From Nereocystis luetkeana (lineage: Eukaryota; Sar; Phaeophyceae; Laminariales; Laminariaceae): DNA of 64,000 nucleotides. The notes under the pieces were generated by a model. That model had not been told where the DNA came from. It ran no database searches and saw nothing but the letters and a program-made list of their open reading frames with translations. Both the position numbers and the translations under genes were made by a program. Below are positions 1-64,000 of this stretch, piece after piece (the stretch's first letter is position 1; each line of letters starts with the position of its first letter). The DNA is taken from NCBI GenBank assembly GCA_031213475.1, contig JARUPZ010000017.1, positions 2,795,920-2,859,919 of the forward strand. Reading direction: 5' to 3'.

Positions 1-198
1 CGAGAACGGTCAGCGCCCCGGGGCCCCTCACCGCTTCCAACCCCGCCCCCTCCCCGTCAAACGCCTTCTCTCTGACAAGCAACGCCCCTAGGAAGCCCAT
101 CCCGTTGACGTCGATGCCACCCCATTCTCTCCTCGATCTCGGCACGACCATCAGCCACCGCGTTGTGAGGAGTGCGTTGTACGGAGGCAGTGACGACA
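1..198 (-). CDS. Exon 9, C-terminal domain, cut by window edge
   Basis: Likely acceptor GTCCCAG at 199-200; an alternative AG a few bases upstream also keeps the phase. It encodes SSLPPYNALLTTRWLMVVPR, then a GID-VNGMGFLGALLV block and GPGALTVL. This is the family's C-terminal N-x-L-x-T-x-x-W-x-x-x-x-PR signature. The frame is open at position 1, so roughly the last 20 or more residues and the stop lie outside the window. Confidence 0.85.
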
Positions 199-3100
199 CT
201 GGGACGGGTGCTGTTTCGTCCCCTGTTTCGCCGGCCTGTTGAGGTATTGAGGACGGAAATGAGGGAGGGAGGGAGGGAGGGAGGGGGGTGAGGGGACGAC
301 GAAGGAATCGGGGGAAGGGGAGGGGGGGCGGGGGCGGGCGTGACGCTTCGATCGAATGGCATGTTGCCAGCATGTGCTTGGTTGGAGGCGAGAAAAACAT
401 CGCGTGTGGCCTTTTACTTCGAACAGTATACATAAGAGTAGCGTATACTTCGCACATACATATATCACGGGGAACGAAAACCACCCCCCTCCAGTCTGGC
501 GCTTTCACCTCGTGCACAAGCGCAGACGTGTCGAAGCCCACCTCTCCCAGCAGTTGCAGGTATCGCCTCCGAAGGTACACTTGTAATCCAGCGGACCAAT
601 CATATAGAGAGGTCGGCGGGGGGGGAGGGAGGGGGGGGGGGGGGGGGGGTGTACTCGATGAGGGTCGCAAGGTATATATTCAGCCGTGTTTAAAAAGGAG
701 TAACACGCGTTCGGGGGGGGGGGGGTCATGCCATTACCTTCTCGGGGAATTCTGAGATGAGAAGATTGACGCAAAATGACGACAACAGCAACCACCACTG
801 AATGAAAGCGAGATGATACAAAAAAGTCGGTGCTCGAGTTACGACGCGATGGGCCGCAAGGCGCGGGCGCTACATTGTACTACTCGTACTTATGGGCCCC
901 TCGCGCTGCTCGCAGATGGTTGACAACACGAAACTTACCAACCATTGTTCTGGTCGATATCTCGGGGTGAATGCCAAGGGGGGTCGAGAGGTGCATAACT
1001 CGTGTTGGTGGGGGGAAGGTGGGGGTCGATGGGGGGAAGGTGGGGGTCGATGGGGGGCCGTGGGTTCTAAAGAAGAACACGGCTTGGGCACGGAGGGGAG
1101 GGGGGGGAAACGGCGATATGAGGGAGCGGCACCATCATTATAAACACAACAGATATATACGTACCAGGTAGCTTTTGAGGCTTGGTGCGCGCCTCCACTC
1201 TCCCTATCCCGACCCTCCAATATGTACGAAAAAAAAAAGAACTTGCTCGAGAGACGGTGAATACCTCCCCTCATCCCCTGCCCTCTTCCCCCTCGGCAGT
1301 CGAAACCCACCCCAATCGCATAAATAATCATCATCCACCATCGTTAGCGCCCTCTCCCCCCTTCTCCATACACTCAAAAACCCTCCCCTCCTGACGGGCG
1401 AATTCATTCCGAGATTCCCCTCCTATCTCACCCGCCATCATCAGCTCCTGCTCCTGCTCCCCTCCTCCCCCCTGCTCTGCTAACGTCGCCGCTCGCAGCT
1501 CCTCAGGCGTGGGGAGGAGTACGAAGGAGTGCTGGAAGTCGAAGTCCGGGATGCTCCATACCCGGTCAAGGTCTCGGCTCGGCCCGACCAAGCGAGATAT
1601 CGGCTCGTCTACCGGAATCGCCTGCGGAAAACAAAACAATTTCGACCAGGGATAACGGACACACATCAACATCGACGCGAACGAAAAAAACACAGATATA
1701 CCTATTGAGGGGGACCATAGTAAACAGGACATACGTTACCCACACGAAAATATATATTTCCCTATTTTTACAAACAAAATTTGGTCCTAGTTACTATGGT
1801 CCACGGTAATAGTTTATGAGCCCTTAAGCCCCCCCCCCCCCCCCCCCACTCGCACAAATGGGCCTGTGGTCACACGACAACGGTCATGCATGACGTCGCG
1901 TATACCCTCTCCCCCTCACACAGATGCACAAAAACATGAAACAACCATCCGTAGGCCTCATTTTGAAGCAAGCCCCCCTTCCGAATATATACATCGAAAA
2001 AAACCCCTACGTCTTCATTCATACATCCCCTCCCCCCCCGTCGTAAATGCCTACACCGAAAAAATAAATTAAACTCGTTGAAGCTGTCATCCATATGCAA
2101 GTCCACCTCACAAGCGGTTCTTAGTAGGATGCAGCTCACCCTTCATGCGACTCGCTGGACACCTCACGGCGCTTCGCGCTCGGTGCAAGCAATGCCTGCC
2201 CGGTCAGCGAGAACCCGACGTGCTCCGCCCCGGCATTGTAGGGATGCGAGGGTCTATGGTCATACGACTGCGGCCATGCATGATATCGAGTACATATCTC
2301 CTATCGAGTACACCTCCCCCCCCCCCCATCATACGACTACTCCGTCTCGAAAGGGATGCGTGGTCAATGGTCAAATGGCTAAGGCAAGCAACAAATGAGT
2401 GCCCCCCCCCCCCTCATACGACTACGGACATGAATGATATCGAGTACATGTCTCCTATCGAGTACCCCCCCCCCCCCCCTCGTCACCAGGTATTTTCAAG
2501 TCGCCTCTCCCGAAACATATTGAAAACTCGACCACCCTTGGTACCCATTCATGCTCCCCCCCCCCCCCCAGCAGAACATGTACCAGGTATTTGGAAACTC
2601 GATAAGCGTTCTCACCTCTGCAGCTGCCGGTCGGTAGTCCCAGAGGGCGTCGTCGGGAATGACCTGCCGCGTCCGCACAGGAGTGGCGTTTCCGTGCAGT
2701 CAACTGTTAAATACTATCAATACAAAACCATCCTACTGTACGCATGTATTACTAATAGTATTTTAAACGATGGACTATAAATATCAGTGTAAAATACTAC
2801 TGCTGTCCACAACTAAACATATCATAAACACAGGCACGAAACAAACAAAACTAAAGGCAGTTTCCACAAAAATGTGTTTACGACATACCAGGTAGAGGAT
2901 AAAAATTGAAAAAAAGCAAAGATGATGTGAGTAGCTTATCGACGAAATCTCACAGCCGTTAATTTATGTGCCAGGTACTTCGGATACGTGTACCCGATGC
3001 ATGGTAATTACCTGGCACGTAGCAGCAATTCCAGCAGGTAGGTGGGGGTACAAACAACGGCAAAAACCTTGACGAGTATGTATGTGTAGCATCACCGCCA

Positions 3101-6100
3101 ACAATGAGAAGAAAGGGCAAAGACACGACCCGGCAAGGAGCACCGGGACAAACAAAACCACGACCGGAACCCACCACCGACACACCCACGAACAATAAGC
3201 CATGAAACGATAACCACCACGAGCAACCACCAACGAAAACCATTTCAAAGACGAGCGCCAACGATGATCGCGGGCCATGACCCACGATGATCACGAACCA
3301 TAACCAACGACGATCAAGAACTAAAACAAATTACAGTTATTACGGGGGACCAAAAGTTAATAGGACCTACGGTGTACATAAAAACCTACTTATTTCGCTA
3401 TTTTTACTAAAAATATTTGGTCCTATTAACTATGATCCCCCGTAGTAGTCGACGAGCAGATACAGCGGCATCACCGTCAACGACAAGATAGAGCGACAAC
3501 ATCCCGAGGACGCCTTCGTTGATAGGGCTACAGGTGGGGTGTACATGAAGGTACCGGTGGGGTTTCAGAAGTGGGTCTCCGTCGTCGTCTGCGGATCCCA
3601 GGGGTTCTTCCGCGAGACTGGTCCCCCGCTGCGGCCGTGCCTTGCCAAAGCGCGAGGGTGTGAAAACCTCCCCTCCGTTCAAGAGGCAACGACGACGACG
3701 AAGAGGGTATCCTCGGTGTTGGAGCTGGCTCGCGTGGGGGCACAAGGGACGCACAACTCACAAGCAGAGCTGGTGCTACCCCACGTGAAGCAAGCGGCGC
3801 CAGTTCGTCGACCCCGGGTGATAATGCTCCGGCGACCCCAGGTTACGGTGCTCCGGCGACCCCAAAAGCGACGATGTTTCAGCGACGCCAGGTAATTACG
3901 CTCCAGCGACCTCAGGTGACCGCGACCTTCGACGATGATGCCCCAGCGGCCCCAGGCGATAAGGCCGTGGCATACCCAGGCGTTGATGCTCTAGCAGTCT
4001 CAACCGATGATGCTCCGGCAGTCCCAGGCGGTCATACCCCGGCAGCTCCAGGCGCTCATGTCTCGGCAGCCCTAGGAGGTGACGCTTGAGCGATTGATAC
4101 CCTGCCTTTCCGAAACGTATTTTGGCGTCCGCATACTATCGTGGCATATCCCTGATCCTCGTAGGTAGGCGGGCAAGTTGTGCTGCAGTGGCTGCCTCCT
4201 GGGCACTGTTTCGAAGACCGTGAGGTCGAGGAAGGAGGAGTGAGCGATGACATCTCGCGCATAGGGTTTTTCATCGTTGTGGAGGCCTGTCGAGCCCCTC
4301 CGTCCGCAGGTGAGGGTAGAGTTGCCAGGAAGGTGACATTCCGGCTTTCCACAACAGTCCCCTGTCTCGGGTCGAAGGTGCAGTAAGCCCTGTGCTGTCG
4401 TGGTTGACCCCACAGAGCTTAGCGTTTCGCGGCTTGTCTCCGAACCTCGTCGTATTTATTTCGATGAGCACGAGCGCCCTGGCCCCTAATGCCCGTAGGA
4501 CCGCAAAATAACGCGACATAGCACCGTCCTTGTCGTGGCTCAGTTAGCAGAATGTTGCTCCTCCCGCGATGCGTGCAATGACCTGTTGGCAAACTAAGTT
4601 GCCGTCCAGGACAGCTGTGAGAGGGAAACCCCAGCCCTTGAGTAGAGGGCTTTACCAAGGTAGAAATTGTTCGCCTGTCCCGCTCGGACACCCTGTTTTT
4701 GAGGTGTTGGCCGTGGCGGTGTGCTCCACAGCGATGTCAAAGTTGGCGCAGAACTTCTTGAATCCCTTGGAAACGTGCTCGTTGCCTCTGTTTGATCGTA
4801 GACGTCAGATGTCGAGTCTCAGATTTACTGTCACGGTCGTGTTAAGCAGGTGAAGAGAGTCCAGACCCCCCCCCCCCCGTCTTGGAAATCGGGAGGAAGG
4901 TCTTCTTCATTTGTGGAAAGTGATCGGTAAACTTGCTGATGCACGTGTATCCGTCCTCAACTGCTGGCGTAATGGGGCCCTACAAGGTCGATGTGAATCA
5001 GAGGCATGGATCCCGCCCGCCTTGTGATTTCTCTTATTGGGGTGGGTCTTCTGCTGGTTCTTATCCAAGGCCAAGACGTCGCAACCAGACACAGTTCCGA
5101 TGTATACTAGTTGACGGTGCCGCCGCCCGTCCTCAGCCGTTCGTACTAGACTTCAGCACATATTTTGCACTGGAACGGACGATAGCGGGCGAAGAGGCCG
5201 CCTTCTGGAGTTCCCCCATCGATGGAGCACAGGCGTAATTCCTTCTGCTGTTGCTGCAGAGCCGCCACGACACCTTTCCACAGGTGAGGGTTACCTTCCT
5301 CGAGGATGGCGCCGTCGTAATCCCCCGCTTCATTGGTACGGTGGGAGCTAAGATGTGGCACCCCGGGCCTGAGGCGGTGACGACATGAAAATTGCACTCG
5401 ATACCCGTGGTCAGCCCGGTCAATGTTGGTGCCGTACAAGTCGCCAGTTGCAGCCCCACACTCCTGTCACGCGCCGTCGCAATCGTCTTGATAACATCTA
5501 GCAGCGTCTGGCCCGTTATACGGTTCTCCAGATCAAGGGCCAGCTTTTTTGTCGAAGAGATGGTCGTCATGCCGCTGTCCACCAGTATCGTCAAGTCGCA
5601 GGTGGTGAGAAGGAATGTCGCATCATAAAAGAAGAAGTCACCCACAGGAAGCCGCCGCCGTTGTCGGAGTCGTCGCCGAAGTTGAAGGTCGATTTTTCCC
5701 CCTCGTCAGCAGGAGAGGTATGAACGCAAACGGTGCAAGCACTGCCCCCCTGTGGGCGTGGCGCTCCCTGCCGATAGCGGTCGGTATTGTGTATCGTGGG
5801 CTTGAAAACGGAGCAACACGTTTTTCCAGCGATTCCTCCGGACCCAGCCTTGGCTCCAGCTGTTTTACTGTTGCTGTCACTCTCGCCGGTTGTCCTGAAA
5901 TATTGTATCCTGCGGCATGTTCCTTGTCGATGCTCTTGGCGGACAAGAGGCAGTTGCGCGGATAATGTCCTGTTTGCTATAGTTGTAACTAAGAACTGAC
6001 TGCACCGACATGGCGACACCACGTACACAACCCTTCCCTTGGCTTCGTTACTACGGGACAGACAGTTTGGGTGCAGGTGCACGAGACGGTGACTGCGTTA

Positions 6101-9100
6101 CCGACCAGCGACTCGATAAATAGCTGCATACCGTCCACAAATAACCTTAATCAGAACCCTAACGGCGACAACCAGCAACTATAACCACCTATAATAAAGC
6201 ACGCTTCTACCGATGTAACCAGCAATGATGACCACCAACAAAACCCACCAACAGGACGCAGTAACGATGACCAGCACCGATATAACCACCTAGGATAAAC
6301 ATCAACAAACACCGCCAACAATAACGCCCGACGGCAACCACCTACGCCAGTCACCCAAGAAAAAACAGCAACGATACGTAGCCACTGACAACAACAACCA
6401 CCACGAACAATCACCAACGGCGGGCACCAACTGTACCCACCGCGGATGCCATGCTGAACGGTAATCACGATAGACAACCACCAATGGAAAACACCTACAA
6501 ATAACGATCAACGGCGACGATCAACGATCGCCATCAGCGATGACCACCAACGATAACCACCGAGAACTACCGAAAAGAACCACCAACAACGGCCATCACC
6601 AATCGCAACCGAAGGGGAAGTACGCAAACCCGAAGAAGCGTCCCGCCAATGCGTAGAAACGACAGTAAAAAAAGAAAGCGAAGAAACCATAACGATTGTG
6701 TCACCACCATGGAAGAAAAAGCGAACAAATACCCTGCGGCAAGGAGCACCGGGACGATGGATGACCACCGAGGACACAACAAGGACAACCAATAATAGAT
6801 ACCATCGAGAAGCACCACCGGCAACCCACTGACAACCACGAAGGATAACCACGAATGATAACCACCCATTACCCAACGACAACCAAAAATACCGGTACAG
6901 AACGCTACCACCGATATTAAAATTCACCAACGATGTTCACCATCGATAGTCACCAACGATAACCACCAACCATACCCACCAACGACAACTACTAGCGATG
7001 ACCACCAGCGGCAACCACCACTGGTAGCCACTAACGGTAATCACCAACGACCCAACGACGACCAACTACGGAACGCTGCTACCGTAAGAGCGCCAACGAA
7101 CACCACCAACGGCAACCACCAACGGATACCACCAACTACAACCACCACGGACAACCATCAACAACAACCACCAAGGATAACCACCAACGTTAGCCACCAA
7201 CGATGACCGCCGCGGACAACCACTGACAACAACCGCCAACGGCCAACGATAACCGTATGCGATAACAACCAATGACGAACCACCACACATACGCACAAAC
7301 GATGACCACCACGGACAATCTCCAACGACCAACGACAGCTATCAACGACCACCACCACCGGCAGCAACAACCACCAACGACCAAGAATAACCGTATGCGC
7401 TAACCACCAACGAAAAAACCACTACACCATTCCCACCAACGACAATCATCAAGGAGAGAGAACCACGCACCACAATCATCACTGCACCACTTACATATTT
7501 CCACCACCTACCTACACCAACTCTACCAAACCAACCACCAAGAGCACGGGAAGCACGCAAACCACAAGCACCACAGCACACCAAACCACGCAAGACGGCA
7601 CCCACTAACCAATGGTCATGACGCACCTGCATGTGCTTGTGCCGCTGGCTAGCCCCCGCCTCCACCGCCGAGTTGTAGAAACCCACGGCTGGTAACGCCT
7701 CGACCACCCGGTACCACGCAGAGAAATCTGCGAGCGCGCGAAATTTTTCGCAATCCAGGCCTGATTATTGACTACTTCACGAGTGTGATGTACACTTGTT
7801 TTAACATTTATCCCGAAACACATCACGCGGACAAATCTGCGAGTGCGTGTATACGTACATGCAGGTTCGGTGGCTGGTTGTTGACTAGTTCACATTTCCC
7901 CTGCGCATCATCCATACGCGGTATAAGTGAACGGTCGACGCAGAAAAACATTAGGGACTGTTTCAATTTTCATCGAACGCCCGGTTGAACCGAACCGACC
8001 GAAACCCGACTTATAATCCCGATCCGCCCGACTCATGCCGCGACCCCTAAAAGGCGCAACCTTTCGGGAGGTCGCTTCTTGAACTTGGAAATGAAAAAAA
8101 AAGGGTCGAGAAAGATTGACTACAGCAGCATCGATCAAACAAAGCAGTTCGGGTTGCCGGGGGGGTAGAGGATGTTTCCGAACAGCAATGGGAAGGAATC
8201 TTCTATGACACCCGCTCAGCGTGACGATTTTCCTGGCGCAGTTGAACCCTCTTCCTTCAAGGTTGATAAGATGGCACATAATTGCCGTTTTTTACTTAAC
8301 TACCGCCTTTCACTTGAACCCCGCTTCTTCACTCAAATGCCGCTTTTCACTCAACAGCCGCTTTTCACTCATTGTCGTCGCTTTTTTAGGTCGCTACAGC
8401 ACGCGACAGCAGTTAAGAATCTCCCATGTTGTACAAGGCTCGCGGCTTATTGCGATGTCAACGTTGAGCATAGACTCTTGAAAGGCTACCTGGTACCAAG
8501 CATATCCTATAGGATTCAGAGTGGTGCTGCTCGCTGAGCACGAAAGCTTAGCGATAACTGCTTAAACTTGAAAAAAGGTCAGCCAGAAATTCTTAACTCC
8601 CAACTTCTAATCACATAATATACACGATGTAGACCGCGCGTGTCGCATCCTAGGCCGCCATACCCGGTCCCCAATACCTGAAGTAGTCCGCACTTACCAT
8701 TTTATAGATCGCAATACCTGGACCCCAAATTAAGGCGGCGTGTTCCACCGACTGCTACAGACGGAGGCGTATTGAAACGACAGGGACAAAAGGAGTGCGC
8801 AACTGACAGCAGCAGAAATGAGTTGAACCCCTTTAGAACCGCAGTCTCATTTTGGGGACAAATTACTTGAAATACGAGTGATTTGTCCCCATAACGGGAC
8901 TGCGGTTCTAAAAGGGTTAACCGGCAGTTACATACGGGTGGGCCGAAGAAGGACCCTGCGGCGGCCAACACAGAACGGGGACTACCCGTCCAACCTCACC
9001 CGCTACAGTTAAGGCCTCCTCTTGAGATTCGAACTCCTTGGTGATAATCAACGCGTGGTTTCTCATCGTGTTGAACTTGTTTAGCACCAAGGAGTGAGCA

Positions 9101-12100
9101 GGAGGGAGCTCCTGTACTGTCTGCGACGCGTTTACGAAAATAGAGAGGTGGGGCGGGTAGTCAAGGTCAACGCGCGCTACGGGTTGGTTGGGGTTGTGGG
9201 ACTAAGCTGAGGGGGTCAGAGAGGGCGTCTTGCGCCAATCGATTCGTTCTTAACCGAAAATGCATGGATTAACGGCGGGGCATTTCGCTCACCTGTCGAC
9301 AGTACCACAGGAACAGGCATACTCCGCCTCGACTACCAGGCACCTGTTATGTACTATAATGACTTCAGTGGTAGTCGAAGATCAACATTTTTTTTATTGC
9401 ATACCGAAACAAATGCGACTGGTCGGTTCGAAGTTCAAAAATAATACGTTGCACACACGCTACATGACACCATGGGCAATATACCAGAGGGCAATACCTA
9501 CATCTGGTTCTATGAGTGCACTTACAGCACTAGCACCGCTTCCCTCGAGGGGTGGAATAAACCGGGCAATTTTTGACATGTTTCACCGCAGCGTCGCGGG
9601 AGGGATGCGAAAATCACAGAGACGGAGGCAAAAAGGACACGATGAATACACACGACCGCATATCGCGTGGCGAGAGACACTACGTATTCGCTTCGCATAA
9701 AAGGCCAACACATCCCATTCCGATTGAATGGCATTGCATTATTGACAAAGCTTTGCAATACATTCATGTATACTTAATTGCCTTTCACTGCCTTTCACTG
9801 CGTTTCACTGCGTTTCACTGCGTTTCACTGCATTTCATCGCATTGCTTTGCACAAAAACTGCTTTAAAATCGCAATTCAGCGCAACATATTGCTATGCAC
9901 TGCACACCATTGCTACAAATGCCACAATAATGTATTTCAACGCCTACCCTTCCTATTCCATCTCATTGCAACATTTTGCGTAGAATAGCCTTCCGTTCAA
10001 CAGTTTACATAGCTAAAACAATACCGTACCTAGTATTGCACGTTACATCACGTTTTAATACATTGCATGACGATACACCCCCCGAGCCGGCGAACAAGGA
10101 TAGGTCAACCGCAACAAGGTGGAACAGAGAATACACCGGCGTGCGGGCACAGGAGGCTTTGTTCCTTGACTCAATCATAGGCACGAACCGATTCGGATGC
10201 CACCCGATCAGCAAGAAAACGCAACAATAGGTAAGCACAACATGAGCTCAACGAAGACTTGGCAGAGGAAGAGCCAGGCACTAAAAACAAAATCGTGCAA
10301 GCTAGTATACTCCTACTAGCGTCTACTTTACCCGACGGTTCAAGTCTGCATTTATAGCGCGTTGAGCCCCTACTGCCGGCTGTAATACATAGACCAACCG
10401 CCGTGGGACACGACGCGGCAGGGAAGCACGGCGGCAGCTGCAAAACCCACGCTGGGGTCGAAGGACACGCTTCTTACCATGCGAGGGTCCAGTACTCTGG
10501 GGTCGAAGGGGTCTTGGCTGACCGCCGAAGAGGGTGGGGTTGCAATCGCCGCCTGCAGTGCGAGAGCAGCAAGCAGCAGCAGCAGCAACGGCGGCGTCAG
10601 CAGCAGAAACGACGGTAGCAGGGGTGGTATCGTCAGCAACAGGGCCAGCGGAAGACGGGGAGCACAGCACAGCACAGCACAGCACAGCACAGCACAGCAC
10701 AGCACAGCACAGCACAGCACAGCACAGCACAGCACAGCACAGCACAGCACAGCACAGCACAGCACAGCACAGCACAGCACAGCACAGCACAGCACAGCAC
10801 AGCACAGCACAGCACAGCACAGCACAGCACAGCACAGCACAGCACAGCACAGCACAGCACAGCACAGCACAGCACAGCACAGCACAGCACAGCACAGCAC
10901 AGCACAGCACAGCACAGCACAGCACAGCACAGCACAGCACAGCACAGCACAGCACAGCACAGCACAGCACAGCACAGCACAGCACAGCACAGCACAGCAC
11001 AGCACAGCACAGCACAGCACAGCACAGCACAGCACAGCACAGCACAGCGCAGCACAGCACAGCACAGCACAGCACAGCACAGCAGACAGCAGAGGAGCCA
11101 AGCAGCAGATGCAGCCAAGCATCAAAAACAGCATTGCAGCAAAACAGCCTTACAAAAGAAAACACTGAAAAATAGAGAGCCCCTCTCTTCGCCGACGCCG
11201 CCGCCACCACCGCCTAGTCCCTGCCCGCCACCTCTCACTCACTGCCCACCGCCGCCTTCACCTTTTTACCTGGCGCACTTTTTGGTTTTTCAATCCTCCG
11301 CCGGATGAGTTGGCATCTAATAGCTCACCCCTTTACTACTGCACTGCTGTGCAGAAACACACGTTTTACTCAATAATTACCAGGGCTTTTCACGGGTCTG
11401 GTCAAACATCGCGGGTCAGGTCGGGTCGGGTCGGGTAAGGGTGACCCGACCCGACCCGTGAGAGTTTGAAACACCCCTGACCCGACTCCAACCCACACGC
11501 TACCCTACTCGACCCGTCGTATTTCGAAAGCCTCCTGACCCGACCCGCGGGTGGGGCCATGGCCCGTGAATAGCACTGTAAATTACAAGTTTTCTTCCGA
11601 AACCGGAGTGCAGTCCTAAAAGGGAACTAAGCCCTCCACACGTCAAGTGCTCCAACTGAACTTGTTGCTGCCGAGGCCACAGCTGCGCGACGAGCTGTTG
11701 CGACCCGCGGGACGCGAGAATGTGTCGACGCGCACCTTAGCCTCCAGAGCCTCGGTCGAAATAACGGACACAATGAAATCCATACCCTCCCCGCCGCCAC
11801 CACCACCACCACCACCCCCGCCGTCAACTATATCGCCCGACACGCCGGAGCGGATGACCTCGAACGTCGTGTGCATGGGGAGAGTGATGCCCTCCGCCAG
11901 CGCGGCGTCTGCCACGGTTTGGAGGCGTGTTCGAAGTGGGGACGGTCGAGGGAATGTCCCCGCTCTGCCTTCGTCGTCGGGTCGGTGGCGCGGGGTCCCA
12001 GCGGAGAGCGGCGACTTGTCCCCTGCAACGAAACAAAAGTGAAATGAAAGAGGGCATGTTGCTTCCCGGTACGAGCGCAAAAAGTAAATCGCGTTGGGGA

Positions 12101-13064
12101 GGCGCCGACAACACAACCGTATGGTACATGCTTTGTTTGACTGCGGCTTACTTCCTTTGGAGCCACACCCACATTATAGGGGACACATCGATTGGGCTTA
12201 GAGCGAGATCAGATTCCCAGTAGCGGCAAGGGTTAGCCATGTGTCAACTTTCGCGCGCGCAGCGGAGCCCCCCCCCCCCCACCCCCACCCCACCCCACAC
12301 AAAGCGTCATTCGCACATACCCCGAACCTGTGATCAAAGTGAAATTATTGGCACCGCCGTACACGCGATCCGCACATGCCGCAAAGCCCCCTGCCCCCTG
12401 CCCCATCGACAATTTTTCGATGCTGTCCTCTACCAGGCACATGCAAGAAAGTTCGCCTCACAAGCTGCGGCTTTTAGAAGAATGCAGCTCACCCTTCGTG
12501 ATACTCGCCAAACACCTCATGTTTTGCTTCCCGCTTGGTGCAAGGAATGCCTGCCTGGTGAAAACCCGACGTGCTCCGTCCCGGCATTATAAATAGAGAG
12601 GTGTAAGGGTCTACGGTCACATGACTACGGCCATGCACCAATGCGAGTACCCCCCCCCGCCACCCCCTACTCTCCCCCGCCCTCTCCTTACCTTCTAGGT
12701 CGTCCCCGCCCCCCCGCAGTGCCACGGCGATGAACACAGCGACAGCGACACCCCCGACTACCAGCCACGCGCGGCGTGCGCTCGAGCCCCCACCGACAGA
12801 TCGCCACAGGGGGCTGCAGAAAGCCCCGCTGCCGCCGCTGCCGGCATCATCGTTGCTGCTACCCTGGCCGAGGCTAGCGGTGCCGCTGCCGCCACCGCCG
12901 CCAAAGGAAAACGCCTGTATGGTGGGCCAGTGGTGGGGTTGCACGCGCTGGAACAATTCTCTTGCGGATTCCTGAGTTCGCGGGGGTTGTTGTTGAGGCG
13001 CAAGCAAGTCGAGAGAGGGGGGGGGGGCGTGGGGAGCAGGGAAGCCCGGAGGGGGAGGGGGCAT
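1..13064 (-). CDS. Ap4A phosphorylase / ATP adenylyltransferase-like gene, 9 exons, 3' end beyond window
   Basis: Enzymes of this family split diadenosine tetraphosphate with phosphate to ATP plus ADP, and can run the reverse reaction. Exons joined on the minus strand: 13064-12692, 12429-12328, 12022-11736, 10552-10478, 9120-9000, 7727-7627, 2663-2616, 1621-1432 and 198-1 (open). All junction phases agree, giving about 498 codons so far. Visible family landmarks in order are an N-terminal block with LPMHTTFEVI and DFIVSV, DPFDPRVLDP, the LNKF strand region, VGFYNSAVEAGASQ followed by the HKHMQ catalytic H-x-H-x-Q motif, FDFQHSFVLLP, and the C-terminal NALLTTRWLMVVPRSR block with VNGMGFLGALLV. 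The N-terminal about 120 residues are Pro/Gly-rich and include a hydrophobic stretch at residues 100-116, which is unusual for this normally soluble enzyme. Family assignment rests on motifs recognised by eye. Exons 3-9 are well supported; exons 1-2 are less certain. Introns are large and full of repeats. Confidence 0.8.
199..1431 (-). other. Intron 8: G-rich and purine-rich tracts
   Basis: This intron has no coding signal of its own. On the plus strand it carries long G runs (about 616-650 and 713-725) and repeated GGGGGAAGGTGGGGGTCGAT units near 1,013-1,055. Such runs can form G-quadruplexes; that is inference. Confidence 0.6.
1432..1621 (-). CDS. Exon 8
   Basis: A 190-nt exon with a strong acceptor (TTGTTTTGTTTTCCGCAG). 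It encodes AIPVDEPISRLVGPSRDLDR, then VWSIPDFDFQHSFVLLP and PTPEELRAATLAEQ with a Gly/Glu/Gln tail. The IP-x-D-x-P and F-x-H-x-FV-x-L patterns match the segment between the two halves of the enzyme. The donor GCGG/GTGAGA is in phase 1 and matches exon 9. Confidence 0.78.
1703..1809. mobile_element. MITE, family M1 copy 1
   Basis: About 107 bp with terminal inverted repeats of the type GGGGGACCATAGTAAA...TTACTATGGTCC. It lies in intron 7, just outside the exon 8 acceptor. Its core TTTCCCTATTTTTAC matches the other M1 copies. Confidence 0.7.
2080..2475 (+). repeat. Dispersed poly-C-ended repeat, copy A (with partial second end)
   Basis: A roughly 220-bp unit beginning near CATATGCAAGTCCACCTCAC, containing GCAGCTCACCCTTCATGCGA and ending CATGCATGATATCGAGTAC followed by C runs. 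Related copies lie at 12.44, 33.96 and 39.47 kb. The end motif recurs at 2,415-2,475, again followed by a C run. It lies in intron 7; short ORFs through it are not genes. Confidence 0.7.
2616..2663 (-). CDS. Exon 7 (16-codon micro-exon)
   Basis: A 48-nt phase 0/0 micro-exon encoding VIPDDALWDYRPAAAE. The acceptor is GCGGCAG and the donor GAG/GTGAGA. It continues the strand that starts right after the catalytic HKHMQ, as the family's VIP/VVP segment does. The intron before it is about 4.96 kb and contains the copia relic. Exact splicing is inferred from phase and family fit. Confidence 0.65.
2960..3320. repeat. Degenerate ACCACCAACG-type minisatellite, left fragment
   Basis: Irregular repeats of AACCACCAACGA and AACGATGATC type, including GGCAAGGAGCACCGGGAC, which recurs at about 6,741. 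The same minisatellite resumes after the copia relic, so this is the other side of one interrupted array. Confidence 0.65.
3341..3444. mobile_element. MITE, family M1 copy 2
   Basis: Starts TACGGGGGACC and ends GATCCCCCGTA: inverted termini flanked by TA, consistent with a Tc1/mariner-type non-autonomous element. The core is TTTCGCTATTTTTACTAAAA. It sits at the edge of the copia relic. Confidence 0.8.
3460..6090 (-). pseudogene. Ty1/copia-type gag-pol relic (protease and integrase)
   Basis: On the minus strand, in several frames, a decayed copia polyprotein can be followed: a gag-like segment (6,080-5,640), a protease-like TILVDSG motif near 5,570, and an integrase stretch from about 5,090 to 4,270. 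The integrase part includes TPAVEDGYTCISKFTDHF, NTTVTVNLRLDIRRLRS and RALGARALVLIEINTTRFGD. In the segment RRLRSNRGNE the middle acidic residue of the integrase core appears replaced by Asn. There are many stops and frameshifts, and no convincing RT or RNase H. A degenerate Pro/Ala repeat of about 30 bp occupies 3,790-4,085. It lies inside intron 6 of the Ap4A phosphorylase gene, in the same orientation as that gene. LTRs were not recognised. Confidence 0.7.
6140..7600. repeat. ACCACCAACG-type minisatellite in intron 6
   Basis: Nearly 1.5 kb of irregular 9-18-bp units such as AACCACCAACGATAACCACC, becoming A/C-rich and less regular past 7,440. Minus-strand ORFs rich in Val, Trp and Gly are repeat artefacts. 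Confidence 0.75.
7627..7727 (-). CDS. Exon 6 (catalytic H-x-H-x-Q)
   Basis: A 101-nt exon with acceptor GCGCTCGCAG and donor CAG/GTGCGT. Its first two bases complete an Asp codon with exon 5. It encodes FSAWYRVVEALPAVGFYNSA, then VEAGASQRHKHMQ. HKHMQ is the H-x-H-x-Q motif holding the family's nucleophilic histidine, and here it falls exactly at the exon end. The acceptor region is partly duplicated about 110 bases further upstream in the gene (7,829-7,894). Confidence 0.88.
8280..8395 (+). repeat. Short tandem repeat, 17-bp CCGCTTTTCACTCAA type
   Basis: Five or six imperfect units of the form CCGCTTTTCACTCAACAG. They lie in intron 5 and no coding value is seen. Confidence 0.55.
8824..8920. 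mobile_element. Hairpin element, family M2
   Basis: Two arms of about 40 bp pair around a short loop near TACTTGAAATACG. The arms contain TTTAGAACCGCAGTC and GACTGCGGTTCTAAA. Related sequence occurs at 46,404-46,478 and, as a half copy, at 37,035-37,072. It looks like a small foldback MITE in intron 5. Confidence 0.65.
9000..9120 (-). CDS. Exon 5 (LNKF segment)
   Basis: A 121-nt exon with acceptor GCGTCGCAG and donor GCGG/GTGAGG in phase 1. It encodes TVQELPPAHSLVLNKFNTM, then RNHALIITKEFESQEEALTV. The pattern LNKF...H.L..TKEFE.Q...LT is the clearest Ap4A phosphorylase signature before the catalytic histidines. Confidence 0.85.
9778..9850 (+). repeat. 10-bp tandem repeat (TTTCACTGCG type)
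   Basis: Six or seven units of TTTCACTGCC or TTTCACTGCG, grading into looser repeats. It lies in intron 4. Confidence 0.65.
10478..10552 (-). CDS. Exon 4
   Basis: A 75-nt phase 0/0 exon with acceptor CTCGCACTGCAG and donor ATG/GTAAGA. It encodes AAIATPPSSAVSQDPFDP followed by RVLDPRM, which fits the family's NPF-x-P-type segment just before the nucleotide-binding strands. About 110 bases upstream, in intron 3, lies the long (AGCAC)n array. Confidence 0.75.
10661..11083 (+). repeat. (AGCAC)n microsatellite, about 84 units, in intron 3
   Basis: About 423 bp of nearly perfect AGCAC repeats with a single G variant near 11,048. Read on the gene strand it is (GTGCT)n. It lies between exons 3 and 4 of the Ap4A phosphorylase gene, about 110 bases from the exon 4 acceptor. 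Long ORFs through it (Ala-Gln-His-Ser-Thr or Cys-Ala-Val-Leu repeats) are artefacts of the 5-bp unit. Confidence 0.95.
11395..11550. repeat. GGGTC / GACCC inverted simple repeats
   Basis: Runs of GGTCGGGTCGGGTCGGGT are followed by ACCCGACCCGACCCG and further GACCCG blocks, so the stretch can fold on itself. It lies in intron 3. Confidence 0.6.
11736..12022 (-). CDS. Exon 3 (start of the adenylyltransferase domain)
   Basis: The acceptor is excellent: a T-rich tract ending TTTCGTTGCAG. The peptide contains LQTVADAALAEGITLPMHTT, which matches the family's N-terminal helix and strand pattern, then FEVIRSG, a Gly run encoded by a GGC/GGT repeat, and GMDFIVSVISTEALEAK. It ends in phase 0 at AAG/GTGCGC. 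The ORF runs on past this donor for about 30 codons to a stop, but the spliced version joins the next conserved exon in frame. The Gly run is an insertion relative to the usual domain. Confidence 0.75.
12328..12429 (-). CDS. Exon 2 (linker)
   Basis: A 102-nt exon reading DSIEKLSMGQGAGGFAACAD and onward to NNFTLIT. The acceptor is TGCCTGGTAG, and the two-base start completes a Glu codon split with exon 1. The phase-consistent donor is ACAG/GTTCGG. A better-looking GTATGT lies 7 bases further on but would put exon 3 out of the conserved frame. The acceptor sits about 10 bases from the edge of a dispersed repeat (12,439-12,655), so its upstream pyrimidine tract is repeat-derived. Confidence 0.5.
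12439..12655 (+). repeat. Dispersed poly-C-ended repeat, copy B
   Basis: A diverged copy containing AATGCAGCTCACCCTTCGTG and CCGACGTGCTCCGTCCCGGC, ending GCGAGTACCCCCC. It fills most of intron 1 and its left edge is about 10 bases from the exon 2 acceptor. Confidence 0.7.
12692..13064 (-). CDS. Exon 1 (N-terminal Pro/Gly-rich region and membrane segment)
   Basis: This is the first coding exon in the model. The ATG at 13064 is the first methionine; an upstream in-frame GTG was not used. The 124 codons begin with a run of prolines, then a Gly/Ser-rich stretch, then ARRAWLVVGGVAVAVFIAVA, a likely single transmembrane helix. Charges before the helix (ARR) suggest the N terminus stays on the cytosolic side; this is inference. 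The exon ends at a strong donor (AAG/GTAAGG) in phase 1. It could instead belong to a neighbouring gene, because the link to the catalytic exons rests on splice phase only. Confidence 0.6.
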
Positions 13065-14384
13065 TGAGGGTGTTTCGTTCACGAGTGCCTTCGTACTCTT
13101 GCAGCTATATTTGAGGTTGTAGCAGGACTAAGTGTACGGTGGCTGTGCACAGTGAGGGGCGAGAGGGGGGAGGGGTACGGTTTAGTCTATGAGTGCTACT
13201 CTGGGGGTACCATTTTCAGGGTGTTGCAGGACCGAGCGTGCGGCAGCTGTACGAAGGGACGGGGGGAGGGGTACGGGTACAGGGATGAGGGCAGGAGGAT
13301 CGGCGTGAAAAGACGACTCATGCCATTATAGCAGTTTCGAATGGGTTTCCAGGGGTTGCTACCGGTTTTCAAGATCTCAAGAAGACCGGCAGGTGCACGC
13401 ATGCGCGCGCGTGCATTTACACACGCCGAGTCTGTCTTCCCTAACTTCGAGCCCGCCTCGCCAGGACGCGTTTCAGGCGCACCTCGCGCCCACCCGCCGC
13501 GACTTGGCCCTCACCGGGAGATAGGTCTCTGCCCACGGCCACGCCTAGTAACCCCTGTGGGACTCCGACACAGCTACCAAAACAATGGTTGATAACGTGG
13601 GGTGTTATATCAACCAAATACGAGCAGTGCGAGTGCCCAGCAGCAGTACGGGTGTGGGCAGGGTCGTGCCGTGCCCGTGCCGTGCGACTCCTTTCAACCA
13701 TTGTAACTCGGGCACAACTTTGTATCATCCGACAATCACGCAGTCTCCGTTGCCGAAGACGTTATTTTTTCCTGCTGCAGTCCCAATCAGAGTTGGTGGA
13801 ATAAAAACATCGCCTTTTAGGTCCCCCTCGTATATTATCAAAGGCGGAAACGTACGCGTACCCTTGTCCTGCCCCTCGTGCCCTCTTCCCCGTGCGCGTA
13901 CCGCCTGCCAGGTGACACAAAAACATGACCACTTTGGGCGGAAATGTAAGGATCGTTTAGCTATTAACATGAAGACCAAGCGGTCCTTATATATTTCCGT
14001 CCATAGTGGTACTGGTATATGCTCACACGTCGGACGGATCCTATTTCCCCATTTCAGGATCTAGATCTTGCTGGGCGGGTAGATCCCTGATTTCTACGAT
14101 CTGGACTCTGGACGGTCTTTAAAATACCGTGTTTTTCTCGGTGGGCTCTTGCGCACATGGTTGTCGGGTGTGATCTGTATGATGCGTTTCGAGCACAACA
14201 TTGAGGGTTGCTTATCATCTACTCGAGAAAATAGTTGATACACTGCTGTGTATGAGACGAAAGGAAGTAGCCCTCGCCATAACCCTAAGCCAACCAGAGC
14301 ATCCCTAATCCTGACTCTGAGCCAATCTGACCAAATCTCGGATAAGTGGTTATTAATAGCTCTCCTGCAACAGTTCACGAGGGC
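13065..14384. other. No gene recognised
   Basis: This stretch lies upstream of the Ap4A phosphorylase start. It contains G-rich purine tracts (13,140-13,290) but no ORF that matches a known family and no convincing exon. A promoter for the minus-strand gene would be expected near 13,065-13,300; no TATA-like signal stood out. Confidence 0.5.
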
Positions 14385-14512
14385 ATCTGTTGCGTGTGTT
14401 GTCTTCACATTGAATCGTCCTTTCTACTCAGCTTCATCAGTACACCCAGTGTCCGTCCTGATTCCTTATCCTAGAGAGATACCAGGTACTAATTATGTGG
14501 CCACAGACCCGT
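14385..14512 (+). mobile_element. Half copy of foldback family F1
   Basis: TCTTCACATTGAATCGTCC through GAGAGATACCAGGTACTAAT to GTGGCCACAGA aligns with each arm of the foldback element at 63.6-63.9 kb. Relative to both of those arms, this copy carries an extra CCAGGTA after GAGAGATA. Confidence 0.7.
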
Positions 14513-16225
14513 GAGACAGAGAAAGCCCAAACGAAAAAAAACGCATCTGAAGGATATTTTAATAGATGATCTACCATCTACTGCTGTAGATCCTTGGTAG
14601 ATCGGTAGATTCTAGATCGTGGCCTGTCCGATGTGTGCATACATTTATTCACCTGCCCGACTCGCATGTCTCGCCACGTTGCGCCTTCCAGAGAGTGCGC
14701 CTGCGCAAGGGAATAGCGAAGCCAAGCAGCGAGCGGGCGGTCTGGGGTTTCAGTACATATTGGCCGTGGAAAGCGGGCAAAAGGTGCAGACAAAGGTGCA
14801 AACGCGCATCGTACGGGTTGGTGCACGTTTACAGCGGGCATCTATCTACAGTAGTACCACGAACTCTTTTACAACGCTCTAGTTAGGGACGTACGTTTAC
14901 AGCAGGCATCATGTATAGTTCCAAACAGTAACAGTAGCTTGCTGCCCCTATACAGCAGTATGGTATTGGAATAGCTTCGAACTTGGCAGCGAAAGCGGAC
15001 CAGACGAGGTCTAGAGAGTGCGGCCACTCCAGCCTGCTGCTGTCCACTAGCACGCGAACGTACAGTACGAGTCTGCCGGTTGAACGTACGCGAGCGAGGC
15101 AAACCTCCCTCCGCGCTTTCAACCAGGCATATCAGGTACCCTACCAGGACCAGGTACCTGGCACGTAGTATCTAAAGCTGCGGAGGGTATGTACATATTC
15201 TTGAGTGTCGAGATGAAACACCCGGATCAAGGAATGTGCCACAGCAGTAGATATAGTAGGTATGAAGGTAATGCAGCGCATAACCAGAACATAACGATAT
15301 CTACTGGTGGTGTGGGCTGCATGCATGGAGCTACTGATGATAACAGCAACCAGTGTGGCGCTACTACTGGTGCCTGTACTGATTGAACACACCATTATTA
15401 ATACTACACGTAGCATACGAATTAATAGTAGTGTGCAACAGCAGTGTACATCACGTATACCAGGTGCATGTTACTACTAATACTACTGGTTACTGACTGT
15501 GCTACACAAAGTGGTACCATCTACCAGGTTGAACGGACGAGTACTCTGTACGTATATGGCAAATACCCCCGCATTGGGCGATATGTGTTGGCACAGGCTC
15601 GACAGATAGATAGCAGACGCGAGCACAGGGAGACGGAACCAAAGCTTGCACACAAGACGAAAGGTGGTTCATCGCAAACCGTGCATACTTCGCGGCTGCA
15701 ACGACAAACACCAGCAGCAACGAACCTTCATGACAGCTTCCTCCTCGTCGTCGTCACCCTCTTCCGGGAAGGGAAGCCCCCCCCCCCCTTGTAGTGGGGT
15801 CTGCTGCTGCGGTTGCTGCTGGTCTTCTTCCTCTCTCCCAACTTGATCATCCTTGGACATGCTTGACATCACCACCGACTTTCTATCCCCTTGCTTGGTT
15901 TTAGTGAGCTCGAGCTATATACACTACTGATCAATCCCCCTTCGCTTCCTCGCTCCGTTTGCAGTCGAACCCTCTGTACCTTGCCAGCGAGCGGGAGCTG
16001 AAGGCTGGAGAGAAGCAATGCACCTCTCGAGAGAGAGGGTGCTGTTGGTTGACCAAGATGCTTGCTTGCTGCAACGGGAATGACTTGGGCAATCGGAATG
16101 ACTATCATTCCAGTTGCGGATATTTGATATTTGCTGGTTCTCGCCTTTTCTCGATTGGCGTTTTAAGAGTTCCCTGAACGCGGGGCACCGGGGATGATGG
16201 ACGGAGCCATGCCGATGACAGTAGT
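14513..16225. other. No gene recognised
   Basis: There are short palindromic TAGATC-type repeats near 14,570-14,620 and a 65-bp-spaced duplication of TTTACAGC(A/G)GGCATC at about 14,827 and 14,892. ORFs here are short and have no family resemblance. Confidence 0.5.
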
Positions 16226-16227
16226 TC

Positions 16228-17115
<888 letters not shown>

Positions 17116-17360
17116 AGCCGTTGTGTATACTTCGCCACATCAGCGAACAAATGCAGCGGCAGCTAGCGCAGCCTCCTGCGTCAACTTAACTGGGCCCGGC
17201 TTTCGAACCTAAGCTGGCGCGTATCGATATGTGCGTAGTCTACATAAATCCTGGGCTCGTAAGGGCTGCGAGCAATAATACCGATGTATATCGCACGTTG
17301 ATAATCTGCCCAAGATACGGCAGTCAGTTGGAGCAGAGGAATATTGTTTCCAGCGCAACC

Positions 17361-17892
17361 TGTGATAGAGCAGAGAGGTAACCTTGGCGTGTACTGGTAG
17401 TATGTAGACCAACCATCAGTAAATAAGATAGTTGTGTTTGCAGAAAGGATACGCAGTCCAGTATCTAAGTAGCCGAGGAGACAGAGATATATATATACGT
17501 ACGTACGTGCTATGTTCACACAGGGTTCACGGGGCGTTGCACTACATAGTATCTTCATACAGGCTTCACGGGGTGTTGCACTACGTAGTATGTTCATACG
17601 TCAGGCTTTACGGGATGTTGCACTATGGAAGTTAGTTGAGGGCGACATGTGTTCCCTTGCCAGTAGATTATAGCCGGTTGAAGACAGATGATACTTCTGT
17701 CTTCAAAAACCAGCTGCTTCCCCCCCCCTACTTGCTCACTCGTCTCTTGCCCCTTCGAGCAAGCCGCACATCAACAACGAAAGAGAACGTCAATACGAAC
17801 TGCGTCTGAGTTTGGCCAAGCACCGGCACCTGTGTCACACTTTTTTTGGGGATCATCATCTCTTGTTCCCTTGCCATCTCTCCCACATCACA
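17361..17892 (+). repeat. 5' LTR (532 bp)
   Basis: Direct repeat of 31,297-31,824 with shared blocks such as GTTCACGGGGCGTTGCACT and CTTCTGTCTTCAA. It contains three tandem CTTCACGGGGTGTTGCACTA-like units near 17,520-17,625. It is longer than the 3' copy mainly through an extra GCAGAGAGG-like stretch near the start. Confidence 0.9.
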
Positions 17893-17893
17893 A

Positions 17894-17911
17894 TTGGCGG
17901 CGTCTAACGGA
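17894..17911 (+). promoter_or_regulatory. Candidate primer-binding site
   Basis: TTGGCGGCGTCTAACGGA starts one base after the 5' LTR, where LTR elements carry sequence complementary to a tRNA 3' end. The leading TGG fits a CCA-ended tRNA. The specific tRNA was not identified. Confidence 0.6.
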
Positions 17912-18929
17912 CTACATCTCTGCTCGTGGCCATCGCCTCGACCTGTACTTCGAGCCTTCTCCTCCCTTTAGGTGTAAGCCTTCCTCCTTTTTTTGTTTTG
18001 GCATGATTCGAGTCACTGTATTTTAGAGTACTTCGTCTTTCTCCATTTGTTTTGTCCTCATTTTTTTGTCTTTGTCTTTCTGTCTACCAGCGTTCGCGTT
18101 CTCCTTCGGTAGCACCGCAACGTAACACAACGCGAGCGCATTGCGCCCGCCTGTAGAGACAACCGCCGTAGCGCGCGACTTTTGTCTTCGCGACCGTGCG
18201 TTTCCAATGATCGATCCGTCTGACGAGCCTTCCGTAGTGATTTCCTCACAGATATTCCTTTTTCATGAAGCTATTTATAGTTTGGACCTCGATGACGAAC
18301 CATAACTCGCTGAAAGGCACATCTCTGTTGCTGACGCGAAGACGCTCATATCGACACCAACAGAGACTATCGCTGCGTTGAACGCTTACTCGCTCCAACT
18401 ATCACGGTTGAAAAACAAGACAAAAATCAGCCGTACACACCCACAGAGTCGACCGTCGCTTGTAGCCCATACGATTTCTTATAGCGTATCCTCGCGATGA
18501 GACCTTGTATGATTTGTTTTGAGAACGCCCAGCATCTCGTCCTTCACCACACAGTCATTTTGCGCGGTTAATGAACAGATTGCAGATACCCCACCCGCTA
18601 CCACCCACGGACCTATCCGCTCCGTTCACGAATGATGAGTGCATCACGCACAGTTTGACGATGCTGATTTTTTGTCAGATTTCCCTAGGACAAAGAACGC
18701 TATTCATTGGTCCTCATTAAGCCCTGATGAGCTTGAAAATTACCTGAACCTCGTACTTACTGCGTCTCAGAGAAGCCCCGAACGCAGCGCTCCAAAACCT
18801 CCCTCACCAATTTAGTGGACCGTCATGAGCGTGACGTTTTAGAGAGCATATTTTGCACCGATGACCCATCTGACGCTTTCGCAAAATACTACTCTCTCTG
18901 CTTTTCACTTCGCAATGAGAGTGTATTGT
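17912..18929 (+). other. Retrotransposon leader, no gene
   Basis: About 1 kb between the primer-binding site and the 91-bp array. No ORF with family resemblance; it reads as untranslated leader. Confidence 0.5.
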
Positions 18930-19720
18930 TGGACACAGGTCCCGTGAGTGATGGAAGTTTTCGACGACACATACGTCAATTCTACTCGTCGTAATCGCAT
19001 TTTTCTTTCGGATTTAACGAAAGGCGCAGGTCCCTTGAGTGATGAATTTCTTGACGAAACGTACGTTAATTCTGCTCGTCTCATTTTTTTTTTCAGATTT
19101 GCCAAAACACGCAAGTCCCCCGGGTGATACACTTTTTGACGAAACATACGTAAATTCTCGTAAATTCTACTCGTCGTAATCGCATTTTTTTCGGGTTTAC
19201 CAAAATGCGCACGTCCCCCGAGTGATGAATTTGTTGACGAAACCTACGTAAATTCTGCTCGTCGTAATCGCATTTTTTTAGATTTGATAAAACGCGCCAA
19301 GTGTCCCGGGTGATGCACTTTTAGACGAAACATATGTAAATTCTACTCGCCGTAATCGCATTTTGTTTTCGGGTTTGCCAAAATGCGCAGGCCCCGTGAG
19401 TGATGAATTTGTTGGCGAAACATACGTAAATTCTACTCGTCGTAATCGCATTTTTTCAGATTTGCCAAAACATGCAAGTCCCCCCGGTGATGCACTTTTA
19501 GACGCAACATACGTACCAGGTAACTGCTAGTCGTCCTACAAGCACTTTTTTTTGCGGATTTGCCATAATGCGACGGTCCCTTGACTGATGAATATTTTGA
19601 CGAAACCTGCGCAAATTCTACTTGTCCTAATCGCATTTTTGTTAGAGATTTGCGAAAACGCGCAAGTCCCCCGGGGGATGCACTTTTCGACGAATCATAC
19701 TTCAATTCGAGCCGTGCAAA
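18930..19720 (+). repeat. 91-bp tandem array in retrotransposon leader
   Basis: About eight to nine imperfect units. The shared core TACTCGTCGTAATCGCAT recurs near 18,981, 19,168, 19,253, 19,343 and 19,433, with weaker matches near 19,073, 19,526 and 19,618. Spacing is 85-95 bp. Each unit also carries CGCGCAAGTCCC and GACGAAACATACGTAAATTC. The unit at 19,505 has an extra CCAGGTA. A more diverged continuation runs to about 19,900. Confidence 0.85.
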
Positions 19721-20734
19721 TATCAATTTTTTCCGGATCTGCACACTTTTGTAGCTTTGGATAAATATGACCAATTTTTCGAAGATCCACGAGTAATTTT
19801 GGGCGGGCATGATCGAATATTTTTCGAGAATTGCACTCTATTGTAACCTTGAATAAATGTGCCGGAATTTGAAACGGTACAACTGGATTTTGGACCGTGT
19901 TGAATGACATTTTTTTCGGGATATAAATTCAGTCGAACTCCCGACGAACGGTAACACATTTCGCGACGTAGAAGACGCAAACACCCGCAGTATTCGTCTG
20001 GCAGCAACCGACAGCGGTCTTCAGATACAGAATGAAGAATTGGAGGATGATTTTACCGACAGCTTTTGTTTGAGTCACCAAGCGAGTCGAGCACATGGTT
20101 GGTAGGGTAGGTACCCCCTTCCACCCGTTCGACGGACACCACCTTCCCGTGCTCACCTTCCTCCGGACTTTTGCCTTTAAACAAATATATTTTTCGGCTT
20201 TTCCCTCTCCTTCCCCTCCCGGGTATATGCCTCCTGCCCTCCCAAACCAGCCCGGGCACGGGTCCTTTTTCCACCCCCCCCCAGTACAACCCCCCCGTGC
20301 TAGCCGGCGTCGTTCAAAACTCCCCAGAAGGAACGGAGTGTCCCTACACTCCGTTACTACAGCCAAGTCCACAGAAATGCCTCTACACTTTCTCTTATTA
20401 CGGGTCTACAAGGTCGTATCTCTATACCTCCTTCCATCACGGGACACGAGCGGGGCCACCTGAGCCCATATATAACTAGGCTTAAACCAGAGCGCCAAAC
20501 GAGACTACAGTACTCTCAGATGGACGGAGGGCGCACACGAACACACTCCGGCACCACGACCGGTCAGTATAACCTTTTCTCGCTCATGGATGACAGCTTC
20601 CCCAAGCTCCCGTCCCCTCCCGCACCAGGCTTGCTGTGCCACATGGCACGATTCCTTAGGACTCACACCTGTTCCTCTTCCCTCCCTCCTCCCTCCCTTC
20701 GCTCCCTTGTCGTCGGCCTCTCCCAACAGCAACG
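19721..20734 (+). other. Rest of retrotransposon leader
   Basis: Diverged array remnants, then pyrimidine-rich sequence leading to the gag start at 20,735. No convincing gene. Confidence 0.5.
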
Positions 20735-21734
20735 ATGGTGAACGTTAAAGGCGAGCAGGAAGGCTTGGACTTCGGGCCTTACTCTTCGGACGACGGGGAC
20801 AACACCCCCCATTCCGTCAACAGCGACACTATCCCGGCCGGCACGGCGACAGCCCCCCCTGGACCGACACCTGACACCTCGGACAACGTCCTCGCCCCTC
20901 CCACCCCCTCTTCAGATCGACCCCCGGCCCGGCCGACACCACGACAGCTCCGCCACCCGCCACAACAACACCACATGTGGAGGACGAGCTGTCCGTCCCT
21001 GAACTGCAGGCGTGGCTCGCTGATCACGATATCCATCGCGCCAGGCATGAAGCGCGACTTTCGAGGCTCCTACAGGAGCGTCAGGCGAGAGAGCGGGACG
21101 AGATCGACCGAACCGAGAAACTGGTGGCCTCCTTGAAGGCCAAACATGCTCTTACCCTCGCCTCACAAGACCTTGACCCCACTCCCGCCCACACGGTCTC
21201 GGCTGCTGCATCGACTACACCCAGCGGCCTTGGGCCTACTCCCGCCCGCACAGCTACGGCTTTTCCCTCGCCTCCTCCGGCCGACGCTTCAGCCCCCGCC
21301 CCCACCACACCGGCCCCCCTACTCCCGCGAAACCTTGCCCCTCTGAGTTTCGTTCTGGAATTCACGGACTTCGCGTTTCTGCACGCCTCGATCCGACAAC
21401 TAATTTCATCGCACCATGTCCCGGAGGACAGACGGGCAGCCATCTCCTCGGCCGCCTCTGCCACAAAAGGTTCTACCGCTCGACAACCACCACCCTCCGG
21501 CACGCCCTCGAGTCTCTACCGAACGTCACCAATGACACAGTGCGGATCAAGTTGCTCAGGTTGGTCGCCATCTTGCGGGCATTTCATGCCTCGCACGACC
21601 ATACATGGCCTACCGTCGCTGAGTACAACGCCTCTCGAGGCCAGCGTCAACTGCGGCCGACGGGTTGTTCAGACGACTGTCTGCCGATCAACCGCTGGCA
21701 CCCGGACGATGACAATGACGGCAACGACGACAAC

Positions 21735-21765
<31 letters not shown>

Positions 21766-22948
21766 CTCGAACATCCCGACCCGGTGTACGTCATCATCCA
21801 GCTCTACCACATGCCCCCGGCCCGACAACAGCGGAACCTCCTCCCAGCACGAACAACGTCCACGACAGCGCAGTGAGGGCGACTATTCCTCCTCTTCGAC
21901 CGACGAGGGCTACAGTACGGAGAACAACAGGCGAATAACTGACTTTGATATTGCCCCGTTGTCTGTTTCTTTTGCGGCAACCAACCTTTTGGACACGCCG
22001 TCGCCTCCTCAGTACCAACCTGCCCCCCAAATCAGCGCCGCAATCTCTATTGCTCCACCTGCTGGCCAGTATCAGCCCCCTGCGCCACAACAGGTCTGCC
22101 CCCCCCCCCCAATTCCGCACCCACCGTCACACCGCTACCACCTCAGTATTCAGTGGCTCACTCCTCACTGCCCCACATTGTAGCCCCCGTTGCGGCCCTG
22201 CCCTCTCCGTATCACACGGCGCTACCGGCCCCCACCCCCCTCCCAAACAGCACGACCCCCATTACATCGGTACTCCCTCAACACCCAGTCACGCCCACTC
22301 CCATACCGGTCACACCCACTCCCACTCCGGTCCCTCCTGTCGCACCTGCAACTACGCCCCACCGCACTGCAGCTAGTACCCACGACTTTGATGTTAACCG
22401 CAAGTACGTCGACCTGGACTCTCGAAAGTTGGAGCTCATCGACCCACTCCCTTTTCCCGCGGGAACCGACGACTGTGTCGGAGTTCAACAACTCATAGCA
22501 AGCGCCAAACTTGTATTGGCGGGCATTTTCTCACGCTGTGACCATTCCCCGAATGGTACTCTAGACTCCCTGCGTTGGTAACCAGGATGGATCACTCCGC
22601 TCCACCGGTGTTTCCGGAAAGCAATAAAGACAGGCACCAACTTCCCAATGTCCCTCCTTATCAACACCTTTTTCAAACAGGTGCGCTACCATCTTCGGGA
22701 GAAGGACACTGCTGGACCGTCAGCCTTTCGCTTGCTACTACGTTTGCTGAGCACGCACTTCGACCACGGCGACCAAGGCAGTGCATTCGAGACGCTTCAG
22801 GCGTTCGGAGTGACCACAGGCACGGTGTATTCGATTTACTTGCGGGCTTGAAGAGAGCTGACATCGGTGGTGCAAGGCTCTGAAAAAAAATTCAAGCCTG
22901 GCGACACCATGGTGTTAGAGGTAGCGCGTACCAGTGTTAGCAAACAAT
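20735..22948 (+). pseudogene. gag, N-terminal and capsid part (broken)
   Basis: The first ATG at 20,735 opens an acidic, Pro/Thr-rich region. A frame change near 20,930 leads into a coiled-coil-like segment (VEDELSVPELQAWLADHD, then RLLQERQARERDEIDRTEKL). Another change near 21,460 gives RIKLLRLVAILRAFHASHDH. After a long Pro-rich spacer with a CAA-repeat Gln/Thr run (21,735-21,770) comes a capsid-like part from about 22,380: VQQLIASAKLVLAGIFSR, an in-frame TAA at 22,579, SLLINTFFKQVRYHLREKD, and a TGA at 22,849. The nested DNA transposon starts at 22,951 in the middle of this capsid part. Gag would coat the RNA genome in virus-like particles. Confidence 0.75.
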
Positions 22949-22950
22949 TA

Positions 22951-24156
22951 GGTGTGGGCGTGAGGTCCGTGTCGACCAGAAATCGGTGGCATGGTGAATA
23001 TTGTGACTTTTTTCCGAACGGAAGTACGAACAGACTGAATAATTTTCTGCAGTTCCGGACTGTCATGGGGCTCCAAAACAACTTGAATATAGTATACCGG
23101 AATGTCAGCATTATATCGCTTTTAACTCCTGATACGTCACGAGTTGGCTGTCCATAGTGTGCCCAGACGTATAAAAACATATGTTCTGAACAAATTCATG
23201 AGCCAGAATGTTTTTCCGTTTGATGCTGACCTCAAAAACAGCAACAGGTGTGATTTTTAGTGTTTTTCGGCACTAGGTACCCCCCTGTAGAGCGCATCGA
23301 CTGATACGAAGAATTGAGGCTACAGATAGCTAGTTCGTGGTATGCCGTACTCGGACAAACACAAAATCACTCCAATCGTACACTTGAGTAAAGAGTACCA
23401 CCCCGTAAAAAAAACGTGTTTTTTTATATACATAATACAATGGGAAACACGACACGACACAAGAAAAAAAACAAGGACCTAATCCTACAAGAAGAGGCTT
23501 TGAAAAAATAGACGATGAGTTCTTCGCCCGCACGGGGAAAACAACAGGAGAAATGGGGAGAGATAAGCGTGCCGACAACATAGCGGAGCGCCGCGACTAT
23601 CGTGCGTTGGAGCGACGTCATGGCGGTGCTGCCCGTGCACGCGACGAGGCTGAGGCCTAATATGCTGCTGAGACCGAAGCTCGCCAATCGGCCGAGAGTC
23701 TAGCCGAGGTGGGAAAATTGGCAAGGGAAACCGAGGAGCGGCTGCGACTTGACATGGCAGGAACATTATCCGAGGAGCGTCAACAGCGGCCGCACGCGGA
23801 GGCAGATACGCGTGCAGCACTAGCGGCGCTGGCAGCCGAGGAGGGGCGGAGGTGGGCAGAGGTGGCGAGGGTGGCTAGACTGTCGGAGGAGATGGATCGC
23901 CACCTTCCATCTCTTTCTCTTCCCACTGCTGCGCTATCTGCTGCTGCTGCTCATCCTACCTTTTCTATCCCATACGAAGGGTTTTCCTTGTTTTCTAATT
24001 CTCAAGCTTTTGGGCTTGAGAAAAAAATGATGACAGCTGCTGTCAATTTTCTTCGTTGTGTTTGGTCGAAAAAAACAAAATTCATCACTGCGCACAACGT
24101 TTAATGGACACCGATATTGCTGGTACCGGTTATAAAAGGGACCTCACGCACACACC
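22951..24156. mobile_element. TA-target DNA transposon nested in gag (1,206 bp)
   Basis: Termini GGTGTGGGCGTGAGGTCC and, at the far end, its near-perfect inverse (one mismatch in 18). TA is duplicated at 22,949-22,950 and 24,157-24,158, as for Tc1/mariner-like elements. Removing it and one TA rejoins the gag capsid sequence on both sides up to a frame slip. No transposase was recognised. On the plus strand about 23,550-24,104 encodes a Glu/Arg/Ala-rich coiled-coil-like peptide with one stop at about 23,659. Confidence 0.85.
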
Positions 24157-24158
24157 TA

Positions 24159-25153
24159 ACAGTTTCCAGCTTTGACTCCGGTATTGTACGCAGGTGAATT
24201 AATGATTGCGGCAGAGCCTTTCCCTTCGGTCACGGCCGTGTGGCAGGCTCATGAAGTGTACGCGATGAATAATACACCTGCCATAAATGGCGAAAAATAA
24301 TTTTTTTTTGCCTCCCCTGGAGGCCACGCGACGTTTTCGTCGTCCCCGCCGTCATCGGCTCCTGCTCAGCAGACGCGTTCGCGCAATCATCCCAACCAGA
24401 ATCACCAAGGCTCCCAACGCAACCCCATTGTCACGAACGTCTCCACGTCCCCAAACGCTGACCCTGACCCTTTCACTCTGGGTTACAACCATTGGTCCCT
24501 CGAACACTTCGATGAAGTGCACATGGTGTCTACCACGTTTTCAACCACTGACCCCCCTCTCTGGAGTCCGCTCCTAGGTGCTAATTTCGGAGCGACCGCT
24601 CTTCGCACATGGCGTGGTGTATGCCTCAACTGCGGCGGACAGGACCACAGGGTCAAAACTTGCCAGAGCCCCTTTATAAACAAGTCAGGTATTCTCAATC
24701 CCTGGCTCGGTCAACTCAACGACGGAGGCTACGCCTTTCAACAGTGGCAAAAACGTATGCTCTCATACCGTCGGGGACAATATGAACGCAATGCACAACG
24801 GAACTCGAACTCTTATTCTAAGCGTTCCACACTCGAGGGGACACAACTCTGCCGGCAATTCCAATACCAACCGCCGACACAACTCCCATTCTAAGAACGA
24901 GCGCTCCCATGGCAACTCCGGCCGTGCTACAGGCTCTCAGTGGACGAACTACTCTCCCAACAACCAACACCCTCGGGATAATTCGGCACCACAGCTCACT
25001 CCCCCCTCCCCTCAAGGACCTCTCTCATCTGCCCTCACAGTAACCGGTCCCACAACCCAGACCTCCACTACCCCAGCTATCATGCGCCTCGGTCCTTCAC
25101 AACACGGGGGTAATCAAAACTCCCGGCAACCGGGCACCTTCCGTACTAGCTGA
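24159..25153 (+). pseudogene. gag, C-terminal part with CCHC zinc knuckle
   Basis: Continues the interrupted capsid: ALTPVLYAGELMIAAEPFPS, then TAVWQAHEVYAMNNTPAING. A CCHC zinc knuckle, CLNCGGQDHRVKTC (24,622-24,663), is the nucleic-acid-binding motif of nucleocapsid. A frame change near 24,790 leads into an Asn/Ser/Gly-rich tail ending at TGA 25,151-25,153, the likely end of gag. Confidence 0.85.
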
Positions 25154-25886
25154 CCAGCCGATGGTGCAGAACCGCTCGCGACTTCACCAGCGGCACTACA
25201 CGCGACCGCGCCGGGTACTGGATCCTCGTCGGGCAGCGTATTTTCTCGGAGCCGCTGGCTCTACTTACTCTCCCGACCTCTCCTTCTCTTTTCTCCCCCC
25301 TTCTAACCTATCTTCAATATCAACGACTCGATCTAGGGATGGCTCCCTTGTTCACGCGGTTGGTTTGAAGTGTGGGCAGGAGGAGGTGGGCACACCGAGC
25401 ACTCCCTCAATGCTCCCCTCGGTGTCCCCAGTCGATGCGCGACGCCGCGCCTTGCCCAACATTGCCGAAATGTCCACGGGCCTTGCCAATCTTGTGGACG
25501 ACGCGACAACAACGGCCAACAGCGGTATCCACTCCCTCTCCGGCTCTGCTCCTCCCCCAGGGCCATCGACTCCCAACTCATATGCGTTCTCGACGAACGA
25601 TGTTATCGCCATACGTCAACCGGCGTCCGTCGATCCCGGACAGCACATACTTCGACCTCCGTTGGTTCTGCAGGATCTCCCGGACTCGTAGCTGCCCGCC
25701 TCGTGTTGACCACACCACTCTCCCTGGGCTCAAGGGACGGTTTTCCCGCGGACTCATCCGCGGAAGACTCGACCAAGTCACCAAGAATATGCCAGGAGCC
25801 ACCTGTACCGACACCCACCCCCCGGTCACGGACTACTACAGGTACCGCATGTTCTTCCGAGTTTCTCCCTCCCCCGCATACGTTAA
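25154..25886 (+). other. Pro/Ser-rich spacer between gag and NADAR region
   Basis: Open stretches exist in all three plus frames, but none resembles a known domain. Stops and frame slips make the original reading uncertain. It presumably encoded a low-complexity linker at the start of pol. Confidence 0.5.
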
Positions 25887-26777
25887 ATGCTGTTGGCAGG
25901 GACTCCCAGGGTGCTACGAGCGTCTCGCCGTCACGTACATCCTCCCGGGGCCTCGTCACTATCGACCTTACCCCACACGTTTTCGGGTAGCGAAGTCGTC
26001 TTACCCAGGCCTTCCCCGGCAACGTCCCAAACAACGCCCCCCTCTCCACCCCCCTCGACCCTGAGCCTCTCCCAAATTCTTTTTTTTTGGGATCATGCCT
26101 CGGTCTTTTCCCAGTGGTATCCTTCGACGCTCACCGTAGACAACGAGCACTACAAGTGTGCGGAATTGTATGTGGTGTCGGAAAAGGCCAAGCTTTTCGG
26201 CGACACCGCAACTCGCCGGAAGATCATGTCCTCTGCGAATCCCGCAAAACAAAAACGCCTCGGCCGCTCCGTCTCCAATTTTAACCAAGAGCTTTGGGTA
26301 CAGCATCGGTACGACATCGTTTTCAAGGGCAACCTCGCCAAGTTTTCGGCTCCACCTTTACTACAACAACTCGTAGACACCGGCGACAAGTTCCTCGCCG
26401 AAGCAAGTCCTTATGACCTCGTCTGGGGCATCGGCTTCAGGTGCGACGATAGGCGAGCCTTACAACCTACACTCTGGCCGGGACTCAACCTGTTGGGCGA
26501 CATCCCCATGAAGACCCGCCACCAGCTTGCCTCCCCCTCTCCACTCCCGCCCCCCCTCGGCGCCTCTCGCGTCTCACCCTCCGAAAATGGGATTCACGAG
26601 ATCAGCGCAATCGTTCCAGCATCTACACCGCACTCCACGCTGGACCACCTACTGCCCCCTTTCGTTCCTGAAGCCGCTCCTCCGCACGCATTGGTCTCTG
26701 CCATTTCGTCCGGAGCTTCTCTCCCTCCTGTGCTCCCCTCCCTCCTTGCCGAACACGGACCAGGCCTCTCGGTATAG
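25887..26777 (+). CDS. NADAR (YbiA-like) domain within retrotransposon pol
   Basis: This frame is open for 296 codons. From about 26,075 to 26,530 it carries a complete-looking NADAR domain. Visible blocks are FFWDHASVFSQWYPSTLTVD, NEHYKCAELYVVSEKAKLF, RLGRSVSNFNQELWVQHRYD, IVFKGNLAKFSAPPLLQQLV, DTGDKFLAEASPYDLVWGIG and WPGLNLLGDIPMKTRHQL. The order E-H-Y, W-x-x-x-R, G-N-x-A-K-F, T-G-D, E-x-S-P-Y-D-x-x-W-G-x-G and N-L-L-G is that of the family. NADAR proteins are known to act on ADP-ribosyl or related nucleotide adducts, including removal of ADP-ribose from guanine bases. A one-base slip near 26,770 separates this frame from the protease that follows, so it was once part of the same polyprotein. 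No stop lies within the domain. Confidence 0.85.
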   Translation: MLLAGTPRVLRASRRHVHPPGASSLSTLPHTFSGSEVVLPRPSPATSQTTPPSPPPSTLSLSQILFFWDHASVFSQWYPSTLTVDNEHYKCAELYVVSEKAKLFGDTATRRKIMSSANPAKQKRLGRSVSNFNQELWVQHRYDIVFKGNLAKFSAPPLLQQLVDTGDKFLAEASPYDLVWGIGFRCDDRRALQPTLWPGLNLLGDIPMKTRHQLASPSPLPPPLGASRVSPSENGIHEISAIVPASTPHSTLDHLLPPFVPEAAPPHALVSAISSGASLPPVLPSLLAEHGPGLSV

Positions 26778-27208
26778 TTACCGCCGACAACGCCTCTTTC
26801 CCGACCAGGATCAAAGTACACAGTGGACCCTCCGCATCCAACCGCTACGGCCTAGTAGCTCTCTTGGATACCGGCTCCCCCCAGACCTTCATCTCCGCTG
26901 ATGCTTGGGCCTGCATGAAGCACAGCAACGCCACGTCGGACACCTGTGAACAACACGCTCCCCCTCGTTCCTGGGGCGGTTTTGGTAAATCCGAGCCGCT
27001 CACCTCGATTTCCGTCCGACTCAGCATCCAGTTATTGCACAACAGCACTCCCTCTGCTGAACTCGCCGTATGGGCATGCATCGTGCCACATGGGACTATG
27101 CAACATCCCGTTCTACTGGGACGCGACAGCTGGATGCGGTTCGAACACGCACGTACACCACCCCGCCTCGCCTCCCTTCGCGACCACTCTTTGGCGAGCT
27201 CTCCCTAG
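26770..27208 (+). pseudogene. Retropepsin-type aspartic protease of the retrotransposon
   Basis: The frame reads GIVTADNASFPTRIKVH, then LVALLDTGSPQTFIS. DTGSPQTFIS is the D-[ST]-G active-site loop of retroviral-type aspartic proteases. Further on, HPVLLGRDSWMRF matches the LLG-RD/W region near the family's C-terminal end. It follows the NADAR region after a single frame slip and would process the polyprotein. Confidence 0.85.
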
Positions 27209-29160
27209 CCACCCCTTAGAAGGATGGCCTCTTCACTTTCGTTCACGACAACTGTCCTTCGCAAGACACCATATACCTCGAGTTTGCCGGCGTTCACGCA
27301 GTCTCACTTTCGGCCACGCCGTCTCTCGTTTCGGTTAATTTGGTGCGTTCCTCCGGCATTCCGGCACCCACCGGCCACTACCTCGTTGACATGCTTCCCC
27401 GCGACAGTCTTTCCTCCGGAACAGAAATCTTCGTCGCCAACGGCTACCAGAATATCCCGCTCTCGGGATTCACTGATCTTGAACCAGGCGACCGTTTGGG
27501 GACCTCCTCTTCTCCCCTCATACAAATGCCGGTCTCAGCCCTGCAAGTTCTCCCCACGACGTCACCTCCAGCCTCCGCTGTTACCGACGTCCACGCCCTG
27601 CACGACAACATCACCGTACATGACGACGGTACACCTCCGGCTGACACCCCCAAGACCCCTTGCAACAAAGTCTTGGAACGCCTGACTGTTGACCAACGAA
27701 CAAGCTTTCTCCGCGTCTGGGACCAACTCCCGCTGCACCTTCGTGACATCTCCTTCGACCTCCGCGGCTCTGGTTGGTCCCCTTCGGTCATCACAGCGTT
27801 GAGATAAGTTCTTTGCGAGTTCCCCGATGTTTTCTTCACGTCCAAAACCGACTTCGGCTCGTGCTCCCTTATTCCACTCAAGATTTCTATCCCCCCGGAT
27901 AGCGCCCCCGTATCTTCGCGCCCTTACCGCATCAACCACATCCTCGCCAATAAGGCCGACGCTGTGCTCGACCGATATCTGGCTGCCGGTCTGATCCAAC
28001 ACTCCACTTCCCCGTACGCCAGCCCTATGGTCGCCATTCCCAAGAAAGACGGCAACGTTTCAATAACCGTGAACTACGAAAAGCTTAACGCCATCAGCTC
28101 CCTGGGCCAACTACCCATCCCATGCGTTGACGAGGTCCTCGACTCCCTCGGAAAAGGCCGCATCTTCTCCTTGTTCGATCTAGTGTCTCCGTTCCACCAT
28201 ACCACCATCGACAAGGACACTATACCGCTGACTGCCTTCTCCATGCCGACCCGACTCTTCGAGTGGCTCGTCATACCCTCAAGGAAGCAGCGGCGCGCCT
28301 GGATTGTTCGTCAAGGTCATCAACGAGGTCATCAAAGACCTTGGCCGTGTAGCGGCCTACCTCGACGACGTCATAGGTTTCGACCCCTACCCCGCGGCTC
28401 ACGTCGCCAACATCCGCTCCCTTTTTGAACACCTTCGGAAACACAATCTCAAACTTTCTCCTTCCAAAGCCAAGCTTGGCGCTACCAGCGCCGACTTCTT
28501 GGGACACACTATTTCCTCTTCCGGCGTTAGCCCTAATGCCGATAAGGTTGCCGCACCAACCCAGATGCCCATGCCTACGAACACCAAGCAGGTGCGCTCA
28601 CTTCCTGGCGGCATCGAATACTACTGGAAACTCCTGAAGAACCTTTCCACTCGGCTCCGTCCCATTAACGCCCTGCTAAAACAAGGCGTTAAGGTAAGTT
28701 CGCTTTCACCTCGGAAATGGAAACCATCGTCCGCCAGATCCTTCACGAAATCACTACTCCCCCGATCTTAGTATACCCGGACTGGGACGCCGTTGCCGAC
28801 AGCTCCTGACCTTTTCGCCTCTACTGCGACGCCGGCATCGACGGTGTTGGCGCGACTCCTGAACAAAAACAACCCGACGGCTCCGTCCGTCCCATCGTCT
28901 TTATCAGCCGCACCACCCTCGACAACGAACGATCCTGGACCCCTCTTGACCTCGAAGCCGGCAGCATCGCTTGGGCCATCAAACGTCTCAGCGGCCACCT
29001 CTGGTCCACCAAGTGCCACATCTACTCTGACCACAAGGCGCTCGAGAGCATCACTAAGGTCGGCGAACACAACGCTCGCGTCCAACGCAGGCTGGAAATC
29101 CTCTCCGCTTCCTCCTACACCCGGAATACCGGAGAGGATCAGCCAATGGCAATAGCGATT
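27209..29160 (+). pseudogene. Reverse transcriptase and RNase H of the retrotransposon
   Basis: A connector with LPLHLRDISFDLRG leads to a TAA at 27,805, then RT: RPYRINHILANKADAVLDRY, LIQHSTSPYASPMVAIPKKD, FSLFDLVSPFHHTTIDKD (first catalytic Asp). After a frameshift near 28,285 come AAYLDDVIGFDPYP (the paired Asp residues), LKLSPSKAKLGATSADFLGH and the thumb. A further frame change near 28,800 gives RNase H: LYCDAGIDGVGATPEQK, FISRTTLDNERSWTPLDLEA, WAIKRLSGHLW and IYSDHKALE. The catalytic acids are kept even though the frame is broken. Confidence 0.9.
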
Positions 29161-29959
29161 TTCTCTCTCGACTCCCACAATCAGCCACCGACCTCGACCG
29201 CACCGGATCCAACCGCCTCACCACTCCCGACACCGTCGGCATCTACCTTACCCAAGCCTGCGGTTTTACTCCGATCGACCCCATTCACCCCGGGCATCGG
29301 TTTGGGTGGGCTCGTCCCGCCTTCGCCCGTTCCCTGCGAGACCATCCCGCCACTCCCTTGCACCAACGATGACTTCGGCGATTTCCGCCACCTCGGACCA
29401 CGTATGGACACCTCGGACTTAGTGCATATCCCCTACTCTATCGTGGCGTCTGCCGCCGTCGAATATACCGCCGCTGCACCGCCTCGCAGCCCTCCCGCCG
29501 GCCACCACCTTGCTCAAGAATTCGCCATTGGACCGCCTCTCAGCCCTCCCGCTGGCCCCCGCTTTGCCCAAGACCTCACCGTCGACTCGCTTCGCAATAA
29601 TTTCGTGGGTCACCTCTCTATCCTCGACCCCATCGCCGAATCGCCTTCCAGGTCCGAGAAAGCCGCCGTGATCGCTGGCGCTCCTGCTGGTGTGGCTTTT
29701 AGCCCACCCTTTGTCTCTCCATCGCCCACCTTGGGCGTCTCACTTTCGGCCACTCTTCGTCCCTCGTTGGACCTAACTTCTTCTCGGACCCGTCGCCGTT
29801 CCGCCTCTGCCGCTGGGACTCCCTTCACTCCGACGGGCTACGGATTTGGCCGTCGAACGTCAACTAGGGCAGTCTCAAGACCGCCCCCAGCTCACCGCCG
29901 TCCGCCTACCGTCAACTAGGGCAGTCTCAAGACCGCCCCCAACTCACCGCCGTCCACCT
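29161..29959 (+). other. Pro-rich segment where the integrase core is missing
   Basis: After RNase H the usual GNSDFLSRLP-like tail is visible, but no HHCC zinc-binding or DDE core follows. Instead this stretch contains Pro/Ser/Ala-rich low-complexity coding-like sequence, with two tandem 51-bp units at about 29,864-29,970. Confidence 0.6.
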
Positions 29960-30481
29960 AGCCCTTCTTGGGAACACGAACGAGACCTACAGCTCCACCG
30001 ACCCCACATCCTCCGCTATTGGTCGGGCATCCCTTCACAGCACCGCCAGACCAACCGTTTATACCGCCAGATGCGCATCGGGGCCGCTCACCGCGAACTA
30101 TCGCGGTCCCGGGGTGAAATATTCCTCGCCCCCGGGTACAGCCTCGTACAATGCACCCTTTGGCTTCACCTCTTCAGCTCTTCACCTCTACCCGCAGGGG
30201 CGCACCTCTGGTACAAGCCCCGCGATGGTCTCTGGTGGTTGGGCAAGCTTGTCCCCCGCGCCTCGACCGAAACCTCCTCCACTGACTCCTACATCGTCCG
30301 CTACCTAGACGACCCGGGCCCGATCAAGAATACTCTACTTCCGTCCCTTTACACCATTTCACGGAGCGCGACCCAAGGATCCTGGTGCCTTCAGCGTCAT
30401 CAGGCCGGGGGACTAGCACGCGGTGTACTACGTAATGCCAATGCAACCCCCCAACCACCACTCATCCGCTCGACCAGTTAA
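29960..30481 (+). pseudogene. Integrase C-terminal module
   Basis: Reads AGAHLWYKPRDGLWWLGKLV, then DSYIVRYLDDPGPIKNTLL and QGSWCLQRHQ. This small beta-barrel-like module normally follows the integrase catalytic core and binds DNA. The frame ends at TAA 30,479-30,481. Without the core this element could not make its own integrase. Confidence 0.7.
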
Positions 30482-31296
30482 CTGTAGCTGATGGTCGGTG
30501 GATGCGTTAGATTGTCGTATACTAGTTTCGGGGCCGGGATATTCTGTGCGTCCGCTGTCTTTGACACGCGGTCGCCTGGTGTGTTGATTCCATCTAGCAC
30601 CTCGCGTTTAGTTTGTTTCGCTAGGATGCAATTCGCAGCAAAAAGTATTATTGTACCTTCAGGGTCTACCTTTCAGTTGCACCTCCTTTTCACCTTTCCT
30701 TCGGGGCGGTTTTTCGGTCTTTCAGTCTTTCGGTCTTTTCGTATTTCGGACTTTTTTCTTGTCTTCATTTTTTTCTTCTCTTTCGTTTCTTGCTTCTTTG
30801 TTGCTTTTCTTCGTATTGGTTAACAACACGTAGGGACCTTGTTGTGCCCTTCTCGCTCTAACTTCATGTGGACTTCGCCCTACATCAAGGCGATTGCCGG
30901 CTTCTTCGCTAGCTTCCAAGTTCGTGCCTTACTTTTGCTCGGTTTCTCCCGCCTTTCTCGTAGGCCTACACCGCGGATAGCCACGACTCGTTACATCGGG
31001 CCTACGGCCGCCGGTCGCCCCCTGGTATCTCTAGTTTCGTACTTTACCACGACGGACATCCTTCTGTGTCGCTACTCTTTCGTTTCCTTTACGTTTTTGT
31101 TCTCTAGCTTGAAAGCTGCCCCTATACCAGAGGCGTCTTAGCCTCATTTACGAGGTGTGGGTTGGTCTATGGTCTCATTGGGCTGTTGGGTTTGAATAGC
31201 AGTATCTTCGACCCCCTCTTTCGACTTTCTGATGTCTAAGTAGCCATGTCTGTATCGTTGTGGGACCTGCATCTACGGCTATTCCGGGTGGGCTAA
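30482..31296 (+). other. 3' untranslated region of the retrotransposon
   Basis: No gene. T/C-rich sequence near 30,700-30,810, and CCGGGTGGGCTAA just before the 3' LTR stands where a polypurine tract is expected, though it is a poor one. Confidence 0.6.
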
Positions 31297-31824
31297 TGTG
31301 ATAGAGTACCTTGGCTTATAGTATATGAACCAACCATCAGTAAGTATATAGACCAACCATCAGTAAATAAGATAGTTGTGTTTGCAGAAAGGATACGCAG
31401 TCTAGTATCTAAGTAGCCGAGGAGACAGATAGGTATACGTACGTGCTATGTTCATACAGGGTTCACGGGGCGTTGCACTGCATAGTATCTTCATACAGGC
31501 TTCACGGGGTGTTGCACCACGTAGTGTGTTCATACGTCAGGCTTTTCGGGATGTTGCACTATGGAAGTTGAGGGCGACATGTGTTCCCTTGCCAGTGGAT
31601 TATAGCCGGTTGAAGACAGATGATACTTCTGTTTTCAATAACCAGCTGCCTCCCCCCCCCTATTTGCTCACTCGTCTGTTGCCCCTTGGAGCAAGCCGCA
31701 CATCAATCATAAAAGAGAACGTCGATACGAACTGCGTCTGAGTTTGACCAAGCACAGACACCTGCGCCACACTTTTTATGTGGATCATCATCTCTTGTTC
31801 CCTTACCATCTGTCCCACATCACA
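31297..31824 (+). repeat. 3' LTR (528 bp)
   Basis: Begins TGTGATAGAG and ends CCCACATCACA. It pairs with 17,361-17,892. It has an extra CCAACCATCAGTAAGTATAT duplication near its start. AACC follows directly and matches the base quartet before the 5' LTR. Confidence 0.9.
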
Positions 31825-31828
31825 AACC

Positions 31829-32879
31829 ACCTCGAAAACGTCCGTAGCGTTTTGCTACTCAATGATATCGATCTTGTTTCGTTATTTTACTATTAATACA
31901 ACAGCGAAGGCGACGTGTTGCGATGTTTGGGTGCACGCCACGGTCACTGCAATACAGAGTTCGTACACACCGCGAGTAATGCAGCCCTACCTACACAGCG
32001 GTTACGGTAGTAAAAAAAACAGTCAGTCGTCGGCACATTATACAGCTATATTGTAGAACTTGTTGTGGATCGGGAGTGTATAACTCATGAGGTCTAGGAT
32101 TAGGATGAGGCAAACAACACAGGCATGAGCCTAATCGTGATGTACCTGAAGGATCATCGTGTAGGCTGCATTGGATAGAACTGGATTACAACACATGCCT
32201 ACCGTATGCAAATAATCGAGAACAACTAGACCAACCTCGACTCTGGCCGCGATCCAACCGAGTCGAGACGTGCGCTCGCACGTGTCCCAGAGGGGTAGAG
32301 CGTGCTTCTGACGCTAGGTAGAAGGTCTCCCAGGTATGTAGATTGTAAACCGATTGCTTTGAGCCACAGGTCGAGAGCGATGGTCAACGAAACACGTAGG
32401 ACCACCGAGGACAATCAAGAAATTGGGGAGGGGTTGTAATGACGCGGCCCCTGCTGATGCAAAAATGCATGTCGTCGTAACTTCTGAAACGGTCTAAAAC
32501 CGTGACAGTACTGCCTATTGTAAACATCTTTGGATATTTTCTAACGGTGTTTATCAATCAGTAGGTCCTGGTTGCTTTCAGTTCTGACAAATGCGGATCC
32601 AGTGCCAGCAGTGTTATCATTCAGTTTCTATTCGCGAATCAATGTGGTTATCGTAGCAAAATAGCTACGTAGCCGTCGTCGGTACTTCAACCGCTACCGC
32701 CTTTCGGGTATTACTGAGTGGTCGCTTACCATCGCGGCTCTCCGCTCAATTCCAGTACGCTTATTTTCTTATCCTTTCCTTCATGGATTTATCTTCCTGA
32801 TACTGCTACACAGTACATATACATCATCATACTTGTACTGTAGTCAACTATCTTCAAGGGTCTGAGACAACGCCAGCTA
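31829..32879. other. No gene recognised
   Basis: No ORF with family resemblance, apart from the tRNA-like stretch at 32,275-32,345. Confidence 0.5.
32275..32345 (+). tRNA. Degenerate tRNA-like sequence
   Basis: CAGAGGGGTAGAGCGTGC resembles a tRNA D-arm / A box, followed by an anticodon-stem-like CTTCT...AGAAG pair and CCCAGGT. The loop is too long and the T-arm consensus is lost, so this is a pseudo-tRNA or SINE head at best. Confidence 0.3.
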
Positions 32880-32889
32880 GCAATGTATG

Positions 32890-33690
32890 ACATTGTGCTT
32901 TTGGACCGGCGCCCATTGGAACTCCCATGGGCGCCCGTGGTTCCTCACGGGCTTCCACTTGGGACCTCGTGGGCTCCCACGGCATCCCACGTGGGCGCCC
33001 ATGGGACCCCGCGGGAAAACACGCGGGAGGCCACAGATGCCCATGATGCCCCACCTGGTATCTGGGAAGAATCGTGCAAATTCCCACGGGAACCCATGCG
33101 CGAACCCACGTGGGAGCCTTCGCATCTCCCCAAATATAACCTCTTACGTTACATAGCTATTTATATAGCGTTTAGTACTGGTGTCTGGGGGGCATACTGC
33201 CCAAAGCTCTGCTACAGTTCGGTGGGCGCCCACTCGAACGCACGCTGGCTCTCACGCTATCAACTCGCGCGGTCCGCCGTCCATGGACTCCCACGGGCTC
33301 CCATCCACGCCCACAGGATGCCACGCGGGCTCCCACGGGCTCCCACGGGCTCCCACGGGCTCCCACGGGCTCCCATAGGCTCCCACGGGCGCTCACGGAC
33401 TCCCACAGGGTTTCACACGGACTTCCACGGGGTCTCACGGGATGCCACACGAACCCCCACGGGCTCTAACGGCGTGTCCCACGGGCCCCTACGGGTTCCT
33501 CGCACGCGGGCTCCTACGGGATGTCACGCGGGCTTCTACGTGGGCTCCCACGTAGGTTCCCGCACTTCCGCGCGGGTTTTCACGCGGGCTCCCACCCCGG
33601 GCTTCCGTGACGTGTCACATGACTTCCTCGTGGGCTTTCGCGTGGTGTGGACTCTCACGTGGGCCCCCACGGGTTGGGGTTGGTGCTAAT
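32890..33690 (+). repeat. GC-rich minisatellite, CCCACGGGCT units
   Basis: About 800 bp of 10-12-bp units such as GGGCTCCCAC and CCCACGGGCT, interrupted near 33,130-33,240 by unique AT-richer sequence. The ORF through it (Pro/Gly/His/Arg repeats) is an artefact. Confidence 0.8.
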
Positions 33691-33959
33691 TGCGTGCCCG
33701 CCGTTCGCTGCCGATGTTGTGTTTGGTTGTCAATGAACTGCTGCGCTTATTCTCTCTAGGACTCGTTGTATTTATCATCTCTAGGACTCAGAGGTGGTAC
33801 GCGTAGGCGATTTGTCTAGGTTCCAAGCTTTAGTTATTTCAAACAATCTCCCTATGTATCGTAGTCTGCCTCCCCTCCACCGTTTGTTGGGTTCGCGTCG
33901 TTAGATTATTTCGGGCGGGGTGGAGAGCCTAAACTCCCTCCAAAGAGATTCGGTGCCAA

Positions 33960-34155
33960 AGTTCGCCACGCCAGAGATTCTTGGTGGAATGCAGCTCACC
34001 CTTCATGCGACTCGCCGAACACCTCACGGCGCTTCGTGCTCGGCGGAAACAATGTCTGCCTGGTCGATAAATACCCGATGTGCTTTGTCCCGTCATTATA
34101 GAGATACAAGGATCTATGGTCATACGACTACGGCCATGCATGATATCGAGTACAC
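33960..34155 (+). repeat. Dispersed poly-C-family repeat, copy C
   Basis: Contains AATGCAGCTCACCCTTCATG, ACCTCACGGCGCTTCGTGCT and CATGCATGATATCGAGTACA. It lacks the C run. Confidence 0.8.
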
Positions 34156-34599
34156 CCACGGATTCATGCTAATATGTTATCCCTTAGTGATATTTATACC
34201 CACAGTGCGAATTACTACAGTAGTGGAGTAGGCTTCACAGACAGCATCATAGGAAAGAATTACGTCTTTACCTCGTAAATCAACAGCATGGTACGTATGT
34301 TGGATATTATAGTTATGTGTTGTAGTGGGAGTACGCAAAGTGCAATTCATCGGGTGTTATCGTGATATTGCTCTTCGTAGACGACTTGCCCACCACAACG
34401 CGCAACTGCAGTAGTAGCCACTTGTTTTGGGCTAGAAACTACTGCTCGAAGAAACGAGTGCAATCCTTCTACCGAAACCTTCTTTATGTACACACATTGC
34501 GCGTGCAATGCACGGGTCGGGCTTTTGCGTAGGAGCACGCACGAGTAACTCATCACAAACCCGCGTCACCTGTGAGAACCCGCGTGGCAGGCGTAACTA

Positions 34600-35320
34600 G
34601 CCCTAACCCAAGAGCCCGACCTGTTCGTGGGGGGAGCCCCTGGCAGTCAGCGGAGCCCTAAGTGACCCCCGTGGGGGTCGGCGTGCGAGCCCACGGTTAA
34701 CCGCTTGGGGGACCGTGAGAGACTCGTGGGAACTACGAGCCTGTGCAAGCTGGCGTGCTTGCGCCCGGGAGAGCCCGTGAGAGCCCGTGGAACCCGAACT
34801 ATCCCCAGGGGGAGCCCGTCTGGCAGACCACGTGGGAGCCTTTGTGGTAGCCCGCATGGAAGCCCGCGTCTGGGGGCCCACGTGAGAGCCCACGTCTGCG
34901 CCCATGTGGGAACCGACCTGGTGTCCCGCGTGATATCCCGCGCGGGAGCCTCCGTGACAGCCCGCAATACATTCCGCGACAGATCCCGCGAGGCATTCCG
35001 CGACACATCCCGTGGTAGCTCACGTGGTAGCCCGCGTGAGAGTCCGCGTGGGGACCCGTGGCAGCCCGCGTGAGAGCTCCCGTGGGAGCCCGCGTCGAAT
35101 CCTGTGAGACATCCCGCGAGACATCCTGTGGGAGCCCATGTGGGAGCCCGCCTGGTAGCCAACGTACGAGCACGCATAGGAGCCCGAGCGGGAGCCCACG
35201 TGGGATCTCTTTTCCCGTGGCATCCCATAGGAGCCCGCGTGGGAGCCCGCGTGGGAGCCTGTGGGGCCGAGTGGGATCCCACGCAGGAACGCACGGGAGC
35301 TCACGGGAGACCGTGGGCGT
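34600..35320 (-). repeat. GC-rich minisatellite, GGGAGCCCGCGTG units (inverted relative to 32.9-33.7 kb)
   Basis: About 700 bp of units such as GGGAGCCCACGTGGGAGCCC. These are the reverse complement of the CCCACGGGCT array 1 kb to the left, so the two arrays face each other around copy C of the dispersed repeat. Confidence 0.8.
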
Positions 35321-35384
35321 TACTACGTAAATCCTCCGTTGACCGGTCCGTTAATATTATCACTGGAAGGGAAGGTTTTCGGCT

Positions 35385-35640
35385 GTGTGCGCGGGGCCGT
35401 AACGCATGCCGGCGGTTCGAGAAATGAAGGGGGGGTGGAAAGTATGCAGATGTGAGGTTGAGAAACCGCTCGCCGGTTAGGTGTGTAGAGTGCTGGAAGA
35501 AGGGGACTCGACCGTGTGCGCGGGGCCGAACATACGTCGCAACGCCCACGGTTACCCGCGCATGTCGGCGGTTCGAGAAATGAATAGGGGCGTGGAAAAT
35601 GCGCAGCTGCAAGGTTAAGAGACTGCGAGCGGGATGGGTG
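35385..35640 (+). repeat. Tandem duplication of a ~125-160-bp unit
   Basis: GTGTGCGCGGGGCCG, CGGCGGTTCGAGAAATGAA and a G-rich stretch occur at about 35,387 and again at about 35,516. The second unit has extra sequence near 35,535-35,560. Confidence 0.65.
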
Positions 35641-37877
35641 TGCAGAGCACCGCGGGTACCACCCTACACCCGCTGGAGATGGCGATAGCAGCCCGCGTTG
35701 CCATGATGGTGGAACGTGCTGTCATTGGAACGCGTCCCTGGACTAGAGCTACCGGTACCTTTACGGTGCGAGTTGTGAGCGATCCATGCTGCGGCGGGGG
35801 TAGCACTGAATTCATAGTTTTCTCAGGGTTCTCACAAGAAGAGCAAGGAACTCCGCCCCGCACCTCACTGGCCTAAATTGTGCGCGCAGCCCGATGGACA
35901 GGCCCAGATGCCTCACAATACCCGTCGTAAAACACAAATAACTGGACTGCAGACAGAGTGAGTAGCTCCATGAGTTGAGTAGTCCCGTCAGCAAATACCC
36001 TGATGGATCAACATGTAGACGCTTTACCGCACTGTAGAGGCATGACTCCGGAGAGAGCGACCGCCTGAAGGTGCCCGTGAGCAGGAGCTACCATTTACCG
36101 TGACAGATGTGGCGCGAAAACCTACCGCGGTTTCTACGACCGTTGAAATAACCCGACTTGATTTTTGTGCTCGAGGAAACCCCGTGGCGGCTCGGGGAAG
36201 GGCGCTGGTGCATTTTTTTGTCGCCGTCATTGTTCGCGCGCCTATGTGAGCAGCATACGAACCTGTTAGCATCAGTAAGTAAGTGCCGACACTGTCCCGT
36301 CGTCGGCATAACAGATGGTTGAGAAAAACACCTGCTAGCGTAAATGGAAGGCCTCTGGCGATAACGCATAACTTATCGACGGGCACAATGATAGTTCAAG
36401 CAGCGGTCATAATTATCCCAGAACAGTTGCGCGCACGCCTCCGGTGTTTTCATTCAGATCTACTGACTGAAGGTAATCGGTCTCATCCTACTGTAATGCG
36501 GCGGAAAAACAGGCAAGCGTTAATTTGACAGTGGGCTTTGGCTCCGGCGTCGTGAGCACCATTCACCCACAGGGCTTCGACGCAAGCCTGTAGACCATTT
36601 GTGAGATGACGGCGCAGCGATCCGACTCTGCCCTCGCTACCGACATGCGGACGCAAGGAAAGACCCGAGAAAGGAGGTCAATAAAACAACTTATCCCCAA
36701 TCATGACAGGACGAAGATAGCGCACACATATACTTCGAATTTAATATGCTATCCGCACCAGATTGGTCGATTCAAAAGGGTTCGGCGCGGTCGGTGGTTT
36801 ACCTGGATACAGCGAAGGCATCGGTCCAGGGAACTAACTGTCTGAACACTTGTTCGATAACTAACGGTATGCTCAGGGGTTGAAATGCGTTCACGATCAA
36901 GAAAGACTAAATGGGAGGGGTGTCACGTCCACGACCTCGATGATCAACAGTTCGGAGTCACTCGCGCGAATAGCCCGGCAGGGTTGATGCTGCTGCACCG
37001 TGCATAACTACATGCTTGCCTCTAATTCCGAGTGGTTTGTACCCAAAACAAGGGTGCAGTTCTGAAAGGGTTAATAATTTGTGCCTTTTGGGAAAAATCG
37101 CGATGTACACCGCCGCCACGGCATCGCTTTTGTTACGCTGTGTCAACCTAATGCTTCACACCTCGGACACATTATGATGTATCCGTCCACAGATAGATCA
37201 TCTACAGTTCCTCACCTGCCGTCGTGACAGGCTGTGCAGGATCAGAAAATTATAGCTCCAAAATTACAAAAAAAAACATGTCCTGGATCGTGCAAATTGT
37301 GTGATGAGTCCCACCCGCCAACATAAGCTAGATCACCCAAGATCGAGGATATACCTGCGTCGAAATATCTAGACCATCCAGTGGGAATCGATGATTTGCC
37401 CCAGGTGTAATTATAGGCCCGTTTTGATCGCGGTACAAGCCCACTCTTGCAAGGGATCCAACCGGTAGAGAACGTCGGGGTACCCCCTCGACCGCCGTAG
37501 CCTGGTCTCTCACGGCTAGTTACGCGAGCGGGACTAGAGTGGCGAACAGCGTCGCGCACGGAATATCGGGGCAGCGCATCCTCCGGACAACCCCGCGCTG
37601 TGGCAGAGACATGCATGCGACGGTATAGAGGGGGTATGCAGTATTAAAAGGGTTTCTACCTGACCAGCTCTTCTAAGCCATCACCCAAATCCCGACTTCT
37701 AGATGTACTGTTCGCGCAACCCGAGGAACGACCCCTCCGTGACGCGTGCTGTGACAAAGGTAGCATATTTGGGTCAAACTATTTTCCGACTAACAGGTCT
37801 CGTTCACGCACCCATGTTGGAACACCAAGAGTGCTTTACACTATTTTTCGTGATACACTTATTCTTCGTACTAATAT
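35641..37877. other. No gene recognised
   Basis: Several ORFs of 60-125 codons exist (for example minus 36,024-36,386), but none has a family motif or convincing splice context. A half copy of hairpin family M2 lies at about 37,035-37,072. Confidence 0.45.
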
Positions 37878-37980
37878 TACGGCGGACCATAGTCAATAGG
37901 ACCTATGGTTTGCACAAAATACTATATATTTACCTTTTGTTTCTCACAATATTTGGTCCTATTCACCATGATCCCCCGTA
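37878..37980. mobile_element. MITE, family M1 copy 3
   Basis: Starts TACGGCGGACCATAGTCAAT and ends CATGATCCCCCGTA, flanked by TA within the termini. The interior keeps ATATTTGGTCCTATT. Confidence 0.8.
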
Positions 37981-39464
37981 AAAATACGGTTTGCAATTGC
38001 CCATCGGTTTGCACTATTGGCTTTCCCCAAAACCAGTGTTTGGGGTGAGGTAATGGAGCTCATCGAGCGAGGAGGCGTTCTACGGTAGAGGTATCACACT
38101 TGGGGAAAAACAAATATTTCTGAGCCGCCTTGGCATCCTTATCGGGCGCCAGTTGAAGGAGGTAGGTACCGTATTCCAGATCGTGTGGGTATCTGTATCT
38201 AAGTATCGGAAAGTGGGCGCCCCACACACCTCAAGCAATAGACGTATTCGCGTATTGGTCACCGTTAAATTCCGCGCTATACCTTCGGGGGGGGCATAGG
38301 AACCTCAGATGATTTAGGGTTCACCCTTATCGTAGAACGCCTCTGAGGGCCTTCAGAAAAATTAGGTGCTGCCTCTACCGTAGCATGGCTCCCATGGGCT
38401 GGGCATATAGCCCCCCCCCAAATGTCAATCACAAATGGGAGTGCAACATCTACCACAGTGGTGGATACTGCTGTAGTACCTCTATTGAGGAGCCACACCG
38501 TCTAGGAAATATTGGGCCCGAAGAGCATCAGGTGCCTTCTCTGCCCACCACCATATCATGGATCTACTTTATGTATAGCAGTATCCCTTCCATCACTTCT
38601 ACCCACCCTTTCCCGATTTTTCCTTGCTTAACAGCTCGACCACTCCCCTTTTGTCATTACCCTGCTACCGCCTAACACCAAGGCCAAGCCCCCCTTCCCG
38701 CCCCCCTGCGAGGCATTTCGAAGAAGATTCGGACGACAAACCGCCGTGCACGAATATATATGGTACTGGTTCCTGCCTGCATATTGTCATGCGCAGATAG
38801 ATGGCTGTGCGGCAGTGTTGTCGCTCGATGTTTTCGTCGGTCGTATGTACATACCAAGGAGCGTCTACCCGTTTTCCCGCTCGCGATGCAGTCCCCCCCC
38901 CCCCCCTATATATTATATAGGTTGGGCTGGCGTCGGTTGGCAACGACATCGTAAAACATGCCGCTCACTACGCGAGCTACAGTAGACAACCAGGGTACCA
39001 ATTGTTTTTGTTTTTCGGGGACGCGGTCTACGATAAACGTAGCACATTCTGGCTAAACTCTTTTCTGAATGACGGGGTTCCTTACCCCAAAATCGTCAGA
39101 ATATCAATCTTGTTTCGAAAAATGACATTTTTGTATACTTGGATCATGGGATTATTCATCGGGATGCAAGTTGATTTTTGCTGAAGTTAGTTTTCGGGTA
39201 GAGGTATGGAGGTCTTCAAGTGAGGAGCCTCATAAAAATTAGGGTGAACCTCTATTTATTGTAGAAAGCCTCCGGGCGGTCGGTCACAGCTGGCGATCAA
39301 GTTCCTGGTGTAGAGCACTGTGCGGGGTGGAGAACTTTACTCCGCACAAAAAGGAGAATTATCGCATTACGACCATGTTTGTTTATGGTAAGGCACCCAC
39401 GAGGCAGTTACATGGTATCCCCCTTGTCGTCTCTGGAAGTGGCCACACCGGAAAATAAATTAAC
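37981..39464. other. Repeat debris, no gene recognised
   Basis: A GGCGTTCTACGGTAGAGGTA sequence near 38,076 recurs inverted near 38,330, and related copies appear near 38,365 and 39,245, suggesting an old inverted-repeat element. A C run lies at 38,889-38,903. Confidence 0.4.
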
Positions 39465-39698
39465 TCCTTGACGCTGTGATCCATACGCAAGGCCGCCCCA
39501 CAAGCGGTTTTGCGTAGGGTGCAGGTCACCCTGCACGTGACTGACCGAACACCCCACCGCGCTTCGTGCTAGGTGCAGGCTTTGTCTGCCTGATCGTCAT
39601 CGGTGAAACCCGACGTGCTCCTTCCCGGCAATGTAGGGATGCGAGGGTCTACGATCATACGACCACGGCCATGCATGAGATCGAGTACCCCCCCCCCT
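39465..39698 (+). repeat. Dispersed poly-C-ended repeat, copy D
   Basis: Contains CCATACGCAAGGCCGCCCCA, AACCCGACGTGCTCCTTCCC and CATGCATGAGATCGAGTACC plus a C run. It directly abuts the LINE fragment. Confidence 0.8.
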
Positions 39699-40288
39699 GA
39701 AAAATGGATTGAGGGAAAAGTTGTGGGAAGTAAGGATCAGAGGAAAAATGTCGAGAATTATGAAAGAGTGACGAAATGTGCGAGAAGCGCGGTGATGCTG
39801 GACGGGGAAAAAACCGAAGTAAACTTATGCTCGTAGTAGCAGTCGAAGCAGCAAAGCAGGGAGTCACGGTGGAGGAAGATACGGTGTCAGGATTGAAGTT
39901 TGCGGATGACCTTGGTGTGGATGTCAGAACACTCGAAGGATCGCAGAAACAAGTAGAGGAGAAGGCGTTAAAATACACTATTATTAGTAGGGAATGGAGG
40001 GTAGCGGCAAAGGTCAAGAAGTGCGCAGCAGTTTTATGTAACAAAGATAAGGTGAACCGGTACGTTTCAGTTGGAAGTGGGGAGAAAATCAATTACCGAT
40101 CGTCGACCAGTATAGATAGGTATGCGTACCTTGGCGTAGATATATCAAAATATTGCTCTTGGGATACAGATATATAGTAGCAAAGGTAATAGGAAGGGGC
40201 GGAATAAACGCAGGCAAGGTGGATGTGATCCCAACAAACTCGCACCTTGACGCTAGGATCAAGAGATGCTTCCTGACGATTGTGATAT
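39699..40288 (+). pseudogene. Non-LTR (LINE) reverse transcriptase fragment
   Basis: The stretch reads KNVENYERVTKCARSAVMLD, then, after an internal deletion, VSGLKFADDLGVDVRTLEGS, WRVAAKVKKCAAVLCNKDKV and DRYAYLGVDISK. FADD is the RT catalytic box, and K-C...YLGV is the motif that follows it in LINE-type RTs. A frame slip near 40,175 continues as VAKVIGRGGINAGKVDVIPT up to the MITE at 40,289. The 5' end, endonuclease and 3' end are absent. Confidence 0.8.
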
Positions 40289-40397
40289 TACGGGGGACCA
40301 TATTAAATACCTGGTAGAACTAAGCTACACACAAAAGCCTGTATATTTCGCTATTTTTACCAACAATATTTGATCCTATTAACTATGGATCCCCGTC
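40289..40397. mobile_element. MITE, family M1 copy 4, with internal TACCTGGTA
   Basis: Starts TACGGGGGACCATATTAAA and ends ATGGATCCCCGT. It carries TACCTGGTA at about 40,300, a 7-base excess relative to other copies. It ends the LINE fragment. Confidence 0.8.
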
Positions 40398-41069
40398 ATA
40401 GTAAGGTCCAGGCATATTTTTTTTCGCAAAAAAAGGGGTACCGGTTTTATCTCCGTCATTTTTGAGAATTGACAAGAAGTGGAACAAAGTGCTCCAGAAT
40501 CGCGCGGCCGAGCGGAATCCAAAACCGATCTTGGAAAAAAAAACACGAATAATGGTCATTCTGTTTTTTTGGGGGGGAAATTTACCCCGGAAATACCTCG
40601 AAATAAATGTTGAAAAAAAAAGAGAAAATTACCCGAATCGAAATAAAAGTCAGAGACGAAGCCCAACACCTACTATTATAATATACCTGATTTTTTGTCG
40701 AGAAGATACATATGTCATGTCTGTATACAGGTAGGTGGGAGTAGATATTATAAATGTAATATACTATATCCACAATCATACATCGGTCCATACACGATAA
40801 TATACATATCATACACAATAACATGGAGATCCACGAAAAGGCTTTTCTCGCCCACACACATTTAGTTATTCTTCGAAAAACAAATAAAACGGTCTCTTAC
40901 TGTAGGCCCAGGTCCAAATCATCCGAATCCGAGGAGTTTTTCGACAACCATATATATCGTGCCAGGTTGCGCTATAATCTCCACAGACGCCGGGAAAGGT
41001 GAGTTTTTCGCCTATATCTCGCTTCAAAAGAGATGAAAATAAAATATTAATTCACAAGAATTTGGTAAG
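40398..41069. other. No gene recognised
   Basis: AT-rich sequence with short ORFs lacking family resemblance. Confidence 0.5.
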
Positions 41070-41931
41070 CGTAAGGCAGTGTGGGCCTAGGGGCCGACTA
41101 CTGCTAGCAGGTTGATGCACTTCGCTCTGCTCTGGTGACTCATACGACGTGCTTGACGAGATTAGATGTTACACGCTCTTGTATTAGTTGCTGTTTGCCT
41201 TACCAGATGTCCTCTGAACCCAGGGGCGAGGCGCTCATCACAAAAGCAGGCGATAACGCCTGCCAGGTATAGTGACGGGACGAATCCTGCAAACCACAAC
41301 ACCGCAACAGGGGATAGGGTATACCATAACACGAGCCCACCCTGGAGGGCCGTACATACATGCAGATTCATAGAAAAATCAGGCACGAACTAAAACAATC
41401 CGGAGAATTCGGAGAATGGATCGAAGATGCGGCACTTCATAGCCCACTCTCACACCTCTAACTTACACGTGGACGTAGCACGCCGTGTTGCATCGCTTCA
41501 GATGGGACGACGTATGCCCATACGGCGAGTGATGCAGGTGATGTATCACCGTGGAAGAACTGTACGCTTAAGCGTACTGTATAACCGAGGTCTCAAGAGG
41601 CGGGGACTTACCAAAGCCGCCCACACTTCAGCTCTGACCACGCGCCACGAGGCAGTATGGGCCTAGGGACCGACTACGGCTACGAGCAGGTTTGCGCCTT
41701 TCTTTGGCCCTGCTCTGGTTGCTCACATGACGTGCGTGACGATGTCAGATGGTATAAGCTCTTGTTCTAGTTAGTTACTGTTTGCCTCGCCAGATGTCTT
41801 CTGAACGAAGAGGAGAGGCGCTCCTCACAAAAGCTGGCGATAACGCCTGCCAGGTATGATGAGGGAACGGTTGCTACAAACCATAACGCCGCAACATTAC
41901 AGGGGAGGGGGGATACCATAACAAATTTGCC
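41070..41931 (+). repeat. Pair of ~265-bp direct repeats, 580 bp apart
   Basis: The blocks 41,076-41,332 and 41,654-41,923 align throughout: TGTGGGCCTAGGGGCCGACT and TATGGGCCTAGGGACCGACT at the start, GCGATAACGCCTGCCAGGTA inside, and ATACCATAACA at the end. They could be the ends of a small terminal-repeat retroelement or a plain duplication. The 320 bp between them contain no recognised domain. Confidence 0.7.
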
Positions 41932-43250
41932 CCTCTACGAGATACGTTCGAAACCGGTGTAAGAGAAATGACAATGCTGTCGACCTTCCAAATCATGACC
42001 AATTTTTGCCGGCAAAACGAATTATTACTCCGACGCAACGACGAAAAACAAAATCTGACACAATGCTTCGGTCCGTCTGAAACACGGCTTTCCGGCAATA
42101 CCTTTTATGTCTTCTGAAAAAAGGTGATCACCTCAAAATAATTCAATTATTATACGTGAATGAATGTCGAATTTCTGGAAAAAATGTTTTGCCCGGACTG
42201 TACGAAAACTAGAATAATCTATGTACAGAAGAAGTATGAGAAGGGAACGCGAAGTTCGTGAAACAGTGGGAGACAGTACAGATGGCAGCAGCAGCAGCAA
42301 TAAAAAAAACAAGATGCTCTATTAATAGTACAACGAGTATTACAGTATTAATACCAGAATTTGGTATGTATGCACTTACCCACGACAAATAGAGACATGA
42401 GAAAGTAGAATTGACAACAAAATGTAGGGAGCATGCCAAGAAAGAGGTTGACAACCATATTTATTTGACAGAGCTGTATGGGAGAAAGTAACAAAGGGGC
42501 GAGCTGGAATAAGGTGGGATAGTAAGTAGGAGAAAACATGGAAGGATATAGAAGGAAACCTAGAAGAAGAGGTGATATCCGCAGAGAAATTTGAGAGGTA
42601 CAAGGCAGAAGTAGAAGAAAGGATAGAGAGAAGGGAGAGGTTAGCGCTAAGAAACAAGGTGGGATCGGAAAAACACTTACTACAGTAGTAGAGACATACC
42701 TGGCACGAGGTAAGCCCAGGGATATAAATGAAAACATATTTGCACGACCAAGGGGATTGATTCGTGAAAATGCTGAAATTGAAACTTCGTGTAGGTGACC
42801 TGGACCCGCCAGAAAGAAGAAAGAAGTATACCAGTAGCCGGGAGGAGGAGGACGTAGATGCACAGAGGTGCGCCGTGTGGCAAAACAATAGAGAGTAGAA
42901 CCCACACAGGCTAGCAGTAGAGAATTGTACGAGGAGGAACGGGACGTGTTAAAAGAGGAGATGAAGGAAATATAGACTAATAATGAATGTAACATGAAGG
43001 AGTTTGATACATTATAATTTAGATAACAATAATAGCAGCGAGAAAACGGTTGCTATCCTTGCAGATAAATGGTGGCCCCAGGCGGTGAAACAGGAAGGAG
43101 ATGAGATTAGCAAAACGTTTCTACTCTTGTTTGTGTAATATATAAGCGACGTAGTGAGCGCCCTAATATTTAATGTTGGAGGTGTCTCTAGTGGGAGTAG
43201 GAATGGTGCCCTGTCTCGGAAGGGATGCGTGGTCAATGGTCAACTTACTG
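41932..43250. other. No gene recognised
   Basis: AT-rich, with Arg/Lys/Glu-rich plus-strand fragments that might be very old LINE sequence, but no motif is clear enough to call. Confidence 0.4.
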
Positions 43251-43568
43251 AGAAGGCAGCAAATAAGTACCCCCCCCCCCCCCCCCCCGTCTAGAGGCTA
43301 TGGTGCAGCTGGCGTTGTTTTATTTTCCCAATAACCTGCCACACCTCCAACCGCTACGTTAACATCTCAAGTTTCTGCCCCCCATGAAATTCTCATAAAA
43401 TAAGCTTCGAACGTCAACCCGCGTTGTCCATAAACTAAACGTGAATGGTTTGGATTTGCTACCCGCTTGCTGCTGCCGTATTTCAATCTTGAATAGGTGT
43501 AAGGCTGCGCCGCGGTTTTGTAGCTCAAGGTTGTTTCTGTCGCTTGTACCAAGAAGAGGCTTCCCGTC

Positions 43569-43569
<1 letters not shown>

Positions 43570-43656
<87 letters not shown>
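43570..43656 (+). repeat. (TTA)n microsatellite, about 29 units
   Basis: A perfect ATT/TTA run directly joined to SINE-like copy S1. On the opposite strand it is an (AAT)n tail. The poly-Ile ORF is an artefact. Confidence 0.95.
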
Positions 43657-43657
<1 letters not shown>

Positions 43658-43770
43658 CTCTTGCCATCTGACAATCAATGTGCAGCATGATCTTCAACAT
43701 GGATCACTCATAACTTTCCCGAAAGAAGAAAACCTCGGAAACAAAAAGAAACCCATGCACCAAGTCTACT
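43657..43770 (-). mobile_element. SINE-like repeat S1
   Basis: Contains CTTGCCATCTGACAATCAAT, TTCAACATGGATCACTCAT and CCTCGGAAACAAAAAGAAAC. It is placed on the minus strand because its (AAT)n tail is at the left end on the plus map. Confidence 0.65.
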
Positions 43771-43792
43771 TTAATAATTATTAATATTTCCC

Positions 43793-43912
43793 TTGCCATC
43801 GGACAATGTCAAGCTTGATCACTCATAACTTTCCCGAAAGAAGAAAACCTCGGAAACAAAAGGAAACCCATGCACCATGTCTACCTCCTCCCTTCTGTGC
43901 CAACTTTAGGCT
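43793..43912 (-). mobile_element. SINE-like repeat S2
   Basis: Second copy, with CCCTTGCCATCGGACAATGT and an internal deletion near AAGCTTGATCACTC. It runs to TGTGCCAACTTTA. An AT-rich TTAATAATTATTAATATTT precedes it. Confidence 0.65.
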
Positions 43913-44149
43913 TGTCTACTCCATTTGCTATTCCTGCTCCCTGCGTAGATGCACCCTGTCTGCTCTCCACCTCCCCTCCCGCCCCCTTCCCAAATATTAT
44001 ACTGTTAGCACTCCCTCTCGCAAACTTTAAAAAAACCCTACGGCGGATTGGTAAAAATAAAGCTCAAGCTCGTATTACCTTGGCCTCTCCAAGGGCAAAT
44101 GATTCTCCCCCGACTAGTATACAATACCTGGCTATTAATAGTATTATTG

Positions 44150-44296
44150 CTGAAAGTTGGCACGGAAGGGAGGTAGACTTGGTGCATGGGTTTCCTTTTG
44201 TTTCCGAGGTTTTCTTCTTTCGGGAAAGTTATGAGTGATCCATGTTGAAGATCATGCTGCACATTGTCGGATGGCAAGAGAAATAATAATAATAGT
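44150..44296 (+). mobile_element. SINE-like repeat S3 (opposite orientation)
   Basis: Reads AAGTTGGCACGGAAGGGAGG through to GGATGGCAAGAGAAATAATAATAATAG; the (AAT)n tail follows the conserved end, as in the other copies. Confidence 0.7.
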
Positions 44297-44517
44297 GGTA
44301 CGTCTCTGCGCAGGCCAGTAAGCGGTTTCACGCCATCACATTCTACGGAAGCATCGATCAATAATAGTCCGCTGCCCATGAAAGAAAGCGGCTAAAAAAA
44401 ATAAAATATAATGCTTGCGAACACAACGCGACTACATTGCGCAGAATATTTTTTGTTTTTCTGCGGCGTCGGGTCATGAGGTTGTAGGCTTACGGTGTAT
44501 CGAGCGCGGGCTATTAA

Positions 44518-44639
44518 TACGGGGGACCATATATTAATAGTAAATAGGACAAAAAAAAGCTACCAGGTAGGTAGTAAAAACAGGGAAATATAGAGGCTTT
44601 TGTGTGTACCGTAGATCCTATTTACTATGGTCCCCCGTA
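44518..44639. mobile_element. MITE, family M1 copy 5, with two micro-insertions
   Basis: Left end TACGGGGGACCATA and right end TATGGTCCCCCGTA. Compared with its own right arm, the left arm has an extra TATTAATA. Compared with the other copies, its interior has an extra TACCAGG next to TA at about 44,562. Confidence 0.85.
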
Positions 44640-44683
44640 ATATATAGGTTGTGTCGATGTGATACATACATACGTAATAAGCC

Positions 44684-44765
44684 GGTCGCCCCGGTGGTTC
44701 AAGTGGTTAACCTCGAATTCTACTTGTTTGAGTCCTGGGTTCGAGCCCCAGGAGGGTCGGACTTT
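44684..44765 (+). tRNA. tRNA-like sequence / SINE head
   Basis: TGGTTCAAGTGGTTAACC is A-box-like. CTGGGTTCGAGCCCCAG forms a perfect T-stem and 7-base loop with a good B box (GGTTCGAGCCC). The acceptor stem pairs only partly and the anticodon loop is too long, so this is a tRNA-derived SINE head or pseudo-tRNA. A-rich sequence follows. Confidence 0.5.
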
Positions 44766-45824
44766 GACTTTATTTGCAAAAATAAAAAAAAGGATTCAAT
44801 TGTTGAGAGCGCCTTGCAGCGTGGGTAGGCACAATTCGATGCGAGTCGACGAGGGAAGAAAATGCTGAAATCTTCTCGCGATAAAAATGAAGGCACGTAC
44901 CGTAGCGGGAAGGGGGGAGAAGAGCCTGCTATGTGACCCCGGATCTGAGTTACGAGTTGGAAGGAGAGAGAGAAGATGTGCGAAGATAATGAATGGGATG
45001 AAAAAAAGAAGAAAAAAAAAAAAAAAAAAAATCGGAAAGGCAAGGGACAACGGACAACACACACACGACTTCTCGTCTGTGATAAAACGTCGCGGAGGAA
45101 TGAAGTGTAGTACAGGGAGTAGGAAGCACACTACATACAGGAGTAGTAGTAGTACCATACCTGGTACCTGGTACGCAGCAGTGCGGTATAATGTGATGCA
45201 TTTGGTACCTATAAACTTCCGGACCGGGTATATATATTATTATGCTAGATAGATGAAGTACTGACAGCAGTACATTTTGCTGTACGTAGTCTACATTTTT
45301 TGTTTATTATGAGTAGTAGTAGATAGTGTTGACACATTTCATCTCCCTGAATTTGGGAAAAATAAATACACACACACATCTATCTACTTCGAAGTATTCT
45401 ATTAATTATAGTTCCAGCACGATAATATTAATTAGTTAATCACACTTTTCGCTTTTTTTACTGAATTACCAGAGGTATTTACTATTTTATTGGCGTACCA
45501 GACCTGGAGTATCGACATAAATACATCTTGTTGCCTGAATGTTCACGCCTCTTCACAAGTACAACAACAACAAACAAACAGCAGCAGCAGTGACTACCCG
45601 AGACCTACCCGAGACCCGACGAATTCGGTTCGGCGAAATTACTTGTCGTTTTTTTTTTTTGCTTCTAAGAGAGGGAGAGGGGGGAGGGGGGGGAGGGGGG
45701 AGGGGGTTAGCTACAAAACTCTGTACTCTGTAAACCAGCAAGTAAATACAATTCTACAGAAAGAAACGCTTTTAAATTCATCCAGAAATAAATGCCGCGC
45801 CATCATTCGTACATACCTGGTATA

Positions 45825-45918
45825 TTATTATTTCTCTTGCCATCCGACAATGTGCAGCATGATCTTCAACATGGATCAGTCATAACTTTCCCGAAAGAAG
45901 AAAACCTCGGAAACAAAT
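45825..45918 (-). mobile_element. SINE-like repeat S4 (truncated)
   Basis: ATTATTATTTCTCTTGCCAT leads into CCGACAATGTGCAGCATGAT and stops after CCTCGGAAACAA. Confidence 0.7.
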
Positions 45919-46187
45919 ATCTGTCTGTTTCTCATTCTGACCTTCCTTGGGAAGGAGTGTAGACTTTTTTTGCCCTATATTTTCCGGCGTAGTTCTTACT
46001 CTCGTCGTGATTTATGTGTTCGTCTTTTCCGGCAGCGAGAGCCTTAAACTCCCACTCACAAGCAACCGAACGACCCAGTGCAACAACACCAAGAATTTTA
46101 AAAAAGCTATCGGAACTTTGTTGCTGTTCTCACATCGATCGCCACAAACTTAAAAAACCGGTATTATTAGTAACAGTATCATTACTC

Positions 46188-46338
46188 TTATTTCTCTTCT
46201 TCTTGCCATCCGACAAAACGTGCAGCATAATCTTCAACATTTATTTATCACTCATAATTTTCCCGAAATAAGAAAATCTCGGAAACAAAAGGAAACCCAC
46301 GCACCAAGTCTACCTCCCTTGTGTGCCAACTTTCGTTA
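46188..46338 (-). mobile_element. SINE-like repeat S5
   Basis: Contains CTTGCCATCCGACAAAACGT, CTTCAACATTTATTTATCAC and CACCAAGTCTACCTCCCTTG, ending TGTGCCAACTTTCG. This is the most diverged copy. Confidence 0.65.
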
Positions 46339-46403
46339 TTATAATATCATCTGTTGTACGTACGGACCTACTAGACACCAGCGCGGAGTCTACGAATAGT
46401 CCG

Positions 46404-46478
46404 TCAACCCTTTCACTGCCTGAAATTTAGATGGTTTGTCCACAAAACGGGACTGGAGTTAGTTGTACAAGGGTCAAG
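46404..46478. mobile_element. Hairpin element, family M2, diverged copy
   Basis: CAACCCTTTCACTGCC and ACGGGACTGGAGTTAGTTGT with GTACAAGGGT resemble the arms of the hairpin at 8,824-8,920. Pairing is imperfect. Confidence 0.45.
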
Positions 46479-47039
46479 AAGCTTACGGGGTATCAGGCAT
46501 ACAGCGGCGGTAGTAGTAGTGGTATGTATATATATATTATATATATATATATATGTTGTGGAAGCGAACTCAGCGAGACGACCGAAAAAGCGAAACAAAG
46601 TAGTGAGGAATGATTGCATCAGAAATGGCAGTTACGTTACTTCCGGCGCTCGTATTTAAGCGACACAAAATAGGAAAGTAATGCATCAGAAAAAATGGCA
46701 GTTAGTCACGTTATACCTCCGGCGCTCGCAATTACCCAAGCTAACTACTTCTCCTATTTCAACAGGTAGGTGGGCATGCTTATTATGTACCAACCAGTAC
46801 ATTGTACCCGGCGCACCAAATTATCAAGCTCACCCGCTCCTAACGTAACAGGTATTATTTGGTTGCAATTCGTATAATACCTGCTACTTCTATTATACTG
46901 CTATTATTGTACTAGTGCTGGGATTACTGTGCCTATTATACTACTTGTATTGTCTTGTGACGCAGGAAGTCTGCCGGGTATCAGTGGCAAGTTCAACGCG
47001 AGCATGGTCGCTGTGCGTGAGAGGGGGGACATGCCCAGG

Positions 47040-48420
47040 GTTCTACACTATTCTACTATTTCGTGGCATGCCGTGGAATTGCCATGGCACCACCCATGGC
47101 ATACCATACGGCATCTCCACGGCATCCCATGGCGTGGTCTAGGATCCCATGGCACGCCGTGGGGGGCAACCCCCGCGGGAACCGCCACAGTATCCCCCAC
47201 GTCATTATATGGCAACCTCACGGCATGTCATGGCAATGACCACGGCACGGCAATGTCCTCGGCACTTAGAGTGGGGTTAGGGTCCGGGTTAGGTTTAGGG
47301 TTAGGGTTCCATGGTATGCCGTGGAGGTCCATGGAAGGTTCCATGGTATGCCGTGGAGGTCCATGGAAGGTTCCGTGGTATGCCGTGGAAGATTTCGCCG
47401 CAGGCGGTGCCACGGCAATGCCACGACATGTCGCGAAAAAGGTCACAAAAATGTACATCAGGTGGCACCACACTATTATACTATTTCGTGGCAGCTCTAC
47501 ACTATTTTACTATGCGGGTACCGCGGGAGCACCACGGAGTTGCCATGGGAGCGCCATCGAGGCACAACGGAAGCACCATGAAACGACCGTGCAGGCGCTG
47601 CGAAAGCACCACGGACGCACCACAGAGGGGTGTGGTGTGAGAAGGAAGAATCGTGGAAGCACGATTGCACCGTGGACCCACGACGGAGGGCACCGTGGAC
47701 CCACGACGGAGGGCACCATGGACCCACCACGGAGGGGCAATCGACCATCCGCGGAATCACCACCGAGGCACCATGGAAACACCACGGTGTCACCACGGAG
47801 GCGCCACGGAGGGACCGAGCAGGCACCATAACGACACCGTAGGGGCACCAAAAAGACACAACGGAGGCACTATGGGGATATCGTGGAGGCACCATGGAGT
47901 GGGGACACCACGGAAGCACTGTGGAAGTATCATGGTCACACTACGGTAGCACCATGGTAGTACCATGAAGGCACCGCCGGAGCACCATCGAGGAACCATG
48001 CGGGCACCGCGGAAGTACCACGTACGTACCACGAAGACACCACAGGGATGCCACGGAGGCACCACGGGAGCACGTCGAAAACACCATTGAAGCCCACCCC
48101 ATAGAAGCCCGACGAGTACACCACGGAAGCACCACGAAGTCACTACTGTATATAGAAGCACTATAGAGGCACCATGCTAACTTCGTGCTGTTTCCATGAT
48201 GATGCCCTAGGTGCTACCGAGGTGACTCCATCACGATGTTTCCATGGTTCTTGCGTGGTGATCCCGTGGTGTCCCCGTATGCGCCCATGGTGCTTGCGTG
48301 GTGTTCTCCATGGTACTGTCATGACGCTTCCGTGTTGCCCCCACACTGGGCCCATGGTGCCTCCATGGCGCCTCCATGGTGCTTTCGTGGTTCCTTCGTG
48401 GTGCATTCACGGGGCATGGA
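47040..48420 (+). repeat. CCATGG/CCACGG-type minisatellite with internal inversion
   Basis: Irregular units built from CCATGGCA, ACCACGGAGGCACCATGG and similar. From about 47,510 to 48,170 units read GCACCACGGAGGCACC; from about 48,200 to 48,420 the complement predominates (GGTGCCTCCATGGCGCCTCC). A telomere-like GGTTTAGGGTTAGGGTT lies at 47,291-47,308. Its ORFs are artefacts. Confidence 0.8.
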
Positions 48421-48624
48421 CGTTCTTCTACTTTGGTCTACTCTTCACGAACAATCACGTTCCTTAGTAGCCCGTGTCGCCCACGGGGGGGGTGGGTGGA
48501 ACTGTGACGTATTCCCCTCGTCCAATTCCCCCTGCCCCCCCCTCCTCCGTCTCCTACTCCAGCTATTGTACGCGCCTGACCTGCCCACCACTCTGACAGA
48601 CAACCTCAACAGCCAAAGTCCCAC

Positions 48625-49640
48625 TCAGATGCCGCGTTCTCCGCCTACTCCCCCCCCCCCCCCCACGCCGCACCTGGTCCCCTGCCCCGGCTGCCTGCTC
48701 GGCTCTCCCGTCCTACCCACTAGCACTCTGGAGACCCACAGGGGGTCCTCCTCATTCGACCTCACGTACCCCATAAACGCCTGCGACGCCCACCTCCCAC
48801 CCCTCTGAATCACCCACGATGGGGCTCCCATCTCCGCCAGCCTCGTTGCTCCTCCTATCCTCCCCTAGTGCAGCGCGAACTCCTCCGGTATCAGCTCCGT
48901 CACTGCCCCCTCCCCTTGCGATCGCCATTTCTCACCCGCCCTCTAGCCCGCTCCTTAGACAGTACGTCACCTGCCCTCTCGTCCAAACCTTCCAACCTCC
49001 CGTCGCTTCTGTAGGCCATCAGCGGCGCGCTCGCTCCTCCAGGGATTATTGCCCGGCAGTACTCGAACATCTCCAGCAACAAGCCCACCACATTTCCCCC
49101 CAGCCCCCCCCCCCCCCCGTTTCCCCCTCCGCCCTCGCCATTTCCACCCCTTTTTCTCGCCTGGTCCCCTTTTTCTCCTTTGAAATGCACCTCCACGGTG
49201 TCCGTCGCCCCCCACCTCTCCAGCCCCAGCTGTACGCCTCTCTCGAAAAATGCAATATCCCCCCTCCTCAAGCAGTAAACCTGGTGGTGCACGCCCCCTC
49301 CCTCCCTTGCAAACAATTCCGATGCCCTCAGCAACAGCTAGTGCGACAACGCCAAGCCGACCCACGCTATCCTCCCCCCAAACCTCACTCCCCTATGCTC
49401 TCATCCATCACCTTGATAATCTCCCATGTTAGCGGTCTCCTCGCCCGCGTTTGGTTTCCGGCCTCCACGTGCGCCCTCTTGATCTTCTTTTCCACCGCCT
49501 TGATCCTGAAATGCTGCAGTAGCGATGACAGACCCACCCACTGCTCGTGGTAAACGATCGACTCCTTGTTCTTCCTCTCCGCACAGCAGTAGGCCATGAA
49601 CTCCGTCAGCCCTTCTACTATCTCCCACACGCTCATCTTC
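48625..49640 (-). pseudogene. Tyrosine recombinase of the minus-strand element
   Basis: Minus-strand reading shows RARRPLTWEIIKVMDESIGE, LRASELFAREGGGVHHQVYC, RGDIAFFERGVQLGLERW, ATDTVEVHFKGEKGDQARK and, after frame changes, PEEFALH followed by a TAG, GRIGGATRLAEMGAPSWVIQ, GGRWASQAFMGYVRSNEEDP. This gives the H...R, GRW and Y elements of the R-H-R-Y catalytic set. The TAG sits inside the catalytic motif. The enzyme would insert circular cDNA. Confidence 0.8.
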
Positions 49641-49837
49641 CCCCCCCAGCCAATTCCCCTTCCTCCGCATGACCCTCCAGCTCACCCACGCCCTCTAACC
49701 TTGTGGACAAGCCTACGTAGTCGACCTCGCAACTCGTCCGAACGCGTAGCAGCGCGCAAAATCTCCGAACACATCTCCTTCCCCTTCACTCCGAGCTTCT
49801 GGGCCTGCCATAGGACGGTGGGGTGTTCTGCGGTCAG

Positions 49838-50150
49838 CCTGGTTTGAATTTCACTCTCCTTCCACCTCGATATCTCGTCCGCCAGAATATTATCCACGCC
49901 CCGCACGTGCTTTGCTTGGAAGCTCCACCCTCCTATCCTCTCCGACAACCCCATAATCCTTATCATCCCCCCCCGACCTCTTCTCTCCCCCCCCCCCCCC
50001 CCGCAGTTAATTGCCCACTGCACCGCCGATGAATTATGCCCCCTCTTCAGCACCGACTCTCCTCCCTTCGTTGGTATATCCCTCCTGATCACTATCATCA
50101 CGTAGGCTGTCATCATCATTTCCATCAGCTCCAGAACGTTGATAGACAAC
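49838..50150 (-). pseudogene. RNase H domain of the minus-strand element
   Basis: LSINVLELMEMMMTAYVMIV and FQAKHVRGVDNILADEISRW, with HNSSAVQWAINC between them, match the DIRS-type RNase H, whose end reads H-V-x-G-x-x-N-x-x-AD-x-x-SRW. Confidence 0.8.
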
Positions 50151-50454
50151 CGATTCCCGTCCCCGCCCTCCCTGCTCCTAATCGTCCTCTTTTTTCTCCT
50201 CCTCCGACAGGATGTATCTCCAATACACCCCCGTTTCCAGGCACAGCCCCCCAACAGCCTCGAACGACGCGTCTGAAAACCATGTCCTTTTCGTGGGTCT
50301 GCTTCACGAATCTGGAGAACGGCGCAGCCAACCTTTCTCCCTCCCCGGCCATGCCCTCCTTCAGGCATCATCTCCACCACCCCACGTCTTCCCTTAACTC
50401 CTCCGTCAATCTCAACATTCTCGCGACTTCCGCCTTCTTCCTACTCCTCCACCC

Positions 50455-50575
50455 CCCCCCCCCCCCACTACCCCCCCCCCCACTACCCCCCCCCCCACTA
50501 CCCCCCCCCCACTACCCCCCCCCCCACTACCCCCCCCCCCACTACCCCCCCCCCCCACTACCCCCCCCCCCTTTT
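50455..50575 (+). repeat. C-run minisatellite, (ACTA + C8-12)n
   Basis: Eight or so units of ACTACCCCCCCCCC lie between the RT and RNase H parts of the minus-strand element. On the coding strand it is (G)n TAGT, which brings stops into one frame. Confidence 0.9.
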
Positions 50576-50759
50576 CTCAGATGCTGCTTGCTCTGGTGCA
50601 GAAGCCGCCGTACGAAATACCTCCCTGGCCTGATCACGTACGCCACGTGGTGCAGTTTCCGGCCAACACGAGAACCTCCGGTACCGTCGCCGTGCACCTC
50701 CTCTCGGGCCACTCCCCCAGCAGCTCCTGCAACTCCCTCATATTTCTGGGTGGCAATCA

Positions 50760-51600
50760 TATCGTCATTTTGTCCGTGTCCAAGTTGAACCCCAGCACTT
50801 CCTGCTGTGGTGCCCAGTCCGTGACCTTCTTGTGCGATGGCAGGGGCTTCTCCCTCTCTCCCCTCTCCCCCATGGCCTGAAAATGAATCGACGCTAGCGA
50901 TTGCGCCAGCGCTATGCATCTCCCCCCGTCCGGTTCCCAATGTACCTCCAACGACACCGCGTCGTCCATGAAGAAAACCACCCACGCAGTGCCCTCTGCC
51001 CCCCCCCCCCTCTACCGCCTTAACTGTGCAAGTCTCTGGTTTCACCTCTGTTCCCGTGTCATCTGTGACCCGGACATGCGCTATAGCCGCCACTCCTGCC
51101 CCCAGGATCGTCGTTGATTCCCGGGTCGTCTGTCGCTGCGCTTGTTGTAAAAAACTGGCCAATACCCACCTCCACCCGGGCCCCCCCCTCTCCCGAACTG
51201 CAACCGCGTGTGGACGAACAGGTAATTCCCCAGGACGTACCCGAAGTTCACGGCCCCTGCCGCGTCCACCCCCACTTGACGAAAGGAACTCCTCACGTCC
51301 ATTGTCCGTATGAGTAGCCTCCTTCCCCTCCCGAATTTATCCCTCAGCCCCAGGATCCTCCCCACGATTTGGAGCATCACGCCCGCCAAGCGGCACTCCG
51401 GGATCTGGTCCCAATATGCGGTCTCGTTCACTGGCCGCCCCCCCCATCGTCGCCCTTTTGGCTCGCCGCTGAAAGTCGCATCATGGATGATCCTCCTCTT
51501 CCCTTTCTCTTTACCACTCCCACTGGGTTCACCCGCAGGCCTCGCACCATCCTGGCCAATCTCGCTGGAACCACAAATGCTCTCCCTAACTTGACGTCGC
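50760..51600 (-). pseudogene. Reverse transcriptase of the minus-strand element
   Basis: Minus-strand reading: LGRAFVVPARLARMVRGLRV, KRKGKRRIIHDATFSGEPKG, LIRTMDVRSSFRQVGVDAAG (first catalytic Asp), FGYVLGNYLFVHTRLQFGRG and, after frameshifts, VFFMDDAVSLEVHWEPDG with the F-x-DD catalytic pair, then WAPQQEVLGFNLDTDKMT. Confidence 0.85.
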
Positions 51601-51999
51601 CAACCGCCTTCTCCTACACCTCGGTCGCGTGCCTGTCGGCGCTGCTATGGTTCCCGTACGCGAGCTCACGCTCGGGGTTCCCCCCCTGGACCTACATCCA
51701 CCGGCACGCCCACCCTCGCAATATATTCTATTCATTCGAATTGGTCTATGTTGCGGTTCCCCGAAAAATCTGGTCACCCGCTCAACATCAATATGGGGAG
51801 CCAGTAATTCCCCCCCCAAGCCCCACACCACCTTCGCCACATCACCTCCCTCCCGTTGTAACAACTTCACCCCTGCCTTCGCCATTACCCGTACCAGCCG
51901 ATCCCGCTCTCCCGTCTCACGCCCTGTCCTCCTCAAAAGCCCTAACGCCCCCTTCCACTGTCGTGATACTTCTACTCTTCTGCCCGCGCCTGTCGCACC

Positions 52000-54230
52000 C
52001 CCATTCCTTCCCCGGCCTTACCGCGCATCCCCCCCTCCGCTCCGTGCACGGCTCCACCGCGCCCTTCCTCTCTTGTTCCGCGTACAGCTCCGCCGCGCGC
52101 CTCCCCCCTCAATCTGAACACGGCCCCGTCGCGAGCTCCCCCATTCATGCCTTGTGCGCACACTCCGTGCGTCTCCCCTCTCGTTCCCTGCACGGCCCCG
52201 CCTCGTACCTTCCCCCTCGTTCCGTGCACGGCCCCATGGCGACCTTCCTTTCGTGCTCCGTGAGCGGCCCCGCCGCGCGCTCCCCTCTCGATCTGTTCAC
52301 GTCCCCGTTGCGGGCTTCCCCTCTCGTTCGTTGTGCGCCCTCCCCACGCGTCCCCCCTCTCGCTCCATACCCGGCCCCGCCGCGTATCTCCCTCCTCGTT
52401 CCGTGCACGGCCCCGCCGCGCCTCTCCTCTCTTGTTCGTTGAGTGGCCCCACCGCGCGCCTCCCCTCTCGATATGTCCACGTCCCCGCCGCAGACTTCCC
52501 CTCTCATTCCCCGTGCGCGCCCCTCGCGTGTCTCCCCCCTTAATCCATGCACGCCCCCACTGCGCATCGCTCCCCTCGTTCCGTACACGGCCCCGCCGCG
52601 CACCTCCCCTCCTGTCCCGTTTGCGACCCCGCCGCGCGCTTCCCCTCTCGTTCCGTGCACGACCCCGACGCGCACCTCCCCTTCTGTCCCGTACACGGCC
52701 CCACCGCGCGCCTCGCCTCTCGTTCCGTGCACGGCCTCGCTGTACCCCCCTCCCCCGTCTCGTAGCCCCGCGCCTCCCCTCTCGATCAGTCCACGGCCCC
52801 GCCGCAGACTTCTCCTCTCGTTCCCCGTGCGTGCCCCTCGCGCATCTCCCCCCTTGACCCCTGTACGGCCCCCCCGCGCATCTCTCCCCTCTCGTTCCGT
52901 GCACGATCCCGACGCTCACCTCCCCTCCTGTCCCGAGTGTGACCCCGCCACGCGCCTCCCCTCTCGTTCCGTGCACGACCCCACCGTACACCCCCCCCCC
53001 CGTCTCGTAGCCCCGCGCCTCCCCTCTCGATCTGTCCACAGCCCCGCCACAGACTTCCCCTCTCGTTCCTCGTGCGCGCCCCACGCGCGTCTCCCCCTTT
53101 GATCCCTGTACGGCCCCCCCGCGCATCTCTCCCCTCGTTACGTGCACGACCCCGACGCGCACCTCCCCTCCTGTCCCGTGTGTGGCCCCGCCGCGCGCCT
53201 CCCCTCTCGTTCCGTGCACGGCCCCACCGAACACCCCCCCCCATCTCGTAGCCCCGCGCCTCCCCTCTCGACCAGTTCACGGCCCCGCCGCAGACTTCCC
53301 CTCTCGTTCCTCGTGCGCGCCCCTCGCGCCTCTCCCCCCTTGATCCCTGCACGGCCCCCCCGCGCATCTCTCCCCTCGTTACGTGCACGACCCCGACGCG
53401 CACCTCCCCTCCTGTCCCGTGTGTGGCCCCGCCGCGCGCCTCCCCTCCCCTTCCGTGCACGGCCCCGCCGTACACCCCTCTCCCCGTCTCGTAGCCCCGC
53501 GCCTCCCCTCTCGATCTGTCCACGGCCCCGCCGCGGACTTCCCCTCTCGTTCCTCGTGCGCGCCCCTCGCGCCTCTCCCCCCTTGATCCCTGTACGGCCC
53601 CCCCGCGCATCTCTCCCCTCTCGTTCCGTGCACGACCCCGACGCGCACCTCCCCTCCTGTCCCGTGTGTGGCCCCGCCACGCGCCTCCCCTCTCGTTCCG
53701 TGCTCGTCCCCGCCGTACACCCCTCCCCCCGTCTCGTAGCCCCGCGCCTCCCCTCTCGATCAGTCCACGGCCCCGCCGCAGACTTCCCCTCTCGTTCCTC
53801 ATGCGCGCCCCTCGCGCGTCTCCCCCCTTGACCCCTGTACGGCCCCCCCGCGCATCTCTCCCCTCTCGTTCCGTGCACGATCCCGACGCTCACCTCCCCT
53901 CCTGTCCCGAGTGTGGCCCCGCCACGCGCCTCCCCCCTCGTTCCGTGCACGGCCCCGCCGTACACCCCTCCCCCCGTCTCGTAGCCCCGCGCCTCCCCTC
54001 TCGATCTGTCCACAGTCCCGCCGCAGACTTTCCCTCTCGTTCCTCGTGCGCGCCCCTCGCGCGTCTCCCCCCTTGATCCCTGTACGGCCCCCCCGCGCAT
54101 CTCTCCCCTCGTTCCGTGCACGACCCCGACGCGCACCTCCCCTCCTGTCCCGTGTGTGGCCCCGCCGCGCGCCTCCCCTCTCGTTCCGTGCACGGCCCCG
54201 CCGTACCCCCCCCCCCCCCCATCTCGTACA
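52000..54230 (-). repeat. GC-rich higher-order repeat (~243 bp made of 36-bp units)
   Basis: The marker TCTCGTAGCCCCGCGCC recurs at about 52,758, 53,003, 53,244, 53,487, 53,732 and 53,977, with a variant at 54,222: spacings of 241-245 bp. Inside each unit are 36-bp subunits of the CCTCCCCTCTCGTTCCGTGC type, which on the minus strand encode 12-residue repeats (H-G-T-R-G-E-A-R-G-G). Long ORFs of 340-420 codons follow from this periodicity. From 52,000 to 52,750 only the 36-bp units remain. Confidence 0.9.
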
Positions 54231-54529
54231 CGGCCTCATCGCGCGCTCTTTGACTCGCTTCTTGTTCGGTCCCGCCGCGTAACCCCTTCCTTATTTAGTG
54301 CGCGGCCCCGCCGCGGACCTGTCCCTCTTTCGCGTGCGTGGCCCCGTCCCTCACGTACCGTCCCCTTCCGAGTACAACCCCGTTGCCCCCCGCTTCCCCT
54401 TTGCTCCCGTACGCGCCCCCCTTATCGCGCGTACCCCCCCCTTTACCCTGTGCGGCCCCGTTACCGCACTCTTCTCCCTCTCCTTGCAATACCTCTTCAC
54501 TGCGCCCCCCTTCTGCCCCTCCCACGTCC

Positions 54530-55110
54530 TCACCCCCTTCTTCTCCCTGCTGCTTCACCGCACCTGAGTTGACAAATCTGATAGACCCGGGCGCCGGCCC
54601 CTCTGCAACGGTCGTCTCCCGGTTGTGCTGGTCCCCGCGATGACCTCCACCTTGCGCCTGCGCCTACCCTCTCCCTCGCGTCTCCTCCATTGGCTCCGCG
54701 CATCTGCAGAGCCCGTGTCCTCATTCGCGCCTCCATCTCTTCCAACCCCCTCCCTTTTCCCCACCCCCCTGACGACCGCTTCTCCTTCCGCCCCCCCCCC
54801 CCCCTCTCGTCGCGGCCCCGCTTCTCCCCCCCGTGCTCGAACTTACAGTCCCCCCATTTCTCCCTGAACGGGCAATGCCCCCACTGCTGTCCTCCACCGA
54901 ATCGCCTCGACGGCCGCTCTCTCCTTCGGCCACGCCTGCCGCTCCTCCTGCTCCTCTGCCTTTCGCCTTCGTGGCCTCGACCTCCTTGGCTAACTCTTCT
55001 TTTCGCGCTTACACTGCTTCCTCCAGCTCCGCTCTCAACTTTCTGATATTCCTTTCGCCTCGCATTTCCCTCTCTTGCGACGATGACCCGTCCTCGTGCT
55101 CATCGGTGAT
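54530..55110 (-). pseudogene. gag-like segment of the minus-strand element
   Basis: Minus-strand reading has an Ala/Glu/Lys-rich stretch likely to form a coiled coil (RAELEEAVSAKREELAKEVE), a Gly/Ser-rich region and VIAGTSTTGRRPLQRGRRPG. There is no zinc knuckle. It is assigned to gag by position only. Confidence 0.5.
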
Positions 55111-57364
55111 GTTTTTGGCCATGATCGCGATCGAAGACCCACGTACAATATCTCCAATCCCTACCCGTCGACCCTCTCAACTGCTGTGCTGCTGCTGCTG
55201 TAGCCCCTGCTGCTGTTCCCACTGCTGCACCGATGCCTCTGAGTATGCTTGCCCTGAATGTACGTGCAGCGGTGATACTGCCGAGAAAACCCAGAAGCAG
55301 GTATCCCTCCACTGGAACTACACCTCCCCCCCCCACCCCCAATTTTTATGTTTCTCTCCGATTCGCCAAACCCCAGACTGTTAGGGCATTCTTCTACTAC
55401 ATACAATACGGTGATTTAACTTCTCCTTCCTTTGGGTTGTACGATGGAGATGTCAGGATACAATTTTTTCCCCCCTTGACAAACAGCATACTTTGCCTCG
55501 ACATGCCTTGACTGACACCAAACTATACTAGGTTTTAGTGTGGAACACTCGGCTCCCCACACCCTTGGCAGCGCAGGTTTTGCCGTGCTTGACACACGTC
55601 TCCTGGTATCCTTGGTGTACGACGTACTTCAATTGTTATAATATTTGTACTCTGTCGTTTCCTACGAGGTATGGCCTGAACCCTGAAGAAAATAAAACAA
55701 TTCAGATTTTGGAGAAGACACGTTATGCTCAGGCGCAGTTTTTTCCGAGTGGATTTTCATGCGGGCAAAACACCGTTCGTGGTGCGCGGTTTTTACTTGG
55801 TTTTAGTATGAAACTGGTTTTGGACAAGAAGTGGCCAGGTGTAGTACCTGATTTTGGCTGCCGCCCTTACAAAGTACATAGTGGTAGTGTGTAACTATAT
55901 ATACTGTGCCAGGTAAGATATTAACGCGATGAATAGCACGCTCAGAAATGCGTCGTGAAGCCCCCGCGCGTAGGCGTTTCGGCAACATATATACGACTTG
56001 GAATTAGAGGAAGGGAATGACAACCAAGGCCCGTATTTCGTGGCTGTAGAATGGTTGACGCAAAAATAAACGAGAATCCTGTGACTTATTTTTGCATTTT
56101 TTTGGGCCCAATAACAATGGGAACGTAGTTTTGCGCGCAGCAGCATCTTCGATGACGGCTCTCCCTATGAAAATATCACCCGCCTGCAGAACAGTAATCT
56201 TCTAGTCCATTTCCTCGTCGGTGATATAGCCATTGATTGCGCTATGCCCCCTTGCGTGAAATTGAACATTTTAGCGCTTTTGCGAGATTTATGTGCTACT
56301 CGCTCGCAACTTCGAATACACGAAAACACCTCGTGGGTCGTTTCCCGCTGCCCACCACTGCCGTCTGGCGTATCCGACGCCCTCACAGACCCCATCAGGA
56401 GCATCCCTCAATTTCGCGGGCTGCAGTTTCTTGTGAGGAGCTGTAGCTGCCCGCACGTGAGGTCTGCAAACGTGCAGTTGGGTTTTTTTTTCGTCTCATT
56501 TGTGCACCCCACGTTTCGACCAATTTCGACCACTGGCGCATCTCTTAGCCGAGGTGCAGGCCTTTGTGGAGAACCTGCGGGGGATCAATCTCGAGAGAAA
56601 CACAAGAGCTGCCGTGTGTGATAAACCCTTAACAAGTCGCCGTTATATTCCGGTGAGCACGAACCAGCCGAAGTTCTAAACGCACCTTGTTAAGATGGCG
56701 GTGCTTTTCTCTGTTCCGATAAATCATCTAGAGATTAGAGAAACCGGAAACCCGGGGACCAGGAGACGCCTGGGTGCCAGCGTCCCACATTATATATGCC
56801 AACTACGTCATGACAACCAAACCAAGTACCCTCGCACTATCCCACTAATGTTTTTTAAAGCCCACTAACCACTGTATCTGTATAGTTATCGTTTGCTGCA
56901 GATTATTTCTAGTGATTGTTGGTAATAAGGCGTGACCTCAGTATACATGCTGTAGCGATATCTGCGATGCATCATGCTGGGCGAATACGGATTACAGTAT
57001 GCTGAACCAATAAAATAACGAACATCTACGCACGTACGCGGTCATATGTATGCTTGTACTGCGACTATAAATAATTCAATAAACAATAACCCAAAGAAAC
57101 GTGGAGGGGGTTAGGGGGTGGGGGGGTGGGGGGGCGGAGGGGGGATATACAGTAGCTCCGCGGTCTATGGTGCCCAGCACCATGATTTCGATGCTGGATT
57201 CCATTCCCGGGTTGCGACGCTTCTTGCTTTTTTTCCATCCAACGATTTTTGACCGTTTGACGATTTCTGGCCGTTTACGGTTCGCGCTTCGCGCTCACGG
57301 CCTCCGGCGGCTCCTGCGGAGGGCTAATTATATTTCTGCACCTTGTGGGTGGGAGCAGGGTGCC
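55111..57364. other. No gene recognised
   Basis: ORFs up to about 125 codons exist (for example plus 56,244-56,621, containing PSGVSDALTDPIRSIPQFRG), with plausible splice-like GTGAGG and TCTCTTAG signals nearby, but no family match and no agreeing phases. G-rich sequence lies at 57,100-57,145. Confidence 0.4.
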
Positions 57365-57699
57365 AAATGCGGAGTATTTTCGAGGTACGAGAAAATAAGT
57401 GTTTTTTTTATGTACGGGGGAAGTTAACCAATTAGATCAACACGGGTTGTTGTACCCGTATAGTGCAGAAGTGCACCTGGGACCAGTTCTGCTTTAGCGG
57501 TTGACTCGCGATCGAGAGGACGCAGCGAGGCAGGGTCGTCAAGACAGGTCCAAGGTGCGGTAAAGACTGGTCTAGCTTCGTGCTTCCGAGTATAGCTGTC
57601 GACTGGTCGGAGCTGCTGGCTTCGTCGCAGATCGGCGTGGCGCTAGCATTTCGGCTTTCCTTTCGGGTTTCATTCGTGCTGTTGTTTGCCGTGATTACT

Positions 57700-59120
57700 G
57701 CGATGAGTGATATCCCGACACCGGGCGAGGCCCCCGGGGCCGCTGCTGAGGCCCCAGTGGCCGGCCCCCGGACCACGGCGACTAGCTCTGGAGGCTCGGC
57801 CGCCGAAATTCACCCCGCTGGCGCTAGACCGGAATTCGTACGTTCCGTCGACTTGGTCCAGTGGCTGGGGCAAGTGGAAGCCAATTTGGGCTCGTTCGTG
57901 ACGAGATGCAGGCAACCCCGGCAAAAACAGACGCTTCCATCGCGGGCATTCAAGACTCGGTATCGACTTGCGCGGCGCTGTGCGCCCACCTGGACATCGT
58001 GCTTTTGCAAATCGTGGCGAACCAGGCCGCCCAAGGGGACGCTTCCGTCGACAACCTTGACGCGCGGGGGCGGCTGCTGCAGAAGTCGCAGCTCGTCGAC
58101 GAGGCTGCCCTTTGGAGAAAGTCGGGCCCACAACGGCACTGGATTCTCCGGGGCCGTATCCCCCATATTCTCGGCGATTCTCAGGCAGACATCCAAGCCT
58201 TCGTGGGGGAGTCCGTCAACGTAACGGCACGGGTGGCCACCCAGCTCCACTCGGTCAGCGGTTTCGATGTGACTCAGTTAGGTCCCCACACGGGCGGGGC
58301 CCTCGACGGTTGCCTTATAGTCGCCGACCGCCTCCAGCTCGTGCGTTCGGCGCTCAACGGGGTTCTGTCCGTTGGGCTGTCGCCGTCAATAGACACTGAT
58401 CGGCCGTGCCTGGTGCGGCTGGCTCCTCTCAGCTCAGCCTTTACAACGGCGTCCGCCGACCTGCGTACTCACATTCTATGCAATTACGCCAACCTGTCGA
58501 GCGCCAAGACGAGGAGCGTGATGTGCGAGATCGTCCATCACGACCTGCGGCTATGGGTGAACGAGCTCATGCGTTTCGCTCTGACCAGCCAACCGCCTGC
58601 AGTGCTTACCCCCCCGGACGCGGTGTGTGCTGTGCCCCCGATACCGGCCTTCGGCCGGACGTCCGCGTTTTACCGGGGCGGGGGGAACTCCCGAAGATTG
58701 TCGAGGAAACATCTCGGGGCCGCGTCGCGGGGGACGGGCATTCAAAACGAAAGGCCTCTGCCGGGCCTTCCTCTCCCGGCGCCGGGCACGCCAGGAAGAA
58801 GAGCACTCAGCCATGCAATATGTTTGTCACCACGAGGAGGCGCAGGTGGCGTGATTGCATCTACGTGCATGAATCTCCCCCCGCGGATTTGTGGTCTCCC
58901 GCCGCTCTCAGCGTTGGGGGTGGCGGCATCTCGGCGTCGGCCGGGGCCGGGTCACGTGCTTTGGCCCTGCGCACGGGCAACCCTCCTAGGGCTGCGGGTG
59001 GCGGCGGGGCTTCTGGGAACGGTGGTTCCAGCTCCGGATGAGGACATGGGCCCTTCCTTTCGGTTGGGCCAACCTCACCTGTGGGGACATCGGCCGTCCA
59101 TACCGCTGTCGGGGCGGTAG
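57700..59120 (+). pseudogene. gag-like protein of the plus-strand element
   Basis: Starts MSDIPTPGEAPGAAAEAPVA near 57,702. A frame slip near 57,895 leads into a long frame with GIQDSVSTCAALCAHLDIVL, RGRIPHILGDSQADIQAFVG, FDVTQLGPHTGGALDGCLIV and HHDLRLWVNELMRFALTSQP. This part is probably a capsid-like helical region. A Gly/Ser-rich tail follows in another frame. No zinc knuckle was seen. Confidence 0.65.
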
Positions 59121-60310
59121 CGGCGCACACTGCACGCGGAGAGGCACCGGAGCAGGCGGCTAAGCGCCGTGCCGTGAGCGGGCTGCGCGGGCGGGCGTTG
59201 GATGCTCTAGTTGGTGACGGCGGCGTTGGGCGGGAGCGCGTCTCCGTGTCTCCGGGTTCCGTCTCCTTCGGGGACGGAGGTAAATTGGGAGTGTCTGCGC
59301 CGGTGTTACCTGGTGTTCCATCGTGTACTGTGCATCGGCGTGTTGCGTTCGAGTCGTGGCTTCCTGCGGAGGCTAGTGTAGCACAGTCCATGTCGCGGGT
59401 AGACTCTGCGAAGCTCGATCGGGTCGCTGGCGTAGGTACTTTCCTCTTGCGTTGGTGTCAGGATAGCATTGCATCCTTTGTGGCGACCGTCGGGACGTCT
59501 AGTCTTGCTCCGCACATATGGCCGGATTCCGTACGCCACTGGTTCGGGACCATCAAGCAGTTCCCAGCGATTACTCAACTGCTTCGGGTGTTGTCTTCGG
59601 GCTCGCCGGTATGCGTTGCCCGTGGGGGGGATTTGAATACTGAGCTTGACTACGGCAATCACCCTAGCTCGCTCCCGCATGAGGGTGCTATTCTTGAGAA
59701 GGTTTGTGCGAACGAGGATTTTGGGCGTGCCCTAGTGCTTGATTTGGGTTCCGCTGCTGAGATCCGTGGGCTGCGAATTTCACCCTTGGCTGTCGTTCTG
59801 AAACCCAAATTTCGTATCGTTCATAATCTCACCTTTGCACGCGCGGGCGGATGAACCGGTGTTAATAACGACACATTTTTTTCTTCAGCTCCGACTTGCG
59901 AGCTAGGCAGCGTGCTTCGCGATGTGCTCATGCGGGTTTTATTCTTGCGTCAGGCACACGGTAGGAACGCTTGGATAGTCTTGTGTCGGGTTGACGTCAA
60001 AGACGCTTTCGGCAGGTTCCGGTGGACCCCGCCGGGGCGCCCGTCTTTGGGTATATAGTCGGCGGTCACGTGGTTGTGGACTTGCGTGTGCAGTTCGGGT
60101 GGCGTAACCGCCCCGGGTTCTGGGGTTTGGTTGCGTCGGCGCTCTCACACTCGCTCCACGTTTCAAACTACAGTCGTGTCCCGCCAAGGGGAGGCTGCCG
60201 TCACGCACGTCGTAGTCGCCCCGCCGCGGGGCGGGCCGGTCGTGCCGCTCCCGGGAGATTGCCAGCTCGTGCCTAGCACGGGCGGTAATACCGGTGGCTG
60301 TTTTTTTCGA
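59121..60310 (+). pseudogene. Reverse transcriptase (5' part) of the plus-strand element
   Basis: The frame to 59,854 ends with DFGRALVLDLGSAAEIRGLR and ISPLAVVLKPKFRIVHNLTF, the start of DIRS-type RT. After a TGA and frame changes come VDVKDAFRQVPVDPAGAPVF-type sequence near 59,990-60,050 with the first catalytic Asp, and GYIVGGHVVVDLRVQFGWRN. Confidence 0.75.
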
Positions 60311-60773
60311 ACGGTATTACGTCGACGAGGGCATCCTCGTTGAGCTGCAATGGTGGCCGGACGGCCACCGTTGCCAGCGAGCGGTGCAGTCGCTCGCATC
60401 GGACCCGCGGAGCGCCCGTCAGCTATGGGTGACTGCATTTAGTTGCGTGGGGACATTGAAGCCGCCGTGGAGTGGGTGCGGCGGTGTCGTAGGGGGTAAG
60501 GAGCCCCGATCTGTTGCGTTGACGATCCTCGGGGCGTTGGAATTATCCTCGGGTTGGCATTCTGACGCGAACCACGTGCGGGGAGTTTTTAACGTCGCCG
60601 CTGATGGTATCTCAAGCTGGGATCGCGACCTTGTCCTCCGTGACTTGCGCTCCGTTCGCCCTGATGTTCCGTGGCAGACTCAGGACTTCAAATCTTGGGG
60701 GAGGCCGGGACGTCCCTCTGTACTTCGGTGTTGGTCTCGAGCTCTTGCGGAACGCAGTTACAGTCTCGCCTGA
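60294..60773 (+). pseudogene. RT catalytic box and RNase H of the plus-strand element
   Basis: The 159-codon frame begins VFFERYYVDEGILVELQWWP. The usual YVDD is YVDE here, so one catalytic Asp has become Glu. It continues to RNase H with VALTILGALELSSGWHSDAN and HVRGVFNVAADGISSWDRD. The normal sequence between RT and RNase H is shortened. Confidence 0.75.
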
Positions 60774-60893
60774 ACAGACTTATCTGGGGCATTTTGGCGC
60801 CTGGGTAGACTTCCGGGTACGTTGTGTGGAGTGCCGGGTTTTTTCCAGCACGGTCGGGATGACATGGCCAACGTTTGGCGCTTATTTGAGTAG

Positions 60894-61824
60894 GTGGCGT
60901 GCGCGTTTGCCTCCAAGAAAATGCGGTCGGCTACCATCGAGAGTCATTTGTCTGCGATCAAATACTTTCACCTTATTTCGCGCGGTTTCGAGCTCGACAC
61001 TATCCACCTCGTCATCGCTAGCGACCTCAAAAGGCGCTGCTCGTTCGCACGCCGACGCGGGAAACCTAGCAACCGTGCGTCGGCCAATTTCATGGTTGAT
61101 GTTGCTGGCGGGCGAGCCTCTGATAACATCGTGGCGCGCTGGGGGTCGGTTTCTGTGGCTTTCTCTGTGTGCAACGTTTTGTTTCTGGAAACGAGGTCGC
61201 GAATTCACCAGTCATTTTGTTTGCGGCAGGCCGACGTAGCCTTCTTTTGGGGTGATTCCCAGCTGGCGGAAGCACTGTGGTCGACCGATGACCGTGCTAA
61301 GGTCCGCTTTCGCGGGTCAAAGGGGGATCAGTTTTGCGAAAGGGGACTGTTCTGACGCGTGCGCGGAAGGGTCTTCGAACGCCCGTGGGCGCCGGGGGGG
61401 ACGCCGTCGATCTTATTATCGAGTTGATGTCTTGTTACCTGTTATTTCCCTCGTCGACCCCTCTGGTTGCGCTCGGTATACTGGTAACGGCAGAGGGGCC
61501 ATGTGAACCTAGCAACAAGCGACGGCTGCCCTGCGCGCGGTGGTTGCATTGGCGGGCGTGCGGGCGGAGGATTACGCCCTGCATTCCCTGAGGATTGGAG
61601 ACGCAACTCACCTGTCGGCCGGGGCGGCTACACCGGAGGTCTTGCGGCGTGAGGGTCGGTGGGCGTCCGACGCGTACAAGGCGTACGTACGTAGTCATGG
61701 GGAGGACTCCAGTTGGGTGGCAAGCGTGATGGCCCAAGAGAGCACGGGTAGCGGAATCCAGCCGGGGCAGGGTACGGAGTGGGGGCAAGTGAGTAAACTC
61801 CCCGGGCTGGGTAAGAAGCGGTAA
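60894..61824 (+). pseudogene. Tyrosine recombinase of the plus-strand element
   Basis: The first part (60,894-61,355) holds ATIESHLSAIKYFHLISRGF, the N-terminal helical domain, and KVRFRGSKGDQFCERG. After a frame change the second part (to 61,824) holds DYALHSLRIGDATHLSAGAA and REGRWASDAYKAYVRSHG: the H-x-L-R, GRW and Tyr elements of the catalytic set. The HSLRIG box is intact. A break near 61,350-61,540 separates the halves. Confidence 0.85.
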
Positions 61825-62343
61825 CAAATGGGGGGTGCGTAGGTGTGGTGATGCGAGCCAGGTGGACGAAGGGAGAAGCTGTAAAGCATCGCAACAAGTG
61901 CCCGGGGTGGGGGGAGGGGTAGCGTAGGCATCCGCAACGTGAGCGAACCCTATGTTTGAGGCTGGCGTCGAGAGATCGACGTTGCCAGTTGGGGATGGAG
62001 TTTGACTCAGGTTTGCGGACGTTAGCAGGAGGTTGCTACCGAAGCAGCCCCGGGGGTCCGCCCCTCTCTCCACCCCCCTCGCTTCGAGCGGGAGGGGGGT
62101 GCGCATATATGGAAACTTCGAAAGCAAAATGCAAAGCGGAGTACTATCGAGGTACGAGAAAATATGTGTGTTGTGCGTACGGGAGAAGTTGACCAATTAG
62201 ATCAACACGGGTTGTAGTACCCGTATAGTCCAGAAGTGCACCTGGGACCAGTTCTGCTGTAGCAGTTGACTCGCGATCGAGAGGACGCAGCGAGGCAGGG
62301 TCGTCAAGATAGGTCCAAGGCGCGGTAAAGACTTGTCTAGCTT

Positions 62344-62939
62344 TTCCCACCGACCCACCCACCCTTGCTTTTGAGGGAGTCAGTGGAGGGGGAGTTACCT
62401 AGTCACAGCAGCGGTATACCGCGTTGGCCGCTGTTCGCTATACGTGCTTTGAGGGCGCTTTTGTTGGCGTCCGAGTGTCGCAGATTGCGCAGTAGGTTGC
62501 GGGGGGGACTAGCCGCTGTAAGGTTTGTGTTCTTTTGCACGGTACGCGGTCCGCATGGGGCATTTTGTCGGGTGCATCAGCTGTGGGTATGACGCGGGGG
62601 GCGTTGCTTGTATTTCACTCTTGTTTGAGTGATTGACGACTTTCCGCGAGCACGTCATGGTGTTGCGTCATCAGCTCGGATTATGCGCGCAATCTGAATC
62701 GTGGGAGAGAGGTGTTTATCCGTAGGATGGATGGCATGGGGCGCGGAGTATATGGCGTATTGATTACGGTTTGTTTTTCTGGTGTCTGCTGGTAAATACA
62801 CGTCATGCATATACTTTGCCTTTATCATGCATCGTTGTTGTGTTATACGACGCGTACGTCTGGTGATGGTGTGCATGTTGTGTGCATACTTTATGTGGAT
62901 ATATTTTTACTTAGTATTCGGCTCTGTATGTATTGTCAT
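62344..62939 (+). other. Unassigned sequence between repeat A and repeat B
   Basis: No ORF with family resemblance. Lies inside the terminal part of the plus-strand tyrosine-recombinase element. Confidence 0.4.
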
Positions 62940-63110
62940 TAGAGTCGGCTGACGTCGAGAGATCGACGTCGCCGTTGGGGATCCAGAGTTTGACTCAGGT
63001 TTACGGATGTTAGCAGGGGGTTTTGCTACTGGAGCAGCCCCGGGGGTCTGCCCCTCTCTCCACCCCCCTCGCTCCGAGCGGGGAAGGTGCGCATTAATAT
63101 AAGACAATTT

Positions 63111-63589
63111 CGAAAAAAAAATGAAAAGGGATCACATCCGGGTGGGAGCAGGTCTGGATGGGATCAGGAGAACCAAGCAGGCGGGGGTCCCGTTTTGTTT
63201 TCCCGTTTTATAATGGAGAATTTCCGAGAAACTTATTATTCTACCATAATATCGAGACATCTACTGGTGGTGATGCGTTTGTAAATCCATGTTGCGTCGT
63301 ACCTACCTTTTTTCCTTGGTTCTTTGTCTTATTACTCTGTTTACAAGAAGACGACTTAGTGGTGTTTTTTCTCGTTTTTATTTTTTTTTCTTTCTTTTTT
63401 TCCAGCTCGTTCTTTTTCAAGTGTTGGCCACCTCGCCTGCGGGGGGGGGGCACGACAGATTGTTTCTTCTAGTTTTTGCTTTCATTTTTTTCTTTTTCTC
63501 TTTCGATTTGTCTACCTTGTTTTTGTTTTCTCTTTGATTGTTTCTTTTCGTTTCACTATTTCATAGATTGCGTATGTCGTGCCTGTCGT
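63111..63589. other. T-rich sequence, no gene
   Basis: Pyrimidine-rich stretches (63,360-63,540) give Phe/Leu/Ser-rich ORFs without family resemblance. Confidence 0.5.
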
Positions 63590-63923
63590 ATCTCGTGTGT
63601 GTGTGTGTTCTTCACATTAAACCGTTCTTTCTACCCGTCGACATCCAGCACAACCAGTGTCCGTGCCGATTCTTCAATCCTATTAATAGAAGAGATACAA
63701 GTTCTGTGGTCACAAAGCTACGCTATTAATAGTATGATGACATGGCTTTGCATTGCCCACTGCAGTGCATACTGCACACGTGGCAACGTAGTATCTCTGT
63801 GGCGTATCTTTGTGACCACAGAACTTGTATCTCTCCTAGGATTGAAGAATCGGCACGGACACACTGGTTGTGCTGGATGTCGACGGGTAGAAAGAACGGT
63901 TTAATGTGAACAACACACACACG
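63590..63923. mobile_element. Foldback element, family F1
   Basis: Two arms of about 115-120 bp (63,595-63,716 and 63,806-63,923) are near-perfect reverse complements: CACATTAAACCGTTCTTTCT at the left end and AGAAAGAACGGTTTAATGTG at the right. The spacer is about 90 bp. The left arm contains an extra TTAATA relative to the right arm. Confidence 0.9.
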
Positions 63924-64000
63924 TAAAAAAACCAAGGACGTATGTATGTATGTATGATGATCAGGATTGGCCTGTGTATCTGAATTTTCATCCTACAGCC

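Follow-up and report, generated by a model that had tools for sequence, protein, structure and literature searches.

A NADAR domain in Pol of Ty3/gypsy retrotransposons of Nereocystis luetkeana

Ty3/gypsy LTR retrotransposons in the genome of the brown alga Nereocystis luetkeana carry a NADAR domain ahead of the aspartic protease, and the layout common to intact copies of three families is gag, a stop codon and Pol in one frame, with NADAR in Pol. The best explanation for a NADAR domain in this position, to which we give a probability of about one half, is that it removes ADP-ribose from the element's own nucleic acid inside the particle. A sequence-only reading that preceded this analysis was unsure whether such a fusion had been described; elements of this kind are in fact already in print, in a 2025 report on Ectocarpus in which a Gypsy lineage (e.g. 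Gypsy-12_Ec32) has NADAR at the N-terminus of Pol (PMC12477816). As far as the available text of that report goes, the Ectocarpus elements are like ours in being Ty3/gypsy, in the place of NADAR in Pol, in its YbiA type and in having closest named outside relatives that are mostly bacterial; they come from another genome, and our families A-D are likened to Gypsy-12_Ec32 by description, not by sequence. New here are the analyses of selection and of the active site, the stop-codon layout, and a distant Gypsy Pol (P0031) that has both NADAR and a macrodomain.

The NADAR domain and its element

The window is the whole stretch of 64,000 nucleotides that was analyzed (contig JARUPZ010000017.1, 2795920-2859919). 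An ORF on its forward strand (25887-26777, 296 residues) matched the Pfam NADAR profile PF08719 with an E-value of 6.2e-41 and a score of 140.8 bits (cut-off 35.1), over positions 1-162 of the 163 in the profile. The match spans ORF residues 66-214, or nucleotides 26082-26528, and a chance match to NADAR is excluded for this ORF; the identity proposed from the letters alone is thus borne out over nearly the whole profile. The only PDB sequence match at an E-value of 0.01 was 8bau, the NADAR protein of Phytophthora nicotianae in complex with ADP-ribose (E 2.7e-16). Foldseek, run with an AlphaFold2 model of 26061-26540 (pLDDT 95, pTM 0.88), returned 8bau (E 5.9e-10, TM 0.86) and Escherichia coli YbiA (2b3w; E 7.1e-07, TM 0.78), with TM values normalized to the query, and no other PDB entry at E ≤0.001. 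The domain is therefore predicted by the model to adopt the YbiA-like fold of the NADAR superfamily.

The surrounding element is a Ty3/gypsy LTR retrotransposon, and this copy is dead: its gag is split by an insertion, its frames have shifted and its integrase has been lost to a deletion. Its 5′ LTR (532 bp, 17361-17892) and 3′ LTR (528 bp, 31297-31824), both on the forward strand, have TG...CA ends and are flanked on their outer sides by a 4-bp target duplication, AACC (17357-17360 and 31825-31828). A scan for LTRs limited to 22-34 kb gave none; the 5′ LTR sits at 17.4 kb. The two LTRs differ by 31 mismatches in 510 aligned bases, plus 40 gap columns (Jukes-Cantor distance 0.063). A putative primer-binding site (ATTGGCGGCG..., 17893-17910, forward strand) is assigned by its position directly after the 5′ LTR only. 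Between the 5′ LTR and gag lies a tandem array of units of about 90 bases (18958-19716).

To map the interior we used two frames from the same genome, L025 for gag and L012 for pol; all matched parts lie on the forward strand. The first recognized part of gag (22393-22947) is 44% identical to residues 167-352 of the gag frame (E 9e-41); homology halts at residue 352 and restarts at 352 beyond a 1.2-kb insertion (22948-24159), whose terminal inverted repeats of about 20 bp were read by eye from the sequence. The insertion is DNA-transposon-like and resembles a non-autonomous DNA transposon. The second part of gag (24160-25147; 53% and 39% identity, E 1e-62) holds a CCHC zinc knuckle (CLNCGGQDHRVKTC, 24622-24663) and is followed by the gag-end stop TGA at 25151-25153 (GTFRTS-stop-PADG), a putative readthrough site. 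Downstream, an N-terminal Pol spacer with broken frames (25296-25807) matches pol residues 38-197 at 37-46%, and NADAR is followed by the aspartic protease (26771-27148; 66% to pol residues 617-743), with DTG at 26867-26875 and the motif ALLDTGSPQTFIS in ORF 26672-27208. The NADAR and protease stretches join at base 26771 with their frames one base apart. The reverse transcriptase (RT; 27808-28687, 78-79% identity) is split over two frames, with an RVT_1 match of 2.1e-13 in ORF 28232-28771 and one of 0.014, below the cut-off, in ORF 27808-28428; RNase H (PF17917, 2.4e-21) occupies 28810-29106. At an internal-deletion site (29857-29965), pol residues 1596-2243, which include the integrase (1775-1948 in L012), have no counterpart. 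The C-terminal Pol part (29966-30448, 65% to pol residues 2244-2412) gave no Pfam match. A C-terminal chromodomain on Pol, looked for as a trait of the Ectocarpus lineage, gave no significant Pfam or PDB match, and a chromodomain-like stretch was seen by eye only. The sequence-only reading had described an LTR retrotransposon with identifiable ends, a NADAR domain between zinc knuckle and protease, and a single-base slip between NADAR and protease; all of these stand.

The 2,424-residue L012 frame has NADAR at 368-517, the protease motif at 646, RT at 1049-1207, RNase H at 1301-1405, the integrase zinc domain (H2C2) at 1775-1832 and rve at 1849-1948, the last at 24.6 bits, under its cut-off of 32.6. 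The Ty3/gypsy order protease-RT-RNase H-integrase is thus seen through L012; the LTRs come from the window copy, in which the integrase is lost.

Families in the genome and the stop codon between gag and Pol

In the assembly (465 Mb, 1,987 contigs), a first look gave 778 NADAR candidates. The best 150 were scored, and every one exceeded the Pfam cut-off; this number is a lower bound, since the window's own copy scores below them. Of the 150, 48 sit in open frames longer than 2,000 residues, one of these with a TGA inside the match. The control of the candidate search matched in 3 of 14 named genomes. By identity, 42 fetched loci and the window were sorted into four families: A (the window and L031-L042), B (17 of the 18 fetched long-frame copies L011-L028, with L006, L009 and L010), C (L001-L005, L007, L008, L029 and L030) and D (L015 alone). 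Three places are present twice (L001 = L029, L010 = L024, L033 = the window), and three further rows (L031, L032 and L034) come from small contigs that do not differ from the window over the matched part. Family A has at least 41 match rows at 86-100% DNA identity, the window included (40 of 224 candidates scored). NADAR stands at the N-terminus of Pol, before the protease, in L012, and P0002, a protein 84% identical, carries NADAR and protease in one open frame. Neither of the outcomes that the sequence-only reading had set against itself, no NADAR hit and absence of the domain from all relatives, was found: the profile matches and many relatives carry NADAR.

At the end of gag, 36 of the 39 rows compared (all but L005, L015 and L035) show the motif GTFR-x-(G)N/S-stop. 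The stop is kept in all 36, as TGA in 35 and as TAA in one (L038); L011 has a second stop directly after it. In 12 of the 36 (11 places, in families A, B and C), the gag frame continues immediately past the stop as open Pol sequence through NADAR, which in these intact copies begins 308-366 codons downstream of the stop. The spacer of the other 24 is shifted or broken, with no open in-frame run from stop to NADAR. From the layout, NADAR is probably made by readthrough of the gag stop, at the level of Pol; the conserved stop between gag and Pol therefore predicts a Pol-level dosage of the domain. The Candida element Tca2 is likewise known to have a UGA separating gag from pol (PMC2194720). The sequence-only reading had the ancestor make one gag-pol chain including NADAR. 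The gag frame, though, ends at the conserved TGA, so that a single chain would need readthrough.

Selection and the ADP-ribose pocket

Six of the eight other non-identical family A copies fetched (L035-L042) have a stop or frameshift within NADAR, so the open NADAR frame of the window is not in itself evidence of selection. Within families, pooled NG86 estimates of dN/dS, leaving out rows with stops and identical rows, were 0.48 (A, n=3), 0.46 (B, n=16) and 0.44 (C, n=8) for NADAR, 0.35 (A, n=7), 0.87 (B, n=12) and 0.32 (C, n=3) for the protease, and 0.28 for RT in family B (n=17). Between families A and B the values were 0.22-0.24 for NADAR, 0.15-0.16 for the protease and 0.08 for RT, with synonymous sites near saturation and several pairs without an estimate. 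Judged by these ratios, NADAR is under purifying selection in the three testable families, A-C, and is less constrained than RT (0.24 against 0.08 between A and B). Its identity exceeds that of the spacer before it and the linker after it in all six family pairs (A-B, 0.50 against 0.35 and 0.37; A-C, 0.47 against 0.22 and 0.26), and is below that of the protease and of RT in all six (L029 serving for C in the RT comparison).

We then considered the residues named as ADP-ribose contacts in the available text of PMC11543638 (8bau numbering). K50, R79, W89, R93, D130 and W133 are kept in all 30 distinct rows of the genome, E43 and E125 in 29 and K75 in 26; Tyr84 is replaced by Phe in 29, and D86 varies. 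The window (row A_L034, identical letters) has E43, K50, R79, W89, R93, E125, D130 and W133. Across representatives of the four families, 9 of 11 named side-chain contacts are the same, compared with 50 of 151 columns overall (hypergeometric P 8.6e-4), with K75 and D86 differing between families. Most of the ADP-ribose contacts are thus kept in the four families.

These data bear on two other explanations. That NADAR is a passenger, a captured gene retained by chance, would agree with the dead window copy and the broken frames of family A; set against the occurrence of NADAR in four families, with a dN/dS far below 1 in three of them and a selectively conserved pocket, this explanation was already disfavored and is very improbable. 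Alternatively, the domain might be a structural or binding module that recruits ADP-ribosylated chromatin or proteins and has no need of catalysis. NADAR does bind ADP-ribose, and the Ectocarpus lineage is reported to have a putative chromatin reader at the opposite end of Pol (PMC12477816), which would suit such a role; however, a pure binder need not keep the catalytic E43 and E125 that nearly all rows retain, and we regard this alternative as a long shot.

The position of E125 also separates subfamilies, being Glu in the YbiA subfamily, Asp in BC4488 and His in phage (PMC11543638). By this residue, the NADARs of the window and its sister copies are of the YbiA type and not DarT1-linked. With the DarT1-NADAR toxin-antitoxin system the window domain appears to share the fold and most pocket residues, whereas the DarT1-linked proteins have Asp where it has Glu; hydrolysis of guanine ADP-ribose is known for that system and by analogy predicted for the window NADAR. 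No DarT match or ADP-ribosyltransferase partner was found at an E-value of 1 in the 20 window ORFs scanned. The YbiA-type Glu would also fit an action on small NAD-derived signals or metabolites, such as cyclic ADP-ribose variants or toxic riboflavin intermediates, which would spare the host or silence an alarm and leave the element's nucleic acid alone. Riboflavin intermediates are substrates for the N-glycosidase activity of bacterial and plant NADARs (PMC11543638), and small ADP-ribose derivatives have been proposed as targets of phage NADARs (PMC9503650). Fusion to Pol, the expected packaging and a low stoichiometry would nevertheless better suit a substrate inside the particle, and we consider a small-molecule target rather unlikely.

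Relatives and a second ADP-ribose fold

A protein search gave 28 matches, of which three have a named source, two bacteria (Allokutzneria and Saprospiraceae) and one fungus (Pyrenophora). In a NADAR tree whose bootstrap had not settled, the starred clades were family A with near relatives, B with P0017, and C and D with P0027, none of them resolved from bacterial-like rows. A single clade of all N. luetkeana NADARs, as expected from a single capture, was not rejected (p-AU 0.44), nor did the tree show it. A swap of NADAR between families was suspected, because identity between A and B is 85% for RT and only 48-50% for NADAR; we do not claim one, since divergence is also strong in the neighboring gag, spacer and linker, and an A+B NADAR clade was not rejected (p-AU 0.43).

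A search with the Pol frame returned two long proteins. One of these, P0031 (1,560 residues, from a 6,105-base ENA contig), is a Gypsy Pol that runs from NADAR through a protease motif, RT and RNase H to the integrase, after which comes a MACROD-like macrodomain (Macro 1.9e-19; MACROD1 1.2e-29); it combines two unrelated ADP-ribose folds in one polyprotein. Because this macrodomain departs from MACROD1 in loops that we take to be catalytic, it may bind rather than cleave. The RT of P0031 is 32-36% identical to those of the four families (about 34% to family B), and its NADAR 43-51% (about 51% to family B), with 46% to the bacterial-like P0013. Among families A-D NADAR diverges faster than RT, and for this reason a separate capture in P0031 seems more likely than common descent. 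No relative of P0031 was found in IMG/VR, and among long proteins its macrodomain gave only two weak PARP14-like matches. P0030 (1,650 residues) was considered as another fusion and set aside: it has no RT, and shows SLOG-like (below cut-off) and SAP matches beside NADAR.

Comparable arrangements are known elsewhere. Tx1 LINEs of Crassostrea gigas have a NADAR-like ORF1 (PMC12477816); they too are retroelements with NADAR, but are non-LTR and, as reported there, have a divergent domain. Nidoviruses, hepe-like viruses and picornaviruses have NADAR in their polyproteins (PMC9503650). In these, too, an RNA-templated replicon carries the domain within its replicase polyprotein, but they are RNA viruses and not reverse-transcribing; the available text of PMC9503650 makes no mention of retrotransposons, retroelements or Metaviridae. 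Fish epsilon-like endogenous retroviruses are reverse-transcribing and have an ADP-ribose domain, which differs in being a macrodomain encoded as additional ORFs (Basta et al. 2009, cited in PMC4977317). In a literature set with few papers from subscription journals, no further report of a NADAR-bearing retrotransposon was found in titles and the starts of abstracts, and the fish retroviruses (PMC4977317) were the only case found of a macrodomain in Gypsy or LTR retrotransposons.

Proposed function

These observations provide the basis for a model of how the element would use NADAR. In Pol, the spacer would come first and then a NADAR equipped for catalysis; protease, RT, RNase H and integrase would follow, with a C-terminal extension at the end. 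Ribosomes would read through the gag stop at a low rate, so that NADAR is made at the level of Pol and packaged in the virus-like particle, where the protease would release it or leave it near RT. There it would hydrolyze ADP-ribose from nucleobases (N-glycosidic adducts of guanine) on the element's RNA or newly made cDNA, and host ADP-ribosylation that would block reverse transcription would thereby be undone. A role against ADP-ribosylation fits the intact active site, and the Phytophthora NADAR and several others strip ADP-ribose from guanine in vitro (PMC11543638, PMC11125620).

The authors of the Ectocarpus report proposed, by analogy with RNA viruses, a role for NADAR in the processing of RNA ends, or of modified RNA intermediates, during retrotransposition (PMC12477816). 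No RNA-end activity specific to NADAR appears in the available text of PMC9503650, PMC11543638 or PMC11125620, and the proposal overlaps with de-ADP-ribosylation of the element's nucleic acid; as a separate explanation we judge it quite unlikely. If NADAR is active inside the particle, retroelements would be fighting ADP-ribosylation of nucleic acid, which would imply a host defense of that kind. The joining of NADAR and macrodomain in the Pol of P0031 points toward the same counter-ADP-ribosylation role. On a wider view, eukaryotic reverse-transcribing elements may repeatedly have captured ADP-ribose hydrolase folds as counter-defense, the Gypsy families of this genome and P0031 having taken NADAR independently to reverse host ADP-ribosylation of retroelement RNA or cDNA; we offer this tentatively, as a possible but doubtful generalization. 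We know of no nucleic-acid ADP-ribosylation defense in algae. The many copies with open frames make the function of NADAR testable.

Other features of the window

A cluster of long open frames lies on the forward strand at 57828-61355, four of which were scanned and gave no Pfam match above the cut-off. Very long simple repeats, judged from translations, occupy 16225-17140 (three-base units) and 10523-11150 (five-base units). On the minus strand, a short fragment at 41461-41627 matches the NADAR-Gypsy pol in its protease (E 2e-06).
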